From contig NZ_CP011789.1 of the NCBI RefSeq assembly GCF_001636055.1, positions 2,418,001 through 2,482,000 on the forward strand: a stretch of DNA of 64,000 nt, in the 5' to 3' direction. Below are positions 1 through 64,000 of this stretch, piece after piece. The notes beneath the pieces are model-generated. The model did not search any database. It was not told the DNA's origin and was given only the letters and a program-made list of their open reading frames with translations. The translations under genes were made by a program, and so were the position numbers. This stretch comes from Pseudomonas putida. GTDB taxonomy: Bacteria > Pseudomonadota > Gammaproteobacteria > Pseudomonadales > Pseudomonadaceae. The stretch's first letter is position 1. Each line of letters starts with the position of its first letter.

Positions 1-835
1 TGTCGGGCAGGTCGTCACCGACCAGGTCCAGCAGCAGCGCCTCGACCTCGGCGTACTGCAGCAGCTCCATCTCCAGGCCGTCCTCCAGGTCGATCAGCGC
101 GTAGCAGATGTCGTCCGCGGCCTCCATCAGGTACACCAGCGGGTGACGAGCCCAGCGTTGTTCCTCGAGCTGTGGCAGGCCCAGCTTGTGAGCGATCTGC
201 TGCAGCAGCGGCAGTTCGCTCTGGTAGCAGCCGAACTTGTGTTTCTTGTACCCCAGCGCGTCGGCATGACGGGCGCTCCATGGGTACTTGAGGTAGGTGC
301 CGAGGGTGGCGTAGGTCAGGCGGGTGCCGCCGTCGAACTGGTGGTATTCCAGCTGGGTGAGCACGCGAAAACCCTGGGCGTTTCCTTCGAAGTTGAGGAA
401 GTCGGCACGTTGGTCGTCGCTCATGTCGTCGAGCCACCCACGGCCCGCTGCCTGCTGAAACCAGTGGCGGATGGCGTCTTCACCGGAGTGGCCGAACGGT
501 GGATTGCCGATGTCGTGAGCCAGGCAGGCCGATTGCACGATCATGCCCAGGTCGCTTGGTGCACACCAGTCGGGCAGGTTGGCGCGCAAGGTCTCGCCGA
601 CCCTCATGCCCAGCGAGCGGCCTACGCAACTGACTTCGAGGGAGTGGGTGAGGCGGGTGTGGATGTGGTCGTTGCTGGACACCGGGTGGACCTGGGTCTT
701 GCGCCCCAGGCGGCGGAAGGCGCCGGAGAAGATGATGCGGTCATGGTCCTTGTGGAATGGGCTGCGGCCCAGTTCTTCGGGGCTGTACAAGGCTTTGCCG
801 AGGCGTTCGCGGTTGAGCAGGGTATGCCAGTCCAA
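1..835 (-). CDS. dgt: dGTP triphosphohydrolase (partial, C-terminus outside window)
   Basis: Deoxyguanosinetriphosphate triphosphohydrolase-like protein of the HD superfamily, which splits dGTP into deoxyguanosine and triphosphate in the cytoplasm. The translation shows the family's N-terminal block ([14 protein letters not shown]), the metal-binding [14 protein letters not shown] motif near residue 95 and the later [17 protein letters not shown] block. I chose a TTG start at 835 ([13 protein letters not shown]) because GGGAG lies 8 nt upstream and the upstream in-frame ATG is soon followed by a stop. The frame stays open to base 1, so about 278 codons are present and the 3' end is missing. 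Family assignment is confident; the nucleotide preference is known only from the family. Confidence 0.9.
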
Positions 836-910
836 GGCTCGATCTCCCGTCAGATGGTGGCCATAGCTTCCCGTGTCACGGGCGCCCGCGCAAGCGGCGG
901 GCGCCTCGTT

Positions 911-1240
911 TCAGCGATGACGGCCGTTCTGCAGGAACAGGCGCACCAGAGGGGCCAGGCTGCCACCCAGGCGCACCAGGCGCGCCAGGTTGCCGCTGCG
1001 CACGCCCTTTCCGGTCAGAAAGCCCATGGCGACCACGACACCCAGGCCCCACAGCGGAGCGTGCTTGATGCCGAGGCCGTTTTGGACTGATGCGCCCATG
1101 CCGCGCAGGCGCTGGACCGGCTCGAGCAGTTGACGGGACTCGTGGCGGATCTCCTGGCGGTGCATTTCCAGACGCAGGCGTAGCAGCGCCTTGCGCAGTT
1201 CGCGAGGATTACGGGTATTAGGCAGTTCAGGCAGGCTCAT
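911..1240 (-). CDS. YqjK-like small protein of the yqjDEK-type operon
   Basis: A 109-aa protein and last gene of a three-gene operon. Its first 50 residues are strongly basic and helical (RKALLRLRLEMHRQEIRHES), followed by one hydrophobic stretch near residues 65-80 (GLGVVVAMGFL). The start overlaps the stop of the preceding holin-like gene by 4 nt, so translational coupling is likely. By position and composition it matches the E. coli yqjK slot, whose function is unknown. A membrane-associated helper protein is an inference only. Confidence 0.65.
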   Translation of the reverse strand: MSLPELPNTRNPRELRKALLRLRLEMHRQEIRHESRQLLEPVQRLRGMGASVQNGLGIKHAPLWGLGVVVAMGFLTGKGVRSGNLARLVRLGGSLAPLVRLFLQNGRHR

Positions 1241-1611
1241 GGCAACAGGCGCTCCCGGTCCTTGGCGAGTTCTTCGAGGGTGCTGTTGAACGGTGAAGAT
1301 TCATCGAACACAGCGGCCTTCAGGCGCAAGCCGCAAAAGAGTGCCGCGGCGCTGTAGAACACGCAAAGGCCGACGATGCCGGCCAATCGGTAGCTGTCCC
1401 ACAGCAGTACCAGGATCAGCCCGGACAGCGCGGTCAGCAGGAGCAGGGCGAATACCAGTGCCAGGCCGGCGAACAGCAGCAGGCGAAGGGTTCGGCCTTT
1501 CTGCTCTTGCAATTCGATGCCGAACAGTTCGATGTGGCTGTGCAGCAGCCCCAGGATGGCCGCGCCGAGGCGTCTGCCGGAAACGCCGGCGCCGATGGCA
1601 TCGTTGTCCAT
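1237..1611 (-). CDS. YqjE-like phage-holin superfamily III membrane protein
   Basis: A 124-aa protein with two predicted membrane helices (about residues 44-70 and 75-98, the first rich in LLLFAGLALVFALLLL), a short amphipathic N-terminus and a charged C-terminal tail. This is the architecture of the Actinobacterial/proteobacterial holin superfamily III (YqjE). The gene sits between a DUF883/ElaB protein and a YqjK-like gene, the order of yqjD-yqjE-yqjK in enterobacteria. Despite the family name there is no lysis cassette here. A role in the stationary-phase envelope, perhaps together with the ribosome-binding YqjD partner, is inferred from the E. coli operon. Confidence 0.75.
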   Translation of the reverse strand: MDNDAIGAGVSGRRLGAAILGLLHSHIELFGIELQEQKGRTLRLLLFAGLALVFALLLLTALSGLILVLLWDSYRLAGIVGLCVFYSAAALFCGLRLKAAVFDESSPFNSTLEELAKDRERLLP

Positions 1612-1620
1612 GCGTCCTCC

Positions 1621-1935
1621 TCAGCGGCGGCTGGCGAGCAGGCCGACCAGCAGCCCGACACCGGCTGCGATGCCGATGGCCTGCCATGGGTTTTCCTGTA
1701 CGTACTCCTCGGCACTGCCCAGCGCTGCCTGACCGCGCTCGCGGACCGAGTCCTGGGTCAGTTGCAGGCTTTCGCGGGCCTGCTGCAGGCGGTCGTGGAT
1801 CTGGCCACGCAGCTCGTCGGCCTGGTCGCCCGCCAGATTGGCGGTGTCGGCGAGCAATTTCTCGGTGTCGCGCACCAGTGCCTGGAAGTCAGCCATCAAG
1901 ATCTCTTGTGCAGTCTTTGCCGATTTGCTGGCCAT
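1621..1935 (-). CDS. DUF883 (YqjD/ElaB) family protein
   Basis: A 104-aa protein with a long amphipathic, likely coiled-coil region (residues 10-75, rich in Q, E, R and A) and a C-terminal glycine-rich membrane anchor ending VGLLVGLLASRR. This is the layout of YqjD/ElaB C-tail-anchored proteins, which in E. coli bind ribosomes and localise to the inner membrane in stationary phase. It is the first gene of the operon; GGGAGAG precedes the ATG. Family membership is clear, but whether this protein binds ribosomes is inferred from the family. Confidence 0.85.
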   Translation of the reverse strand: MASKSAKTAQEILMADFQALVRDTEKLLADTANLAGDQADELRGQIHDRLQQARESLQLTQDSVRERGQAALGSAEEYVQENPWQAIGIAAGVGLLVGLLASRR

Positions 1936-2247
1936 GGGGTCTCTCCCTGTCGATGTGTGTGGCTATTTCGAGTGATGAGTGTGGCGGAAGGTTCACCACT
2001 TGTCGCTGGTACGGCGTTTGCTTTGTTCTGCCGTGTCGCGGGGCGTCGATGCCGGGCGCTGCCCCGTCTGCGTGCAAGGCCCTGGCCGACACCGATAAAC
2101 CTTAACCCAATCCACGACAAACCCAAGAAAAAACCACTCCCTGTGTAGCCGCTCCCCCAAAACGGGGCGCACGGCAGGCACCGATCAGGTGCGCGAGCAA
2201 GGTTTCTGAACTGTCCTGGTGCACTTTTCAGCAGGTCTGCCCATTCC
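1936..2247. other. intergenic region between divergent yqjD-like operon and amt
   Basis: About 310 bp separate the divergent starts. The amt-proximal part holds an NtrC-like dyad (listed separately) and a GG...GC pair that resembles a sigma-54 promoter but has 11 rather than 10 intervening bases. No convincing small gene or terminator was seen. Confidence 0.5.
2178..2192. promoter_or_regulatory. NtrC-like binding dyad upstream of amt
   Basis: GCACC-N5-GGTGC is a perfect dyad matching the core of the NtrC (GlnG) enhancer consensus TGCACC-N5-GGTGCA. It lies about 55 bp before the ammonium transporter start, and a further half-site GGTGCA lies at 2218-2223. NtrC control of amt genes is well established in proteobacteria; binding here is inferred. 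Confidence 0.55.
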
Positions 2248-3456
2248 ATGGAAAACATGCATAGCGCGATGGACTCACTGGTCCATGGCTCCAACACCCT
2301 GTTCATCCTCATGGGGGCCATTCTGGTCCTGGCCATGCACGCGGGTTTCGCCTTTCTCGAGGTCGGTACCGTGCGGCACAAGAACCAGGTCAATGCCCTG
2401 TGCAAGATTCTCAGCGACTTCGCCGTCTCGGCGCTGGTGTATTTCTTCATCGGCTACTGGATCGCCTATGGCGTCAGCTTCTTCCAGCCGGCTGCGCAGT
2501 TGGCCAGCGATCATGGCTATGCCTTGGTCAAGTGCTTCTTCCTGCTGACCTTCGCTGCGGCGATTCCGGCAATCATCTCCGGAGGCATCGCCGAGCGTGC
2601 GCGTTTTGCCCCGCAGTTATGTGCCACCGCGCTGATCGTGGCCTTCGTCTACCCCTTCTTCGAAGGGGCGGTGTGGAACGGCAACCTGGGCGTCCAGGCC
2701 TGGTTGCAAGCCCGGTTTGGCGCACCATTCCATGACTTTGCCGGTTCGGTGGTGGTGCATGCCATGGGCGGCTGGCTCGCGCTGGCTGCCGTCATCCTGC
2801 TCGGTGCCCGTCGCGGACGGTACCGTGATGGACGGCTGGTGGCTTTCGCTCCTTCCAGTATTCCGTTCCTCGCGCTGGGGTCGTGGATCCTGATCATCGG
2901 CTGGTTCGGCTTCAACGTCATGAGTGCACAAACCCTGGAGGGTGTCAGCGGCCTGGTGGCGATCAATTCGCTGATGGCGATGGTGGGCGGCACGCTCTCG
3001 GCCTTGCTGGTCGGGCGCAATGACCCGGGCTTCCTGCACAATGGCCCGCTGGCCGGATTGGTGGCGGTGTGTGCCGGTTCCGATCTCATGCACCCGGTTG
3101 GCGCGCTGGTGACCGGGCTGGTGGCGGGAGCACTGTTCGTGTGGTGCTTCACTGCCTCGCAGAATCGCTGGAAAGTCGACGATGTACTTGGCGTATGGCC
3201 GCTACATGGTGTATGCGGCGTTTGGGGCGGTTTGGCGTGCGGTATCTTCGGCCAGTCGGCGCTCGGAGGGCTGGGCGGTGTCAGCCTGGCGAGCCAGTTG
3301 TTTGGCAGCCTGGCAGGCGTACTGGTGGCCTTGGCTGGTGGCTTTGCCGTGTACGGTCTAGTCAGGGCGGTACATGGTTTGCGCTTGAGCCATGAGCAGG
3401 AGTTCCAGGGGGCGGACCTGTCCCTGCACCGTATCGGCGCTACCAGTCAGGATTGA
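2248..3456 (+). CDS. amt: ammonium transporter, AmtB family
   Basis: A 402-aa inner-membrane ammonium channel with about 11 hydrophobic segments. It carries the family twin-histidine pore: H171 in VVVHAMGGW and H320 in WPLHGVCGVWGG. The conserved AFLEVGTVRHKN and SGGIAERARF blocks are also present. Unlike typical AmtB it has no obvious cleaved signal peptide, and its N-terminus resembles the shorter Amt subgroup. No glnK (PII) gene is adjacent on either side, whereas glnK-amtB is the usual pair, so this is probably a secondary Amt. An NtrC-like dyad lies about 55 bp upstream, suggesting induction under nitrogen limitation. The start at 2248 lacks a strong ribosome site; an in-frame ATG at 2257 is an alternative. 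Confidence 0.93.
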   Translation: MENMHSAMDSLVHGSNTLFILMGAILVLAMHAGFAFLEVGTVRHKNQVNALCKILSDFAVSALVYFFIGYWIAYGVSFFQPAAQLASDHGYALVKCFFLLTFAAAIPAIISGGIAERARFAPQLCATALIVAFVYPFFEGAVWNGNLGVQAWLQARFGAPFHDFAGSVVVHAMGGWLALAAVILLGARRGRYRDGRLVAFAPSSIPFLALGSWILIIGWFGFNVMSAQTLEGVSGLVAINSLMAMVGGTLSALLVGRNDPGFLHNGPLAGLVAVCAGSDLMHPVGALVTGLVAGALFVWCFTASQNRWKVDDVLGVWPLHGVCGVWGGLACGIFGQSALGGLGGVSLASQLFGSLAGVLVALAGGFAVYGLVRAVHGLRLSHEQEFQGADLSLHRIGATSQD

Positions 3457-3524
3457 GCAGCAGATGCAGGCGGCTCCCGGCGGGCCTAGAATGAGCGTCT
3501 CTTCACTGGGCCCGGGAACTGATA

Positions 3525-3761
3525 ATGCTGCCTGAATGCCAATTGTTCGGCACCTTGGGGTGCCATTTGTGTGAAGTCGCCGAGGCTGTGTTGATGCCGT
3601 TCGTCGAGCACGGGCTGTGGGTCGAATTGGTTGATATCGCCGATGATGAAGCCATGTTCGAGCGTTACGGCTTGATCATCCCTGTCTTGCGTCGCTGCGA
3701 CAGCGGCACCGAACTGCTCTGGCCGTTCGACGCGCAGCAGGTGGCGGCGTTCCTCAAGTGA
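3525..3761 (+). CDS. glutaredoxin-like thiol protein (DUF836 type)
   Basis: A 78-aa single-domain thioredoxin-fold protein. It has a CxxC redox motif at C13-H-L-C16 (GCHLCEVAEAVL) directly after the first beta strand, and a cis-Pro strand IIPVLRRC near residue 52. This is the short glutaredoxin-like DUF836 type common in gammaproteobacteria. Its substrate is unknown; thiol-disulfide exchange in the cytoplasm is inferred from the fold. A TAGAAT box about 35 nt before the ATG could be a -10 element. Confidence 0.8.
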   Translation: MLPECQLFGTLGCHLCEVAEAVLMPFVEHGLWVELVDIADDEAMFERYGLIIPVLRRCDSGTELLWPFDAQQVAAFLK

Positions 3762-3851
3762 CAGGTAGGGGGGAGCGTTTCCTTCATCCCGTCCGGTGTG
3801 GTCCTGGTCGATGATACTGGCCCGATACAGTCGATCACCCGGGGACACATC

Positions 3852-4283
3852 ATGTTTCTTACGCCGAACTTCACGCTCGAAGAGATGACGTTTTCGCTGG
3901 CCGCCGCGCACAACGCTATACCCAACGATCCCGGTCCCGAGGCTTTGGCCAATCTGCGCTTGCTGTGCGGGGTGCTCGAAGAGGTGCGAGCCTTGATCGA
4001 CTCCCCGATCCAGATCACCAGCGGTTTTCGCAATGAAACCGTCAACCAGCTTGTGGGCGGCGTGCGCAACAGTGCGCATTGCCTCGGCCTGGCGGCCGAC
4101 ATGTGCGTGAAAACGATGACGCCCCGGCAACTGGCCGAATGCATTCGCGACAGTTCCATTGTGTTCGATCAACTGATCCTGGAGTTCGACACCTGGGTTC
4201 ACCTGGCCATTTCACGCGACAACCCCAGGCGCCAGGTAATGACTGTTCGCAAGGGGACCGGCCACCTGCCAGGCTTGCAATGA
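3852..4283 (+). CDS. M15 family D-Ala-D-Ala type peptidase (phage endolysin-like)
   Basis: A 143-aa single-domain zinc peptidase of the M15_3 type, the compact form common in phage endolysins and prophages. Zinc and catalytic residues are visible: H76 (SAHCLGLAADM, with D83) and H117 (WVHLAI), after the TSGFRNETVN block. There is no signal peptide or membrane segment, so export would need a holin or lysis. GGGG at 3841-3844 lies 7 nt before the ATG. No other phage structural or lysis gene is adjacent, so it is either a domesticated remnant or a genuine cytosolic family member. The next gene downstream carries a LexA-like box, consistent with a phage or SOS origin. Confidence 0.8.
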   Translation: MFLTPNFTLEEMTFSLAAAHNAIPNDPGPEALANLRLLCGVLEEVRALIDSPIQITSGFRNETVNQLVGGVRNSAHCLGLAADMCVKTMTPRQLAECIRDSSIVFDQLILEFDTWVHLAISRDNPRRQVMTVRKGTGHLPGLQ

Positions 4284-4320
4284 GCTGTTGCGAATTGACG
4301 GAATGGCCACGGTATTCGTA

Positions 4321-4340
4321 TGCTGTATAAAGATACAGTA
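4321..4340 (+). promoter_or_regulatory. LexA (SOS) box
   Basis: The 20-mer TGCTGTATAAAGATACAGTA has the invariant CTGT-N8-ACAG core and an AT-rich centre. It differs from the E. coli LexA consensus (TACTGTATATATATACAGTA) at only three positions. It ends 14 nt before the ATG of the 102-aa gene at 4355, where LexA binding would block initiation. Confidence 0.8.
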
Positions 4341-4354
4341 TTTGGGGTGAGGCG

Positions 4355-4663
4355 ATGCACAATGTCGAGCAACTGAAGTACAGCGTCAACCGCATGCCCC
4401 CGGAAGCGGTGTGCGATGCGGTGCTCGAGCTGCGCATGGAGGGCTTGGTGACCGACGACCGTACTCCGTTCGGCAAGGTCCATTTCAATACCTGCTTTGC
4501 CGAGATCGAGGCACTGTTCCAGCGCGCAGGGTTTCATCGCCCGCTGGATGTCGTTGGCTACGAGGGGGTGGTCTACGCCCTTTATGATGCCGGACGCTGG
4601 GAGGCGGTGCAGGTGTTGCGCTGGCTCAAGTCGCGTTGTGAGCAAGTTGGCGAGGCTGGTTGA
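4355..4663 (+). CDS. unknown 102-aa protein with LexA-box promoter
   Basis: I do not recognise a named family. The product is a soluble 102-aa protein, mixed alpha/beta in composition, with no signal peptide, membrane helix or metal motif. It has an NRMPPEAV segment near residue 12, a single early Cys (VCDAV), the segment GKVHFNTCF in the middle and a helical, tryptophan-containing tail (RWEAVQVLRWLKS). GGGGTGAGG precedes the ATG. A 17/20 match to the LexA consensus overlaps the expected promoter, so it is predicted to be induced by DNA damage. It lies between an M15 peptidase and a pseudouridine synthase, all on the same strand. It may correspond to one of the small uncharacterised LexA-regulon genes known in pseudomonads, but I cannot confirm which. 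Confidence 0.75.
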   Translation: MHNVEQLKYSVNRMPPEAVCDAVLELRMEGLVTDDRTPFGKVHFNTCFAEIEALFQRAGFHRPLDVVGYEGVVYALYDAGRWEAVQVLRWLKSRCEQVGEAG

Positions 4664-4712
4664 GTGAGCGGGCATTGGCGATAATGCCCGCTCATTGATT
4701 ACAGAGCCTGCC

Positions 4713-5597
4713 ATGTCCACGCCGTTCGACCCCGCTCACCAGCAAGCCAGTACCGTTTGTTTGCCGCCTGGCGATTGGAGCACGGTCCTCGATTGCCTGT
4801 GCGATCACTTCAAGGCGATTGGTCGTGACCAATGGCTCGATCGCTTCAGTCGAGGGCGAGTGCTGGATGCCGAGGGCAGGGCAGTGGCGGCCGATCTGCC
4901 TTATCGACGTGGCATGCGTCTGCATTACTTTCGTGAAGTCCCCAATGAAAAGCCCATTGCGGCGCAGGAAACGATCCTGCATTGCGATGAGCACCTGGTG
5001 GTGGCGGACAAGCCGCATTTCCTGCCAGTCACACCCACGGGCGAATATGTCGAGCACACCCTGCTTCGACGCCTGATCCGTCGTCTGGACAATCCCCATC
5101 TGGTGCCGCTGCACCGCATCGACCGGCATACGGCGGGGTTGGTGCTGTTCTCGTCCAATCCGCAGTCGCGCAGCGCCTATCAGCGGCTGTTTCCCGAGCG
5201 ACGCATCGACAAACGCTACCAGGCCATCGCTGCACCGCTGCCGACGCGGGAATTTCCGTTGGTGCACCGTAGTCGGCTGGAGCATGGTGAGCCGTTCTTT
5301 CGCATGCGTGAGGTCGAAGGGGTGGCGAACAGCGAGACCCTGGCCGAAGTCCTGGAGAAGAACGGTAACCTGTGGCGTTACGGGCTCTCGCCCGTGACCG
5401 GCAAGACCCATCAGTTGAGAGTGCACATGGCGGCACTGGGCGCCGCGATCAGCAACGACCCGTTCTACCCGACATTGCTCGAGGGCGAGGACGACTACGA
5501 GCGGCCATTGAAACTGCTGGCGCAAAGTCTCGAGTTCGACGATCCGCTGACGGGTGAAAAGCGGTATTTCCAGAGCCGTTTGAGTCTGGACTGGTAA
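4713..5597 (+). CDS. RluA-family RNA pseudouridine synthase
   Basis: A 294-aa cytoplasmic pseudouridine synthase. The catalytic motif PLHRIDRHTAGLVLF has its aspartate at D137. It is followed by the RLFPERRIDKRYQAI block and the C-terminal TGKTHQLRVHMAALG motif typical of RluA-type enzymes acting on rRNA or tRNA. The N-terminal 75 residues resemble a diverged S4-like segment. The exact uridine target cannot be read from sequence. I used the ATG at 4713 rather than an in-frame TTG at 4695, since neither has a strong ribosome site. A strong bidirectional terminator follows directly. Confidence 0.88.
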   Translation: MSTPFDPAHQQASTVCLPPGDWSTVLDCLCDHFKAIGRDQWLDRFSRGRVLDAEGRAVAADLPYRRGMRLHYFREVPNEKPIAAQETILHCDEHLVVADKPHFLPVTPTGEYVEHTLLRRLIRRLDNPHLVPLHRIDRHTAGLVLFSSNPQSRSAYQRLFPERRIDKRYQAIAAPLPTREFPLVHRSRLEHGEPFFRMREVEGVANSETLAEVLEKNGNLWRYGLSPVTGKTHQLRVHMAALGAAISNDPFYPTLLEGEDDYERPLKLLAQSLEFDDPLTGEKRYFQSRLSLDW

Positions 5598-5602
5598 AAA
5601 AA

Positions 5603-5629
5603 GGGGCTGCCTCACGCAGCCCCTTTTTT
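5603..5629. terminator. bidirectional rho-independent terminator
   Basis: An 8-bp GC-rich stem (GGGGCTGC / GCAGCCCC) with a 5-nt loop is flanked by A-runs on the left and a T-run on the right. It sits between the convergent pseudouridine synthase and aer genes, 6 nt or less from both stops. Confidence 0.9.
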
Positions 5630-5634
5630 GTCAC

Positions 5635-7200
5635 TCAGCGGTTGAACCGCTCCACTAGCGAGTACTGCGTTCCAGCCGTACTGGTCAGTTCTTCACTGAG
5701 CAGTGCCGAATGCTGCGCCTGCTCTGCCGTCTGGTCGGCCAGATCGGCTATGGTGCTGATGTTACGGCTGATCTCGTCCGCCACTGCAGTCTGCTCTTCG
5801 GTGGCAGCAGCGATCTGGGTAGCCATGTCGGTGATGTTGGCCACCGCTTCGCTGATCCCTACCAGCGCCTGGTCGGCTTGCATCACTCGCTCGACGCCTT
5901 CCTCGGCCTGACGGTGGCCGGTCTCCATGGTTTGCACGGCATTGCTGGCAGTCTGCTGCAGCTTGGCGATCAGGCCGTGGATCTGTCCGGTGGATTCGGC
6001 GGTACGTTGCGCCAACTGGCGCACTTCGTCGGCAACCACAGCGAAGCCCCGGCCCATTTCGCCGGCGCGGGCCGCTTCGATGGCAGCATTGAGCGCCAGC
6101 AGGTTGGTCTGGTCGGCGATGCCCTTGATCACATCGACCACACCACCGATCTCGTCGCTGTCCTTGGCCAACTGGGTGACGGTCTGGCCGGTTTCACCCA
6201 CCGCTGCGGAGAGGCGTTCGATGGCTTCGCGGGTTTCCCCGGCGATCTGACGGCCCTCGCTGGTCAGGCGATTGGCTTCCTGGGTAGCGTCGGCGGTGCG
6301 CTGCACGTGGTTGGCCACTTCTTGCGTGGTAGCAGCCATCTGGTTGACGGCAGCGGCGACTTGCTCGGTCTCCACGCGCTGGCGCTCCAGCCCCGAAGAA
6401 CTCTTGTGCGCCAGCACATCGGACTGGCGCGCCTGCTCGCTCAGGTGCTCGGCACTGTCCTGCAGCCGGGTGAGGCAGGTTTTCAGGCGGGATTCCTGGC
6501 TGAGCATGGCCATTTCCAGGCGTGCCTGCACGCCACGGCTGTCGGTGAACATCTGCGCGATCAGCGGATCGGAAGTGGTCTGTTCGGCCAGGCGCAACAG
6601 GCGCTTGAGGCCGCGCTGCTGCCAGGTGAGGCCAAGCAGGCCGAGGGGGACGGAAACGGCAGCAGCCAGGGCAAAGCCCCAGGAGTGGCCGAGCCAGTTG
6701 CCGATGAGGAAGCCGATCTGGCTGATGAGAATGAACGGCAGCCAGTCCTGCAGTACCGGCAACCACTTGTCACGACGCGGCACCGCCGGCTTGCCCTGGT
6801 TCAGACGCTGGTAAAGCGCTTCGGCGCGACGGATCTGTTCGGCCGTGGGCTTGACCCGCACCGACTCGAAACCGATTACCTGGTTGTTGTCGAAGATCGG
6901 CGTGACGTAGGCATTGACCCAGTAATGGTCGCCCGACTTGCAGCGGTTCTTGACGATCCCCATCCACGGCAGGCCCTGCTTGAGGGTCTGCCACATGTGG
7001 GCGAACACTGCTGGGGGCACGTCAGGGTGGCGTACCAGATTGTGTGGCGCTCCCGTGAGCTCTTCGCGTGAGAAACCGCTGATTTCGATGAAAGCATCGT
7101 TGCAGTAGGTGATCACGCCTTTGGCGTTGGTGGTGGAAATCAACCGCTGCTGGGCAGGGAAAGTCCGTTCTCTCTGGGTAATCGGCTGGTTGTTACGCAT
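5635..7200 (-). CDS. aer: PAS-domain energy-taxis receptor (Aer)
   Basis: A 521-aa chemoreceptor with the Aer layout. An N-terminal PAS domain (about residues 15-115; [32 protein letters not shown]) would bind FAD. A hydrophobic hairpin follows at about 150-195, and the C-terminal signalling domain holds the highly conserved hairpin [20 protein letters not shown]. The start [15 protein letters not shown] matches the usual Pseudomonas Aer N-terminus; a longer in-frame extension upstream is not supported. It senses redox or electron-transport state and signals to CheA/CheW. A FliA promoter at 7231-7257 and an ANR-like site at 7275-7288 lie upstream. It most resembles the P. putida Aer2 type, with no taxis partner next to it. 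Confidence 0.92.
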
Positions 7201-7230
7201 TGGCTGTTCAATCCGCAAGGCTTTCGACAG

Positions 7231-7257
7231 GTATCGGCAAGCCCATGGTTTTATTGA
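7231..7257 (-). promoter_or_regulatory. FliA (sigma-28) promoter of aer
   Basis: On the minus strand TCAATAAA-N11-GCCGATAC matches the FliA consensus (TAAAGTTT or TCAAG type -35, 11-nt gap, GCCGATAA -10). The -10 lies 31 nt upstream of the aer ATG. Confidence 0.75.
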
Positions 7258-7274
7258 ATGAATATTTAACTTGC

Positions 7275-7288
7275 TTGATCTGGAGCAA
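7275..7288. promoter_or_regulatory. ANR/FNR-like box upstream of aer
   Basis: TTGAT-CTGG-AGCAA differs from the ANR consensus TTGAT-N4-ATCAA at one position. Its centre is roughly 57 bp upstream of the transcription start predicted from the FliA promoter. ANR control of aer is documented in P. aeruginosa; here it is inferred. Confidence 0.5.
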
Positions 7289-7399
7289 TAAGTGGCCATG
7301 AGCCATCAGCTAGGGAAGCGGCTCGTTGGTTGCATTTGCACTCAAGATGTCAGCATTTTTAACGATTTATGACGTTATGGTCCGATCATGACTCGGTGT

Positions 7400-8176
7400 T
7401 CAGCCTGGGGCCAGCATCGGATAGGTAAACAGGGCGAAATGTGTCAGGTTGACAGCGAAATGGCACACGACCGCAGCGCTCAAGCCGCCGAGTCGATACG
7501 CCAGGCCGTAGCCGATACCCGCAAGGCTTGCCAGGTAGAACCACTGCCATCCGCTCCCCAGATGCGCCAGGCCGAACAACAGCGCGGCCACGATCAATGC
7601 AAGCCCCTGGTGCCTGAACAGGCGTTGCAGCCCACCTTGGATATAGCCGCGGAACAGCAGCTCTTCGGTCAGGCTGACCAGCAGCAGGTTGTTCAGGGCC
7701 CAGATCCAGGTCTGTTCCGGCCATTTCGGTGCCCAACCCACCATTCCAAGCAACCAGGCGCCACCCAGGCAAGCCAGCAGTGTCAGCGGCAAGACCAGCC
7801 CGAGGCTTGGCAGTAGACCGTGCCCGCGCAGGCTCAGGATCCAGGGGCAAGCCAGCAGAATCCAGAGGCCGATCAGCGGCTTGTCCAGGTTCAGGTACAT
7901 GGAGAACGGCAGCGCGCCCTCGCTGAACACCACCTTGTCGATGACCTTTGCCCCCTGGAAACCGGGCAACCAGTGCAGCGCCAGGGCAAGGGCCAGGACG
8001 ATGAACAAGCCATGCCCGAGCACTCTTTGCCAACCTGCGGGTCGTCGCACCAGCAGTGCGGTACAACACAGGGCGAGCAAGGCGGGCAGGGCGGCGAGTC
8101 CCAGGTGGCCGTGGAACAGGGCCAGGGCATAGCCCAGACCAAGCAGGGCGAGGACGATCCAGTGGGCAGGCGACAT
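7400..8176 (-). CDS. CPBP family intramembrane glutamic endopeptidase
   Basis: A 258-aa polytopic membrane protein with about seven hydrophobic segments. It carries the CPBP (Abi/Rce1-like) motif set: TEELLFRGYIQG with the catalytic glutamate pair, then FGLAHLGSG and a late VVCHFAVNL histidine motif. I start at ATG 8176 (MSPAHWIVL), which places the first hydrophobic helix at the N-terminus; a longer frame to 8239 is not needed. The substrate is unknown. It lies downstream of acnA in the same orientation, separated by a 12-bp stem hairpin. Confidence 0.85.
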   Translation of the reverse strand: MSPAHWIVLALLGLGYALALFHGHLGLAALPALLALCCTALLVRRPAGWQRVLGHGLFIVLALALALHWLPGFQGAKVIDKVVFSEGALPFSMYLNLDKPLIGLWILLACPWILSLRGHGLLPSLGLVLPLTLLACLGGAWLLGMVGWAPKWPEQTWIWALNNLLLVSLTEELLFRGYIQGGLQRLFRHQGLALIVAALLFGLAHLGSGWQWFYLASLAGIGYGLAYRLGGLSAAVVCHFAVNLTHFALFTYPMLAPG

Positions 8177-8246
8177 CGGAAATCCGGTGGGTGGCAAATC
8201 GATATGATGCTTTGACTCACCCCGAAGGCGCCAGGACACGTCGCGG

Positions 8247-8274
8247 AGGCATCGCGGGCGAACCCGCGATGCCT
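8247..8274. terminator. 12-bp perfect hairpin between acnA and CPBP gene
   Basis: AGGCATCGCGGG and its exact complement flank a CGAA/TTCG tetraloop, just after the acnA stop. There is no T-run on the acnA strand, so it may stabilise the mRNA 3' end or be a REP-like element rather than a classical terminator. Confidence 0.6.
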
Positions 8275-8279
8275 TCCCT

Positions 8280-11021
<2,742 letters not shown>

Positions 11022-11235
11022 TGCCAACTCCTTGTGCTCCGGTGCCCGGCAGTCGTGGTTACCGGTATCACCGCTCTGTATCGGCCCGCACGGCACGGGC
11101 CAGGCTGAACAATCAGGTTAGACCGCTTTGGCGGGCCTGACGTTGTTCTGGACCTGCGGGGCATGTCGCAGGTTCCGAACTTCCTTTATCATTCGCCGCC
11201 CTGGCGCTGTCTGCGCCAGTGATGTGGAGTAAGAG

Positions 11236-12300
11236 ATGAATACCCTGTTCATGCATTGCCGGCCCGGCTTCGAGGGCGAGGTCTGCGCCGAAATCAGCGA
11301 ACACGCCGCGCACCTGGGCGTGGCCGGCTATGCCAAGGGCAAGCCGCAGAGCGCCAGCGCCGAATTCGTTTGCCTCGACGAAGGCGGTGCCGAACGCCTG
11401 ATGCGTGAGCTGCGCTTCGACCGGCTGATCTTCCCGCGCCAATGGGCGCGCGGCGACTTCGTCGAGCTGCCGGAGACTGACCGGATCAGTGTGCTGCTCG
11501 AGCACCTGGCGGGCCTGCCGGTGTGTGGCAGCCTGTGGCTGGAGGTGCTCGACAGCAACGAAGGCAAGGAGCTGTCGACCTTCTGCCGCAAATTCGAGGT
11601 GCCGCTGCGCAAGGCGCTGGAGAAGGCCGGGCGTCTGGTCGAGGATGCCAGCAAGCCACGCCTGCTGCTGACGTTCATCAGTGGCCGACGGGTGTTTCTC
11701 GGCCTGGCCGAAGCGGGCAATTCGGCACTGTGGCCGATGGGCATCCCGCGCCTGAAGTTCCCGCGCGAGGCGCCGAGCCGCTCGACCCTCAAGCTTGAGG
11801 AAGCCTGGCACCAGTTCATCCCGCGCGATCAATGGGACCAACGCCTGAACGACGACATGACCGGCGTCGACCTGGGCGCTTCACCGGGCGGCTGGACCTA
11901 CCAGCTGGTCAAGCGTGGCATGCTGGTCACCGCCATCGACAACGGCCCGATGGCTGAAAGCCTGATGGATACGGGGCTGGTGCAGCATTTGATGGCCGAC
12001 GGCTTTACCTGGAAGCCCAAGCAGACCGTTGACTGGATGGTCTGCGACATCGTCGAGAAGCCCGCACGCACGGCCTCGCTGATCGAAACCTGGCTGGGCG
12101 AGGGGTTGTGCCGCGAGGCCGTGGTCAACCTCAAGCTGCCGATGAAGCAGCGTCACGCCGAGGTGCGCAAGCTGCTCGATCGCATCGAGGCCTCGTTCAA
12201 GGCGCGCAAGGTCAAGGTGTCGATAGCCTGCAAACAGCTGTACCACGACCGCGAAGAGGTCACTTGCCACCTTCGCCGGCTCGACCTCAAGCCGCGCTGA
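11236..12300 (+). CDS. rlmM: 23S rRNA 2'-O-ribose methyltransferase RlmM
   Basis: A 354-aa enzyme that methylates the ribose of C2498 in 23S rRNA using S-adenosylmethionine. It has an N-terminal THUMP-like region (MNTLFMHCRPGFEGEVCAE), a Rossmann methyltransferase core with the SAM loop GVDLGASPGGWTYQL near residue 215, WMVCDIVEKP, and the C-terminal KQRHAEVRKLLDR block. The length equals the family norm. It is transcribed away from acnA and is followed by a hairpin terminator and then tusA. Confidence 0.95.
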   Translation: MNTLFMHCRPGFEGEVCAEISEHAAHLGVAGYAKGKPQSASAEFVCLDEGGAERLMRELRFDRLIFPRQWARGDFVELPETDRISVLLEHLAGLPVCGSLWLEVLDSNEGKELSTFCRKFEVPLRKALEKAGRLVEDASKPRLLLTFISGRRVFLGLAEAGNSALWPMGIPRLKFPREAPSRSTLKLEEAWHQFIPRDQWDQRLNDDMTGVDLGASPGGWTYQLVKRGMLVTAIDNGPMAESLMDTGLVQHLMADGFTWKPKQTVDWMVCDIVEKPARTASLIETWLGEGLCREAVVNLKLPMKQRHAEVRKLLDRIEASFKARKVKVSIACKQLYHDREEVTCHLRRLDLKPR

Positions 12301-12307
12301 GACGATC

Positions 12308-12329
12308 GGGGCCGTGCTGCGGCCCCTGT
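12308..12329 (+). terminator. terminator after rlmM
   Basis: A 7-bp stem, GGGGCCG / CGGCCCC, with a 5-nt loop and followed by TGTTT, lies directly after the rlmM stop codon. Confidence 0.65.
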
Positions 12330-12381
12330 TTGACCTGCACGCGGTTTGCGCGACAATACCCCACAATTTGCGGAGCCCACC

Positions 12382-12624
12382 ATGACCGACTTCACTCCAG
12401 ACGCGACCCTCGACGCCACCGGCCTGAACTGTCCGGAGCCGGTGATGATGCTGCACCAACACGTGCGCAACCTCGCTGCCGGCGGCCTGCTCAAGGTCAT
12501 CGCCACCGACCCCTCGACCCGTCGCGACATCCCCAAGTTCTGCACCTTCCTCGGCCATGAGCTGGTGCAACAGCAGGAAGACGCCGGCACCTACCTGTAC
12601 TGGATTCGCAAGAAGGCCGACTGA
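12382..12624 (+). CDS. tusA: sulfurtransferase TusA
   Basis: An 80-aa sulfur carrier that passes persulfide sulfur from IscS toward tRNA 2-thiouridine synthesis. The active cysteine is in [14 protein letters not shown] near residue 14, and the [15 protein letters not shown] strand and [14 protein letters not shown] end are typical. I chose ATG 12382; upstream in-frame starts would add a non-conserved extension. The next gene, pdxB, begins 57 nt downstream. Confidence 0.94.
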
Positions 12625-12680
12625 GCTGGATCGCACAGGCCACAGCGCCTACACTGCGCTCCCCTGAAAGGAGAGCGCCC

Positions 12681-13823
12681 ATGCTGATCGTTGCCGACGA
12701 AAATATCCCGCTGCTCGATGCCTTCTTCGCCGGATTCGGCGAAATCCGCCGTTACCCTGGCCGGGCCATCGATGCAGCCTGTGTCAGGGATGCCGATCTG
12801 CTGCTGGTGCGCTCGGTCACCCGCGTCGACCGGCAACTGCTCGAAGGCAGCAAGGTGCGCTTCGTCGGCACCTGCACCATCGGCACCGACCACCTTGATC
12901 TCGAATACTTCGCTCAGGCCGACATCCACTGGAGCAGCGCGCCTGGCTGCAACGCCCGCGGCGTGGTGGACTACGTGCTGGGCAGCCTGCTGACCCTGGC
13001 CGAGCTCGATGGCGTGGAGCTGCCCAAGCGGGTGTATGGCGTGGTCGGAGCCGGTGAGGTGGGCGGGCGTCTGGTCCGTGTACTGCGAGGCCTGGGCTGG
13101 CGGGTGCTGGTGTGCGATCCGCTGCGCGCGGCCAGCGAAGAGGGCGATTTCGTCAGCCTGGACACGTTGCTTGAGCAATGTGACACCATCAGCCTGCATA
13201 CCCCGCTGCAACGCGGCGGCGAACATCCGACCTGGCATCTGCTCGGTGCGCGGCAACTGGCCCGCCTGCGCCCAGGGGCCTGGCTGATCAATGCCAGCCG
13301 CGGGCCGGTAGTGGACAACGACGCCCTGCGCGAGCTGCTGCTGGACCGCGAGGATGTCCACGCGGTGCTGGATGTCTGGGAGGGCGAGCCGCAGGTCGAC
13401 CTGGCGCTGGCCGACCTGTGCACCCTGGCCACGCCGCATATCGCCGGCTACAGCCTCGATGGCAAGCAGCGCGGGACCGCGCAGATCTACCAGGCCTTCT
13501 GCCGTTCGCAAGGTTTGCCGGAGCAGGTGCACCTGGCCGACTTGCTGCCGTCGCCAGCGCTGGCACGCCTGGACTTCGATGCCAACGCCGACCCGGCCTG
13601 GGCGCTGGCAACCCTGTGCCGTGCGGTCTACGACCCGCGTCGCGACGATGCGGATTTTCGTCGCAGCCTGAGCGAGGATCCTACCGAGCAACGTGCGGCA
13701 TTCGACCTGCTGCGCAAGCAGTATCCGGTCCGTCGCGAGATCGAAGGGCTGGCGGTACGGGTACAGGGTGACGCGCCACAGCTGGTGCAGGCCATCAATG
13801 CTCTGGGCGCGGTGCTGGTCTAG
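12681..13823 (+). CDS. pdxB: erythronate-4-phosphate dehydrogenase
   Basis: A 380-aa NAD-dependent 2-hydroxyacid dehydrogenase acting in the DXP-dependent pyridoxal phosphate pathway. The Rossmann motif [16 protein letters not shown] is near residue 120. The catalytic Arg, Glu and His blocks are in [16 protein letters not shown] and TPHIAGYS, and the extra C-terminal dimerisation domain is specific to PdxB. AAAGGAGAG lies just before the ATG. The tusA-pdxB adjacency is usual in Pseudomonas. Confidence 0.95.
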
Positions 13824-13900
13824 CCCGCGTCGGGTGCGGGTGTCTGCCAGGCGGGTTTACGGGCAATCTGTAAATTTCGTAAATAAGATTTAAACCTATT

Positions 13901-13919
13901 TGAGAATCGTTATATTCGC
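13901..13919 (+). promoter_or_regulatory. Fur-box-like sequence upstream of TonB receptor
   Basis: TGAGAATCGTTATATTC matches the Pseudomonas Fur-box form (TGAGAATGATTATCATT) at 12 of 17 positions. It sits in an AT-rich promoter region 100 nt before the receptor start. The match is moderate, but iron control is expected for this receptor class. Confidence 0.5.
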
Positions 13920-14018
13920 CATCCCTGACGGACCCGCCTTTTTGCCGGGCCGGTGGGCGAGGGGCCTGCCGACCGGGGCGCGGCTTGCTTCTCGCACACG
14001 ATTTCAGGAGATGTACCG

Positions 14019-16214
14019 ATGCACACCCGACCTTCCCCGCACCGCCTGGCGCTGGCCATCGTTGCCCTGGCCGCGCCCGTGGCAACGACTTCAGCATTCG
14101 CCGAGCAGGCGCTGGTCATCGAAGACACGCTGGTGACCGCCGAGCGTGAGGCGCGCCAGGCGCTGGGATCGTCGGTCATCACCGAAGAGGACATCAAGCG
14201 CCGCCCGCCGGCCAATGACCTGTCCGACATCATCCGCCGCGAACCCGGGGTCAACCTCACCGGCAACAGTGCCAGCGGCGCCCGTGGCAACAACCGGCAG
14301 ATCGACCTGCGCGGCATGGGCCCGGAAAACACCCTGATCCTGATCGATGGCAAGCCATCGAGTGCACGCAACTCGGTGCGCTATGGCTGGAACGGCGACC
14401 GCGATACCCGCGGCGAGACCAACTGGGTGCCGGCCGAAGCGGTCGAGCGCATCGAAATCCTGCGTGGCCCCGCAGCCGCGCGCTATGGCTCGGGCGCCAT
14501 GGGCGGGGTGGTCAACATCATCACCAAGCGCCCCAGCGACGCACTCAAGGGCAGCGTCAGCCTGTACACCCTGATGCCGGAGGACAGCGCCGAGGGCGCC
14601 AGCCACCGGACCAACTTCAACCTCGGTGGTGGCCTGACCGACACCCTGGGGTTCCGTCTGTATGGCGGCCTGGCCAAGACCGACGCCGACGACCTGGACA
14701 TCAACGCCGCACACGCTGGCAGCTCGACCGTGGCCGGGCGCGAGGGTGTGCGCAACAAGGATATCAACGGCCTGCTGAGCTGGAAGCTCAACGACGAGCA
14801 TCGCCTGGAGATGAGCGCAGGCTACAGCCGCCAGGGCAATATCTACGCTGGCGACACCATGAACAGCAACGGCGGTGGCAACGCGCAGCTGATCTCCAGC
14901 CTGTATGGCCACGAGACCAACGTGATGCAACGCAACACCTACGACCTGACGCACCTGGGCGACTTCACCTGGGGCACCAGCAAGACCGTGCTGGCTTATG
15001 AGTACGTGCGCAACTGGCGCTTGAACGAGGGCATGGCCGGGCGTACCGAAGGGGCGATCGACGGCAACGATGCGGCATTCTCGCGCTTGCGCAACACGCG
15101 CCTGTCGAGCGAGGTCAACTTGCCGTTCGCCGTGGGCGCCACGGAGCACGTGCTGACCGTTGGCGGCGAGTACCTCTATGAAACCCTCAACGACCAGGGC
15201 TCGTTCCGTCCGCAAAGCTCCGACCCGACAGGCGTTGGCAACGACGTGATCGCAGGCTTCGACCGTAGCGATTCGAAGATGCAGGCGCGCAGCCATGCCT
15301 TGTTCGTCGAGGACAACATCATCATCGGCGCGACCACCGTCACGCCGGGCCTGCGTTTCGATCACCACGAGACCTTCGGCGACAACTTCAGCCCTAGCTT
15401 GAACCTGTCGCACAAGATCACCGACGAACTGACCTTCAAGGGCGGCATCGCCCGTGCCTACAAGACGCCAAACCTGTACCAGTCCAACCCCAGCTACCTG
15501 CTCTACAGCCGCGGCAATGGCTGCAGCGTGCAGCAGACCAACTCCGGCGGCTGCTACCTGCAGGGCAACGCCGACCTCAAGCCTGAGATCAGCGTCAATA
15601 AGGAGATCGGCCTGCTGTATGACCGCGGCACCTGGCGCACCAGTGCGACCTATTTCCGCAACGACTACCAGAACAAGATCATTGGCGGCACCGACGTGGT
15701 CTACGCGATCAATGGCGGCAGTCGTGTGACCCAGTGGGAAAACGCCGGCAAGGCACGGGTAGAGGGCCTCGAGGGCAACCTGTTCGTCGAGCTCACCCCG
15801 AGCCTGGACTGGAACACCAACCTGACCTGGATGCTCGACAACGACAACCGCGAGACCGGCGAGCCGCTGTCGGTGATCCCCGAGTACACGGTCAACACCA
15901 CCCTGGATTGGCGTGCGACCGACAAGTTGTCGCTGCAGCTGGCCGGTACCTGGTTCGGCAAGCAGAAGTCGCCGACCTGGAACTACCGCACCCAGGAGCG
16001 CTATGACGAGTCGGCGCAGAAGGATGTCGAAGCCTATGGGCTGGTGGATGTGAGTGCCGGGTACAAGTTCAACGCCAACTACGATGTGCGGGTGGGGCTA
16101 AACAACGTGTTCGACAAGCAGATCCTGCGCGGCGGCAACGCGAGCAGCGCCGGTGCCAACACCTACAACCAGCCGGGCCGGGCGCTGTTTGCGGCGTTGA
16201 ATATTTCGTTCTGA
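14019..16214 (+). CDS. TonB-dependent ferric siderophore receptor, FepA/PfeA type
   Basis: A 731-aa outer-membrane receptor. A signal peptide (about residues 1-29, ending TSAFAEQ) precedes the TonB box region LVIEDTLVTAER. The plug domain (about 40-170) has the FepA-like segments IIRREPGVNLTG and NRQIDLRGMGPENTLILIDG, and VNIITKRP follows. A 22-strand beta barrel ends in aromatic F (ALNISF). RGNGCSVQQTNSGGCYLQGN carries the two extracellular loop cysteines seen in FepA/PfeA, favouring catecholate (enterobactin) transport. GGAG lies 8 nt before the ATG. There is no adjacent pfeRS two-component pair or sigma/anti-sigma pair, so control probably rests on Fur. Substrate is inferred from similarity. 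Confidence 0.88.
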   Translation: MHTRPSPHRLALAIVALAAPVATTSAFAEQALVIEDTLVTAEREARQALGSSVITEEDIKRRPPANDLSDIIRREPGVNLTGNSASGARGNNRQIDLRGMGPENTLILIDGKPSSARNSVRYGWNGDRDTRGETNWVPAEAVERIEILRGPAAARYGSGAMGGVVNIITKRPSDALKGSVSLYTLMPEDSAEGASHRTNFNLGGGLTDTLGFRLYGGLAKTDADDLDINAAHAGSSTVAGREGVRNKDINGLLSWKLNDEHRLEMSAGYSRQGNIYAGDTMNSNGGGNAQLISSLYGHETNVMQRNTYDLTHLGDFTWGTSKTVLAYEYVRNWRLNEGMAGRTEGAIDGNDAAFSRLRNTRLSSEVNLPFAVGATEHVLTVGGEYLYETLNDQGSFRPQSSDPTGVGNDVIAGFDRSDSKMQARSHALFVEDNIIIGATTVTPGLRFDHHETFGDNFSPSLNLSHKITDELTFKGGIARAYKTPNLYQSNPSYLLYSRGNGCSVQQTNSGGCYLQGNADLKPEISVNKEIGLLYDRGTWRTSATYFRNDYQNKIIGGTDVVYAINGGSRVTQWENAGKARVEGLEGNLFVELTPSLDWNTNLTWMLDNDNRETGEPLSVIPEYTVNTTLDWRATDKLSLQLAGTWFGKQKSPTWNYRTQERYDESAQKDVEAYGLVDVSAGYKFNANYDVRVGLNNVFDKQILRGGNASSAGANTYNQPGRALFAALNISF

Positions 16215-16233
16215 TATCAAAACACAGGCGCCC

Positions 16234-16372
16234 CCCTGTAGGAGCGGGCTCGTCCCGCGATCGGGCGCGTAGCGGCCGTAGATCAGGCAACCGGGGTATT
16301 CCTGAAACACCTCGAAGCCCGGTTTTAAGGCCGCTTCGCGCCCGATCGCGGGACGAGCCCGCTCCTACAGGG
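16234..16372. repeat. 139-bp palindrome with 44-bp arms (REP/BIME-like)
   Basis: Arms at 16234-16277 and 16329-16372 are reverse complements except for one base (T vs A at the eighth base from the inner end). The arms start with the Pseudomonas REP-type CCTGTAGGAGCGGGCT motif. The 51-bp centre has a nested inverted pair (AACCGGG / CCCGGTT). It lies between the convergent receptor and heme oxygenase genes and could act as bidirectional terminator or mRNA stabiliser. Confidence 0.9.
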
Positions 16373-16407
16373 TATGTGAAGTTTTTCAGGTCGATCAACG
16401 GTGGCGC

Positions 16408-17013
16408 TTAGCACTCAATTGGGTGCAACAACACCGCGCGCTGCTCCAGCCAGCGCTCGAAGCAGGTGAAGGTCGCGACCGCCGCAGCCACGGTGCGGGC
16501 CTGGTTTTCGGGTGACAGGGGGTGCCGATCCAGGCGTTCGAGAAAGCCGCGCCAGTGGCTGGCGGTGGCGCTGCCATACACATCGAGAAAACCACCGCCG
16601 CTGTCGGCGTCGATACCCAGGCGCTGCGCCATGGCACGCCTGAGCACCTGACCACCGAGGGTGGAGCCCTCCACTACGTACATCACACCCAGCGCGCTGG
16701 CCTCATCGGTGATGGCTGGCAAGTCCCGGCACAGCGGCAGCGCGTCTATCTGCTCGGCGCTCAGCTTGAGCGCCTGCAGGTCGCGGCACAGCGCCCCAGC
16801 CTTGTTGCGCTCACTGCCCTGGTGCGTTGCCAGCAATGCTTCGAGCGGTGCGTGAAAGCCGTAGTACGCCTCGATGAGGCGGCGATAAGCGTCGTGGTCG
16901 AAACCTTCGCTGAAAAACGGCAGGCGCGCCTCCAGGGCCTTGTGACAGGCCTGCGTACCTTCACGCAGAGCGAGCAGGACAGGACCGGGAGGGGGGCGGG
17001 AGGTGATGGTCAT
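16408..17013 (-). CDS. biliverdin-producing heme oxygenase (BphO/HemO type)
   Basis: A 201-aa cytoplasmic heme oxygenase opening heme to biliverdin, CO and Fe2+. The proximal heme ligand is probably H24 in REGTQACHKALE. The distal helix motif YVVEGSTLGGQVL near residue 115 and the FERWLEQ tail match the bacteriophytochrome-associated BphO group rather than heme-uptake HemO. No bacteriophytochrome gene (bphP) or heme-uptake gene is adjacent: downstream is the palindrome and upstream a histidine phosphatase. It is thus a solo enzyme in this window, and its role (iron release or chromophore supply) cannot be decided from context. Confidence 0.85.
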   Translation of the reverse strand: MTITSRPPPGPVLLALREGTQACHKALEARLPFFSEGFDHDAYRRLIEAYYGFHAPLEALLATHQGSERNKAGALCRDLQALKLSAEQIDALPLCRDLPAITDEASALGVMYVVEGSTLGGQVLRRAMAQRLGIDADSGGGFLDVYGSATASHWRGFLERLDRHPLSPENQARTVAAAVATFTCFERWLEQRAVLLHPIEC

Positions 17014-17110
17014 CGAATCGACTCTGATGGCTAATTGCCTGGGTTAGACTGACGATCCTAGCGCAGCGTTCCTCGATGCCCTAATCCTCATTTGCCAGAG
17101 AAACTCCAAG

Positions 17111-17656
17111 GTGAAAGCCGTCCGTCTGACCCTGGTCTGCCATGCCCTGACCCACGCCCAGAAAACCGGGCGATTTGCGCTGGCCGACGATCCCGTACTG
17201 GGCGATGCCCCGCTGTTGAAGGCTGTGCCCGACGGAGTGCAAGTACTCAGCGCACCCGAACTGCGCGCCCGAGAAACCGCCGCCTGGCTCGGCCCCGAGG
17301 TGCGTATCGAGACGGCGCTGGCCGACTGTGGCATGGGGCATTGGCAGGGCGTTGCGCTCAAGCAGTTGCAGCGCGAGCAGAGCGAAGCCCTGGCGTGGTG
17401 GCAGGTCGACGTGGACGCGGCGCCCCATGGTGGAGAGTCCTTCGCCGCGTTGCACAAGCGCGTGGCGCAGTGGCTGGAGGCATTCGACACGCCGGGCGAC
17501 TGGTGGGCGGTCACGCACCCGATGGTGATGCGCGCCGCGATGGTCGAAGTGCTCGGCAGTTCGCTCGGGGCCTACCAGCGTATCGATATCCCGCCGTGCT
17601 CACGGCTCGAACTCAGCCGAACCGAGGTCTGGCGCATGCGCCTGGGCCCGGCCTGA
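17111..17656 (+). CDS. histidine phosphatase superfamily protein with altered RHG motif
   Basis: A 181-aa branch-1 histidine phosphatase-like protein. The usual catalytic RHG near the N-terminus is CHA here (LTLVCHALTHAQKTG): the nucleophilic His is kept but the flanking Arg is Cys. The second-Arg segment (SAPELRARETA), the GESFAALHKRV block and the late catalytic VTHPMVMRA remain. The start is GTG 17111 (MKAVRLTL). Loss of the phosphate-contacting Arg suggests low or altered activity. It is divergent from the heme oxygenase gene and convergent with the TSUP gene, so there is no operon clue to substrate. Confidence 0.75.
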   Translation: MKAVRLTLVCHALTHAQKTGRFALADDPVLGDAPLLKAVPDGVQVLSAPELRARETAAWLGPEVRIETALADCGMGHWQGVALKQLQREQSEALAWWQVDVDAAPHGGESFAALHKRVAQWLEAFDTPGDWWAVTHPMVMRAAMVEVLGSSLGAYQRIDIPPCSRLELSRTEVWRMRLGPA

Positions 17657-17665
17657 GGGGCGGGA

Positions 17666-18451
17666 TCAGAAGGCCAGCTTGTAGCCGATCAGCAGCAGCA
17701 TGCCCGCCAGGCAGGGACGCAGCACACGATCGGAGATGCGGCCTGTGAGGTGGCTGCCCAGGTAGATGCCCGGCAGCGAGCCGAGCAGCAGGTAGCCGAG
17801 CAGCGACCAGTCCATATTGCCCATGCCGGCATGGCCCAGCCCCGCGACCAGGGTCAGTGGCACGGCGTGGGCGATTTCGGTGCCGACCAGGCGCCGTGTC
17901 ACCAGGAACGGGTAGAGCAGGAACAGCGCCACGGTGCCCAGGGCGCCGGCACCGATCGAGGTCAGGGTGACCATGACCCCGAGCACTACACCGGTGATCA
18001 CGGTGAGGAGGTTCAGGCTGCGGTCGCTGAGATGGTAGTGATCGCCTGCATGCTTGCTGGCGAAGGCCTGCAGGCGCGACTTGAACAGGATCGCCAGGGC
18101 GGTAAGGATCAGCACCACCGCCAGGCCCTGCTTGATGATGGCGTTGAGTGCCGAGGTATCGGCATGCAGGGTGCTGAGGAACCACAGGGTCAGCGCTGCC
18201 GCGGGCACGCTGCCCAGGCTCAGCCAGCCGGTGATCTTCCAGTCGATGTTCTTGTTGCGTGCATGCACCCAGACGCCACTGGCCTTGGTGATTGCCGCGT
18301 AGAGCAGGTCGGTGCCCACGGCGGTGGCGGGATTGATACCGAACCACAGCAGGATCGGCGTCATCAGCGATCCGCCGCCGACGCCGGTCATGCCAACGAT
18401 GAAACCCACGACCAGCCCGGCAATGGTGAAACCGAAAGAACCTACATCCAT
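17666..18451 (-). CDS. TSUP (TauE/SafE) family anion permease
   Basis: A 261-aa inner-membrane protein with about eight hydrophobic segments in two repeats. The N-terminal signature VGFIVGMTGVGGGSLMTPILL and the second-half GVMVTLTSIGAGALG are typical of the TauE/SafE/YfcA family, which moves sulfite, sulfonate or organosulfur anions. No sulfonate or sulfite gene is adjacent, so substrate is open. The C-terminus is close to the histidine phosphatase stop (convergent, 9 nt gap). Downstream of its start lies a REP-like palindrome. Confidence 0.85.
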   Translation of the reverse strand: MDVGSFGFTIAGLVVGFIVGMTGVGGGSLMTPILLWFGINPATAVGTDLLYAAITKASGVWVHARNKNIDWKITGWLSLGSVPAAALTLWFLSTLHADTSALNAIIKQGLAVVLILTALAILFKSRLQAFASKHAGDHYHLSDRSLNLLTVITGVVLGVMVTLTSIGAGALGTVALFLLYPFLVTRRLVGTEIAHAVPLTLVAGLGHAGMGNMDWSLLGYLLLGSLPGIYLGSHLTGRISDRVLRPCLAGMLLLIGYKLAF

Positions 18452-18567
18452 ACGCTACTCAATCTGCCCGCTAGCCCGTTGTCGGATGGCAGAAGGATAT
18501 AGATTGTTCTTTATAGCCAAATAGAATTGTTCGTTATTAGGTTATAACGCGGCAGCGCCACAGGTCT

Positions 18568-18657
18568 CCTGTAGGAGCGGGCTTGCCCGCGAAAAGAACA
18601 CCGCGGAGCATGGCACCGGCTGCGCCGGTGATCGCGGGGCAAGCCCGCTCCCACAGG
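18568..18657. repeat. REP-like inverted repeat
   Basis: Arms CCTGTAGGAGCGGGCTTGCC (plus CGCG) at 18568-18591 and its near complement at 18633-18657 differ by one substitution and one extra base. A nested CACCGGC/GCCGGTG hairpin fills the centre. This is the same REP class as at 16234. Confidence 0.85.
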
Positions 18658-18743
18658 GGATTGGGCTGACCTTTAGATTTTGAGTAAGACAGTGACTCCC
18701 ACAGGGATTGAGCTGGCTGTCAGATTTTGAATAAGACAGCTGC
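18648..18743. repeat. tandem direct repeat, two copies of about 48 bp
   Basis: Two head-to-tail units start at 18648 and 18696, each beginning CTCCCACAGGG and ending in TAAGACAG followed by CTCC. They share AGATTTTGA-TAAGACAG and differ at about ten positions. The first unit begins inside the REP arm, so the duplication appears REP-derived. Confidence 0.75.
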
Positions 18744-18767
18744 TCCTCCAAGTGCAGTGAAGCAGTT

Positions 18768-20654
18768 TCAGATCCTGAAACTGCCCACCAACTGCTTCAA
18801 GCGTCCCGCCTGCTGGGTCAGCGCATCGCAGTGGCGCAGGGTTTCGTTGAGGTTCTGCACCCCTTGCTGGTTGAGTGCGTTGATCTGGGTGATATCCAGG
18901 TTCAAGCTCTCGACCACCGCGCTCTGCTCCTCGGTCGCTGTGGCCACCGACTGGTTCATGCCATCGATCTCGCCGATGCGCAGGGTCACGCTGGCCAGGC
19001 GCTCGCCCGCCTGGTTGGCCACCTGCACGGTCTGCTCGCTGGAGACCTGGCTGGCGTTCATGGTGTGCACCGCCTCGCGCGAGCCAACCTGCAGGCTGGT
19101 GATCATGCGGTGGATCTCTTCGGCCGACTCCTGGGTGCGGTGTGCCAGGTTGCGCACCTCGTCGGCGACCACGGCGAAGCCTCGGCCCGCTTCCCCGGCG
19201 CGCGCGGCTTCGATGGCGGCGTTGAGCGCCAGCAGGTTGGTCTGCTGGGAGATGCCCTTGATCACGTCGAGGATCTTGCCGATCTCGTCGGTGCTGGCGT
19301 TGAGGGTTTCGATCTGCTCGCACGACTCGCTGATCTTGTGCGACAGCGCGGTCATGGCGTTGATCGCATCCTCCACCACCTGGCGCCCGTCGTTGGCCTG
19401 ATCGCTGGCGCCGCTGGCGTGCTGCGAGGCATCGGCGGCATTGCGTGCGATTTCCTGGGTGGCGGCGCCGAGCTGATTGATCGCTGCCGCCACGCTGTTG
19501 GTACGCAGGCTTTGTTCCTCGGAGCCGTTGATCGAGGCGTTGGAAGCACTCATCACCTGTTCGGACAGGTCGTGCACCTGCCGCGTGGCCGAGGCCACTT
19601 CACTGATCGAGGCGTGGATACGCTCGACGAAGCGGTTGAAGGCCATGGCCAGCTCGCCGAACTCGTCCTTGTGCTGCACCTGCAAGCGACGGGTGAGGTC
19701 GCCTTCGCCTTCGGCGATATCGTGCATGGCGCGGCCCATGGTGGTCAGCGGGCGCATCAGCAGGGGGATCAGCAGGCCGAGCACGGCAGCGATGGCGGCC
19801 ACGGCAATGATCATGGCGATGATGGCCGAACTGCGGAACTGGCCGAGGGCGGCGTAGGCCTTGTCTTTGTCGATGGACAGGCCGATGTACCACTGCGCCG
19901 AGGGTAGCCCCTTGACCTGGGTGAAGGAGACGATCCGCTCTTCGCCGCCGAGGGTCACGTCCTGCATGCCCGGCTCGACCCGCAGGCCGCTGCCGGGGTA
20001 GATGTCCTTGAGGTTCTTCATCAGCTGGTCCTTGTCGGGGCTGACGATTACCTGGCCTTCACGGTCGACCAGGAAGGCGTGGCCGATACCGCCGAAGTCC
20101 ACCGCGTTGATGATGTCGACCAGGCTGTCCAGGCTCAGGTCACCACCGACAACCCCGAGCAGCTCACCATTGTTGCGGGCCTTGACCGGTATGGCGATGG
20201 TCACCACCAGGCCGCCCACCGATGCCTGGTAGGGCGGTGTCAGCAGGGTCTGGTTGGCGCTCACCGCAGCGGTGTACCAAGGGCGTTTGCGCGGGTCGTA
20301 GCCTTCGGGCATCTGTGCGTCGGGGCGCTGGGTGAACAGCCCGGTGTTCTGGCCGAAGTAGGTGAACTGGAAGTTGCTGGTGTAAGAGGGTTGGTCGACC
20401 AGCCCGGCGACCTGATTGCCGGTGCCTTGCTGGGCGATGTCCTGGGCGAGGTTCTCCAGGATCAGGATGCGTCCGCCCATCCAGTTCTGCACGCTGCTGG
20501 CGGTGAGCGCGCCGGCCTGCTGGACCGAGGATTCGATGTTCTGGCGGATGGTGTTGCGTTGCAGGTAGTCGTTGTAGAGGGTGAACAATGCGAATGCCAG
20601 TACCACGACACCGCAGGCGCTGAGGAGGATCTTGTGGCGGAACTTCAGGTTCAT
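18768..20654 (-). CDS. double-Cache methyl-accepting chemotaxis protein, PctA-like
   Basis: A 628-aa chemoreceptor. TM1 is at about residues 8-30, the periplasmic dCACHE domain at 31-275, TM2 at about 280-300, then HAMP and a signalling hairpin [20 protein letters not shown]. The Cache domain shows the amino-acid-binding signature: YDPRKRPWY (Tyr, Arg, Trp, Tyr) and the [12 protein letters not shown] aspartate. The N-terminus [30 protein letters not shown] closely follows PctA/PctC-type sensors. It therefore most likely detects L-amino acids or GABA-like ligands. There is no C-terminal CheR-tether pentapeptide. The start is ATG 20654; a longer frame to 20786 would precede TM1 by 44 unsupported residues. 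A FliA promoter lies at 20728-20754. Confidence 0.92.
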
Positions 20655-20727
20655 GTTTCGAGACCTTGAGCCGATGCTGGGGAGGCCGCCATGCACTTTT
20701 GGCGCGTAGCGGCGCCTGTCGGGATCG

Positions 20728-20754
20728 GTATCGGCCTGCCGGTCAAAAGGTTGA
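20728..20754 (-). promoter_or_regulatory. FliA promoter of PctA-like receptor
   Basis: On the minus strand TCAACCTT-N11-GCCGATAC: an exact 8-nt -10 as at aer and cheV, correct gap, and TCAA at -35. It is 74 nt upstream of the receptor ATG. Confidence 0.7.
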
Positions 20755-20792
20755 GTTAGACGTTGTTCTGGCCGACGAGCGGCCATGTGCGG

Positions 20793-21671
20793 TCAACCGC
20801 CAGCCAGCAGCTCCACCAGCGCCCGCGCGGCCTGCCCGAGGGGCTGTTGCTTGAGCCACAGCGCATGCACCGGCAACTGCAGTTCGTTGCGGGTGTTGCG
20901 AAACGCCAGGCGCACCAGCCGCCCGGCTTCCACCAAGGGGGCGACCCGCGTTGCCGGCAGGTCGCCCCAGCCGAGGCCTGCTTCGACCATCTGCAGGGCC
21001 AGGTCGACGCTGTCGGTACGCCAGTGCGTGGTGCCGATCAGCGAGCGGGTGTCGCGCAGCGGCAGGTCGCGGCTGTGTACCAGGATCTGACGGAGGCTGA
21101 CCAGGTCTTCGAGGTCGCGGATGCGCCCCTGGCGCAGTGCTGGATGGTTGGGCGACAAGGCTGCCACCAGCGACTCGCTGCCCAGGTGCTGGAAGCTGCG
21201 CTGCGGATCGACCTGCAACCCGGCAAAGGCCAGGCACAGCCCGACGCGGCCGCTGTCCAGCAGGTGCAGGGCGTCCTCCTGCGGTGCGCTGAGCAGCTCG
21301 ATGTCCAGCAACGGATAGCGTTCGCCCAGCCGCGCAATGGCGGCCAGCAGCGGACGCGGGTCGATGTCCGGCACCACGGCGATCGCCAGGCTGCTTTCGA
21401 GCCCTCGCGACAGTTCAAGCGCATGCACTTGCAGTAACCCCAGTTGCTCGGCGATCAGCCGTGCGTGCGGCTCCAGAGCGCGGGCGCGGTCTGTGGCGCG
21501 GACCTCGCGTGCTCCGCGCTCGAACAGCGCGTAGCCGAGTTCGGCCTCGAGATTGCCGATGGCCATGCTCACCGCCGACGGCACCCGCCCCAGCACCCGT
21601 GCGGCAGCGGAGAACGAGCCGCGGTCGAGCACGGCGAGGAACAGTTGGATGTTGTCGCTGGAAAAATTCAT
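20793..21671 (-). CDS. LysR family transcriptional regulator (PACE neighbour)
   Basis: A 292-aa LTTR with an N-terminal winged helix-turn-helix (residues 1-62; LFLAVLDRGSFSAAARVLGRVPSAVS) and a substrate-binding domain (about 88-290). AAAGGAG lies before the ATG. It is transcribed divergently from the PACE efflux gene with a 101-bp gap. That gap holds a perfect CTTTCAG-N5-CTGAAAG dyad, the likely operator. LTTRs in this arrangement usually control the divergent transporter and themselves. The inducer is unknown, but could be a polyamine or biocide-like cation if PACE is the target. Confidence 0.88.
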   Translation of the reverse strand: MNFSSDNIQLFLAVLDRGSFSAAARVLGRVPSAVSMAIGNLEAELGYALFERGAREVRATDRARALEPHARLIAEQLGLLQVHALELSRGLESSLAIAVVPDIDPRPLLAAIARLGERYPLLDIELLSAPQEDALHLLDSGRVGLCLAFAGLQVDPQRSFQHLGSESLVAALSPNHPALRQGRIRDLEDLVSLRQILVHSRDLPLRDTRSLIGTTHWRTDSVDLALQMVEAGLGWGDLPATRVAPLVEAGRLVRLAFRNTRNELQLPVHALWLKQQPLGQAARALVELLAGG

Positions 21672-21680
21672 GCGATTCTC

Positions 21681-21699
21681 CTTTCAGTCAATCTGAAAG
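21681..21699. promoter_or_regulatory. LysR-type operator dyad
   Basis: CTTTCAG-TCAAT-CTGAAAG has perfect 7-bp arms and contains the T-N11-A LTTR signature. It overlaps the leader of the lysR gene and lies about 75 bp before the PACE start. Confidence 0.7.
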
Positions 21700-21772
21700 G
21701 TGCTGACTTTTTCTGTCAAGAATATTGACTCATTCTCGTCGCCTTCATTTCCTGCATTCCGAGGTAATCACG

Positions 21773-22201
21773 GTGCAAGGCGTCAAGCGCAAACTGGTCT
21801 ACGTGACCTTCTATGAACTGACCGGCCTGGGCATGTCGACTCTGGGGCTGGCCTATCTCTCCGATACCCCGGCCTCGCATACCGGCCCCCTGGCGGTAAT
21901 GATCACCACCATCGCCATGTTCTGGAATCTGGTCTACAACAGCCTGTTCGAACACTGGGAGAGCCGTCAGGCCAAGCGTGGGCGCAGCCTGGCACGTCGT
22001 GTGGCGCACGCGGTGGGCTTCCAGCTGACGCTGGTGCTGTACCTGATTCCGCTGATTGCCTGGTGGCTGGACATGAGCCTGGTCGAGGCATTCGTGGTGG
22101 ACCTGGCGTTCATCGTGCTGGTGCCGTGCTACACCTTCGCCTACAACTGGGCGTTCGACCGCATATTCGGCCTGCCGACCTCGGCCATGGCAGTGGCCTG
22201 A
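21773..22201 (+). CDS. PACE family efflux transporter
   Basis: A 142-aa inner-membrane protein of four helices formed by two BTP domains, as in AceI-type PACE pumps. Both repeats show the motif set: RKLVYVTFYELTGL, AMFWNLVYNSLFEHWE, then RRVAHAVGFQLTLV and FAYNWAFDRIFG. These transporters export chlorhexidine and other biocides, with short-chain diamines as probable natural substrates. The start is GTG 21773, with GAGG 8 nt upstream. A TTG at 21725 would add a non-conserved leader. The divergent LysR gene and dyad operator suggest substrate-induced expression. Confidence 0.9.
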   Translation: MQGVKRKLVYVTFYELTGLGMSTLGLAYLSDTPASHTGPLAVMITTIAMFWNLVYNSLFEHWESRQAKRGRSLARRVAHAVGFQLTLVLYLIPLIAWWLDMSLVEAFVVDLAFIVLVPCYTFAYNWAFDRIFGLPTSAMAVA

Positions 22202-22205
22202 GGCG

Positions 22206-23204
22206 TCAGGGCCGGCCAGCACCCGACAACAGGCCATCCTCGATCTGCCCCGACAGGTAGTACACCCCCGAAAGGGCACCGCTCTGGCGGTTTTCCATCA
22301 GCTCGCGCCATTCCTCGTTCAGCGCCACGTTGAGGATCACCCGCAGTTGCTCGACCATCTGCGGCTGTTCGCGGTCATGGGTCATCATGCCGAAACCGGC
22401 CACCGTCACCGAGATCATCGCCCCGGCGGCCTTGCCTACTGCGGCTGCCACTGCGCTGGCGATGCCGCGCGGGGCCAGGGTGGCGCCGAGTTTTTCGCTG
22501 GCGCGGGTGGCTACCGACGACAGCCCCACCTCGGTTTGCCCGGGAGCCTTGGCAGCCTGGTCGTGCAGGTGCTGGCGCAGCGCCTGCCAGGCGGGCTGCT
22601 GGTCCAGTGACTGGGCGCGCAGCAGTTGGTAGAGCGTCGCATCCCTGGCCGCGGGCGGGCCCAGGGCGATGGCCGCAAGCTGATTCAGACGCTGGCTGAC
22701 CTGATCGGGCGGGGCGTTGTAGCGTTGGATGATTGTCGGCAACTGCTTGGCGAACAGTTCCAGGTACAGCGCGCTGGCGCGGTCGCGGATGCCTTCGGGG
22801 TTGATCTGCTCGGCGACCGGTTCGATCACCCGGTCGTGGTACTGCGCCTGCAGGTACAGCGCCAGGCGTTTTTCTGGCGGGTCACTGCCGTTGCCGCTGT
22901 TCATCTTGTACCAGGCAACCTTGAGGGTCAGCCACTGCTGGGTCCAGTAGCCGGTGAACCAGGGGATGAAGTCGCTTTCGGTGCGTTGCTGCACCTGTTC
23001 GCGCCAGACCCGCATCGAGCGACGGGCATAGTCGCTGGCCGAGCCGGTGGCGGCAACCGAGGCGCTAATCAGGTCCTGGTCGATCTGTTGCCAGAGGGCG
23101 GGGGTGAGCGTGGCCGGGGGCGGGGCGGGTGGGGAGCGTTTGCCGGCACAGCCAGCCAGGGCCAGCAGCAGGCACAGCAGCAAGAGGGGAATGCGCGGGT
23201 TCAC
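22206..23204 (-). CDS. uncharacterised lipoprotein, 332 aa
   Basis: I do not recognise a named family. A lipoprotein signal peptide is clear (LLLALAGC, lipidated C19), followed by a proline-rich linker. The mature part is largely alpha-helical and rich in Q, A and L, with a glycine/alanine-rich, possibly membrane-inserting patch near residues 240-275 (SAVAAAVGKAAGAMISVTVAG). GGGAGG lies upstream of a GTG start, and TATAAT on the minus strand at 23246-23251 fits a -10. The stop is 4 nt from the convergent PACE stop. The position-2 side of the lipobox gives no clear inner- or outer-membrane call. Function unknown. Confidence 0.75.
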   Translation of the reverse strand: MNPRIPLLLLCLLLALAGCAGKRSPPAPPPATLTPALWQQIDQDLISASVAATGSASDYARRSMRVWREQVQQRTESDFIPWFTGYWTQQWLTLKVAWYKMNSGNGSDPPEKRLALYLQAQYHDRVIEPVAEQINPEGIRDRASALYLELFAKQLPTIIQRYNAPPDQVSQRLNQLAAIALGPPAARDATLYQLLRAQSLDQQPAWQALRQHLHDQAAKAPGQTEVGLSSVATRASEKLGATLAPRGIASAVAAAVGKAAGAMISVTVAGFGMMTHDREQPQMVEQLRVILNVALNEEWRELMENRQSGALSGVYYLSGQIEDGLLSGAGRP

Positions 23205-23261
23205 GCGGGTAGCCTCCCTGGGTAGAGGCTGGATGAGGTCTTCTGATTATAGGAGCGGGAA

Positions 23262-23284
23262 GGGCCGCAGAGCGGCCCCTTTTT
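23262..23284. terminator. hairpin between GNAT gene and lipoprotein gene
   Basis: GGGCCGC-AGA-GCGGCCC followed by CCTTTTT on the plus strand. It follows the GNAT stop on the minus strand, where the run reads as A before the stem, so efficiency in that direction is uncertain. Confidence 0.5.
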
Positions 23285-23302
23285 GCAGTGCGAAAGCCAT
23301 GT

Positions 23303-23746
23303 TCAGCCCTCGCGTTTCAGATGCAGCAGCGGATACGGATCGCCCTGCCCATCGACTTCGCTGCGTCCGGTCTGGACGAAGCCCTGGCTGAGGTAGAAAC
23401 CCACGGCCTGCGGGTTCTGTTCGTTGACATCGACCTCGCGTACGCCCAGTTCGGCGACGACGTCAGCCAACAGCGTCTTGCCGATGCCCTGGCCGCGGTA
23501 GATCGGATCGACGAAGAGCATCTCCAGCTTGCCCTCGTGTATCCCGGCGAAGCCGAGGATCTGCCCCTGTTCATCATACGCGGCGCGCAGCTGGACGAAG
23601 CCCAGGTACTGGTCGCGTACCAGCGGGCGCAGGCGTTCGATGTAGCCTTCGGGAAGAAAATCGTGCGTGGCCCGCACCGAGGCTTCCCACAGTTCGGTCA
23701 GTCGCTCGAACTGCTCTGCGCCGACTGGCGCGATGGTGTGTTGCAT
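23303..23746 (-). CDS. GNAT family N-acetyltransferase
   Basis: A 147-aa acetyl-CoA-dependent acetyltransferase with the GNAT core. The strand IHEGKLEMLFVDPIYRGQGIG carries the acetyl-CoA pyrophosphate loop (RGQGIGKTLL) near residue 88, followed by VREVDVNEQNPQAVGFYLSQGF. This arrangement resembles YjaB/ElaA-like small-molecule acetyltransferases. GGAGG precedes the ATG. It is flanked by same-strand genes with gaps of about 65-100 bp, not an obvious operon. Substrate unknown. Confidence 0.85.
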   Translation of the reverse strand: MQHTIAPVGAEQFERLTELWEASVRATHDFLPEGYIERLRPLVRDQYLGFVQLRAAYDEQGQILGFAGIHEGKLEMLFVDPIYRGQGIGKTLLADVVAELGVREVDVNEQNPQAVGFYLSQGFVQTGRSEVDGQGDPYPLLHLKREG

Positions 23747-23813
23747 AAGACCTCCTGGCGTGTAATTGCCGGGCGCATGGTAAGGCGCCCGGCAAGCCTT
23801 GGCCAGCGAGGCC

Positions 23814-24455
23814 TCAGCTCGGCCAGCAGGACTGGCGGATCACGCTGCAGAAGTTGCCGGGATGGAAACCCGGTTCCTTGTCGGCGATGACATCGCCCTT
23901 GACGTTGCCGAAGGTGGTCTGCGGCTTGTGGCGGATGCCATCGTAGAAGGCCTGGATGATCGCTTCCTTGAACTGCTCGCCGCGAGGGTGGGCCTGGACC
24001 ACGGCGTCGCGCTCGGTAGTGCTCAGCCCCTCGTGGTGCAGGCCGAGGACGTCGGTCTCGACACCGGCGGTCACCAGTGCGATCAGCGGGTGCATGAACT
24101 CGGGAATACCCGGTGTGGTGTGCAGGGCGATGGCGGTCCAGACCCGCTCGATGTCGCGTTCGGCGATGCCATGGCCCTTGAGGAAGTCGCGGGCGGCGTT
24201 GGCGCCGTCGACCTCGAAGCGGCAGCAGTCGCTGCTGTGCTGATGGGTCAGGCCCATATCGTGGAACATGCAGCCGCAGTACAGCAGTTCGCTGTCGAAC
24301 TTCAGACCCAGGCGCTTGCCGGCCAGGGCGGCGAAGTAGAACACCCGGCTGGAGTGGTGGAACAGCAGCGGCGAGGCGGTGTCGCGGACCAGTTCGGTGA
24401 TTTCACGGGCCATGGCGCTGTCAGGCACCTGGATACCGGCGATGGAGGTGGACAT
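23814..24455 (-). CDS. HD-domain phosphohydrolase-like protein (cyanamide-hydratase-like)
   Basis: A 213-aa HD-domain protein. The metal-binding residues are SRVFYFAALAGKRLG (preceded by HHSSR), CGCMFHDMGL (the HD doublet near residue 65) and TAIALHTTPGIP. The last, with H before TTPGIPE, is typical of the subgroup annotated as cyanamide-hydratase-like HD proteins. AGGAG sits 7 nt before ATG 24455; a longer frame to 24575 is unnecessary. It is divergent from a GlxA-like AraC regulator 182 bp away, an arrangement suggesting regulation by that protein. Natural substrate unknown. Confidence 0.8.
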   Translation of the reverse strand: MSTSIAGIQVPDSAMAREITELVRDTASPLLFHHSSRVFYFAALAGKRLGLKFDSELLYCGCMFHDMGLTHQHSSDCCRFEVDGANAARDFLKGHGIAERDIERVWTAIALHTTPGIPEFMHPLIALVTAGVETDVLGLHHEGLSTTERDAVVQAHPRGEQFKEAIIQAFYDGIRHKPQTTFGNVKGDVIADKEPGFHPGNFCSVIRQSCWPS

Positions 24456-24637
24456 GGGTGACTCCTGGGGTGGTGTGGTGGTGGAGTCAGTGTGGCGGGG
24501 CGGGTGGCTGTCCTCAATTGACGTTATGCGCCATATCCTGCCATTGTCGGTCTGCGACAGACATGGCCTGCGCATGGGGTCGGCCGGGGTTTTATGCTGT
24601 CGCTACCCACCCTTTTGCGCGCCTACAGGATCTCCAG

Positions 24638-25603
24638 ATGCCCTCGCTGACCCTCGCCATCCTTGCCATGCCCGGCGTCCAGTTGCTCGATGCCAGCGGC
24701 CCGCTCGATGTCTTCGCCGAGGCCAACCGCCAGGCCGGTCGCGAGGTCTATCGCCTGCGCCTGCTGGCCTGCGAACCCGGCCCACTGGTCAGTTCGTCCG
24801 GCGCACGCCTGCTGCCCGATGGCTGGATCGGCGACACCCACGAGCCCATCGACACCCTGCTGATCGCCGGTACGCCGCAGGCGGCCAGCCAGCACCTGCG
24901 CAGCGGCATCCTCGACTGGCTGCGTGGGCGCGCCGCCAGTTGTCGACGCTACGGATCAGTCTGTACTGGCGCCTTCGCCCTGGCGGCTGCCGGCCTGCTC
25001 GATGGCCGACGCATCACCACGCACTGGGCGGTCGCCGAGGCCTTGGCCGAGCGCTATCCCGAGGTGCAGGTGGACGCCGATGCGATCCAGGTCCATGACG
25101 GCAAGGTGCGCACTGCGGCGGGGGTGACGTCCGGGCTGGACCTGGCGTTGAGCCTGGTGGAGGAGGACCTGGGGCGAGAGCTCGCCAAGCAGGTGGCAGG
25201 GCAGTTGGTGATGTACTTCAAGCGTCCGGGCGGGCAATTGCAGTTCAGTCGCCAGGGCGCCTCGTCGCCGGTCGGGCGCTCGGTGCTTCAGGGGTTGCAG
25301 CGCTATGTGGCCGCCAATCCGGCCGAGGATCACAGCATCGCCAGCCTGGCGCAGCGGGCGGGTCTCAGCCCGCGGCACTTCGCCCGGCTGTTCCAGGCCG
25401 ATGTGGGCATGACCCCGGCGGCCTGGGTGGAACTGGCACGGGTCAATGCCGCCCGTGAGCGCCTCGAGGGCGGACGCGAGCCGCCCAAGCAGGTGGCCGC
25501 CTTGTGTGGCTTCGCCAATGTCGACACCCTGCGCCGTGCCTTCGTGCGGCATGTTGGGGTCACCCCGGCGGACTACCGCAAACGTTACGCGCGCACGCTC
25601 TGA
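24638..25603 (+). CDS. GlxA-type AraC family regulator with DJ-1/PfpI domain
   Basis: A 321-aa regulator. The N-terminal DJ-1/PfpI (class I glutamine amidotransferase-like) domain covers residues 1-190, with LLDASGPLDVFAEAN and the nucleophile elbow GSVCTGAFALAAAGLL. The C-terminal AraC double HTH (about 215-315) includes HFARLFQADVGMTPAAWVE and VTPADYRKRY. The family includes GlxA, ArgR and GbdR-type nitrogen-metabolism regulators. It overlaps the convergent GntR gene by 19 bp. Divergent from the HD-domain gene, its probable target. Confidence 0.88.
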   Translation: MPSLTLAILAMPGVQLLDASGPLDVFAEANRQAGREVYRLRLLACEPGPLVSSSGARLLPDGWIGDTHEPIDTLLIAGTPQAASQHLRSGILDWLRGRAASCRRYGSVCTGAFALAAAGLLDGRRITTHWAVAEALAERYPEVQVDADAIQVHDGKVRTAAGVTSGLDLALSLVEEDLGRELAKQVAGQLVMYFKRPGGQLQFSRQGASSPVGRSVLQGLQRYVAANPAEDHSIASLAQRAGLSPRHFARLFQADVGMTPAAWVELARVNAARERLEGGREPPKQVAALCGFANVDTLRRAFVRHVGVTPADYRKRYARTL

Positions 25604-26280
25604 TCGAGGTCGAGCTTGGCTTCGAGGCGATCCAGGTGCTGGTGCATCAACGCCAGCGCCGCGGTGCTGTCGCCATCTTCCACCGCGTCGATGATTGCCG
25701 CGTGCTCTTGCCAGGCGCAGTGCTCGCAGCAGGGCGACTCGTAGCGGGCGATGATCAGCGAGGTCATCGGCACCAGGCCATTGAGAAAGCGCGCCAAGGG
25801 GGCGTTATTGGCCATCTGCGCAAGCTTGAGGTGGAATTCGCCGCCCAGACGGATGGCCGTGCAGCGCTCGCCGCGTTCGTGGTGCAGGCGCTCGCGCTCG
25901 ACCAGTTGGCGCAGTTGCCGGATCTGCCCCGGACGCGCGCGCTGGGTGGCCAGGCCGATCAGTGTGGTTTCAGCCAGGCGCCGTGCACTGAGCACCTGGC
26001 GCGCCTGCTGTGGATCGGGCGCGGCCAGGTGTGCGGTGTGGCTGGGGCGTTGCACCACTACCTGCTGGTCGGCCAGGCGCCCGAGCACCCGGCGGATCAC
26101 TGTGCGGCTGACGCCGAAGGCATTGCCCAGCGCTTGCTCGGGCAGGGCGCTGCCAGGTGGCAGGCGCTGTTCGAGGATGGCGTCGAACAGGCGCGGGTAG
26201 ATCTGTTCGGCTCCCAGGCGGCCTTCGCCGGTCTTGATCAACTGGGGCAGGCACGGGTCGGCGTGGGCGAAGGCGGTCAT
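25585..26280 (-). CDS. GntR family regulator with FCD ligand domain
   Basis: A 231-aa GntR regulator. The winged HTH covers residues 25-90 (YPRLFDAILEQRLPPGSALPEQAL, VSRTVIRRVLGRLADQQVV), and an all-helical FCD domain (about 100-225) has a metal-site-like FHLKLAQMANN histidine and a late HxxH-like pattern. AGGAGAG precedes the ATG. It sits 16 nt downstream of a second, FadR-type GntR gene on the same strand, so the two may be co-transcribed. The target is not visible; dctA and the second regulator are nearest. Its 3' end overlaps the AraC gene. Confidence 0.85.
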   Translation of the reverse strand: MTAFAHADPCLPQLIKTGEGRLGAEQIYPRLFDAILEQRLPPGSALPEQALGNAFGVSRTVIRRVLGRLADQQVVVQRPSHTAHLAAPDPQQARQVLSARRLAETTLIGLATQRARPGQIRQLRQLVERERLHHERGERCTAIRLGGEFHLKLAQMANNAPLARFLNGLVPMTSLIIARYESPCCEHCAWQEHAAIIDAVEDGDSTAALALMHQHLDRLEAKLDLDQSVRA

Positions 26281-26296
26281 GATCGCTCTCCTGACG

Positions 26297-27004
26297 TCAA
26301 AGATGCGGGTCCGGATGGTCGTCCGGGATGTTCAGTTCGATGCCCATGCGCTGGCCCTCGGCGAGGATGTGCCGGCGCATCTGGGCGCTGGCCTGGGCGC
26401 TGTTGCGTGCGCGGATGGCGCGCACCACCGCCTCGTTCTCGTCGAGCCGTGCGGCCAGGTGTTCAGGGGAGTCGCGCAGCATGGCCGCGCTCTGCTTGAG
26501 CGCGTTGCTGGTCTGCTGCACCACGCTCTGGAAGATCGGGTTGGTGGTCAGCGCGAACAGCGCCTCGTGGAAGGCGATGTAGGCGGCTACGCCTGCCTCG
26601 CTGTCGCAGGCGTCAACGGCTTCGCGCAGGTCCATCAGGGTCAGGCGCAGCTGGCCGATGTCCTGGTTGCCCGCCGATTGCGCGACCAGCCCGGCGATGA
26701 AGGGCTCGAGGGTGTAGCGCAGCTCCAGCACATCGGCCAGGCTGGCAGCGCCGACGCCATCGGTGCTTTGTACCAGCGTGGCGTCGGCCTCCAGCACCAG
26801 CACACCTTTGCCAGGCATCGAACGCACCAGTCCGAGGGTTTCCAGTACGGTCACCGCTTCACGCAGGCTGGGGCGGCTGATGCCCAATTGTTCGGCCAGC
26901 TCGCGCTGGCCTGGCAGCATTTCGCCGCTGCGCCACTGGCCGCGGGCCAGGGCCTTGCGCAGCTTTTCCACCACGGAGTTGACGACGGTCGATGAGCTGA
27001 TCAC
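26297..27004 (-). CDS. FadR-type GntR regulator, probable dctA repressor
   Basis: A 235-aa regulator with an N-terminal winged HTH (residues 5-75; LPGQRELAEQLGISRPSLREAVTVLETLGLV) and an FCD domain with the DxxxR/H pattern (ELRYTLEPFIAGL, AFHEALFALTTNP). The start is GTG 27004, with GGGAG 7 nt upstream. It lies 70 bp downstream of dctA on the same strand. The two matched operators at the dctA promoter have the TGGT/ACCA-type half-sites that FCD regulators bind, so it is the natural candidate to control dctA in response to an organic acid. This link is inference. Confidence 0.85.
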   Translation of the reverse strand: MISSSTVVNSVVEKLRKALARGQWRSGEMLPGQRELAEQLGISRPSLREAVTVLETLGLVRSMPGKGVLVLEADATLVQSTDGVGAASLADVLELRYTLEPFIAGLVAQSAGNQDIGQLRLTLMDLREAVDACDSEAGVAAYIAFHEALFALTTNPIFQSVVQQTSNALKQSAAMLRDSPEHLAARLDENEAVVRAIRARNSAQASAQMRRHILAEGQRMGIELNIPDDHPDPHL

Positions 27005-27074
27005 GGTTCGCTCCCTGATTGAAACCTGAGTCTTGGCGCCTGTGGGCCGGCGCTGAACGCCGGCCCTGGCACGG

Positions 27075-28385
27075 TCAGAATTCCTGCTGATGGGCCTGGC
27101 CCGGTTTGCGCGCTACCGGTGCGAAGCCGGGCTTGCCGGCCAGCACGTTGTTGGCGCGCTCCATGTCGATGTCCTTCTCCCAACGGGCGATGGCCACGGT
27201 GGCGACACAGTTGCCGATCAGGTTGGTCAGTGCCCGGCCGATGCCCATGAACCAGTCCACGGCCAGCACCAGCACCAGGCCGACCACCGGGATCGCCGGC
27301 ACGGCGGTCAGGGTGGCGGCCAGGATCACCAGCGCCGAGCCCGGGATGCCGTGGGCGCCCTTGGAGGTGACCAGCGACACCAGCAGGATGGTCAGCAGGT
27401 CGGTCATGGCCAGTGGCGTGCCGGTGGCGTTGGCGATGAACACGATGGCCAGGGTGAGGTAGATCGAGAAACCGTCCAGGTTGAACGAGTAGCCGGTCGG
27501 AATCACCAGTCCCACGGTGGAACTGCCGATCCCCAGGTGTTCGAGCTTGCGCATCACCTGTGGCAGTACGGCGTCGGAGGAGGCGGTGCCGAGGACGATG
27601 GTCAGTTCCTCGCGCAGGTACTTGATGAACGGGATCAGCTTCAGGCCCGACACGCGCATTACCGTGCCCAGGATCAGCAGCACGAAGCCTGCACAGGTGA
27701 TGTAGAACAGCGCCACCAGCCCGCCCAGATGCTGCAGCGATTCCAGGCCGTACTTGCTGGTGGTGAAGGCGATGGCGCCGAACACGCCGATCGGCGCCAG
27801 GCGCACGATCATGCCCATGATGCGGAAGATCACATGGCTGAGTTCGTTGATCAGGCGCGAGATGCCCGAGGCCGATTCGCCGACCAGGTTCAGTGCACTG
27901 CCGAACAGCACGGCGAACAGCAGGACCTGGAGGATGTTGTTGTCGGCGAAGGCACCGATCACCGAGGTCGGGATCAGCTCCATGAAGAACGCCGTGGCGC
28001 CGTGGATGTGCGCACCGCGATCGGCCAGGGCGCCGGCATCGGCGCTGGAGAGCTGGTCGAGGTGGATGTTGGCACCTTGACCAATGCCGGTGGAGAAGGC
28101 CAGCACCAGGCCGATGACCAGGGCGATGGTGGTGAGGATTTCGAAGTAGATCACCGACTTCAGGCCGATGCGTCCGACCTTCTTCAGGTCGCCCGCGCCG
28201 GAGATGCCGCTGACCACCACGCAGAACACGATGATGCCGATGAGCATCTTGATCAGCTTGATGAAGCCGTCACCGAGGGGTTTGAGCTGCAGGGAAACTT
28301 CGGGAAAGCTGAGACCGCAGATAACGCCCAGGGCGAGGCCCAGGACAACTTGGAGGAAGATCGAACGCGAGCACCATTTGAGCAT
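27075..28385 (-). CDS. dctA: C4-dicarboxylate:cation symporter (DctA family)
   Basis: A 436-aa DAACS-family inner-membrane carrier for succinate, fumarate, malate and related acids. Eight transmembrane helices plus re-entrant loops are expected. The conserved ELTIVLGTASSDAVLPQVM, GYSFNLDGFSIYLTLAIVFIANATG and LTSKGAHGIPGSALVILA-type blocks are present (the last as VTSKGAHGIPG). The N-terminus SRSIFLQVVLGLALG is standard. The start is ATG 28385; a longer frame adds 13 residues without support. A FadR-type regulator follows it, and paired operators lie upstream. Related carriers in the family take aspartate or orotate, so substrate is probable rather than certain. Confidence 0.9.
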   Translation of the reverse strand: MLKWCSRSIFLQVVLGLALGVICGLSFPEVSLQLKPLGDGFIKLIKMLIGIIVFCVVVSGISGAGDLKKVGRIGLKSVIYFEILTTIALVIGLVLAFSTGIGQGANIHLDQLSSADAGALADRGAHIHGATAFFMELIPTSVIGAFADNNILQVLLFAVLFGSALNLVGESASGISRLINELSHVIFRIMGMIVRLAPIGVFGAIAFTTSKYGLESLQHLGGLVALFYITCAGFVLLILGTVMRVSGLKLIPFIKYLREELTIVLGTASSDAVLPQVMRKLEHLGIGSSTVGLVIPTGYSFNLDGFSIYLTLAIVFIANATGTPLAMTDLLTILLVSLVTSKGAHGIPGSALVILAATLTAVPAIPVVGLVLVLAVDWFMGIGRALTNLIGNCVATVAIARWEKDIDMERANNVLAGKPGFAPVARKPGQAHQQEF

Positions 28386-28466
28386 GGGAGGGATCTCTGA
28401 TTCGGTGTCCCTGCTTCGATGCACGCCAGGGGATGGCGGGCGAAAGAGCGCAGGACTTAATTATTG

Positions 28467-28487
28467 TGGTCTTACCGGTTTGTCCAG
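28467..28487. promoter_or_regulatory. dctA operator 1 (downstream site)
   Basis: TGGTCTTACC-GGTTTGTCCAG is an imperfect palindrome centred on ACCGGT. It is 18/21 identical to the site at 28534. It overlaps the expected transcription start of dctA (about +13), a repressor-type position. Confidence 0.65.
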
Positions 28488-28496
28488 TGCGGGGTA

Positions 28497-28526
28497 AATG
28501 TAAGCGCGAATTTCCGAGCTTGGCAA
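28497..28526 (-). promoter_or_regulatory. putative dctA sigma-70 promoter
   Basis: On the minus strand TTGCCA at 28521-28526 and TACATT at 28497-28502 have an 18-nt spacer. The promoter lies between the two matched operators and about 110 nt upstream of the dctA ATG. Confidence 0.45.
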
Positions 28527-28533
28527 GGGCTTT

Positions 28534-28554
28534 TGGACTTACCGGTCTGACCAG
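28534..28554. promoter_or_regulatory. dctA operator 2 (upstream site)
   Basis: TGGACTTACC-GGTCTGACCAG has the same core as operator 1. Centre-to-centre spacing is 67 bp, between six and seven helical turns. It lies near -54 relative to the inferred start. Confidence 0.65.
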
Positions 28555-28684
28555 TTGCAGGCGAGTGCACTGCAGGCGCTCTGCGCAGGGTGTTGGAGGG
28601 GAAAAATAAATTTTGACGGGGCGGCGTCGCTGGATACCGGGCCGACGGGCGGCCCGATATCAGCGAATGGGGATTTTGAAGGGG

Positions 28685-29179
28685 TCAAGCTTGTGGTGCG
28701 AGGCTCTTGACCGACGCCAGTTCCGGGTGGGCGACCAGCTTGTCGATATGCAGTTCGTCGTCGTTCATCCAGGCTTCGGTCAGCACCCGGTAGTGCTCCA
28801 TGTCGCGGCAGCGCATGCGCAGGCTGTAGTCGAAATGGCCGCTGATCAGTTGGCATTCATAGACCTGCGGGCAGGCCCGCACGGTGGCCTCGAAGGCGCG
28901 CTGGGCGGAACGTCCGCTCTGGTTGGACAAGGCCACCAGGACCAGCAGCGACAGGCCAGGCGACACCTGCTGCAGGTCGATGATCGCACCGTAGCCGCGG
29001 ATCACACCTCGGCGCTCCAGCTTGCGCACCCGCTCAAGGCAAGGCCTGGGCGTCAGGTGCACGAGGGTCGAGAGCTTCTCGTAGGTGATCCTGCCGTGGT
29101 GGCGCAGCACATCGATGATCGCTTCATCGATGCGGTCCAGCGGCGGATTGGCGGGGGAGCGGGTGGCCTTGCTATCCAT
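28685..29179 (-). CDS. Lrp/AsnC family transcriptional regulator
   Basis: A 164-aa regulator with an N-terminal HTH (about residues 15-65; LDRIDEAIIDVLRHHGRITYEKLSTLVHLTPRPCLERV, written here only as the family pattern LDxxD...RItyxxLs) and a C-terminal RAM ligand domain (VYECQLISGHFDYSLRMRCRDMEHY pattern, with the GxxDY core GHFDYSL). It is the last gene after the basic amino acid ABC transporter and starts 12 nt from the ATPase stop. It is probably in the same operon and so likely a local amino-acid-responsive regulator. I use ATG 29179; an in-frame GTG at 29194 would overlap the ATPase stop codon. Confidence 0.85.
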   Translation of the reverse strand: MDSKATRSPANPPLDRIDEAIIDVLRHHGRITYEKLSTLVHLTPRPCLERVRKLERRGVIRGYGAIIDLQQVSPGLSLLVLVALSNQSGRSAQRAFEATVRACPQVYECQLISGHFDYSLRMRCRDMEHYRVLTEAWMNDDELHIDKLVAHPELASVKSLAPQA

Positions 29180-29190
29180 ACGGCGTGACT

Positions 29191-30006
29191 TCACTTCAAA
29201 CGGTTTGAGAGAAACTGTTGCAGGCGTGGGCTCTGCGGGTGGTCCAGGATGTCGGCACTGCCGTGCTCCTCCACCAGTCCCTGGTGCAGGAACAGCACCT
29301 GGCTGGACACCTGGCGGGCAAAGCCCATCTCGTGGGTGACCATGAGCATGGTACGTCCTTCCTCGGCGAGCGTCTGTATCACCTTGAGCACTTCGCCGAC
29401 CAGCTCGGGGTCGAGTGCCGAGGTCGGTTCGTCGAACAGGATGATCTCCGGCTCCATGGCCAGTGCGCGGGCGATCGCCACCCGCTGCTGTTGGCCGCCG
29501 GAGAGGAAGGCAGGGTATTGCTCAGCGGCGCGCGCGGGCAGGCCGACCTTGTCCAGATAGGTGCGCGCTCGCGCCTGGGCCTCGGCGGCACTGATGCCCA
29601 GTACCTTGCGCGGCGCCAGGCAGATGTTTTCCAGCACGGTCAGGTGGCTCCACAGGTTGAAATGCTGGAACACCATCGCCAGGCGTGTGCGCAGGTTTTG
29701 CAGTTGTGCAGGTGGCGGCGTGCGGGTGCCGGGGCGGATCTGCAGGGTCTGGCCGTCGAGGGTGATGCTGCCGGCATCGGGCTGTTCGAGGAAGTTGATG
29801 CAGCGCAGGAAGGTGCTCTTGCCCGAGCCACTGGCGCCGATCAGGCTGATCACGTCGCCCTTGCGGGCTTGCAGCGATACGCCCTTGAGCACCTGGTGCT
29901 CGCCGTAATGCTTGTGCAGGCCGTCGACGCTGAGCTTGATCGCGCTCGCATGGGCCTGGGTGGAGGGCGCGTGTTCGAAGTTCAAAGGCAGTGCGGTGGC
30001 GGTCAT
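29191..30006 (-). CDS. basic amino acid ABC transporter ATPase (HisP-like)
   Basis: A 271-aa ATP-binding subunit. Walker A is GASGSGKST near residue 55, the Q-loop is MVFQHFNLW, the signature is LSGGQQQRV, Walker B is IILFDEPTSALD and the switch His is VTHEMGFA. The insertion before FNLWSHLTVLEN is typical of HisP/ArgP for lysine, arginine, ornithine and histidine uptake. It starts 4 nt after the permease stop and is followed by the Lrp gene. The short N-terminal extension (MTATALPLNFEH) is non-conserved; the longer frame to 30030 is less likely. Confidence 0.93.
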   Translation of the reverse strand: MTATALPLNFEHAPSTQAHASAIKLSVDGLHKHYGEHQVLKGVSLQARKGDVISLIGASGSGKSTFLRCINFLEQPDAGSITLDGQTLQIRPGTRTPPPAQLQNLRTRLAMVFQHFNLWSHLTVLENICLAPRKVLGISAAEAQARARTYLDKVGLPARAAEQYPAFLSGGQQQRVAIARALAMEPEIILFDEPTSALDPELVGEVLKVIQTLAEEGRTMLMVTHEMGFARQVSSQVLFLHQGLVEEHGSADILDHPQSPRLQQFLSNRLK

Positions 30007-30010
30007 GGGG

Positions 30011-30724
30011 TCAGCCTCGTACGGGATCAAGGAAGCGCATCCAGCGGCGCTCGGCGAGTCGGAACAAGCCGACCAGGGCGAAGGACAGCAACATGTACAG
30101 CAGCGCAGCCACGCCGAAAGCCTGGAAGGTCAGGAAGGTCGCGGCGTTGGCGTCGCGCGCCACCTTGAGGATGTCGGCGACGGTGGCGGTGAAGGCCAGC
30201 GAGGTGGCATGCAGCATGAGGATCAGCTCGTTGCTGTAGGCCGGCAGCGAGCGGCGCAGGGCCGCCGGCAGTACCAGGAACAGGTTCAGCTTCCAGCCGC
30301 GCAGGCCATAGGCCTGAGCCGCCTCCAGTTCGCCAGCGGGCAGGTTGCGGATCGCCCCGGCGAAAATCTCCACGGTGTAGGCGCAGGTGTTGAGCACGAA
30401 CGCCAGCAGGGTGCAGTTGAGTGCGTTGCGCAAGAACTGGTCGAGCAGCGCGTGTTCGCGCACCACCTCCAGGCTGTAGAGGCCTGTGTAGCAGATCAGC
30501 AACTGGATATAGAGCGGTGTGCCGCGGAACACGAAGGTGTACACCTGCACCGGCACGCGCAGCCAGCTGTGGCGCGACACCCGCGCCAGCGCCAGGGGTA
30601 GCGAAAGTACGAACCCCAGGACCATGCTCGCCAGGAACAGCCACAGCGTCATGGCCAGGCCCGACAGACCACTGCCATCGTTGTACAGATAGGCGATGCC
30701 GTATTGCTGAAGGAGTTCGATCAT
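30011..30724 (-). CDS. basic amino acid ABC transporter permease (HisM-like)
   Basis: A 237-aa inner-membrane permease with about five helices. The EAA loop is in AGELEAAQAYGLRGWKLN near residue 150, where it contacts the ATPase, and the N-terminal FVFRGTPLYIQLLICYTGLY block is typical of the HisMQ/GltJ family. It overlaps the preceding permease gene by 4 nt (ATGA), so translation is coupled. Forms a heterodimer with the HisQ-like subunit. Confidence 0.93.
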   Translation of the reverse strand: MIELLQQYGIAYLYNDGSGLSGLAMTLWLFLASMVLGFVLSLPLALARVSRHSWLRVPVQVYTFVFRGTPLYIQLLICYTGLYSLEVVREHALLDQFLRNALNCTLLAFVLNTCAYTVEIFAGAIRNLPAGELEAAQAYGLRGWKLNLFLVLPAALRRSLPAYSNELILMLHATSLAFTATVADILKVARDANAATFLTFQAFGVAALLYMLLSFALVGLFRLAERRWMRFLDPVRG

Positions 30725-31422
30725 CGTGCCAGCCCCCGCACGCCGGTGTTGTAGCGCCGCTCAAGGTGCTTGAACAGACGATTGGAAAGGGTGGTGATCA
30801 GCAGGTAGACCAACCCGGCCAGGCACAGGAAGAACAGCATGTCATTGGTGGTCTTGCCGGCGTTCTGCGCGGCCTTGACCAGGTCGGCCAGGCCGATGAT
30901 CGACACCAGTGCAGTGGACTTGAGCAACACCAGCCAGTTGTTGCCAAGGCCTGGCAGGGCGAAACGCATCAGTTGTGGGAACAGCACCAGGCGAAAGCGC
31001 TGGGCACGGCTCAGGCCGTAGGCGGTGGCTGCCTCCAGTTGACCCGCTGGCACGCTGAGGATCGCGCCGCGAAAGTTCTCGGTGAAGTAGGCGCCGTAGA
31101 TGAAGCCCAGGGTCAGCACGCCGGCGCCGAAGGGGTCGATCTCCACGTAGTCCCAACCCAGTGCTTCGGTGAGGTCGTTGAGCCAGATCTGCATGCTGTA
31201 GAACAGCAACAGGATCAGCACCAGGTCCGGGACGCTGCGGATCAGTGTGGTGTAGAGGGTGGCCGGGATACGCAGCAGCTTGGAGTGCGACAGCTTGGCG
31301 CTGGCGCCGACCAGGCCGAGCAGCAGGCTGAGCAGCAACGACAGGAATGCCAGCTTCAGGGTCATCCAGGTGCCTTGGGCCAGCAACGGGCCGAAGCCTT
31401 GCAGAGAAAGCAAGTCGTTCAT
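30721..31422 (-). CDS. basic amino acid ABC transporter permease (HisQ-like)
   Basis: A 233-aa permease with about five helices. The EAA loop is AGQLEAATAYGLSRAQRF, and TLIRSVPDLVLILLLFYSM and GIIGLADLVKAAQ-like segments (SIIGLADLVKAAQN) follow the HisQ/ArtQ type. The start is ATG 31422 (MNDLLSLQGFGPLL); the open frame further upstream runs into the binding-protein gene and is not conserved. It lies 94 nt after the binding-protein stop and is coupled to the next permease. Confidence 0.93.
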   Translation of the reverse strand: MNDLLSLQGFGPLLAQGTWMTLKLAFLSLLLSLLLGLVGASAKLSHSKLLRIPATLYTTLIRSVPDLVLILLLFYSMQIWLNDLTEALGWDYVEIDPFGAGVLTLGFIYGAYFTENFRGAILSVPAGQLEAATAYGLSRAQRFRLVLFPQLMRFALPGLGNNWLVLLKSTALVSIIGLADLVKAAQNAGKTTNDMLFFLCLAGLVYLLITTLSNRLFKHLERRYNTGVRGLAR

Positions 31423-31516
31423 GAGAGGGGTCTCGTGCGACGGGATGGCTTGGGGATCGAAGCTGTCTGCGCTGGCCGCTTCGCGGGCAAGTCGGGGCCA
31501 GCGCTGGCAGCGACGA

Positions 31517-32296
31517 TCACTCGTTGTAGATGTCCAGGTCGCCCACGTACTTCTTCTGGATTTCGGCGTAGGTGCCATCGGCGTGGATCGCCGCGATACC
31601 CTTGTCGAGCAGGGCCTTGAGCTCTGGATCGGTCTTGCGCAGGCCCATGGCGATGTCCAGCGGCAGGCTTGGGTCCTTGATCGCCGGGCCGCTCTTGAAA
31701 TCGGCGCCCTCAGGCTTGGAGAGGAAATTCAGCTGGGCTTCGAGGCGGTCGGTGACGGTAGCGTCGAGACGACCGTTCTGCAGGTCGGCGTAGTTCTGGT
31801 CCTGGGACTGGTAGGCCTTGACCTGCGCGCCGAGCGGGGTCAGCACGGCGCGGGCGTAGGCTTCCTGCAGCGAACCTTGCAGTACGCCGACCTGCTTGCC
31901 CTTGAGCGACTCGGGGGTGTCGCCGAAGGTGGCGGACTTACGCACCACCACCGAAGTGGGGCTGAGGAACAGACGGTCGGTGAAATCGATCTGCTTCAGG
32001 CGCGCGGGCGTGACCGCCATCGATGACATGATGGCGTCGAACTTGCGCGCACGCAGCGCCGGGATCATGCCGTCGAACTCGTTGTGCACCCAGGTGCACT
32101 TGACCTGCAGCTTGGCGCAGATGGCATTGCCCAGCTCGATGTCGAAGCCTTGCAGGCTGCCATCGGCGGCGACGGATTCGAAGGGTGGGTATTCGGGGAA
32201 GACGCCGAAGCGGATTTCGGTCCATTCCTTGGCCTGGACGGCAGTGGCACACAGCGAGAACAGCAGGACGCCGAAGCGTTTTCGCATGGAGAGCAT
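31517..32296 (-). CDS. periplasmic lysine/arginine/ornithine-type binding protein
   Basis: A 259-aa family-3 solute-binding protein. A signal peptide covers residues 1-22 (FGVLLFSLCATAVQA). The mature part starts with IRFGVFPEYPPFES and carries GFDIELGNAICAKLQVKCTW (the signature region), DAIMSSMAVTPARLKQIDFT and DLQNGRLDATVTDR, as in ArgT/HisJ/AotJ. It is the first gene of the five-gene transporter-regulator group. GGGA lies 8 nt before ATG 32296; ATG 32287 is an alternative. The Asp, Arg and Ser side chains that bind basic amino acids appear present, but exact specificity cannot be fixed. Confidence 0.92.
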   Translation of the reverse strand: MLSMRKRFGVLLFSLCATAVQAKEWTEIRFGVFPEYPPFESVAADGSLQGFDIELGNAICAKLQVKCTWVHNEFDGMIPALRARKFDAIMSSMAVTPARLKQIDFTDRLFLSPTSVVVRKSATFGDTPESLKGKQVGVLQGSLQEAYARAVLTPLGAQVKAYQSQDQNYADLQNGRLDATVTDRLEAQLNFLSKPEGADFKSGPAIKDPSLPLDIAMGLRKTDPELKALLDKGIAAIHADGTYAEIQKKYVGDLDIYNE

Positions 32297-32566
32297 AGGT
32301 GTGGTCCCTGGGTGTTGTTATTGGTTGTAGGGCGGCGCAAGTGCGTAGGTCTGTCCGTGACTCTGGGGTCGGGGTCAGGATGCGCGAGGCAGAGGGGTTT
32401 TTTGTGTCGTTTGTGCGGGTGCTGGAGACCGGATTCGGTCGTTAACGGCGGAGCGACGGCGGAATCCGCTGTCATGACATCGATTTACAGATGTGCGACA
32501 GCGGTTTTGGTGGGTGGGCCCGGAAATAGGGCGGGTGCGATCCTGGTCGTCGCTATTCGGTCGCCG
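32297..32566. other. 270-bp intergenic region
   Basis: Separates the binding-protein start from the stop of the siderophore-interacting protein; both are on the minus strand. It should hold the transporter promoter and a terminator for the upstream gene, but I see no strong hairpin with a T-run, no conserved operator and no small gene. Confidence 0.4.
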
Positions 32567-33496
32567 CTATTCCAGGGTGCGTCCGGCCCGCCAGTAGCCC
32601 ATCAGCGTCAGGCTGTCGCGTGCCAGGCCACGCTCTTTGATCAGGTAGCGGCGGATCTCCATCACCGTCGCTGACTCGCCGGCGATCCAGGCGTGAAAGG
32701 CGGCGGCCTGGTCGCTGGCCAGCTCCCAGAGGCGCTGGTCGATGTCGACCTCCTCGAGCTCGGCGTTGCGGGGCGCTGTCGCGTTCGGCAGCGTGGCAAG
32801 TTCGTGTATCGCGTGCAGCATGCCTTGGCCGTGATCGCAGGCCAGCACGTCGCGGGGCAGCCAGTGCACCCGGGTGGCCGGGCCATGGCGCAGATCAAGG
32901 CAGTCGAGTTCCAGGGGAACCTCGATAAAGGCTTCGACCGCCAGGTGCGGGCGGTTGTCGGCCAACTGTTCGAGCGCCCCGGCGATCGCCGGCAGCGCGG
33001 TCTCGTCGCCTACCAGCAGAATTTGCCGTGCCTCGCGTGGGGGCTTCCACTCATAACCGCCGGGGTCGCCGTCATAGGCGAGGTTCGGTGCAACCATCTG
33101 CAGCCGATCACCGGGACGCGCATGGGTCGCCCAGGCCGAGGCGGGGCCATTGATCCCATGCAGGACGAAATCCACCTCCACCTCCCGCTGCGCGCTTCGC
33201 AGGGCGCGCAGCGTGTAGGTGCGCATGGGGGGCGTCTGCTCCGGTGGCAGGTCGCGGCGTGCCTGCTGCCATTTCTCGTGCTGGGGGAGTCGTGGCGGCT
33301 GGCCGTCAGGGGAGGGGAAGAACAGCTTGATGCGCTGGTCCGGCGCCAGGGTGGTCATCTGCCCGATGTCTTCGCCGGTGAAGACGAAGCGACACAGCGA
33401 AGGGCTCAAAGGCACGATGGTCTTGAGTTCGACATCGAAGATCCGGTAGGCGCTGGCGCGATTCGGGCGTATCAGGCGCGACAGGAAGGAGGTCAT
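32567..33496 (-). CDS. siderophore-interacting flavoprotein (SIP family)
   Basis: A 309-aa cytoplasmic FAD/NAD(P)H ferric-siderophore reductase-like protein. The FAD_binding_9 domain covers about residues 15-140 (PMRTYTLRAL flavin motif, FVLHGINGPASAWA). The C-terminal SIP domain covers about 150-300 (LLVGDETALPAIAGALEQL, AWIAGESATVMEIRRYLI, LTLMGYWRAG). Enzymes of this family (ViuB/YqjH) release iron by reduction. AGAGG lies 6 nt before ATG 33496. It is divergent from pvdP; no separate Fur box was found on its side. The open frame continuing far upstream crosses pvdP antisense and is not coding. Confidence 0.92.
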   Translation of the reverse strand: MTSFLSRLIRPNRASAYRIFDVELKTIVPLSPSLCRFVFTGEDIGQMTTLAPDQRIKLFFPSPDGQPPRLPQHEKWQQARRDLPPEQTPPMRTYTLRALRSAQREVEVDFVLHGINGPASAWATHARPGDRLQMVAPNLAYDGDPGGYEWKPPREARQILLVGDETALPAIAGALEQLADNRPHLAVEAFIEVPLELDCLDLRHGPATRVHWLPRDVLACDHGQGMLHAIHELATLPNATAPRNAELEEVDIDQRLWELASDQAAAFHAWIAGESATVMEIRRYLIKERGLARDSLTLMGYWRAGRTLE

Positions 33497-33562
33497 CGGC
33501 AGCCTCTGCTGGCAAGGAGTCTTCTGAAGGAACGAGCGCCAGCGGCGGTGAATTAGACCCGG

Positions 33563-33586
33563 TAAATTTTGCCCGCCAGCGTACGT
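33563..33586 (+). promoter_or_regulatory. PvdS (iron-starvation sigma) promoter of pvdP
   Basis: TAAAT at 33563-33567, exactly 16 nt, then CGT at 33584-33586: the full PvdS-dependent IS-box pattern. It ends 48 nt before the pvdP ATG. Confidence 0.85.
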
Positions 33587-33634
33587 TCTAGCTTGGATAG
33601 AAGCCGCAGCATGGCTGGAACGGATAGAGGCGCA

Positions 33635-35257
33635 ATGACCATTTCCCGACGAGGATTCATCGCAGGCCTGGCAGTGGCGGGGGCCGCGGGTACCGCCGCC
33701 TACTATGCGCACAAGGAGCTGACCCACGACCCTGAAGACGACATCGTCACCCCGGGCGAGGCCAGCGTCGAGCTTGCCGACCTTGCCGGGCAACTGCTGG
33801 CCGACCATTTGCGCGGTGTCTGGGATATCCGTTTCGAAGGCGCCGATGGTGGCCTTGAAGGCCTGCCGCGTGAGGGGGTCGAAGTGTTCTTCGACGTCGC
33901 CACCAAAGGCCGTGGCCTGCGCGGTTTCGTCGATACCGGCGAGCGCCTGCGGGCTGATGGGCCCGCCGCCTACCGGGTGCTGGGCGATCTGGTCGGCGCG
34001 TCGTCTGCCCAGGTGCGTTGGCGCCTGCTCAGTGAGAAAGGCGGGCCGGGCTATGAGTGCGTGGCCAGCCTCGACGAGGTGTGGGGCGAGTTCGCCAACG
34101 CCGGCAGCGGCACCCTCAGCGGCCGCTTGCAGCGCCTGGATCGGCCCTTGACCTTGCCGGTGGCGGACAGCCGTTTCGTTGCCGTCAAGCGCCTGTTCCC
34201 AGAGGCGCGTGAGCGCCTGCCCTATACCCCGGCCATGCAGGCCTGGGTCATCAGCCCCGAGCACCGTCTTTTCCACCAGCTCTGGCATGCGACCCGCGAT
34301 CAGTGGCACAAGATTCCCGAAGACAAGCGCAATGCGTTGCGCGGCCTGGGCTGGCAGCCAGGGCCGCGGGACCGCGAACGCGATGCCCGCGGGCCGCGCA
34401 AGCACCGCAATGGTTCGGGCGTGGACTTTCTGTTCATGCACCGGCACATGCTCGATGCTGCACGCGCCCTGCAGGACCTGCCCTCCTGGCAGCGCTTTCC
34501 GCTGCCACAGCCCAATGTCGAGTTCGACCGGCAGGGTTTTGCCCGCTATTACGACAATCACGACGGCTGCTGCGTGCCGCCGCCCTGGCAAGCGCCGGGC
34601 GACGACGAGTATGGTCAGTGGGTGTCGGCGATCAAGGCCGGGGAGACCTTCTGCAGCAATTTCCAGGTCTGGGAATCGCAATACCAGGACCCGCAGTACC
34701 TGTCGAAGCTGAGCCTGGGCACCTTCGGCTCGGAAGTGGAGATGAACCTGCACGACTGGCTGCACATGTGCTGGGCCTCGGTCCCCCGGGACCCGTCCAA
34801 CAGTGCACCGGTGCCCTTTGCGCGCGACCCGTCGGATTTCGCCGGTCGCTGGTTCGGCCGCGAGAACGACTTCCTGGGCGATCCGTTTTCCTCCCACGTA
34901 CACCCGGTGTTCTGGGGTTTCCACGGCTGGATCGACGACCGGATCGAAGACTGGTATCGCGCCCATGAGCGCTATCACCCGGGCCAGGTGCGGCGTCTGA
35001 AGGTCAATGGCGTGAAGTGGTTCGCGCCGGGCCCTTGGGTGGAAGTCGCAGACCCTTGGCTGGGGCCGGACACGCATGGGTGCAGCACCACGCCGGGGAT
35101 TCGTCCGGGCAAGACGGTGGAGATGGATGTCGAGGTGATGAAGCTTGCGCTGCGTATCACCTTCGGCGAAGAGGACGGCATCGCCGACCTGCTGCGGCGG
35201 GTGCCGCGTCGGCCTTGGTATGCGCGTAACCTGTCGATGAAAAATATTCTTTCCTGA
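33635..35257 (+). CDS. pvdP: pyoverdine maturation tyrosinase PvdP
   Basis: A 540-aa copper tyrosinase-like enzyme that oxidises ferribactin to form the dihydroxyquinoline chromophore of pyoverdine in the periplasm. A twin-arginine signal is visible (MTISRRGFIAGLAVAGAA). The N-terminal beta-barrel domain precedes the tyrosinase domain with copper-site histidines in FHQLWHATRDQWH and SSHVHPVFWGFHGWIDD. Length matches the P. aeruginosa protein (544 aa). I chose ATG 33635, preceded by AGAGG; an in-frame ATG at 33611 is possible. It is preceded by an exact PvdS box and faces opmQ across a perfect hairpin. The pvdMNO genes that often follow are absent here. Confidence 0.93.
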   Translation: MTISRRGFIAGLAVAGAAGTAAYYAHKELTHDPEDDIVTPGEASVELADLAGQLLADHLRGVWDIRFEGADGGLEGLPREGVEVFFDVATKGRGLRGFVDTGERLRADGPAAYRVLGDLVGASSAQVRWRLLSEKGGPGYECVASLDEVWGEFANAGSGTLSGRLQRLDRPLTLPVADSRFVAVKRLFPEARERLPYTPAMQAWVISPEHRLFHQLWHATRDQWHKIPEDKRNALRGLGWQPGPRDRERDARGPRKHRNGSGVDFLFMHRHMLDAARALQDLPSWQRFPLPQPNVEFDRQGFARYYDNHDGCCVPPPWQAPGDDEYGQWVSAIKAGETFCSNFQVWESQYQDPQYLSKLSLGTFGSEVEMNLHDWLHMCWASVPRDPSNSAPVPFARDPSDFAGRWFGRENDFLGDPFSSHVHPVFWGFHGWIDDRIEDWYRAHERYHPGQVRRLKVNGVKWFAPGPWVEVADPWLGPDTHGCSTTPGIRPGKTVEMDVEVMKLALRITFGEEDGIADLLRRVPRRPWYARNLSMKNILS

Positions 35258-35276
35258 GTAACACCGAGTCGTGCTT

Positions 35277-35325
35277 TTCGCGGGCAAGTCGCAGCGGCGG
35301 TTCGCCGCTGCGACTTGCCCGCGAA
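35277..35325. terminator. perfect 23-bp-arm hairpin between pvdP and opmQ
   Basis: Arms 35277-35299 and 35303-35325 are exact reverse complements with a 3-nt loop. The sequence TTCGCGGGCAAGTCGCAGCG is REP-like. It sits between the two convergent stops, so it probably acts as a shared 3'-end structure. Confidence 0.85.
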
Positions 35326-35344
35326 GAAGACAACCCGCGCCTTC

Positions 35345-36739
35345 TCAAAGCCTCCACCCTCCGCCCAACGCCTTGTACAGCGCCACGCTCCCCTGCAACC
35401 TGGCCAGGCGCAGTTGCGCCTGCTGGTCTTCAGCCAGGTACAGGGTGCGCTGGGTTTCCAGTACCGTCAGCAAGGTCTCGGCCCCCGAGGCATAGCGCTG
35501 TTCGGCCAGGCTGAAGGCGATGCGCGCCTGTTCCACTTCCTGATCCTGCCACTGGCGTTGCCGGTCGACGCCGTCGATCGCATTGAGCGCCTTCTCCACG
35601 TCGGCAAATCCCGCCACGATCTGGGCGCGATAATTTTCCAGCAATTCTTCCTGGCGCGCCTTGGCCTGGTCGCGTTCGGCGCCGCGTCGGCCTCGGTCGA
35701 AGATGGGCGCGGTGAGGGCGGTGGTGAGGGTATAGAAGGGGCTGTCGAGCACGTTGGCGAAGGTCCGGGCGCCACTGCCCAGGTCGGCGCCCAGTACCAC
35801 GCGCGGCAGCATGGCAGCCCTGGCGACCTGCACGTCGGCGCTGGCCGCCGCCAGACGTGCCTCGGCGGCGGCGATGTCCGGGCGGCGACTGAGCAGTGCG
35901 CTGGGTACGCCGCTGCCGATGCCTGGCCAGTTCAGTGCACTGATCGACTCCTGGCTGGTACCCAAGCTCTGCACCGGATCACCGAGCAGGGTGGCGAGTG
36001 TGACGCGGTTGTCCTGCCACTGTTGCTCCAGCAACGGCACCTGGCGCTCCTGGGCGGCGACCAGGCCGCGTTGCTGGGCCAGTTCCAGGCGGGTCGCCGA
36101 ACCGGAGCGTTCACGGGCTTCGACCAGGCGCAGGACATTGCGCGCGTTGTCCAGGTTGAGCCGGGCGATACGCCGTTGCTCTTGCAATGCCAGCCCTTGC
36201 AGGTAGCTGTCGGCGACAGCGCTGAACAAGGTGAGCTCGACCGTCTGGCGGTCGAATCGGCTGGCGTCGAGGTTGCGCAATGCACTGTCGCGGGCGGCGC
36301 GCAGGCCGCCCCAGAAATCGATTTCGTAACTGGCGCTCAGGCGCGTGGCGAAGGCGGTACTGGTGCGTTCGCTGCTGGTGGCGTCGAGCTGGTCGTTACC
36401 GTCGCCGCGCAGCAGGCGTTGGCGGCTGCCGTCCACCCCGAACTGCAGTTCGGGCAACAACGGCGCTCCGGCGATCACGGCGCGCGCCTGGGCCTGGCGC
36501 ACCCGTGCGGCAGCGGCCGCCAGGTCGTGGCTGTTGCTGCGGGCGCGCTCGATCAGGCGATCCAGTTCGCGGCTGGCGAACGCCTGCCACCAGGCGCTGT
36601 CCGGCAGCGCCTGATGGGTGTCGGTGGTGCCTTGCCAGGAGGGCGGTGGCGTGATGTCGGCCTGCGGCGGCGGTGTGCTGTTGCAGGCGGCGAGGCAGAG
36701 GCTCAGGGTCAGCAGGCTGATGCGGCTTGGCAATGTCAT
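35345..36739 (-). CDS. opmQ: pyoverdine efflux outer-membrane factor OpmQ
   Basis: A 464-aa RND/ABC outer-membrane channel lipoprotein (NodT type). The lipobox LCLAAC gives lipidated C19. Two TolC-like repeats are present (ERARSNSHDLAAAAARVRQAQA and VEKALNAIDGVDRQ regions), with QRYASGAETLLTVLETQRTLY near the C-terminus. It is third in pvdR-pvdT-opmQ, 3 nt after pvdT. PvdRT-OpmQ exports and recycles pyoverdine. It is assigned as OpmQ rather than a generic MacB partner because of the PvdS box at the operon head and the neighbouring pvdP and fpvI-like genes. Confidence 0.92.
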   Translation of the reverse strand: MTLPSRISLLTLSLCLAACNSTPPPQADITPPPSWQGTTDTHQALPDSAWWQAFASRELDRLIERARSNSHDLAAAAARVRQAQARAVIAGAPLLPELQFGVDGSRQRLLRGDGNDQLDATSSERTSTAFATRLSASYEIDFWGGLRAARDSALRNLDASRFDRQTVELTLFSAVADSYLQGLALQEQRRIARLNLDNARNVLRLVEARERSGSATRLELAQQRGLVAAQERQVPLLEQQWQDNRVTLATLLGDPVQSLGTSQESISALNWPGIGSGVPSALLSRRPDIAAAEARLAAASADVQVARAAMLPRVVLGADLGSGARTFANVLDSPFYTLTTALTAPIFDRGRRGAERDQAKARQEELLENYRAQIVAGFADVEKALNAIDGVDRQRQWQDQEVEQARIAFSLAEQRYASGAETLLTVLETQRTLYLAEDQQAQLRLARLQGSVALYKALGGGWRL

Positions 36740-36742
36740 GGG

Positions 36743-38707
36743 CTACACGCTGGTAAGGGCTTTGACCGGGTCGAGTCGGGCGGCTTTGCGCGCCGGCATG
36801 AAGCCGAACACGACACCGGTGATCACGGCGCAGGCAAAGGCGCCGAAGATGGCGGGCAGGGCGAAGGCCACGGCGATATCGGCCAGCAGCAGCGCACCGC
36901 CGATGGTCAAGGCCAGGGCGATGCCGGTCACGCCGCCGACCATCGACAGCATCACCGCCTCGGTGAGGAACTGGCGCAGGATGTCGCGCTGGCGAGCGCC
37001 GGTGGCCATGCGGATACCGATCTCGCGGGTACGTTCACGCACGGTCATGAGCATGATGTTCATCACCCCGATGCCGCCGACCAACAGCGAGATGGCGGCA
37101 ATCGCGCCGAGCATCAGCGACAGGCTGTTCTGGGTGCGCGCCTCGGCCTGGATCAGCGCCGCGTCGTTGGTCAGGTCGAAATCCTGCTTGCCCTGGTGAC
37201 GTTTGCGCATCAGGTGGGCGATGGCCGCTTCGGTCTCCGAGACCCGGCTGGAGTCGGCAGCGGTGATGATCACGTATTCGGGATCGTGCTTGCCGAACAG
37301 GCGCATGGAGGCGGCCGAGTAGGGCACCACGATGCGCTCGTCGCTGTCCTGGTTGCCGGAGCTTGCGCCTTTGGCCGCGAGCACGCCGACGATCTGGAAG
37401 GGCACGTTCTCGATCAGCAGGTACTGGCCCAGCGGATTGCTGCCGGGGGGCAGGAGCTTTTCCTTGACCTTCTGGCCGATCACCGCCACGGCGGCGCCGC
37501 TGCGCTCGTCGGCGTCGGTGAACAGGCTGCCTTCGACCACCGGCCAGTTGAGGATGTGCGGGAATTCGGTGTTGTTGCCCCCCACATAGAACGACTGGTT
37601 GTTGTTGCCGTGGCGAACCATCAGCTCCCCGCCGATCACCGGCATGATGCGCTGCACCTGGGGCAAGCCGGCGATGGCGGCAACGTCGTCGAGGGAGACC
37701 AGGCCCGCCGCTTCACGGGCGGTGGCGTGCTTGCCGCTCAGGTAGAGGATGTTGGAGCCGAAGGCGGCCATCTGCGCCATCACCTGGCGCTTGCTGCCTT
37801 CGCCGACGGCGAGCATCACCACCACCGAGGCCACGCCGATGACGATGCCGAGCAGGGTCAGGGCGGTGCGGAAGCGGTTGATCCACATGACCCGCCAGGC
37901 GGCCTGCAGCGATTCGACCAACTCGCCTTTCCAGGCGCCGCGCAGGCTGGCGCCGCGGTCCAGACGCTGGCGCAGATCATCCGCCTGCAAGCCAGGTGTG
38001 GGCGCAGCGGGCGAGCGATCGGCGGCCGAGTCGCTGATGATCGCACCGTCGCGGATCTCGATGATCCGCCGCGCCCGCGCCGCCACCTCACGGTCGTGGG
38101 TGATGAGGATGATCACGTGACCTTGGCTGGCCAGCTCGTCCAGCAGGGTCATGACCTCGGCGCCGCTGTGGCTGTCGAGGGCGCCGGTGGGTTCGTCGGC
38201 GAGAATGATGTGGCCGCCATTCATCAGTGCCCGGGCGATCGATACCCGTTGCTGCTGGCCCCCGGACAACTGGTGCGGGCGGTTGCCGGTGCGGCTGGCC
38301 AGGCCCAGGCGTTCGAGCAGCGCGGCGGCGCGAGCATGGCGTTCGGCTGCAGGGGTACCGGCGTAGATCGCCGGCATCTCGACGTTCTCCTGGGCCGAGC
38401 CTGAGGGAATCAGGTGATAGCCCTGGAACACGAAACCGAAGGCCTCGCGGCGCAGCCAGGCCAGTTCGTCGCTGTCGAGTTTGGCGACGTCACGGCCAGC
38501 GAAGCGATAGCTGCCTCGGGAGGGGCGGTCGAGGCAGCCCAGGATGTTCATCAGGGTGGATTTGCCGGACCCGGAGGCGCCGACGATGGCGACGAACTCG
38601 CCAGGCTGGATGCTCAGGCTGATACCACGCAGCACCTGGACCTCGGGCGAGTCGATGCCGCCGTAGACCTTGTGGATGTCATCGAGCTCGATCAGCGGTG
38701 CGTTCAT
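36743..38707 (-). CDS. pvdT: pyoverdine efflux ABC transporter PvdT (MacB-like)
   Basis: A 654-aa MacB-type ABC protein. The N-terminal nucleotide-binding domain covers residues 1-230, with Walker [10 protein letters not shown], signature LSGGQQQRV and Walker [14 protein letters not shown]1 is at about 278-300, followed by a large periplasmic MacB core (300-520) and three C-terminal helices. MacB-type pumps use TM conformational change (mechanotransmission) with a periplasmic adaptor and OM channel. It abuts pvdR with no gap and lies 3 nt before opmQ. It drives pyoverdine secretion and recycling across the envelope. Confidence 0.94.
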
Positions 38708-39886
38708 TCAGCCTCCGCTGGCGCGTGGTGCGCCGATGACCAGTTGCTCGCCTTCGCTCAGGCCGTCGAGGATCTGTACCCGCAGGCGATCGCTCAGGCC
38801 GGTGCGTACCTGGCGCTGTTCGACCTTGCCGTTACGGTTCAGGACCTGCGCCAGGCGCATGCCCTCGGTGGGCGCGTCGTCCAGCGCCGCCAGCGGCGCG
38901 GTGAGCACTTGGCTGGCCTGGCCTGCGACGAAGAACACCTGGGTGGTCATCTCGGCCATCAGGGCGCCGTCAGGGTTTTCCACGTCGAGCAGTACCGTGT
39001 ACTGCACCACCTTGCTGCCGGTGGTGCCGCTGCTGGCGCTGGCCGGGCTGCCGCCGCCCTGGCTGGTCTGGTCGAGCGGCTTGGGTGGGATCGGCAGGAT
39101 CTGGCGCACGGTGCTGGTCCAGCGGCGTTTGCCACCGGCCAGTGTCGTGAAGTAGGCGGTCATGCCAGGCTTGACCTGGCCAATGTCGGCCTCCGAAACC
39201 TGGGCCCAGACGGTCATCGGCGACAGGCGGGCAATGCGCAGGATCAGCGGGGTCTGCTGCTGGGCGTTGAGGGTCTGGCCCTCGCGCGCGTCCACCGCCA
39301 CCACGGTGCCGTCCATCGGTGCGTAGATCCGCGTATAGCCGAGTTCTGCCTCGTCGCTGCGCAGACTGGCCTGGGCCTGGCGGATCTGCGCCTGGTACAT
39401 GTCGATGCGTGCCTGGGTCACCTTGAGCTGCGCCTGGGCCTGCTGGACATCCTCCTGACGGGTCGCGCCGGCCCTGGCCAGTTCGTGCTGGCGCTGAAAC
39501 TGCTGTTGGGCCAGCAGGTACTGGGCACGCTGTTCGGCAAGCTGGGCCTTGAGGTTCTCGATCGAGTAGCGGCCGGCGTCCAGGCGCGCCTGTTGAGTGG
39601 AGGGGTCGATCTCCACCAGCAGTTGGCCCTTGCGCACTTCATCGCCGACTTCCACGTGCAGTTTGCGGATCTGCCCGGAGGCCTGGGCGCCGACATCCAC
39701 GTAGCGACGGGGCTGCAGGGTGCCAAGGGCGGTGACGCTGCTTTCGATGTCGCCGCGGGTGACCTGCACGGTGCTGACCGGCAGAGTGCCGAACGGCAGG
39801 GCTTTCCAGGCTAGCAGGCTGCCCAGCGCGATCAGGCCCAGGCCGCCGAGAACGAGGCGGCGACGGAGTGTGGATGTACGTCTCAT
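38708..39886 (-). CDS. pvdR: pyoverdine efflux periplasmic adaptor PvdR (MacA-like)
   Basis: A 392-aa membrane fusion protein. An N-terminal anchor helix covers residues 13-30. The lipoyl halves VDVGAQASGQIRKLHVEVGD and APMDGTVVAVDAREGQTLN flank a long coiled-coil hairpin (about 95-190; QRAQYLLAQQQFQRQHELA). A beta-barrel domain and membrane-proximal domain follow, with a Ser/Gly-rich loop (GGGSPASASSGTTG). It is the first gene of pvdRT-opmQ. An exact PvdS box lies 68 nt upstream, at 39954-39977. It is divergent from the fpvI-like sigma gene. Confidence 0.94.
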   Translation of the reverse strand: MRRTSTLRRRLVLGGLGLIALGSLLAWKALPFGTLPVSTVQVTRGDIESSVTALGTLQPRRYVDVGAQASGQIRKLHVEVGDEVRKGQLLVEIDPSTQQARLDAGRYSIENLKAQLAEQRAQYLLAQQQFQRQHELARAGATRQEDVQQAQAQLKVTQARIDMYQAQIRQAQASLRSDEAELGYTRIYAPMDGTVVAVDAREGQTLNAQQQTPLILRIARLSPMTVWAQVSEADIGQVKPGMTAYFTTLAGGKRRWTSTVRQILPIPPKPLDQTSQGGGSPASASSGTTGSKVVQYTVLLDVENPDGALMAEMTTQVFFVAGQASQVLTAPLAALDDAPTEGMRLAQVLNRNGKVEQRQVRTGLSDRLRVQILDGLSEGEQLVIGAPRASGG

Positions 39887-39953
39887 GCAGACTTCCAGCC
39901 AGGGATGAAGGGCGTGTCGCGCCTTTCAGGGCACGCACGGAGGTCACAGTTAG

Positions 39954-39977
39954 ACGAACGCTGGGGAAACGGATTTA
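39954..39977 (-). promoter_or_regulatory. PvdS promoter of pvdRT-opmQ
   Basis: Read on the minus strand: TAAAT (39977-39973), exactly 16 nt, then CGT (39956-39954). Confidence 0.85.
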
Positions 39978-40001
39978 GCCGCAGGTGAGAGGGTGTGTTG
40001 C

Positions 40002-40019
40002 TGAGAATGGTTGTAATTT
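40002..40019 (+). promoter_or_regulatory. Fur-box-like site upstream of fpvI-like gene
   Basis: TGAGAATGGTTGTAATTT matches 15 of 18 positions of the Pseudomonas Fur-box form TGAGAATGATTATCATTT. It is 75 nt before the sigma-factor start and 25 nt from the pvdR PvdS box. Confidence 0.6.
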
Positions 40020-40094
40020 GTAAGATGACACGCTGATATCACTGATGTGTATTTTCAATCGCATTGACGTTGCCCAACGGGAGAGGCAAGGGCC

Positions 40095-40574
40095 GTGGTG
40101 GAACATTACTATCGCGAACTGGTGAGTTTCCTCTCCTCGCGTCTGGGCAGCCGGCACGCGGCAGAAGATGTTGCCCATGACGCCTGCCTGCGCCTGCTCG
40201 AGCGCGGCGGTCACCCGCCGATCGAGCGACCCCGTTCCTTCCTCTATCGCACTGCGCTGAACCTGGTGATCGACCGGCACCGACGTCAGTCGGTGCGTCA
40301 GTCCGAGCCGCTTGAAGTGCTGGACAGCGACGAGCGCTGGCACAGTCCGGCACCGTCCCAGTTGCTGCACCTCGATGAGCGCCTGGAGATGGTTCGGCGC
40401 GCACTGGACGAGTTGAGTGTGCCGTGCCGCGAGAGCTTCCTGCTGCGCAAGCTCGAGGGTCTGTCGCATCCGCAGATCGCCGAGCGCCTCGGGGTTTCGC
40501 AGAGCGTGGTGGAAAAGCACATCGTCAATGCCATGAAGCACTGTCGCTTGCGCATGCGTCAGTGGGAGCAGTGA
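40095..40574 (+). CDS. fpvI: FecI/FpvI-type ECF sigma factor
   Basis: A 159-aa iron-starvation ECF sigma factor. Region 2 is ELVSFLSSRLGSRHAAEDVAHDAC with LYRTALNLVIDRHRR; region 4 is FLLRKLEGLSHPQIAERLGVSQSVVEKHIVNAM. Size and divergent position relative to pvdR match P. aeruginosa fpvI, the sigma factor for fpvA transcription. However, the anti-sigma gene fpvR, which separates fpvI and pvdR in P. aeruginosa, is absent: only 208 bp lie between them. The start is GTG 40095, with GAGAGG 8 nt upstream. A Fur-like box upstream supports iron control. It could instead be another FecI-like sigma, hence moderate confidence in the symbol. Confidence 0.8.
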   Translation: MVEHYYRELVSFLSSRLGSRHAAEDVAHDACLRLLERGGHPPIERPRSFLYRTALNLVIDRHRRQSVRQSEPLEVLDSDERWHSPAPSQLLHLDERLEMVRRALDELSVPCRESFLLRKLEGLSHPQIAERLGVSQSVVEKHIVNAMKHCRLRMRQWEQ

Positions 40575-40727
40575 AAGGCCGGTGAAACAGGGGTGAAAAA
40601 TCCCTGTGCAGCGCCTTGATTTATCGTCGGTTCCCGACAACTATCAAGACAGAGACCCGTCATTGCCCGCACAGGCGCAGCAAGGCCAGGCAGTGTCTCT
40701 GACCACCTTGCCGCCAGGGTCCGGACC

Positions 40728-41213
40728 ATGCCGAACAAGTCCATGCGTATCCTCATCGCCGACGAGCATCCCGCTCAGCGCCTGCAGCTGGAACGCATGC
40801 TCAATGGCCTGGGCTATTACCGGATCGCCCCGGTTGAAAACTTCGAAGACCTGCAGCGCCTGGTGCAGAGCGCGTTGCACCCGTTCCAGCTGTTGGTGGG
40901 CAATATCGAACTGGGCAGCCATGCCGGCGTCGATCTGGCCCGCTTCTGCCGCGTCAGCCCGCAGATCCAGCATGTGCTGCTGTACCACTCCCAGCATCTG
41001 AAAGTGCCGAACGTCGCGCAGAGCGAACGCCAGTCGGTCAGTGTCAGCCTGCCCAAGGTGCCCGATAGCGAGGCACTGGAATCGTTCATGGCGATCATCG
41101 ACACCCCGCAGTTGCTGGGGCAGGTTGCGCTGCCGTCGGCGCTGGCTGGCGGCGCAGGCTGCTCCTGGCGGCGGATGAACTTCTCGCACACCGCCTTCAG
41201 CCGTTCCAGCTGA
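40728..41213 (+). CDS. degenerate response-regulator receiver (pseudo-receiver), 161 aa
   Basis: The first 125 residues follow the receiver fold: RILIADEHPAQRLQLERML keeps the acidic pair region, and FQLLVGNIELGSHAG is the beta-3 segment. The phospho-acceptor Asp is Asn here (N59), and the usual Thr/Ser and Lys switch positions (HVLLYHSQ and the following loop) are not recognisable. The C-terminal 40 residues (after IIDTPQLLG) have no DNA-binding or enzymatic domain. It therefore probably cannot be phosphorylated and may act by protein-protein contact. It lies downstream of the fpvI-like gene and upstream of an MFS carrier. Partner unknown. Confidence 0.75.
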   Translation: MPNKSMRILIADEHPAQRLQLERMLNGLGYYRIAPVENFEDLQRLVQSALHPFQLLVGNIELGSHAGVDLARFCRVSPQIQHVLLYHSQHLKVPNVAQSERQSVSVSLPKVPDSEALESFMAIIDTPQLLGQVALPSALAGGAGCSWRRMNFSHTAFSRSS

Positions 41214-41267
41214 GACGCATCGGCTTTTGCTATCCTCTTGCCCTTTGCCGATCTGCGGAACCCAGAA

Positions 41268-42578
41268 ATGACTGCCATCGATACCGCCCGCGCGCCTCGT
41301 TTCAGCCGCGGCGATCACCGTACCCTGGGCCTTGCGGCCCTTGGCGGCGCGCTGGAGATCTACGATTTCATCATCTTCGTGTTCTTCGCCCTGACCCTGA
41401 GCCAGCTGTTCTTCCCGCCACAGATGCCGGAGTGGCTGCGCCTGCTGCAGAGTTTCGGGATCTTCGTCACCGGCTACCTGGCACGCCCTCTGGGCGGCAT
41501 CCTCATGGCGCACTTCGCCGACCACCTTGGGCGCAAGCGCGTGTTCAGCCTGAGCATCCTGATGATGGCCCTGCCGTGCCTGCTGATCGGAGTCATGCCG
41601 ACCTATGCCGACATCGGCTACGCCGCTCCTCTGCTGCTGCTGGCCCTGCGTATCCTGCAGGGTGCTGCGGTCGGCGGCGAGGTGCCCAGCGCCTGGACCT
41701 TCGTGGCCGAGCACGCACCGCCTGGGCGTTGCGGCTACGCCCTGGGCTTCCTGCAGGCGGGGCTGACCTTCGGTTACCTGCTTGGCGCGCTGGTAGCCAC
41801 CTTGCTGGCGCGGCTCTACACCCCACAGGAAATCCTCGACTTCGCCTGGCGCTATCCCTTCCTGCTCGGTGGGGTGTTCGGCGTGTTCGGTGTCTGGCTG
41901 CGCCGTTGGCTGAGCGAGACGCCAGTGTTTCTTGCCCTGCGTGAGCGGCAGGCGCCGCCCGTGGCATTTCCGCTGCGCATGGTGCTCACCGACCACCGCG
42001 CTTCGTTGATCCCGGCCGCGTTGCTGACGTGCGTGTTGACCTCTGCGGTGGTGGTGCTGGTGGTGATCACCCCGACGGTCATGCAGCAGCGCTTCGGGAT
42101 CGATGCCGGGCATACCTTCGCGCTCAGCAGTGTGGGTATCGTCTTTCTCAATATCGGTTGCGTACTGGCGGGGCTGCTGGTCGACCGCATCGGCGCCTGG
42201 CGCGCGGTGACGATCTACAGCCTGTTGCTGCCGCTGGGGATCGGCGTGCTGTATGCCAGCCTGGTAGGGCAGTGGGGCTGGACCTGGGCGGCCTATGCGT
42301 TAGCCGGGTTGTCGTGTGGCGTGGTGGGGGTGGTGCCATCGGTGATGGTCGGGCTGTTCCCGGCGCAGATCCGGGTGTCGGGGATTTCCTTCACCTACAA
42401 CCTGGCCTATGCCCTTTGGGCGAGCACCACGCCCTTGGCACTGATTGCGCTGATGCCGTGGAGCCCCTGGGTGTGCGTCGGGTTCTGCCTGATCATGGGC
42501 GTGGTCGGGGCCTTGACCAGTGTCTTCTACGCCCAGGCCACGCCCCTGTGTGCCGAGGAGCGTGCGGTCGGTTGTTGA
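41268..42578 (+). CDS. MFS metabolite:H+ symporter family transporter
   Basis: A 436-aa carrier with 12 predicted helices, of the metabolite:H+ symporter group (ProP/ShiA/KgtP type). The N-terminal GGALEIYDFIIFVFF motif, the loop 2-3 signature GHLG-like HFADHLGRKRVFS, and RILQGAAVGGEVPSAWTFVAEHAP match. ATG 41268 is preceded by GCGGAA. Substrates in this group are small organic acids or betaines; none can be assigned. It is followed by a hairpin terminator shared with the convergent chemoreceptor. Confidence 0.87.
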   Translation: MTAIDTARAPRFSRGDHRTLGLAALGGALEIYDFIIFVFFALTLSQLFFPPQMPEWLRLLQSFGIFVTGYLARPLGGILMAHFADHLGRKRVFSLSILMMALPCLLIGVMPTYADIGYAAPLLLLALRILQGAAVGGEVPSAWTFVAEHAPPGRCGYALGFLQAGLTFGYLLGALVATLLARLYTPQEILDFAWRYPFLLGGVFGVFGVWLRRWLSETPVFLALRERQAPPVAFPLRMVLTDHRASLIPAALLTCVLTSAVVVLVVITPTVMQQRFGIDAGHTFALSSVGIVFLNIGCVLAGLLVDRIGAWRAVTIYSLLLPLGIGVLYASLVGQWGWTWAAYALAGLSCGVVGVVPSVMVGLFPAQIRVSGISFTYNLAYALWASTTPLALIALMPWSPWVCVGFCLIMGVVGALTSVFYAQATPLCAEERAVGC

Positions 42579-42602
42579 GTGTGCAGGCGCGCGGCACGCG
42601 TC

Positions 42603-42623
42603 GGGGCGCCGAATCGGCGCCCC
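42603..42623. terminator. hairpin between MFS gene and chemoreceptor
   Basis: GGGGCGCCG-AAT-CGGCGCCCC is a perfect 9-bp stem located between the convergent stops (42578 and 42634). No long T-run follows on either side. Confidence 0.6.
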
Positions 42624-42633
42624 ACAAGGAGGG

Positions 42634-44574
42634 TCAGGACTTGAAGCGCCCGACCAGGCCGTTCAACTCTTCCGATAGCTGCGACAGCCTGCCCGAGTCC
42701 GATTGCGCCGAGCTGGCCAGGCCTTCCACCAGCCTTGCCTCGTCGTAGATCTGCTGGATGTGCCGGTTGATCTCTTCGGCCACGCTGTGCTGCTCTTCGG
42801 CAGCCGCCGAGATCTGCAGGTTCTGATCGCGGATCTCGTTCACCGACAGCTGGATACCCTCGAAGCTGTCTCGCGCACGTGCGATCGACGACACGCTGGC
42901 CCGCGACAGGTCCAGGCAGCTTTCCATCTTCTGCGACACCTCCTGGGTCTTGTTGCCCAGGGTGTTGAGCAATTGGTCGATCTCGCCGGTGGAGTCGGCG
43001 GTACGCTTGGCCAGCGCCCGCACTTCATCGGCGACCACGGCGAAACCGCGGCCCTGGTCACCGGCACGGGCGGCCTCGATCGCTGCGTTCAGTGCCAGCA
43101 GGTTGGTTTGCTCGGCGATGGCGCGGATGGTGCCGAGTATCTGGTTGATGTTGCGGCTGCCTTCCTCGAGCTCGATCATCGCCTGCGACGACTCGCTCAG
43201 GCGGCTACCCAGGCGATTGACGTTGTCGGTGGTCAACTCGATCTGCTGCTTGCCCTCGGCGACGCGGTGATGGCCGTTCTCTGCGGCGTCGGCTGCGCTG
43301 CTGCAGGACCGCGCGACCTCGTTGGCGGTGGCGACCATCTCGTTGAAGGCGGTGGACACCAGTTCCACGGCTTCACGCTGGCGCCCTGCGGCTTCGTTCA
43401 TGTTGCCGGCCAGTTCGCTGTTGGCCCGCGATGCCTCGTGCAGGTTGCCCGAGGCGGCGCCGATGTGCTGGATGAGTTGGCGGATCGCCGCGAGGAACTT
43501 GTTGAACCAGCCGGCCAGCTCGGCGGTTTCGTCCTTGCCCTGGATCACCAGGTCCTGGCGCAAATCGCCTTCGCCCTGGGCGATCTGCTGCAAGCCCGTG
43601 CTGACCTGGCCGATAGGCTTGACGATGACCCGCGAGAACGCGGCTGCAACCAGGGCGAAGACCAGTGCCAGCACCAGCACGATGACGGCGGTTAGGTAGG
43701 TCATGTGGGTGGCCGCGCCCATCACTTCGCTGTACTCGATCAGGCCGACGAAGCGCCAGCCCAGGTCAGGCGAGGTCCAGACATTGGCCATGTAGCGCAC
43801 ACCATCGATCACCACCTCGGTGGATCCTTGCTCGGTGGCTGCCAGTTGTGCGTAGGGCTCGCCAAGGTCCTTCAGTTGCTTGAAGCCATGGCTGGCATCA
43901 CGTGGATCAACCAGTACGGTGCCGTTCTCGATCAGCATCACGTAGCCGCTCTTGCCCAGCTTGATGCTCTTGACCAGCTCGGTGAGGTTCTTCAGCGACA
44001 CGCTGACCACGAACACCCCCTTGGGCTTGCCGCTGGCATCGTTGAGCGTACGCGCGGTGCCGACCAGGGCGACGTCGTCCTTGTCGTAGTAGTAGGCGGC
44101 GGTGCGCACGGTCTTGCCTGGGGTGGCCATGGCGGCCTTGTACCAGGGGCGTGCGCGTGGATCGTAGCTGGCCAGTTTCGGGTCATCCGGCCATTTGGCG
44201 TAGGTGCCGTCTTCGAGGCCGATGGAGATGATGGCGGCCGCAGGATGAGTGGCGCCGTAGCGGGCAAAGGCGTCGATGACCTGTTGGGTGGCTGCAGGCA
44301 GCGGGTGGCTGGCAGCGTAGGCAGAGGTGTAATCCTTGAGTGTACTCACTGATGTGTATACAGGATCCGTCGCCATTTGTTCTACGTTCTGCAGCGTGCC
44401 GTCGAAGAACTGCCGCATGTTGCCGTCGATCTGACGAATTTCACGGGTGCTGCCGTCGAGGAACTGATCCACCGCCTCTGCACGGATGTTCACCACGGAA
44501 ATCACACCGACCAAGGCCACCGGGATGAAAGCCACTAATACGAACGCAAGCACCAGCTTATTTTTTATCTTCAT
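42634..44574 (-). CDS. double-Cache methyl-accepting chemotaxis protein
   Basis: A 646-aa receptor with TM1 (about 8-28), a periplasmic dCACHE domain (30-285), TM2 (290-315), HAMP and a signalling hairpin [20 protein letters not shown]. The membrane-distal Cache module has [12 protein letters not shown], as in amino-acid-type sensors. The expected GGDxSL aspartate is absent ([13 protein letters not shown]), so amino acid binding by the standard rule is unlikely; an amine, purine or acid ligand is possible. Length and layout resemble the TlpQ/PctD-like group, but assignment to one would be a guess. A FliA-like promoter is at 44649-44676. Confidence 0.88.
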
Positions 44575-44648
44575 CGGGACGAACCATTCGTGGGAGTGAA
44601 AAGCAGGGGGCCATTCGCACGCGGTGATGGCTAACTGCTATTTATCCT

Positions 44649-44676
44649 GTTTCGGCGCGTCGCGGTGAAATCTTTA
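44649..44676 (-). promoter_or_regulatory. FliA-like promoter of second dCACHE receptor
   Basis: Minus strand TAAAG-N15-GCCGAAAC; the spacing is one base longer than at the other three FliA sites and the -10 has two mismatches. It is 75 nt before the receptor ATG. Confidence 0.5.
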
Positions 44677-44750
44677 GCGCATATTTCGTGTACAAAAAAA
44701 TAAATGATTGTTTTGGATTCTCGGGCCTGCCCAGGGCGCGGAAACGAAAA

Positions 44751-44770
44751 ACCCGGCGCGAGCGCCGGGT
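44751..44770 (-). terminator. terminator of small PA1571-like gene
   Basis: ACCCGGCGC-GA-GCGCCGGGT, followed on the minus strand by a run of T (TTTTTCG). It lies 21 nt after the small-protein stop. Confidence 0.85.
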
Positions 44771-44790
44771 TGTAAGGGATTCATTGGCTT

Positions 44791-44964
44791 TCAAGCCTTG
44801 CGGACTTTCTCCACCCGGCTCTCCTCGAGCTCCTTGCAGGCCTTCTGGATCATCTGCTCGGTGATCGGAACCTCACGACCCTGGGCATCGATGATCGAGC
44901 CACACACCTGCGGCTTCGGGGGCTGGGCGTTTTTCACGGTGTCGCTGCTATGTTGCAAGCTCAT
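44791..44964 (-). CDS. small conserved Pseudomonas protein (PA1571 family)
   Basis: A 57-aa soluble protein (MSLQHSSDTVKNAQPP...) with the conserved core CGSIIDAQGREVPITEQMIQKAC and a charged helical tail. I recognise this as the PA1571-type family, widespread in Pseudomonas and of unknown role. GAGGAGACAGG lies before ATG 44964; a start at 44979 would sit inside this ribosome site. A strong terminator follows. The single conserved Cys pair is too sparse for a metal site. Confidence 0.75.
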   Translation of the reverse strand: MSLQHSSDTVKNAQPPKPQVCGSIIDAQGREVPITEQMIQKACKELEESRVEKVRKA

Positions 44965-45206
44965 TTCCTGTCTCCTCATCAGGTTGCAAGCTCAGGGTAA
45001 CCACTCGCCGTGACTGACCTGTGACAGCTCCTTCGGTATCACGACAGGCACAGTGCAACAGAAAGTGCAGTAAAGCTCCAGTGACAGGTTAGATCGATAA
45101 GCTATAGCCACTGGCCCTACCGAACTGCGACCCCGCGGCGGTTGCAGGCGTTCCACTCGGGCAGATGAATGGTAGTCTGCAGGTTTCCCGCTCACCGGTC
45201 CGCGCC

Positions 45207-46976
45207 ATGTCCGATCCGCTTTCCTCCCGCCAGCGCCGCGCCTTGGGGCTGGCCTGGCAATTCGTGCGTCCCTATCGCCGACAGGCCATGCTGGCCTTGC
45301 TGGCGCTGATCGTCACGGCAGCCATCACCCTGTCCATGGGCCAGGGTATTCGCCTGCTGGTGGATCAGGGTTTCATGACCGGTTCTGCGCACCAGCTCAA
45401 CCAGACGATTGCGCTGTTCATGGTGCTGGTGCTGGCCTTGGCGGTCGGAACCTTCAGCCGCTTCTACCTGGTGTCGTGGATTGGCGAGCGTTGCGTCGCC
45501 GATATCCGCCGTGCGGTGTTCGATCACTTGATCAGCCTGCATCCGGGGTTCTTCGAGGATAACCGCAGCTCGGAGATCCAGTCGCGGCTGACGGCTGATA
45601 CCACGCTGCTGCAATCGGTGATCGGCTCGTCGCTATCGATGTTCCTGCGTAATGCGCTGATGGTGCTGGGCGGGGTGGTGTTGCTGTTCGTCACCAATCC
45701 CAAGTTGACCAGTATCGTAGTGCTGGCGCTGCCGCTGGTGCTGTCGCCGATCCTGCTGTTCGGCCGCCGGGTGCGCAGCCTGTCACGCCAGAGTCAGGAC
45801 AGGGTCGCTGACGTCGGCAGCTACGTCGCCGAGACGTTGGGACAGATCAAGACCGTGCAGGCCTACAACCACCAGGCCCATGATCGCCAGTTGTTCACCG
45901 ATACCGTCGAGGCGGCTTTCGATGTGGCGCGCCGGCGCATTGCCCAGCGGGCGTGGTTGATCACCGTGGTGATCGTTCTGGTCCTGGGCGCCGTGGCCGT
46001 GATGCTCTGGGTCGGCGGCATGGATGTGATTGCCGGGCGCATCTCCGGGGGCGAGCTGGCCGCGTTCGTGTTCTACAGCCTGATCGTGGGCAGCGCCGTG
46101 GGCACCTTGAGCGAAGTGATCGGTGAGTTGCAGCGGGCTGCCGGGGCCGCCGAGCGTATTGCCGAGTTGCTCGCGGCAAGCAGCGCGATCGTACCGCCGT
46201 CGCAGCCCTCGACACTGCCCGGCGCTCGGGCCAGCGGGCAGATCGAGTTGCGCGATGTGCACTTCGCTTATCCGTCACGCCCGTCGGTGGCTGCCATCGA
46301 TGGCCTGAGCCTGGTCATAGCACCTGGGCAGACCGTGGCGTTGGTGGGGCCATCGGGGGCGGGCAAGTCGACGCTGTTCGACCTGCTGCTGCGTTTTCAC
46401 GATCCACAGTCCGGTAGCATTCTGCTCGATGGACAGCCGATTGCAGCGCTAGACCCCGACGACCTGCGTCGCCAGTTCGCCCTGGTGGCGCAGAACCCTG
46501 CGCTGTTTCGTGGCACGGTCGAGGCCAATATCCGCTACGGAAGGCCGCAGGCGAGTGCCGCCCAGGTCGAGGCGGCGGCGCGCAGTGCCCATGCTCACGA
46601 ATTCATCCAGCAATTGCCCCAGGGCTACCAGACGCCGCTGGGCGAGGGTGGTGTCGGCCTGTCGGGTGGTCAGCGCCAGCGCCTGGCGATTGCCCGGGCG
46701 CTGCTGGTGGATGCGCCGGTGCTGTTGCTCGATGAGGCCACCAGCGCGCTCGACGCGCAGAGCGAGCACCTGATCCAGCAGGCCTTGCCGCAGTTGATGG
46801 CCGGGCGTACCACTTTGGTGATCGCCCACAGGCTGGCGACCGTGCAGCATGCCGATCGCATTGCGGTGATCGACCAGGGTAGGGTGGTTGCTGTCGGCAG
46901 TCATCGCCAACTGGTCGAGGAAAACCCACTCTATGCCAGGTTGGCGGCACTGCAATTCGCTGCAGGCAGCGCCTGA
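45207..46976 (+). CDS. MsbA-type ABC exporter (fused TMD-NBD)
   Basis: A 589-aa half-transporter with six transmembrane helices (about 20-310) and a C-terminal ATPase. Walker A is GPSGAGKST, the Q-loop VAQNPALF, the signature LSGGQRQRL, Walker [13 protein letters not shown] and the H-loop IAHRLATV. It acts as a homodimer exporting lipid or hydrophobic compounds; the substrate is unknown. ATG 45207 ([11 protein letters not shown]) is used; a longer frame from 45165 lacks support. A terminator and then tRNA-Pro follow. Confidence 0.9.
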
Positions 46977-46997
46977 ATGGCGATCACCCAGGCACGA

Positions 46998-47023
46998 AAA
47001 AGCCCGCACTAGGCGGGCTTTTT
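46998..47023 (+). terminator. terminator after ABC exporter
   Basis: AAAGCCCGC-ACTAG-GCGGGCTTTTT: a GC stem flanked by A- and T-runs, 20 nt after the ABC exporter stop. The A-run also permits termination of the tRNA from the other side. Confidence 0.9.
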
Positions 47024-47032
47024 CGAAGGATC

Positions 47033-47109
47033 TGGTCGGAGAGACAGGATTCGAACCTGCGGCCTTCTCGTCCCGAACGAGACGCGCTACCTGGCTGCGC
47101 TACACTCCG
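47033..47109 (-). tRNA. tRNA-Pro (anticodon CGG)
   Basis: A 77-nt cloverleaf with CCA encoded. D arm GCGC-AGCCAGGTA-GCGC, anticodon stem TCTCG/CGAGA with loop TTCGGGA (anticodon CGG), and T arm GCAGG-TTCGAAT-CCTGT. The acceptor stem CGGAGTG/CTCTCCG has one U-U mismatch at pair 6-67. It reads CCG codons, which are frequent in this GC-rich genome. Confidence 0.95.
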
Positions 47110-47190
47110 ATTTCGAAAATCCTACTGCATCGTATTTTTGAACGCAAGCCCTTGTTGTTAAAAGGCCGTTTGCTCAAAACGAGGTGCAGA

Positions 47191-47412
47191 TCAGAGCTCT
47201 TTCACGGTGCGAATCTGATCCTTGTTGATGCGTGTACGCTTGCCATCGAGTTGTTCGAATTCGTAGAAGCCGGAGTCTTCGTCATAGGAAGGTTTGTCCA
47301 CGGCCTGAATCTCGCGGCCGTCGTTCAACGTGATGACGGTTGGCGAAGCGCAACCGGCGAGGGTGGCCAGGCCCAGGGCGAGCATGAAGGCGGGAATTGT
47401 CCGTTGAATCAT
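47191..47412 (-). CDS. YgdI/YgdR family lipoprotein
   Basis: A 73-aa lipoprotein with a signal peptide and lipobox (LATLAGC, C21). The mature SH3-like beta domain SPTVITLNDGREIQAVDKPSYD...FYEFEQLDGKRTRINKDQIRTV matches YgdI/YgdR by pattern. Function unknown; usually an envelope protein. It is divergent from moaB and lies downstream of tRNA-Pro on the same strand. Confidence 0.88.
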   Translation of the reverse strand: MIQRTIPAFMLALGLATLAGCASPTVITLNDGREIQAVDKPSYDEDSGFYEFEQLDGKRTRINKDQIRTVKEL

Positions 47413-47574
47413 CGTGTTTCTCCAGTGCGATGGTGCTTGATGACGTTATGACGCGAGGCGTCCTTGCAAAGTTCCTCGCATAGTCGAGCATAGCGGCAAT
47501 CAGCGGGCATTGACCAAGAACAAGGCTGCGCTGTGATATAACTGGCGCATTCTTTCCCCCTGCGACGGACCCTC

Positions 47575-48114
47575 ATGAAAGCCAAGGCAGATACCCCCTT
47601 CGTGCCGTTGAACATTGCCGTGCTGACGGTCAGCGACACCCGTACCTTCGACAACGACACCTCCGGACAGATGTTCGTCGATCGCCTCAGCGCCGCAGGC
47701 CACCGCCTTGCAGAACGAGTGCTGCTCAAGGATGACCTTTACAAGATCCGCGCCCAGGTCGCCACCTGGATCGCCGACGACCAGGTACAGGTGGTGCTGA
47801 TCACCGGCGGCACCGGCTTCACTGGTCGCGACAGCACCCCCGAAGCCGTCGCCTGCCTGCTGGACAAGCAGGTCGATGGCTTCGGCGAGCTGTTCCGGCA
47901 GATCTCGGTGCCGGACATCGGCACGTCCACCGTACAGTCCCGCGCCCTTGCGGGCCTGGCCAACGGCACCTTGGTGTGCTGCCTGCCCGGCTCGACCAAT
48001 GCGGTGCGCACGGGCTGGGACGGCATCCTCGCCGAGCAGCTCGACGCCCGCCATCGTCCCTGCAATTTCGTCGCGCACCTGAAGCAGGCGCAGGCCTGTG
48101 ACAGCCGTGGCTGA
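47575..48114 (+). CDS. moaB: molybdenum cofactor biosynthesis protein MoaB
   Basis: A 179-aa MPT-binding (MoaB/MogA fold) protein acting in molybdopterin adenylylation. Motifs seen: AVLTVSDTRTFDNDTSGQ and LITGGTGFTGRDSTPEAV, then PGSTNAVRTGWD. Overlaps moeA by 17 nt, so the two are co-translated. Start ATG 47575 as translated. Together with moeA it gives the last steps of Mo cofactor synthesis. Confidence 0.94.
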   Translation: MKAKADTPFVPLNIAVLTVSDTRTFDNDTSGQMFVDRLSAAGHRLAERVLLKDDLYKIRAQVATWIADDQVQVVLITGGTGFTGRDSTPEAVACLLDKQVDGFGELFRQISVPDIGTSTVQSRALAGLANGTLVCCLPGSTNAVRTGWDGILAEQLDARHRPCNFVAHLKQAQACDSRG

Positions 48115-49324
48115 GGCTGCGCCGAGCCGGCCGTTGATGCCGGTGGAAGAAGCGCTGGAGCGCCTGCTGGCGCTGGCCGAGGCGGCGCCGATCAGTGAAA
48201 CCGAAGAGGTCGAGCTGGCCGATGCCGAAGGCCGTGTACTGGCGCAGGACCTGTTCGCCAGCGTCGACCTGCCGCCCTGGCCGAACAGCGCCATGGACGG
48301 CTACGCCCTGCGTCTTGCCGACTGGCAGGGCGAACCGCTGCCGGTGAGCCAGCGCATCTTTGCCGGTCACGCTCCGGCACCGCTGCAACCTGGCACCTGC
48401 GCGCGGATCTTCACCGGTGCGCCGCTGCCTGAAGGTGCCGACTGCGTCGAAATGCAGGAAAACGCCGAGGTGCTCGACGATGGCCGCGTGCGCTTTGTCG
48501 AAGCTTTGGCGCCGCACCAGAATGTGCGCCCCCAAGGCCAGGAAACCCGCGCTGGCGAGCAGGTGATGAACGCCGGCACGCTGTTGGGCCCGATCGAACT
48601 GGGTCTTGCCGCCACCCTGGGCCACGGCCACCTGCGTGTGCGGCGCCGGGTGCGGGTCGCGGTGTTGTCGACCGGTGACGAGCTGGTCGAGCCGGGGCTG
48701 CCGCTGGGGCCGGGGCAGATCTACAACAGCAACCGTCGTCTGTTGGTCAGCTGGTTGCAGCGCATGGGCTGCGAGGTCATCGATGCCGGCATCCTCGCCG
48801 ATGACCTGGCGCTGACCCGCCAGTGCCTGGCCAATCTGGGCGACGTCGACCTGATTCTTTCTACCGGCGGTGTGTCGGTAGGGGAGGCCGACTACCTGGG
48901 CATGGCCCTGCGCGAGGCTGGCGAGCTGGCGCTGTGGAAGCTGGCGATCAAGCCGGGCAAGCCACTGACCTTCGGGCATTTCCGTGGCGTGCCGGTGATC
49001 GGCCTGCCGGGGAATCCGGCGTCCACCTTGGTTACCTTCGCCTTGCTGACACGTCCCTACTTGCTGCGGCGCCTGGGCGTCGAGCAGGTCACGCCGCTGC
49101 GTTTCGACGTGCCGGCAGGTTTCGACTGGCCCAAGCCGGGCAATCGTCGCGAATACCTGCGGGCGCGGATCGAGGGTGGGCAGGTACGCATCTACTCGAA
49201 CCAGAGCTCGGGTGTACTGCGCAGCGCAGCCTGGGCCGAGGGGCTGGTCGAGGTGCGTGAGGGCAGGACGGTGAGCCCTGGTGACAGCGTGACGTTCATC
49301 CCCTTCAGCGAGCTACTTGGCTAG
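48098..49324 (+). CDS. moeA: molybdopterin molybdotransferase MoeA
   Basis: A 408-aa enzyme that inserts molybdate into adenylylated molybdopterin. It has the N-terminal MoeA block PPWPNSAMDGYALR, the MPT-binding domain with VLSTGDELVEPG and GGVSVGEADYL, and the KPGKPLTFG...GLPGNPAST segments. The start is GTG 48098, inside the moaB end. Its 3' end overlaps the convergent glycosyltransferase by 12 nt. Confidence 0.94.
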   Translation: MTAVAEAAPSRPLMPVEEALERLLALAEAAPISETEEVELADAEGRVLAQDLFASVDLPPWPNSAMDGYALRLADWQGEPLPVSQRIFAGHAPAPLQPGTCARIFTGAPLPEGADCVEMQENAEVLDDGRVRFVEALAPHQNVRPQGQETRAGEQVMNAGTLLGPIELGLAATLGHGHLRVRRRVRVAVLSTGDELVEPGLPLGPGQIYNSNRRLLVSWLQRMGCEVIDAGILADDLALTRQCLANLGDVDLILSTGGVSVGEADYLGMALREAGELALWKLAIKPGKPLTFGHFRGVPVIGLPGNPASTLVTFALLTRPYLLRRLGVEQVTPLRFDVPAGFDWPKPGNRREYLRARIEGGQVRIYSNQSSGVLRSAAWAEGLVEVREGRTVSPGDSVTFIPFSELLG

Positions 49325-50548
49325 CATCGTGCCGAGCGGCGCGGCCTGCGCCGGTGCCAATTGGGTCAGGCGCATGTGCACGTTCTCCAGTTGCTGGGCG
49401 GCAACGCTCCAGTCATGGCGCTGCCGGGCGAACTGTCGCCCGGCTTCCCCCAGTTGGCTCATGCGCCAGGGCTGGTTGAGCAACTGGGTCAGCAGCAGCG
49501 CCAGTTGGCTGCCGTCGTCACCGCCCAAGTAGTGCTCGCCATTGTTCACTGCCAGGCCCGAAGCGCCCTTGCCGGTGGTGATCACCGGCATCCCGGCGGC
49601 CATCGCCTCAAGAATCTTCACCTTCGACCCGCCGGCATAACGCAGCGGCGCGAAGAATAGCGCCGAGCGCCGTTGCACTTCGCGAAGGTCGGGGCGGTAG
49701 CCAAGCCATTCGATGCGCGGGTCGTTCCAGTGCAGCTTCCAGTGTGCGGGCAGGGCGTGCCCGGCGATGGCCAGGCGCACGGCCGGATTGCTCTGCCAGA
49801 CCTGGGGCAGGATGTCTTCCAGTGCCCACTCGATGGCCTCCAGGTTCGCGCCGTATTCGAAGTTGCCGACGAACAGCAGACGCTGACTGTGCAGGGCCGG
49901 TTGCACGTGCTGGTAGTGATCGCAGTCGACGCCATTGACCACCACGTTCACCGTCCGCCCGCTGATCTGCCCGATCAGCTCGGCGTCGTGCGGGCTGACC
50001 GCCACGACTTCGTTGGGCTGGCGCAGCACGCGCTGCTCCCAGCGCCGGTAGCGCCAGCGATCGAAGGCGTTGAGCGGACGCAACCACAAGGGCAGGCGAT
50101 CATGGCAGGCTGCGCCCATCACCGACTCGAGGGTGTGTTCGCTGAGCAGGTAGGGCAGGCCGCGCCGTTGCAGGGCCTTCTCGAAGGGCTGGAAGGCGTA
50201 GCTGTGTTCGATCTGGATGACATCCCAGTGCTCGTCAAGCAACTGCTCGAAGCGGTGCCGAAGGCAGGGCGCCAAGCCATTGATGATGGCGCGCATGGGG
50301 TAGTCGATGATGGGCGAGGCGAGCAGGTTGAGCGGGCTCTGCACGGGGCGCCGTGGCAACACGATCAGGCGTTCGAGCAGCGGTTCGAGGGCTTGGCGCG
50401 CGGGATCGGACAGAGGCACCTTCGATTGCACCAGCAACGTGATGCGGTGGCCGTGATGTGCCAGTTCGCGCAGCAAGTGGTACTGGCGGGTCTTGCTGCC
50501 GCTGGTGGTGGGCCAGGGCAGGTAGGGCAATGTCCAGAGAATACGCAT
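49313..50548 (-). CDS. GT4-type glycosyltransferase
   Basis: A 411-aa two-domain (GT-B) glycosyltransferase. The N-terminal domain has WPTTSGSKTRQYHLLRELAHHGHR and YPMRAIINGL; the C-terminal domain has the nucleotide-sugar site VNVVVNGVDCDHY, FVGNFEYGANLEAIEW and GGSKVKILEAMAAGMPVITTG. It resembles the TIGR03087/PEP-CTERM-associated sugar transferase style, but no exosortase or polysaccharide gene is adjacent. GGAG lies upstream of ATG 50548. Acceptor and sugar unknown. Confidence 0.85.
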   Translation of the reverse strand: MRILWTLPYLPWPTTSGSKTRQYHLLRELAHHGHRITLLVQSKVPLSDPARQALEPLLERLIVLPRRPVQSPLNLLASPIIDYPMRAIINGLAPCLRHRFEQLLDEHWDVIQIEHSYAFQPFEKALQRRGLPYLLSEHTLESVMGAACHDRLPLWLRPLNAFDRWRYRRWEQRVLRQPNEVVAVSPHDAELIGQISGRTVNVVVNGVDCDHYQHVQPALHSQRLLFVGNFEYGANLEAIEWALEDILPQVWQSNPAVRLAIAGHALPAHWKLHWNDPRIEWLGYRPDLREVQRRSALFFAPLRYAGGSKVKILEAMAAGMPVITTGKGASGLAVNNGEHYLGGDDGSQLALLLTQLLNQPWRMSQLGEAGRQFARQRHDWSVAAQQLENVHMRLTQLAPAQAAPLGTMLAK

Positions 50549-50729
50549 GACCGCTCCTGTCAGGTGAGGCTGCACAAGGGTCAATAATATGACTGTGTGG
50601 CGGGGCTCTCTTAAGCGTAGCCAATTATTTGTCGAGTGATGGCCTGGGTTGAATTTTGCGTTGCCGTGCAGCAATTGCCGGTTGCCTGTGGTCGAGATTG
50701 AGGTTGGCGTGTTCTAAGGAGAATCTCGT

Positions 50730-51617
50730 ATGCACGGGCACAAGGCGATGTTGATCCTGCATGGCAAGCAGGCCATGAACGAAGAGGTGCGCAGCGCCGT
50801 GGGCGTGCGACGCGAGCGCGGGCAGGTACTGGATGTGCGTCTGACCTGGGAGGCGGGCGATGCCCGGCGTTTGGTCGAAGAAGCCCTGGCGGGCGGTTAC
50901 ACGCAAGTGGTAGCCGGCGGTGGCGACGGTACCCTTCGCGATATCGCCGAGGCCATGGCCCAAATGCAGGCCGACGCCAGCCTGGCCTTGCTGCCGCTGG
51001 GGACTGCCAACGACTTTGCCCGCGCCGCCGGTGTGCCGTTGGAGCCAGCGGCCGCCCTGGCCTTGCTGGATGTACCGGCCCGTCCCATCGACCTGGGGCG
51101 GGTGGGTGAGCAGATGTTCCTCAACATGGCCACCGGCGGCTTTGGCAGCCAGGTGACAGCCAATACGTCCGAAGACTTGAAGAAGGTACTGGGTGGGGCG
51201 GCGTACCTGTTCACCGGGCTGTCGCGCTTCAGTGAGTTGCAGGCTGCTTCGGCGACCCTGCACGGGCCTGATTTCCACTGGCAGGGGCAGTTGCTGGCCT
51301 TGGCCATCGGCAACGGTCGCCAGGCCGGCGGCGGCCATGTGCTGTGCCCCGAGGCGCTGGTCGATGATGGCTTGCTGGAGGTCGCGATTCTGCCTGCACC
51401 CGAGGCGATGGTGGGCGCACTGCGTGACTTGCTGACGGGCGAGGAGCTGTTCGTGCGTGCGCGCCTGCCCTGGGTCGAGATCGGCCAGGCTGAGGGGCTG
51501 GACATCAACCTGGACGGTGAGCCGTTGCAGGCCGGCAGCCTGCGTTTCGAGGCGGCGCCGGGCGCCCTGCGCGTGCACCTGCCCGCCGATTCGCCGCTGT
51601 TCAGTCGTCCAGGCTGA
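50730..51617 (+). CDS. yegS: YegS-type lipid kinase
   Basis: A 295-aa diacylglycerol-kinase-catalytic-domain protein. The nucleotide motif is AGGGDGTLRDIAEAM near residue 65, followed by LLPLGTANDFARAAG and the C-terminal beta sandwich with DGLLEVAILP and NLDGEPL. YegS of E. coli phosphorylates phosphatidylglycerol. It lies alone; the last 17 nt overlap the stop of a convergent response-regulator gene. The start is ATG 50730, with AAGGAG about 12 nt upstream. Confidence 0.9.
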   Translation: MHGHKAMLILHGKQAMNEEVRSAVGVRRERGQVLDVRLTWEAGDARRLVEEALAGGYTQVVAGGGDGTLRDIAEAMAQMQADASLALLPLGTANDFARAAGVPLEPAAALALLDVPARPIDLGRVGEQMFLNMATGGFGSQVTANTSEDLKKVLGGAAYLFTGLSRFSELQAASATLHGPDFHWQGQLLALAIGNGRQAGGGHVLCPEALVDDGLLEVAILPAPEAMVGALRDLLTGEELFVRARLPWVEIGQAEGLDINLDGEPLQAGSLRFEAAPGALRVHLPADSPLFSRPG

Positions 51618-52257
51618 TGATTTTCTCGCGCACCGCGAACAGCACCAGGCCCGCCACATCGTAGATCTGCAGACGTTTCATGATTTGCGAGCGGTGGGTT
51701 TCAACGGTCTTGATCGACAGCCCCAAGCCTGCGGCGATCTCGCGGGTGGACTTGCCACGCACGATCAGGCGCAGGATTTCCAGTTGCCGGGCGGTGAGGT
51801 TGTGGCGATCGCTGCTCGGCTGCTTGCTGGCCTGTGCGCGCAGCAGGGCCTGGTTGATCACCGTGTGGGCGATGGCCGGGCTTAGGTAGCGCTCGCCGTT
51901 GCGCAACGCGGCGAGGGCGTGCTCCAGCTCGTTGGCGGTGGTGTCCTTGAGCAGGTAGCCGTGGGCGCCGCTTTCGAGGGCACGCATGATCAGGTCGGGG
52001 TCGGTGTGCATCGACAGGATCAGCACCTTGCAGGTGCAACCGTTTGCGCGCAATTGCGTCAGAGCGTCGAGGCCGTTGGTCGAGCGCATCGAGATGTCCA
52101 GCAGGACGATGTCGGGGCCCAGGCGCTGGACCATCTCCAGCAGGTGCTGGCCGTCGTCGGCTTCACCGACCACGGCGTAGTCGGGAATATCGGACACCAG
52201 TGCGCGCACGCCCGCACGAATCAGCGAATGGTCGTCGATCAACAGCAGTCTAATCAT
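51601..52257 (-). CDS. NarL/FixJ-type response regulator
   Basis: A 218-aa regulator. Receiver (residues 1-120): acidic pair in LLIDDH, phospho-acceptor in DIVLLDISM, Lys in YLLKDTT. LuxR-type HTH (about 150-215): LTARQLEILRLIVRGKSTREIA, KTVETHRSQIMKRL. The histidine kinase gene lies immediately upstream and their ends overlap by 8 nt, so it is coupled to its partner. Target genes unknown. Start ATG 52257 rather than a longer reading from 52278. Confidence 0.92.
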   Translation of the reverse strand: MIRLLLIDDHSLIRAGVRALVSDIPDYAVVGEADDGQHLLEMVQRLGPDIVLLDISMRSTNGLDALTQLRANGCTCKVLILSMHTDPDLIMRALESGAHGYLLKDTTANELEHALAALRNGERYLSPAIAHTVINQALLRAQASKQPSSDRHNLTARQLEILRLIVRGKSTREIAAGLGLSIKTVETHRSQIMKRLQIYDVAGLVLFAVREKIISLDD

Positions 52258-53143
52258 CGGTGGCGGGTGTCCTGGCACGTTCCTGGCTGCGTGCAGGCCA
52301 GGGGAACAGCGCTTCGATTCGGGTGCCCGCTCCGGGCCGGCTGGTCACGCTCAGGCTGCCCTGCAGGGCGGTGGCCCGCTCCTGCATGCCGGCCATGCCA
52401 CGTTGCCCGACTTCGCCCGGTTTGCTGGCCGGGACGAAGCCCACACCGTCATCGAGGATCGTCAGCAGCAACCCGGCGGGGGTGCGTTGCAGGCTGATCA
52501 GCAAGTTGCGGGCCTGGGCATGGCGCAGCACGTTGGTGACCGCTTCCTGGGTGATGCGAAAGGCGGCCATGGTCACTTCCTCGGAGATGCCGCCCAAGCG
52601 CTGGTTGCATTCCAGGCTCCAGTGCACCTCGCTGTTCTCGAGGGCACGCAGCAGGTGCGCACGCAGGCTGGCCTCCAGGCCCAGGCTGGCCAGTTGCCGT
52701 GGGTTGAGCAACGCCGAGACGTCACGCACGTTGCCCAGGGTGTCGTCGAGGGTCTTGCGCAGCGTGTCGCACTGCGCCTGCAGCGGTGCAGGCACGCGAC
52801 GTTGCAACCAGTCGAGCTGAAGCTTGGCGGCGGTGAGCAATTGGCCGATGTCATCGTGCAACTCGCGGCTCAGGTGCTGGCGTTCGCTTTCCTGGACCTT
52901 GAGCATGCGGTCGGCCAGCTCCGCCGGCAGCAGGTTGATCGATCGGGCGCCACGGCGCAGGTGCCAGCCGGCCCCGAGCAGGGCGGCCAACTGCAGCGCC
53001 AGGGCACCGGCCGATACAGGTTGCCCGCTGCTGTAGAGCACCAGGTTGGTGACCAGCGATGCCACGCACAGCACGGCGGTTGCCGCACGCAGCAAGGCGG
53101 TGCGAGAGCGACAACGCAGGGAAATCTTCAAGCGTGGGAGCAT
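52250..53143 (-). CDS. NarL-partner histidine kinase with minimal membrane region
   Basis: A 297-aa HisKA_3/HATPase_c kinase. Two short hydrophobic helices (about 18-40 and 45-62) are followed directly by the dimerisation and phospho-acceptor block ERQHLSRELHDDIGQLLTAAKLQL (catalytic His near residue 97) and the ATP lid ILDDGVGF. There is almost no periplasmic domain, so any stimulus must be sensed in or near the membrane or through another protein. Start ATG 53143 (MLPRLKISLRC) lacks a clear ribosome site; an extension to 53290 would also be open. Confidence 0.85.
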   Translation of the reverse strand: MLPRLKISLRCRSRTALLRAATAVLCVASLVTNLVLYSSGQPVSAGALALQLAALLGAGWHLRRGARSINLLPAELADRMLKVQESERQHLSRELHDDIGQLLTAAKLQLDWLQRRVPAPLQAQCDTLRKTLDDTLGNVRDVSALLNPRQLASLGLEASLRAHLLRALENSEVHWSLECNQRLGGISEEVTMAAFRITQEAVTNVLRHAQARNLLISLQRTPAGLLLTILDDGVGFVPASKPGEVGQRGMAGMQERATALQGSLSVTSRPGAGTRIEALFPWPARSQERARTPATDD

Positions 53144-53527
53144 AGATAGGAAAGCCACTGAATTATTGCTGGCGCAGGTCGCCAATCTTTCTGGAGAATC
53201 GTGAATGTCCTGCCTTTCAACCAGGAACGAGCCCTGTTGTAATCGCTGAAGAGCCGTTGGGCGTTCGTTCTTTTGCGCGCATGGTATCACTTCGAGTTGG
53301 TTTGGTCCCGGCTGGTTAGTTGCCTGAAACCAAGGTGTTTCCGAGGCATGGCAGTGGGGTGCAATGCCTGTAGAAGTGGCAATAAGCCATTATCGTTTGA
53401 GAAGGCAGTAACTTCCAAACTCAACTAACGCGGCGAGTCTGCGGAACTAGACAGAACTTGTACAAACTCGCCAAGTTGCCATGTGTTTGGGGCCGTCCAG
53501 TCAGACGAGTTACGTGGGGCCACATCG
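53144..53527. other. 384-bp gene-free region upstream of histidine kinase
   Basis: AT-richer than its neighbours. It presumably carries the kinase promoter. It includes an 8-bp palindrome TTGTACAA (53459 area) and an AGGCAT...ATGCCT inverted pair (53350-53378). No ORF with a ribosome site and no tRNA or known sRNA was recognised. Confidence 0.4.
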
Positions 53528-53574
53528 CTAGGGATCTGTCTGAATGTGTCTGCACATTTCAGACAGACCCCTAG
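53528..53574. terminator. 21-bp imperfect hairpin after the Hpt-like gene
   Basis: CTAGGGATCTGTCTGAATGTG pairs, with a 1-nt bulge and one mismatch, with CACATTTCAGACAGACCCC plus TAG across a TCTG loop. The minus-strand gene's stop codon lies at its edge. Confidence 0.7.
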
Positions 53575-54092
53575 TCTTTGCGAGTTGATGTGCCGTGGGC
53601 GTGCTTGGGCTCAATGTGCATGTTGAGCAGCGGGGGGTGCACGCAGTGGCGCTCGTTTTCGTCGCACAGGGCACAGGCCTGCGGGAGTGGCTGATCCAGC
53701 ACACCCGCCAGGGTGACCAGCAGCAGGTGCTGCTCGCTGCTGTCCAGGTTCAGGTGTCCGGTGCGTTCATCGACCAGTTCCAGTTGCCAGGCCAGCAGTG
53801 TCAGGCAGTCGGCCAGTGCCGGCAGCGCGCCCTGCGGCAGGTTGCGGCTGGTGCAGCCAGGCGCCAGCAGGCGGTGCAGGGCCGAGGCGTAGTGGGCGAT
53901 CTCGAGCACGCCCGAGGCGTCTGCTCGACGGGCGAGTGTCTCGAGGGCTTTGCTCAGGCAATGGCAGGCGTCAGCGTCATTGCTGATCAGCTCCAGGTGT
54001 TGCAGGCATTCCTGGGACTCGTTCAGCAGGACCTGCGCATCCAGCAGGAAGTCCTGCAGGATCGCTGTGTTCGAGAGCACCCGCTCCATCAT
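53571..54092 (-). CDS. unknown Hpt-like protein beside cheV
   Basis: A 173-aa predominantly helical protein. The first 100 residues (LQDFLLDAQVLLNESQECLQHLEL, then CLSKALETLARRADASGV, IAHYASALHRLL) follow the spacing of a CheA-type Hpt domain. The expected xHxxKG phospho-histidine position is not conserved, and the tail is Cys/His-rich (ACALCDENERHC) and ends HAHGTSTRKD. I place the start at ATG 54092 or 54089 because GGAG is 4-7 nt upstream; an in-frame GTG at 54188 is less supported. It is divergent from cheV. Function unknown; a chemotaxis helper is inferred from context alone. Confidence 0.6.
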   Translation of the reverse strand: MMERVLSNTAILQDFLLDAQVLLNESQECLQHLELISNDADACHCLSKALETLARRADASGVLEIAHYASALHRLLAPGCTSRNLPQGALPALADCLTLLAWQLELVDERTGHLNLDSSEQHLLLVTLAGVLDQPLPQACALCDENERHCVHPPLLNMHIEPKHAHGTSTRKD

Positions 54093-54368
54093 GAAACTCC
54101 AACGTGCGGGGTTGGAGCAGGGGTTGGCCACACCGAGATGTTCGCTGACAAGAGCCTGACTCCGTTCATGCAGTGAGAATGGCGTCACATTAATGGCTAA
54201 TGGATATTGCGAATATCAGGTTGCTCCCGATTGCTCCTAGGGGTTTCCCTGATGAGGTCTCAGAGGCAGTGGTACGTCCGCAGCGCGGCGGATGAGGAGG
54301 GATGTGGCAGCAGTAAAGCATGATGGTAAAGTGATATCAATCGCCGTTCAGGCATTTTTCTGCAGGGG

Positions 54369-54395
54369 TCAAGCTCTGGCGGATTGTGCCGATAC
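54369..54395 (+). promoter_or_regulatory. FliA promoter of cheV
   Basis: TCAAGCTC-N11-GCCGATAC matches TCAAG...GCCGATA with the exact FliA spacing, 49 nt before the cheV ATG. The best of the four FliA sites. Confidence 0.8.
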
Positions 54396-54443
54396 AGGGC
54401 GGATGTATCCACTTTTTCCGGCACAGAGCCAGGGGGTTGCGCA

Positions 54444-55379
54444 ATGGCTGGCATTCTCGACACGGTAGATCAACGCACGCAATTGGTAGGCGAGAACCGC
54501 CTGGAAATCCTCATGTTCCGCCTGGCGGGGCGACAGCTGTTCGCGATCAACGTGTTCAAGGTGCAGGAGGTGCTGCAACTGCCCAAGCTGACCCTGATGC
54601 CGCAGCGCCACACCTTCGTCTGTGGCGTGGTCAACCTGCGCGGCCAGACGCTGCCGGTGATCGACCTGTCCCAGGCAATCGGCATGCGCCCGCTGCAGCC
54701 AGGGCCGGACAGCACCATCATCGTCACCGAGTACAATCGCTCGGTACAGGCGTTCCTGGTGGGCGGCGTCGACCGCATCGTCAACATGAACTGGGAAGCC
54801 ATCATGCCACCGCCTACCAGCGCCGGCCGCCAGCATTACCTGACCGCGATCACCAAGGTCGACGAGAAACTGGTGGAGATCATCGACGTGGAGAAGGTGC
54901 TGGCCGAGATCGTGCCCTACAGCGCCAAGGTATCGCGCGACAAGCTCGAAGACCCGGTGCTCGCCCGTGCCCGCGGTCGTGAAGTGTTGCTCGTGGATGA
55001 CTCCAGCGTGGCCCTGGCCCAACTGCGTGACACCTTGTCGCAACTGGGTGTGAAGCTGCACATCGCCAGTGATGGCCTGAAGGCGCTGCGCATGCTCAAG
55101 GGCTGGGCCGATGCCGGAGAGGACGTCTGCGAAAAACTGCTGATGATCTTCACCGATGCCGAAATGCCGGAGATGGACGGTTACCGCCTGACCACCGAGA
55201 TCCGCAATGACCCGCGTCTGCGCGGGCTTTACGTGGTGCTGCACACGTCGCTGTCGGGCAGCTTCAACGAGTCGATGGTGAAGAAGGTAGGCTGCGACAA
55301 CTTCCTCTCCAAGTTCCAGCCGGACCGCCTGGTGGATGTGGTGCGCGAGCGTCTGTCGCTCGATCATGCGCCAGTCTGA
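54444..55379 (+). CDS. cheV: chemotaxis coupling protein CheV
   Basis: A 311-aa protein. A CheW-like coupling domain (about residues 20-165; FAINVFKVQEVLQLP, GVVNLRGQTLPVIDLSQ) is joined to a receiver (about 180-310; LLVDDSSVA, IFTDAEMPEMDGY acceptor, LSKFQPDRLVD). It adapts or couples receptor-CheA signalling. Start ATG 54444 (MAGILDTVDQRT); upstream frame extension from 54384 overlaps the FliA -10. GGGGG upstream. Convergent/divergent context: the Hpt-like gene is divergent. Confidence 0.94.
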   Translation: MAGILDTVDQRTQLVGENRLEILMFRLAGRQLFAINVFKVQEVLQLPKLTLMPQRHTFVCGVVNLRGQTLPVIDLSQAIGMRPLQPGPDSTIIVTEYNRSVQAFLVGGVDRIVNMNWEAIMPPPTSAGRQHYLTAITKVDEKLVEIIDVEKVLAEIVPYSAKVSRDKLEDPVLARARGREVLLVDDSSVALAQLRDTLSQLGVKLHIASDGLKALRMLKGWADAGEDVCEKLLMIFTDAEMPEMDGYRLTTEIRNDPRLRGLYVVLHTSLSGSFNESMVKKVGCDNFLSKFQPDRLVDVVRERLSLDHAPV

Positions 55380-55442
55380 TACCTGCACACGCCCCGTGGT
55401 GGGTATAAGCTTGGCTTTTTGACTGGCACGAGGCGGGCGGGG

Positions 55443-56246
55443 ATGTTTCTGAGTGCGTTGTATCGGTATCCAGTGAAGTCTTGCCAGGCGCAGAGCCTGG
55501 GCGAGTCGACCGTGGATGCCATGGGGCTGTCGGGCGATCGGCGCTGGATGGTGGTCGAGCAGGACACCGGGCGCTTCCTTACCCAGCGTGCCTGGCCACA
55601 ATTGGGACGGCTCACGGCCACCGGTGGCGATGAAGAAAGCCTGCTGCTGCAAACACCTGGGCAGGCGCCGCTGACGGTCAAGGTGCCGGGTGCCGACGAC
55701 GACCTGCGCGGGGTGACCATCTGGCGCGACACCTTGCGCGTGCCCGATGCCGGCGACGAGGCCGCTGCGTGGCTCAGTCAGATGCTCGGCAAGGCGGTAC
55801 GTCTGGTGCACTGTCCGCAGCAGCGGGCACGCTACCTGCCCAGCGGCTATGGGCTCAACAGTGACCGTGCGGCCTTCCCCGACGGCTTTCCGTTATTACT
55901 GATCGGCCAGGGCTCGCTCGATGAACTCAACCGGCGCATCGGCCGGCCGATGCAGATGCTGCGTTTTCGTCCCAACCTGGTGGTCGAGGGCGCCGAGGCG
56001 TTTGCCGAAGACGGCTGGAAGCGTATCCGTATCGGCGACCTGACCCTGCGGGTGCTCAAGCCCAGTGTGCGCTGCATCCTTACGACCCTCGACCCACAGA
56101 CGGGTGAGCGCAGTAGCGACCGGGAGCCGTTGACCACCCTCAAGACCTTTCGTGAGCGGGAAGGGGACGTACTGTTCGGGCAGAACCTGGCGGTCGATGG
56201 CAGCGGGCGACTTGAAGTCGGCATGCCGGTCGAGGTACTCGAGTAA
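55443..56246 (+). CDS. MOSC-domain protein (YcbX/mARC-like)
   Basis: A 267-aa protein with a MOSC_N beta barrel (LSALYRYPVKSCQAQSL, residues 1-110) and a C-terminal MOSC domain. The molybdenum-ligand Cys is in KPSVRCILTTLDPQTGE near residue 210, and FGQNLAVDGSGRLEVGM follows. YcbX-type enzymes detoxify N-hydroxylated bases with Mo cofactor, and moaB/moeA lie about 6 kb upstream. No 2Fe-2S domain follows, so an external reductase is needed. ATG 55443 has AGGCGGGCGGGG in front; the longer frame from 55419 is not conserved. Confidence 0.87.
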   Translation: MFLSALYRYPVKSCQAQSLGESTVDAMGLSGDRRWMVVEQDTGRFLTQRAWPQLGRLTATGGDEESLLLQTPGQAPLTVKVPGADDDLRGVTIWRDTLRVPDAGDEAAAWLSQMLGKAVRLVHCPQQRARYLPSGYGLNSDRAAFPDGFPLLLIGQGSLDELNRRIGRPMQMLRFRPNLVVEGAEAFAEDGWKRIRIGDLTLRVLKPSVRCILTTLDPQTGERSSDREPLTTLKTFREREGDVLFGQNLAVDGSGRLEVGMPVEVLE

Positions 56247-56345
56247 TCGCCGGCCGGCGCAGGCGACGAAACGCGGGGTGAGGTTCATAATCGGCGCTTA
56301 ATCCCGTTTTGTTGCACTGCGCATCCACCTACCCGGAGATTTCCC

Positions 56346-57029
56346 ATGCACGTACTGCTCTGCGAGGACGACGACCTGATCGCCAGCGGCATTTGCGCCG
56401 GCCTCACGGCCCAGGGCCTGACCGTCGATCGGGTCGCCAGCGCCTCGGCGGCACGTGCACTGCTCCAGGCGGCCCAGTTCGACGTGATGATCCTCGACCT
56501 GGGGTTGCCCGACGAAGACGGCCTCAAGCTGTTGCGGCGCCTGCGCCAGCAGGGCGAGGTGCTGCCGGTGCTGGTGCTCACGGCCCGTGATGCGGTCACC
56601 GACCGGGTCGATGGCCTGCAGGCCGGCGCCGACGACTACCTGCTCAAACCTTTCGACCTGCGCGAGCTGGCGGCACGCCTGCACACGCTCCTGCGCCGCG
56701 TGGCCGGGCGCGCCGTGAATGTCATCGAGCACGGCCCCTTGGTCTATAACCCCAGCAGTTGCGAGGCGACCCTGGCCGGTCGTGCGGTCGATCTGTCCCG
56801 ACGGGAGCAGGCCTTGCTCCAGGCCTTGCTGCAGAATCCCGGGCGCGTGCTGTCCAGCGAACAGCTCAAGGATTGCGTCTATGGCTTCAGCGATGAAGTC
56901 GAGAGCAATGCCCTGAACGTTCACATCCACCACCTGCGGCGCAAGCTTGGCAACAGTATCGTCGAGACCGTACGCGGGCTGGGCTATCGCCTGGGTGCAG
57001 CGCAGGCCCCGCAGGAGACCGCGCCATGA
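56346..57029 (+). CDS. OmpR-family response regulator (QseB/PmrA-like)
   Basis: A 227-aa regulator. Receiver with LLCEDDDL acidic pair, phospho-acceptor in VMILDLGLPDEDG, and LLKPFDLREL; then the OmpR-type winged helix (about 125-215; LSRREQALLQALLQNPGRVLS, NALNVHIHHLRRKLG, VRGLGYRLG). Overlaps its kinase by 4 nt (ATGA). Similar to QseB/PmrA/TctD types; exact stimulus unknown. Confidence 0.9.
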   Translation: MHVLLCEDDDLIASGICAGLTAQGLTVDRVASASAARALLQAAQFDVMILDLGLPDEDGLKLLRRLRQQGEVLPVLVLTARDAVTDRVDGLQAGADDYLLKPFDLRELAARLHTLLRRVAGRAVNVIEHGPLVYNPSSCEATLAGRAVDLSRREQALLQALLQNPGRVLSSEQLKDCVYGFSDEVESNALNVHIHHLRRKLGNSIVETVRGLGYRLGAAQAPQETAP

Positions 57030-58351
57030 GCCTGCGGGTTCGTCTGTCGCTGATCCTGGGCAGTGCCTTCATCCTGATCTGGATCCTGGCCGCGGCCTGG
57101 ATGTTGCGCGACCTGCGTCAGCAGATGATGTTCTCCCTCGACCAGCGCCTGGTGGCTTCGGCACGGATGGTGGCGGGCCTGGTCGACCAGTTGCCGCAGC
57201 CGTTGGGGGCCAAGGGCCGGGACGCGCACTTTGCGGCCGACCAGTTCAGCGTGCCGGACGGCATGGCCTGCCAGGTCAGTTCCCTGCGCGGCGAGATCCT
57301 GGCCAGCAACCACAAACACGATGGCAGCATGGACGATCAGCGCAGCGGCTTCCGTGACCAGACGATCGATGGCAGTTCATGGCGCACCTTCACCTACAAC
57401 CACGGCGATGTGCGGATCACCACGGCCGATCGCCATCAGGAACGCGAGGCGCTCAACCAGTCGATCCTGCTGGCCGCTTCGGCACCGGTGCTGATGGCCT
57501 TGCTCGGCAGCCTGGGGCTGCTGTGGATTGGTCTGGGCAAGGGGCTGGAGCCGCTCAACCGCATGCGCGATGCCCTGCGCAAGCGCCGAGCAGACAGCGT
57601 CGAACCCTTGCAGGTGGCGGGCATGCCCAGCGAGCTGCAGCCATTGCTGGAAACCCAGAACCAGCTGTTCCTGCGGATCGCCCAGACCCTCGAGCGCGAG
57701 CGACGCCTGACCGACGATGCTGCGCACGAACTGCGCAGCCCTCTGACCGCCATCAAGACCCACCTGCAAGTGGCGCGCATGACCGATGGAAGCGTGCGCG
57801 AGCAGGCCCTGGAGCACGCCGAGCAGGGCGCCGACCGCATGCACCGGACCTTGGAGCAACTGCTGATGCTGGCCCGGGTCGAGGGTAGCCTGTCGTTCGA
57901 AGATGGCGTGCTGTGCAGTGCCGAGCAAGTCGCGCGCCAGGCGGTGCAGGACGCTGGTGGCGGCGACAACCGGCGGATCGTCCTGCGCCTGCCCGAAGAG
58001 GCCACCCGCATCTACCTGGGCATGCCCGCGCCCTTGGCGGTGGCGGCGCTGCGCAACCTGCTGGACAACGCCCTGCGCCATGGTGGCAATGAGGCGGTGG
58101 AGCTGGAAGTGCAGATGGCCGATGGGCAGGTAGGCTTCCTGGTTCGCGATCATGGTCCGGGCATTGCCGACGAGGACCTCAAGCACCTGACCGAGCGTTT
58201 CTGGCGCAACAGCAAGAGTGTCGGCAGTGGGCTGGGATTGGCGATTGTCCAGGCGATCGTCCAGCGCTGCGCGGGCAGCTTGCGTTTCGACAGTCGCAGT
58301 GACGGGCTGCGGGTCTGGCTGCAGGTGCCTGCGCGGGAGGCTCGGGCCTGA
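57026..58351 (+). CDS. sensor histidine kinase (QseC/TctE-like)
   Basis: A 441-aa inner-membrane kinase with TM1 at about 7-27, a 2CSK-type periplasmic domain (30-145), TM2 at about 150-172, then HAMP-like, HisKA (LTDDAAHELRSPLTAIKTH, His near residue 235) and HATPase_c (LRNLLDNALRHG, VRDHGPGI, SVGSGLGLAIV). Coupled to the preceding OmpR-type regulator. An RR-kinase order with a short sensor resembles QseBC/TctDE. The 2CSK domain binds divalent metal or carboxylate in some relatives; not tested here. Confidence 0.9.
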   Translation: MSLRVRLSLILGSAFILIWILAAAWMLRDLRQQMMFSLDQRLVASARMVAGLVDQLPQPLGAKGRDAHFAADQFSVPDGMACQVSSLRGEILASNHKHDGSMDDQRSGFRDQTIDGSSWRTFTYNHGDVRITTADRHQEREALNQSILLAASAPVLMALLGSLGLLWIGLGKGLEPLNRMRDALRKRRADSVEPLQVAGMPSELQPLLETQNQLFLRIAQTLERERRLTDDAAHELRSPLTAIKTHLQVARMTDGSVREQALEHAEQGADRMHRTLEQLLMLARVEGSLSFEDGVLCSAEQVARQAVQDAGGGDNRRIVLRLPEEATRIYLGMPAPLAVAALRNLLDNALRHGGNEAVELEVQMADGQVGFLVRDHGPGIADEDLKHLTERFWRNSKSVGSGLGLAIVQAIVQRCAGSLRFDSRSDGLRVWLQVPAREARA

Positions 58352-58363
58352 TCATCGGTCAAC

Positions 58364-58396
58364 GTGGCTTTCGCGGACGCCTCTGCGAAAAGCCAC
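58364..58396 (+). terminator. hairpin after two-component pair
   Basis: GTGGCTTTCGC and GCGAAAAGCCAC form a stem with one bulged base around a 10-nt loop, 13 nt after the kinase stop. It lacks a long T-run, and a PvdS box follows at 58415. Confidence 0.45.
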
Positions 58397-58414
58397 CTTG
58401 GCCCCAAAATCTGC

Positions 58415-58438
58415 TAAATCCACACCCTACTCAAGCGT
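58415..58438 (+). promoter_or_regulatory. PvdS promoter of pvdH
   Basis: TAAAT at 58415-58419, exactly 16 nt, then CGT at 58436-58438. It ends 80 nt before the pvdH ATG. Confidence 0.85.
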
Positions 58439-58518
58439 CTCCCAAGCGATGACTTCCCGACACACATCCGGTTACAGGGACGTGGCGGGCATTCCTACTT
58501 GCTTGCGAGGGTTCGCCG

Positions 58519-59919
58519 ATGTCTACCGCTTCCAGCCTTGCCCAGGCACTGCCGGCTGTTGCGCCGGAATCTCTGTACCAGTTCGAGGATTCAGCCTTGC
58601 TGCTGCGCCAGCAGCAACAGGAGTCCAATGCCCGCAGCTACCCACGTCGCATTCCGCTGGCGCTCAAGCGCGCCCGGGGCATCCATGTCGAGGACGTCGA
58701 AGGCCGTCAGTTCATCGACTGCCTGGCCGGTGCCGGCACCCTGGCGCTGGGGCACAATCACCCGGTTGTGGTCGAAGCGATCCAGCGCGTGCTGGCCGAT
58801 GAGCTGCCGCTGCACACCCTCGACCTGACCACGCCGGTCAAGGATCGATTCGTTCAGGACCTGTTTGCGGTACTGCCCGAGGCATTGCGTCGCGAGGCGA
58901 AGATCCAGTTCTGCGGGCCGACTGGCACCGATGCGGTGGAAGCTGCGTTGAAGCTGGTGCGTACCGCCACCGGGCGCAGCACGGTGCTGGCTTTCCAGGG
59001 GGCGTACCACGGGATGACCCAGGGCGCCCTGAGCCTGATGGGCAGCCTGGGGCCGAAAAAGCCCCTGGGTGCACTGCTCAACAGCGGCGTGCAGTTCATG
59101 CCCTATCCCTATGACTACCGCTGCCCGTTCGGTTTGGGCGGCGAGGCGGGGGTGCGTGCCAACCTGCATTACCTGGAAAACCTGCTGCTCGACCCTGAGG
59201 CCGGGGTACAGCTGCCGGCGGCGGTGATTCTTGAGGTGGTGCAGGGCGAGGGCGGTGTGATTCCGGCCGATATCGAGTGGCTGCGCGGTGTGCGCCGTAT
59301 CACCGAGCAGGCTGGGGTGGCGCTGATCGTCGACGAGATCCAGAGCGGCTTCGCCCGCACCGGGCGTATGTTCGCCTTCGAGCATGCGGGCATCGTGCCA
59401 GACGTGGTGACCCTGTCCAAAGCCATTGGCGGCAGCCTGCCGCTGGCGGTAGTGGTCTACCGTGACTGGCTCGACACCTGGGCGCCTGGGGCTCACGCCG
59501 GGACCTTCCGTGGCAACCAGATGGCCATGGCCGCAGGGTCGGCGGTGATCAATTACCTGGTGGAGCATCGCCTGGACGAACACGCCGCCGCCATGGGCCA
59601 GCGCCTGCGCGGCCATCTGCAGCACCTGCAGCGTGACTACCCGCACCTGGGCGATATTCGCGGTCGAGGCTTGATGCTGGGGGTCGAGTTGATCGATCCG
59701 GACGGTGCGCTGGATGCCCTCGGCCACCCGGCGGCCTCACGCAGCCTGGCACCGAAGGTTCAGCGCGAGTGCCTCAAGCGCGGCCTGATTCTCGAACTGG
59801 GCGGCCGGCATGGCGCTGTAGTGCGTTTCCTGCCGCCGCTGATCATCAGCGCCGAGCAGATCGACGAAGTGGCCGACCGCTTCGCCCGTGCCGTCCAGGC
59901 TGCAGTGGCCGGCGACTGA
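58519..59919 (+). CDS. pvdH: diaminobutyrate--2-oxoglutarate aminotransferase PvdH
   Basis: A 466-aa class-III PLP aminotransferase making L-2,4-diaminobutyrate from aspartate semialdehyde and glutamate, the precursor of pyoverdine's chromophore. Motifs: GRQFIDCLAGAGTLALGH, FCGPTGTDAVEAALKL, FQGAYHGMTQGALS, LIVDEIQSGFARTG and the PLP lysine in VTLSKAIGGSLPLAV. ATG 58519 has GAGGG 8 nt upstream. An exact PvdS box precedes it, confirming membership in the pyoverdine regulon though the biosynthetic peptide synthetases are elsewhere. A terminator follows. Confidence 0.94.
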   Translation: MSTASSLAQALPAVAPESLYQFEDSALLLRQQQQESNARSYPRRIPLALKRARGIHVEDVEGRQFIDCLAGAGTLALGHNHPVVVEAIQRVLADELPLHTLDLTTPVKDRFVQDLFAVLPEALRREAKIQFCGPTGTDAVEAALKLVRTATGRSTVLAFQGAYHGMTQGALSLMGSLGPKKPLGALLNSGVQFMPYPYDYRCPFGLGGEAGVRANLHYLENLLLDPEAGVQLPAAVILEVVQGEGGVIPADIEWLRGVRRITEQAGVALIVDEIQSGFARTGRMFAFEHAGIVPDVVTLSKAIGGSLPLAVVVYRDWLDTWAPGAHAGTFRGNQMAMAAGSAVINYLVEHRLDEHAAAMGQRLRGHLQHLQRDYPHLGDIRGRGLMLGVELIDPDGALDALGHPAASRSLAPKVQRECLKRGLILELGGRHGAVVRFLPPLIISAEQIDEVADRFARAVQAAVAGD

Positions 59920-59928
59920 TCCAGGCCT

Positions 59929-59961
59929 GCGGGGGCTGTGCACTACAGCCCCCGCTTTTTT
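59929..59961 (+). terminator. terminator after pvdH
   Basis: GCGGGGGCTGT-GCACT-ACAGCCCCCGC followed by TTTTTT, 10 nt after the pvdH stop. It lies at the end of convergent ocd and may serve both. Confidence 0.92.
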
Positions 59962-61006
59962 ATGCTGCGCTGGCGTTACGCGCCGCGGCTTTTGGTTGCA
60001 GCAGGGCGAACAGGTCCTTCGGGTTCTCGAGCTCGGGCACCAGGGCAATGTCGTGGCCGATATCCAGCGCCTTGGCCACATCCAGCACATAGCGCAGCGC
60101 CGAGTAGTCCTCCAGGGCAAAGCCCACCGAATCGAACAGGGTCACCTGCGCGGCGTTCTCGCGACCGGCAGCGATCCCTTCGACCACCTGCCAGAATTCT
60201 GTGATCGGCGAGTCCGCCGGCATCTGCTGGATTTCACCCTCGATGCGGCTCTGCGGTTCGTACTCGACGATCACCCGTGCGCGCTCGACGATCTCGCGGT
60301 GCAGTTCGGTCTTGCCCGGGCAGTCGCCGCCCACGGCGTTGAGGTGCATGCCCGGTTCGATCATTTCGGGGGTGAGAATGGTGGCATAGGCCTTGTCGGC
60401 AGTGACCGTGGTGACGATGTCGGCACCGCGTACCGCGTCGGCCAAGGATGCTGCGATGATCAGCTTGAGCTTGGGGTAGCCGGCCAGGTTGGCCGCGAGT
60501 TTCTGCGAGGCGGCGCGGTCGATGTCGAACAGGCGGATCTCTTCGATGCCCAGCAGGGTGTGGAAGGCGATGGCCTGGAACTCGCTTTGCGAACCGTTGC
60601 CGATCAGCGCCATGCTTCGGCTGTCCTTGCGTGCCAGGTAGCCTGCGGCCAGGGCCGAGGTGGCGGCGGTGCGAATAGCGGTGGTCAGGGTCATTTCGCT
60701 GAGCAGGACAGGGGCGCCGGTGTCGACATCGCCCAGCGCACCGAACGCCATCACGGTCAGCAGCCCGTTGTGGGTGTTCTTCGGGTGGCCGTTGACGTAC
60801 TTGAAGGCGTACAGGTTGGCGTCGGACACCGGCATCAGTTCGATCACGCCATCGGGCGAGTGGTTGGCCAGGCGCGGGCACTTTTCGAAGTCGTGCCAGC
60901 GCAGGTAGTCGTCACGAATGTATTCGGCCATCTCGGCCAGGCAGGTGGGCAGGCCCTTGCGGTTGACCAGGCGGGCGAGGTCTTGCACGTCGATATAGCG
61001 AGTCAT
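59960..61006 (-). CDS. ocd: ornithine cyclodeaminase
   Basis: A 348-aa NAD-dependent OCD/mu-crystallin family enzyme converting L-ornithine to L-proline and ammonia. Motifs: ANLYAFKYVNGHP, LLSEMTLTTAIRTAATSALAA, the dinucleotide fold ALIGNGSQSEFQAI, and HLNAVGGDCPGKTEL, as in the P. putida enzyme. AAAGGAGC before ATG 61006. A longer frame to 61084 overlaps ctlX. Lies 19 nt downstream of the ctlX-like gene, so probably one transcript: citrulline to ornithine to proline. Confidence 0.93.
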   Translation of the reverse strand: MTRYIDVQDLARLVNRKGLPTCLAEMAEYIRDDYLRWHDFEKCPRLANHSPDGVIELMPVSDANLYAFKYVNGHPKNTHNGLLTVMAFGALGDVDTGAPVLLSEMTLTTAIRTAATSALAAGYLARKDSRSMALIGNGSQSEFQAIAFHTLLGIEEIRLFDIDRAASQKLAANLAGYPKLKLIIAASLADAVRGADIVTTVTADKAYATILTPEMIEPGMHLNAVGGDCPGKTELHREIVERARVIVEYEPQSRIEGEIQQMPADSPITEFWQVVEGIAAGRENAAQVTLFDSVGFALEDYSALRYVLDVAKALDIGHDIALVPELENPKDLFALLQPKAAARNASAA

Positions 61007-61025
61007 GGAGTGCTCCTTTGGGGGC

Positions 61026-61943
61026 TCAGTGGCGCGAGGGAAGGTGGACTTCGGCGAGCATGCAGCGTGCGCTGCCCCCGCCAATGCGTTCGATGTGGTC
61101 GATATCGACCACCAGCGGATGACTGTGGCGCTCGACCTGGCGGCGTTGGCCAGCGTCCAGCGAGCGCCAGGCGTTGCGCGACATCACCAGCAGCGAGCGG
61201 CCGCTGCGGTCGTGCACTTCGAGCATGTTGCCGGCGAAGCCCTCCAACTGGTCGAAACCCAAAGCCAGCACCTCCTTGCCGGTGTCGCGCAGCGAGTGTT
61301 CGAGGGTGCGGCGTTCGTCGGCGTGGGGCAGGGCGTCAAGGCAGGCCACAGCCAGGGTGCGGCCGACATTCATCATCACGTTGCTGTGGTAGATCGGTGC
61401 CTGCTGGCGATCGAGGGCGTGGAACAGGCACAGGCGGTAGCCGAGGCGTTCGGCGAACTGGCGCAGCGCCTGTTCGTGGGTGCGGCCGGAATGGCAGGCG
61501 TAGCTGATACGGTGCTCGCGATCCAGAACCATGCTGCCAGTGCCTTCGAGGAACAGATTCTGCTGTTCCAGTGGGCTCAGGTCGATGGTGCGTTCGATGG
61601 CGAAGCGTTCCTCGATCACCTGAAGCACACCCTTTTCGCGCTCCAGGCGACGGTTGTGACCTTCCATCGGGTAGAGCACCAGGCTGCCATCGGCATGGCT
61701 GCTCCACCAGTTGTTGGGGAAGATCGAATCGGGTGTGTGCGGTTCGGGCGTGTCCTGCACCACCAACACCTCGACGCCGTGCTGGCGCAGGGTCTGCACA
61801 TAGCCGTCGAACTCTTCGAGGGCTTTGCTGCTGGCGGCGTCAGGGTCCAGCGGTGCGCTCTGGAAGTGGTTGGTCAGGGCGGTGTCGGGGTTGAAGGCGA
61901 ACCGCGCCGGGCGAATCATGAGGACGGTATTTGTTGTTTGCAT
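61026..61943 (-). CDS. ctlX: citrulline hydrolase CtlX-like (amidinotransferase/deiminase fold)
   Basis: A 305-aa guanidino-group-modifying-superfamily protein. Substrate-site blocks: DSIFPNNWWSSHADGSLVLYPM, LEGTGSMVLDREHR, IYHSNVMMNVG (His) and the catalytic Cys in GGGSARCMLAEV at the end. The family includes CtlX citrulline ureidase of Francisella, which gives ornithine, CO2 and ammonia. The pairing with ocd fits that role; dimethylarginine or arginine deimination is an alternative. ATG 61943 (MQTTNTVLMIRP) fits the family start; an upstream ATG at 61976 is possible. Confidence 0.82.
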   Translation of the reverse strand: MQTTNTVLMIRPARFAFNPDTALTNHFQSAPLDPDAASSKALEEFDGYVQTLRQHGVEVLVVQDTPEPHTPDSIFPNNWWSSHADGSLVLYPMEGHNRRLEREKGVLQVIEERFAIERTIDLSPLEQQNLFLEGTGSMVLDREHRISYACHSGRTHEQALRQFAERLGYRLCLFHALDRQQAPIYHSNVMMNVGRTLAVACLDALPHADERRTLEHSLRDTGKEVLALGFDQLEGFAGNMLEVHDRSGRSLLVMSRNAWRSLDAGQRRQVERHSHPLVVDIDHIERIGGGSARCMLAEVHLPSRH

Positions 61944-61995
61944 TGGGCACGCATCCACAGGTGGCTGTGTGTCCATTTTCCGGTGCGGAAGTAGG

Positions 61996-62016
61996 AAAAG
62001 CCTGCTGAACGGCAGG
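61996..62016 (-). terminator. weak terminator between AcoR-like gene and ctlX
   Basis: Minus strand CCTGC-CGTTCA-GCAGG followed by CTTTTCC. It would limit read-through from the regulator into ctlX-ocd; a second GC hairpin lies at 62080-62100. Confidence 0.5.
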
Positions 62017-62079
62017 TGACGGGCAGCGGCTCCAGCTGAAATGGTGGGCGTTGCAGCGGAATCGGCTGCGGTGCCCCGG

Positions 62080-62100
62080 CGCAGGCTGGCTCAGCCTGCG
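62080..62100. terminator. GC hairpin at the AcoR-like stop
   Basis: CGCAGGCT-GGCTC-AGCCTGCG, an 8-bp perfect stem overlapping the stop codon region of the activator gene; no T-run. Confidence 0.5.
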
Positions 62101-63854
62101 GCCGTCGAGCGCAGCCGCTTGTACAGTGTCGTACGGCTGATCCCCAGCGCCCGCGCCACTGAGGAAAGATTACCGTTGGCTTCGCGCAGCAGCGTATCGA
62201 GGTCTTGCCCGGTGTCGGCCCGTTCGGGTGCAGGCAGGGGGGCCGAAGCTTCCACCAGGAACGCCGCTGGCAGGTGCTCTTCGCTGATGGCATCAGGCCC
62301 CGCCAACGCCAGGGCAACCTGCATCACGGTCACCAGCTCGCGCAGGTTTCCCGGCCAGGGGTGCTGCTCGAACAGCGCCAGCATCCGTGGCGACAAGCGT
62401 TGTACCTGTCCGGGTTCGCGGTAACGTGCATGCACCTGCTCGATCAGCGCCCGCCGATCGCTGCGCTCGCGCAACGGGGGCAGTACCAGTGCCAGCCCGG
62501 CGATGCGGTAGTAGAGGTCCTGGCGAAATCGCCCGGCGCGGACTTCGGCAGCCAGGTCGAGGTTGCTCGCCGAGACCACGCGAATGTCCACCGCCACCGG
62601 CTCACCACTGCCCAGCGGCTGGATGCAGCGCGACTGCAGCACACGCAACAGTCGGGCCTGGGTTGGAAGGGGCATGTCGCCAATTTCGTCGAGAAACAGG
62701 ATGCCGCCGTCAGCCTTGCGGATCAGCCCGGTGTTGCCTTTGTGGTGGGCACCGGTGAAAGCGCCTTTCTCGTAGCCGAACAGTTCCGACTCCACCAGTT
62801 CTGCCGGGATCGCTGCGCAGTTCACCGCGATCAGCGGCCGGCCGACACGGCTGCTGGCCTGATGCAGGGTATTGACGAAGACCTCCTTGCCGACGCCCGT
62901 CTCGCCCTGAATCAGCACCGGAATATCCTTCTCCAGCAGCAGGCCGGCCTGGGCCAGCGCCTTGCTCACGCGCGGGTCGCTGCTTGGCGGTGTGCTGCGC
63001 ATGGGTTGATGCGGTGCGCGCCACTGGCAGTGGAAACGGTGGCGACCGGCGACTTGCAGGGCGAAGGCGCTCTCCTGCGGGTGGGCGAGGATCTGTTTGA
63101 GCGAGGTCTGGAACAGCTGTTCGAGCGTGCATTGCCGCGGATCCTGGCCCAGCAGGCTGTCTGCGCGATGATTGGCTGCCAGCACCCGGCCACGTTTGTC
63201 GAACAGCAGCAAGCCGGCCCAGGGGCTGTCTAGGTTGTCGGGTGCGGTATTGAACACCAGTTGCCCGTGCCGGTCGCCGTGGGCGGCGAGGATCAGGCGG
63301 TTCTCCAGGCTCTGGCCCATCATGCGCACCAGGCCGAGGGTCTGGGCGACGGGCAGGTAGCCATCGCTGGAGACATCCAGTACGCCCACCAGGCGGCGCT
63401 CGGCATCGAACAGGGGCGCGGCGGCACTGGCCATGTAGCGGTTCTGGCGCAGGAAATGTTCGTCCTGGCCGACATGGATGGCCTCACCGCAGGCCAATGC
63501 CGTGCCCAGCGCGTTGGTGCCGACGCCGCGCTCCTGCCAGTGTGCACCCGGTGTGAAACCATGCTGCTGGCGCGGTTCGACGAAGCGCCGCGTGCCCCAG
63601 GCGTCGAGCAGGCAGCCTCCGGCGTCGGCGAGCATCACCAGATAGCTGGAATTGCCCAGCAGGTGCGTGTACTGCGGCAGCACGGCGTCGCGGGTCAGTT
63701 GCAGCAGGGCCTGGCGGTGCTCGAGCAGTTCGCTCAGTTGCGCGCCAGTCAGGCAGTCGAAATCCGGCGCGCTGTGCGGTTGCAGGCCGTATTCGCGGCA
63801 GCGGGCCCAGGAGGCCTGGATCAGGTGGGCGTGGGTCGGGGTATCAGCGGCCAT
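62091..63854 (-). CDS. AcoR-like sigma-54-dependent activator
   Basis: A 587-aa enhancer-binding protein. N-terminal GAF-type sensor (about 60-190; VLDVSSDGYLPVAQ), a PAS-like linker (215-290), a AAA+ core (about 300-530; Walker A GETGVGKE, the sigma-54-contact loop GAFTGA, Walker B LFLDEIGD) and a Fis-type HTH (NLSSVARALGISRTTLYKRL). The domain order matches AcoR regulators of acetoin or related aldehyde/alcohol operons. It lies upstream of ctlX-ocd on the same strand, but a hairpin intervenes and no sigma-54 promoter was found before ctlX. Its real target is probably beyond the right edge. A palindrome in its own promoter may be its site. Confidence 0.9.
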   Translation of the reverse strand: MAADTPTHAHLIQASWARCREYGLQPHSAPDFDCLTGAQLSELLEHRQALLQLTRDAVLPQYTHLLGNSSYLVMLADAGGCLLDAWGTRRFVEPRQQHGFTPGAHWQERGVGTNALGTALACGEAIHVGQDEHFLRQNRYMASAAAPLFDAERRLVGVLDVSSDGYLPVAQTLGLVRMMGQSLENRLILAAHGDRHGQLVFNTAPDNLDSPWAGLLLFDKRGRVLAANHRADSLLGQDPRQCTLEQLFQTSLKQILAHPQESAFALQVAGRHRFHCQWRAPHQPMRSTPPSSDPRVSKALAQAGLLLEKDIPVLIQGETGVGKEVFVNTLHQASSRVGRPLIAVNCAAIPAELVESELFGYEKGAFTGAHHKGNTGLIRKADGGILFLDEIGDMPLPTQARLLRVLQSRCIQPLGSGEPVAVDIRVVSASNLDLAAEVRAGRFRQDLYYRIAGLALVLPPLRERSDRRALIEQVHARYREPGQVQRLSPRMLALFEQHPWPGNLRELVTVMQVALALAGPDAISEEHLPAAFLVEASAPLPAPERADTGQDLDTLLREANGNLSSVARALGISRTTLYKRLRSTAAG

Positions 63855-63965
63855 GGGCCTGTCCCTGTGTGATTGTTGTTGTCGACGACCGCCCTTGAGT
63901 GTCGTTCACAACTGTTCATTGTCAATGCCGTGGTTGTTCAACTGTCCAGCGAAACTGTTCATTTG

Positions 63966-63981
63966 TGTTCGCAGGCGAACA
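63966..63981. promoter_or_regulatory. palindromic site upstream of AcoR-like gene
   Basis: TGTTCGC-AG-GCGAACA is a perfect 16-bp palindrome. Two further CTGTTCATT half-like copies lie between 63911 and 63965, a cluster resembling enhancer-type sites of NtrC-family activators. Confidence 0.5.
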
Positions 63982-64000
63982 GGGCGCTGCTGCGTGGAGC

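Follow-up and report, generated by a model that had tools for sequence, protein, structure and literature searches.

A LexA-preceded Pseudomonas putida gene orthologous to PA0922, probably encoding a winged-helix effector of the Pseudomonas core SOS response

Passages in PMC13114513 and PMC12413089 put the SOS regulon of Pseudomonas aeruginosa at about 15 genes. According to a passage in PMC8944484 (citing Cirz 2006), the gene divergent from dinB in this organism is PA0922, which carries a LexA box and is a member of the LexA regulon. PA0922 is also listed at 3.7-fold with hydrogen peroxide in a table of PMC1250226, and it appears in a table of PMC12431658 comparing a rubB mutant; the passage of PMC12796719 that reports changes with UV-C in all of 15 known SOS genes except PA1044 and PA1045 does not name it. 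A functional study of PA0922 was not found in the open-licence PMC literature, a scope outside which most subscription papers lie. Another small SOS protein is YebG (PF07130), the role of which is unclear. The YebG box of the P. putida genome considered here has a 16-base core identical to that of the box described below, but YebG belongs to a different family, and the protein under study has no Pfam match to it.

The window, i.e. the whole stretch of P. putida DNA that was analysed (64,000 nucleotides; contig NZ_CP011789.1, positions 2,418,001 to 2,482,000), contains at 4355..4663 (+) an open reading frame of 102 amino acids with a predicted winged-helix fold. In a plasmid collection the protein found one match, in a P. 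aeruginosa record (WP_003086015.1, 73% identity over 97 aa), and in the reverse search the P. aeruginosa protein matched only this ORF in the P. putida genome (E up to 10). In P. aeruginosa the gene and dinB are divergent and separated by a tRNA-Met, mprF lies nearby, and the gene count in this block agrees with PA0922 if alpR is PA0906, as we take it to be, and dinB is PA0923. The latter number is given in a passage of PMC13114513. Judging from these searches and from the gene order, PA0922 has its P. putida-group orthologue in the 102-aa ORF. Both genes are of similar length and have a LexA box with an intact core upstream; the PA0922 box, however, scores 14/20 and lies 50 nt from the start, compared with 17/20 and 14 nt in P. 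putida. The neighbourhood is not shared either, since PA0922 lies with dinB and mprF, and the P. putida gene between a glutaredoxin-like gene (GlrxL) with an M15 peptidase gene on one side and an RluA-type pseudouridine synthase gene on the other. LexA regulation of this gene has already been published for PA0922 and is hence not new; the present analysis follows the box through the family.

The LexA box and its conservation

The box, TGCTGTATAAAGATACAGTA, occupies positions 4321..4340 and agrees in 17 of 20 positions with the LexA consensus TACTGTATATATATACAGTA, the CTGT-N8-ACAG ends being intact; it stands 14 nt before the ATG at 4355, which reproduces what an earlier note on this DNA had read from the letters. 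A promoter scan returned one sigma-70-type promoter, TTGACG-18 nt-TATGCT at 4295..4324 (+), compared with 0.2 expected from shuffles. Its -10 element overlaps the box, and a box lying over the -10 element is, as far as sequence position goes, the arrangement that LexA-repressed promoters have. The core pattern as such is expected 0.91 times in a 64-kb window and is not significant on its own, so that position and core alone prove little and conservation had to decide.

In the set of relatives, the best 80 of 156 found in one-per-species genomes, an intact core occurs within 200 nt upstream of the orthologue in 80/80, at distances from box to matched start that range from 12 to 142 nt, and TTGAC is found at the matching spacing 5' of the box in 71 of the 80. 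The family was surveyed by an even draw of 298 genomes, 140 of which, from 5 of 19 genera, carry the gene. Homologues without the box, which the earlier note would have held against SOS control, are rare, and mostly the opposite was found: 127 of the 140 have an intact core no more than about 300 nt upstream. A score of at least 14/20 is reached by 126 of these cores; the remaining one, at only 9/20, is probably a chance match. Ten of the other 13 genomes keep a box of 14-16/20 in which one half-site is altered, and three (loci L102, L109 and L103) have none within about 300 nt. In L102 and L109 a box is found about 500 nt upstream, preceding a UmuD-like gene, and in the 3.3 kb of L103 that were examined there is none anywhere. 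As controls, an intact core was met in 4 of 508 random 330-nt windows taken from the long loci of the 140-genome set and in 13 of 2800 single-base shuffles. The set of relatives and the 140-genome set probably have species in common, and genomes so related do not count as independent. Because the spacing varies between 12 and 142 nt and the box persists in changed neighbourhoods, however, the box mostly travels with the gene.

Of the 103 genomes searched in the window's own genus, 95 carry the gene, which is chromosomal. A search at the level of the order gave 9 of 244 genomes, all nine from the window's family, and one at the level of the class gave 2 of 274, namely the P. putida genome itself and a fragment with three stops. 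RluA is present in all eight same-genus genomes that lack the gene. In three loci (L265, L266 and L267) GlrxL and RluA lie near each other with neither the gene nor an intact-core box in the locus, and in four genomes without the gene (L269-L272) no convincing GlrxL was found. In L268, however, the gene is absent and yet a 12/20 box with an intact core stands between GlrxL and RluA, at about 2933, which counts against the simple rule that box and gene co-occur; this box is perhaps the relic of a lost gene copy. The 102-aa gene occurs in one copy and probably belongs to the core of the Pseudomonas SOS regulon.

The core is met 45 times in the P. putida genome, compared with 21 times for the reversed pattern. 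Seventeen of the 45 sites, picked by their resemblance to the consensus, were inspected, and the genes beside ten of these were scanned. The box of the window is among the best of the 17. In this genome the boxes of known SOS genes score 18/20 and 17/20 (two SRAP genes, one with a divergent UmuD-like S24 gene), 16/20 (YebG), 15/20 (DinB) and 14/20 (LexA), and boxes are also present at a radical SAM gene (18/20), a glyoxalase-type gene (16/20) and two DUF1654 genes (15/20). The latter (L163:1326-1562, +; L165:963-1295, -) are further SOS candidates. Another ORF, of at least 420 aa (L160:1-1260, -), starts at a distance of about 4 nt from a LexA box of 16/20 and has no Pfam match at E up to 0.01.

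Neighbouring genes

The conserved left neighbour is the glutaredoxin-like gene (DUF836, GlrxL) at 3525..3761 (+), and the conserved right neighbour is the RluA-type pseudouridine synthase gene at 4713..5597 (+). The order GlrxL, 102-aa ORF, RluA-type gene on one strand is kept in 80/80 relatives. Shortly 5' of the RluA-type gene, at 4680-4686 of the window, stands GATAATG, which recurs in 75 of the 80 loci (GATAAT in all 80) and is perhaps the -10 element of that gene's own promoter.

Between GlrxL and the box lies, at 3852..4283 (+), the gene that the earlier note had called a phage-type M15 peptidase, and profile searches bear out this description (Peptidase_M15_3, E 2.9e-20; phrog_894 endolysin, E 4.9e-32). 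Its reading frame is open, and its product has no signal peptide as judged by eye. An M15 match is present in 49 of the 80 loci and wanting in the 31 others, all of which keep the SOS gene, as well as in all 21 loci of a divergent set; where it is present, its median identity is 56%, compared with 82-85% for its neighbours. Since the peptidase gene lies upstream of both box and promoter and finds no match in 31 of the 80 loci, it is no partner of the 102-aa gene and stands outside the SOS unit.

Between lineages the neighbours differ while the box usually stays. The orthologue lies near dinB in 2 of 141 loci, in P. aeruginosa and in one related genome (L096, L132). In a search for UmuD (E up to 1e-8) a UmuD-like gene adjoins the orthologue in 3 of 140 genomes (G132, G185 and G216), the orthologue being immediately downstream of the UmuD-like gene in the first two and of UmuC in G216, which is the only one of 46 genomes searched for UmuC in which UmuC adjoins it. 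In locus coordinates, the UmuD-like gene immediately precedes the orthologue, in the same orientation, at L102:1848-2276 (-) and at about 1854-2282 (-) in L109, and the UmuC gene likewise at L103:1854-3146 (-). The boxes of L102 and L109 precede the UmuD-like gene; umuC finds no match in either locus. In an alignment to E. coli UmuD', the UmuD-like protein of L102 (1851-2276, -) has an arginine at the first lysine of the VKK motif; if this is the catalytic lysine, as we presume, the protein may not be self-cleaving.

Predicted fold and possible function

The 102-aa protein could not be placed in any family, as the earlier note had already found: searches of Pfam (whose models include PF03846, SulA), NCBIfam and PHROGs at E up to 1 gave no match, nor did PADLOC at E up to 10. 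Where the sources name it at all, it is called 'transcriptional regulator' or 'hypothetical protein'. It is acidic, and neither a signal peptide nor a membrane segment is apparent by eye. Of the profile search and structure prediction that had been proposed as a check, the former thus yielded no family, and the latter gave a confident AlphaFold (AF2) model (pLDDT 93.3, pTM 0.83). The secondary structure assigned to it by DSSP (helices 16-29, 41-46 and 48-57; strands 31-33, 64-69 and 73-78) most likely represents the winged-helix topology H1-S1-H2-H3-S2-S3. Helices 2 and 3 of this predicted fold are contained in residues 37-61 (TPFGKVHFNTCFAEIEALFQRAGFH; 4463..4537, +), a mostly invariant block in which eight polar or cysteine positions are identical in 122 of 122 aligned sequences. 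His 43, Cys 47 and His 61 are invariant, and a metal site formed by these three residues was considered. The predicted fold and the invariant residues offer concrete things to test.

Two structures may be set beside this protein. The C-terminal winged helix of RPA32 (RPA_C) is a docking domain for repair proteins. Residues 2-33 of the 102-aa protein resemble it weakly (E 0.0074, 2 of 17 members; E about 1 in a PDB search), but RPA_C is eukaryotic, the match stops short of the second half of the 102-aa protein, and it is below any usual cut-off. The second is the uncharacterised PA2723 (PDB 6tcb), with 10% identity to the 102-aa protein, from which it was not found by sequence search at E up to 10; no mention of PA2723 was found in the open-licence PMC literature.

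After DNA damage, LexA is cleaved in a RecA-driven manner, the established mechanism of the SOS response. In the reading that we favour, and regard as reasonably probable as a whole, the orthologue of PA0922 is a core SOS gene repressed by LexA, and its winged-helix product acts by binding DNA. LexA bound at 4321-4340 would cover the -10 element of the TTGACG-18-TATGCT promoter; upon damage, cleavage of LexA would free the promoter, and the 102-aa protein would be made as a soluble protein. The helix-turn-helix of the predicted winged helix, residues 37-61, would be its working surface, with which it might bind DNA during the damage response as a small repair accessory or a secondary regulator. 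The step of DNA binding, taken by itself, is tentative and carries clearly less than an even chance. In more general terms the protein is probably a core Pseudomonas SOS effector whose predicted winged helix binds either DNA or a repair partner. The gene likely matters for surviving DNA damage, because 95 of the 103 genomes searched in the genus have kept it, usually with its box, while its neighbours differ.

The most serious competitor, although unlikely, sees in the winged helix a module for docking onto proteins and not a DNA binder, which would manage a repair partner (for instance RecA, a Y-family polymerase or a protein like UmuD) through contacts likened to the action of DinI or UmuD. 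The acidic character of the protein, the divergent arrangement of orthologue and dinB seen in P. aeruginosa and in one related genome, the place of the orthologue immediately downstream of a UmuD-like gene (G132, G185) or UmuC (G216) and the weak resemblance to RPA32 are all in keeping with such a role; but a UmuD-like neighbour occurs in only 3 of 140 genomes and dinB is near in 2 of 141 loci, these neighbours may only reflect a clustering of SOS genes, and the RPA32 match does not reach any usual cut-off. A narrower form, which we consider improbable, makes the PA0922 proteins a Pseudomonas-specific winged-helix SOS factor docking onto the translesion machinery (UmuD/UmuC or DinB, or in other species ImuB-DnaE2). 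If it were true, PA0922 would be a manager of polymerases with no known counterpart in E. coli, and the translesion link would have left its mark in two lineages, one where the gene settled beside dinB and one where it settled beside umuD/umuC; three loci of 140 with UmuD are, however, too few to prove such a link.

The functional guesses of the earlier note fared less well than its claim of SOS control for a gene of unknown function, which stands by sequence and, for PA0922, in the passage of PMC8944484. A brake on cell division, or a lysis function, working together with the neighbouring M15 wall hydrolase would suit the adjacency of the two genes on the same strand and the M15 match in 49 of 80 loci. 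It is very unlikely in view of the position of the M15 gene upstream of the box, of the 31 loci and the 21 divergent-set loci in which it finds no match, and of the lack of an apparent signal peptide or membrane segment in the 102-aa protein; moreover, the P. putida genome has a SulA gene directly after lexA, so that a second brake on division is less needed, though possible. That the gene is a prophage remnant under host control is suggested by the resemblance of the M15 protein to phage endolysins (phrog_894), but the 102-aa protein has no match at E up to 0.1 among 50,697 phage records and no PHROG, the same two host genes flank the SOS gene in 80/80 loci, and its spread through the genus (95/103) is hard to reconcile with such an origin, which we regard as extremely improbable. 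Just as slight is the chance of a fortuitous box at 4321-4340 on which LexA has no action: a core expected 0.91 times per window could well arise by accident, but not readily be conserved at shifting distances and in shifting contexts, and the regulation published for PA0922 (in the passage of PMC8944484) also argues against it. The preferred reading, a LexA-repressed core SOS gene with a winged-helix product, is the one retained.

Records met in passing

The only match in the plasmid collection comes from a P. aeruginosa record of 847 kb (L281; NZ_CP131792.1, 660000-690000) that is classed as a conjugative plasmid. The block comprises gacS, dinB, PA0922, mprF, rimO, alpR and csrA and looks like an ordinary chromosomal block, so that it is a matter of chromosomal transfer or of assembly. 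Three records (L034, L049 and L059), two under the title Pantoea sp. and one under Paucimonas sp., contain the Pseudomonas locus described here with its gene order unchanged and are probably mislabelled. Finally, a protein of 164 aa credited to the plant Ensete ventricosum (P0150) contains both the glutaredoxin-like domain and the sequence of the 102-aa ORF, and probably stems from Pseudomonas DNA in the plant assembly.
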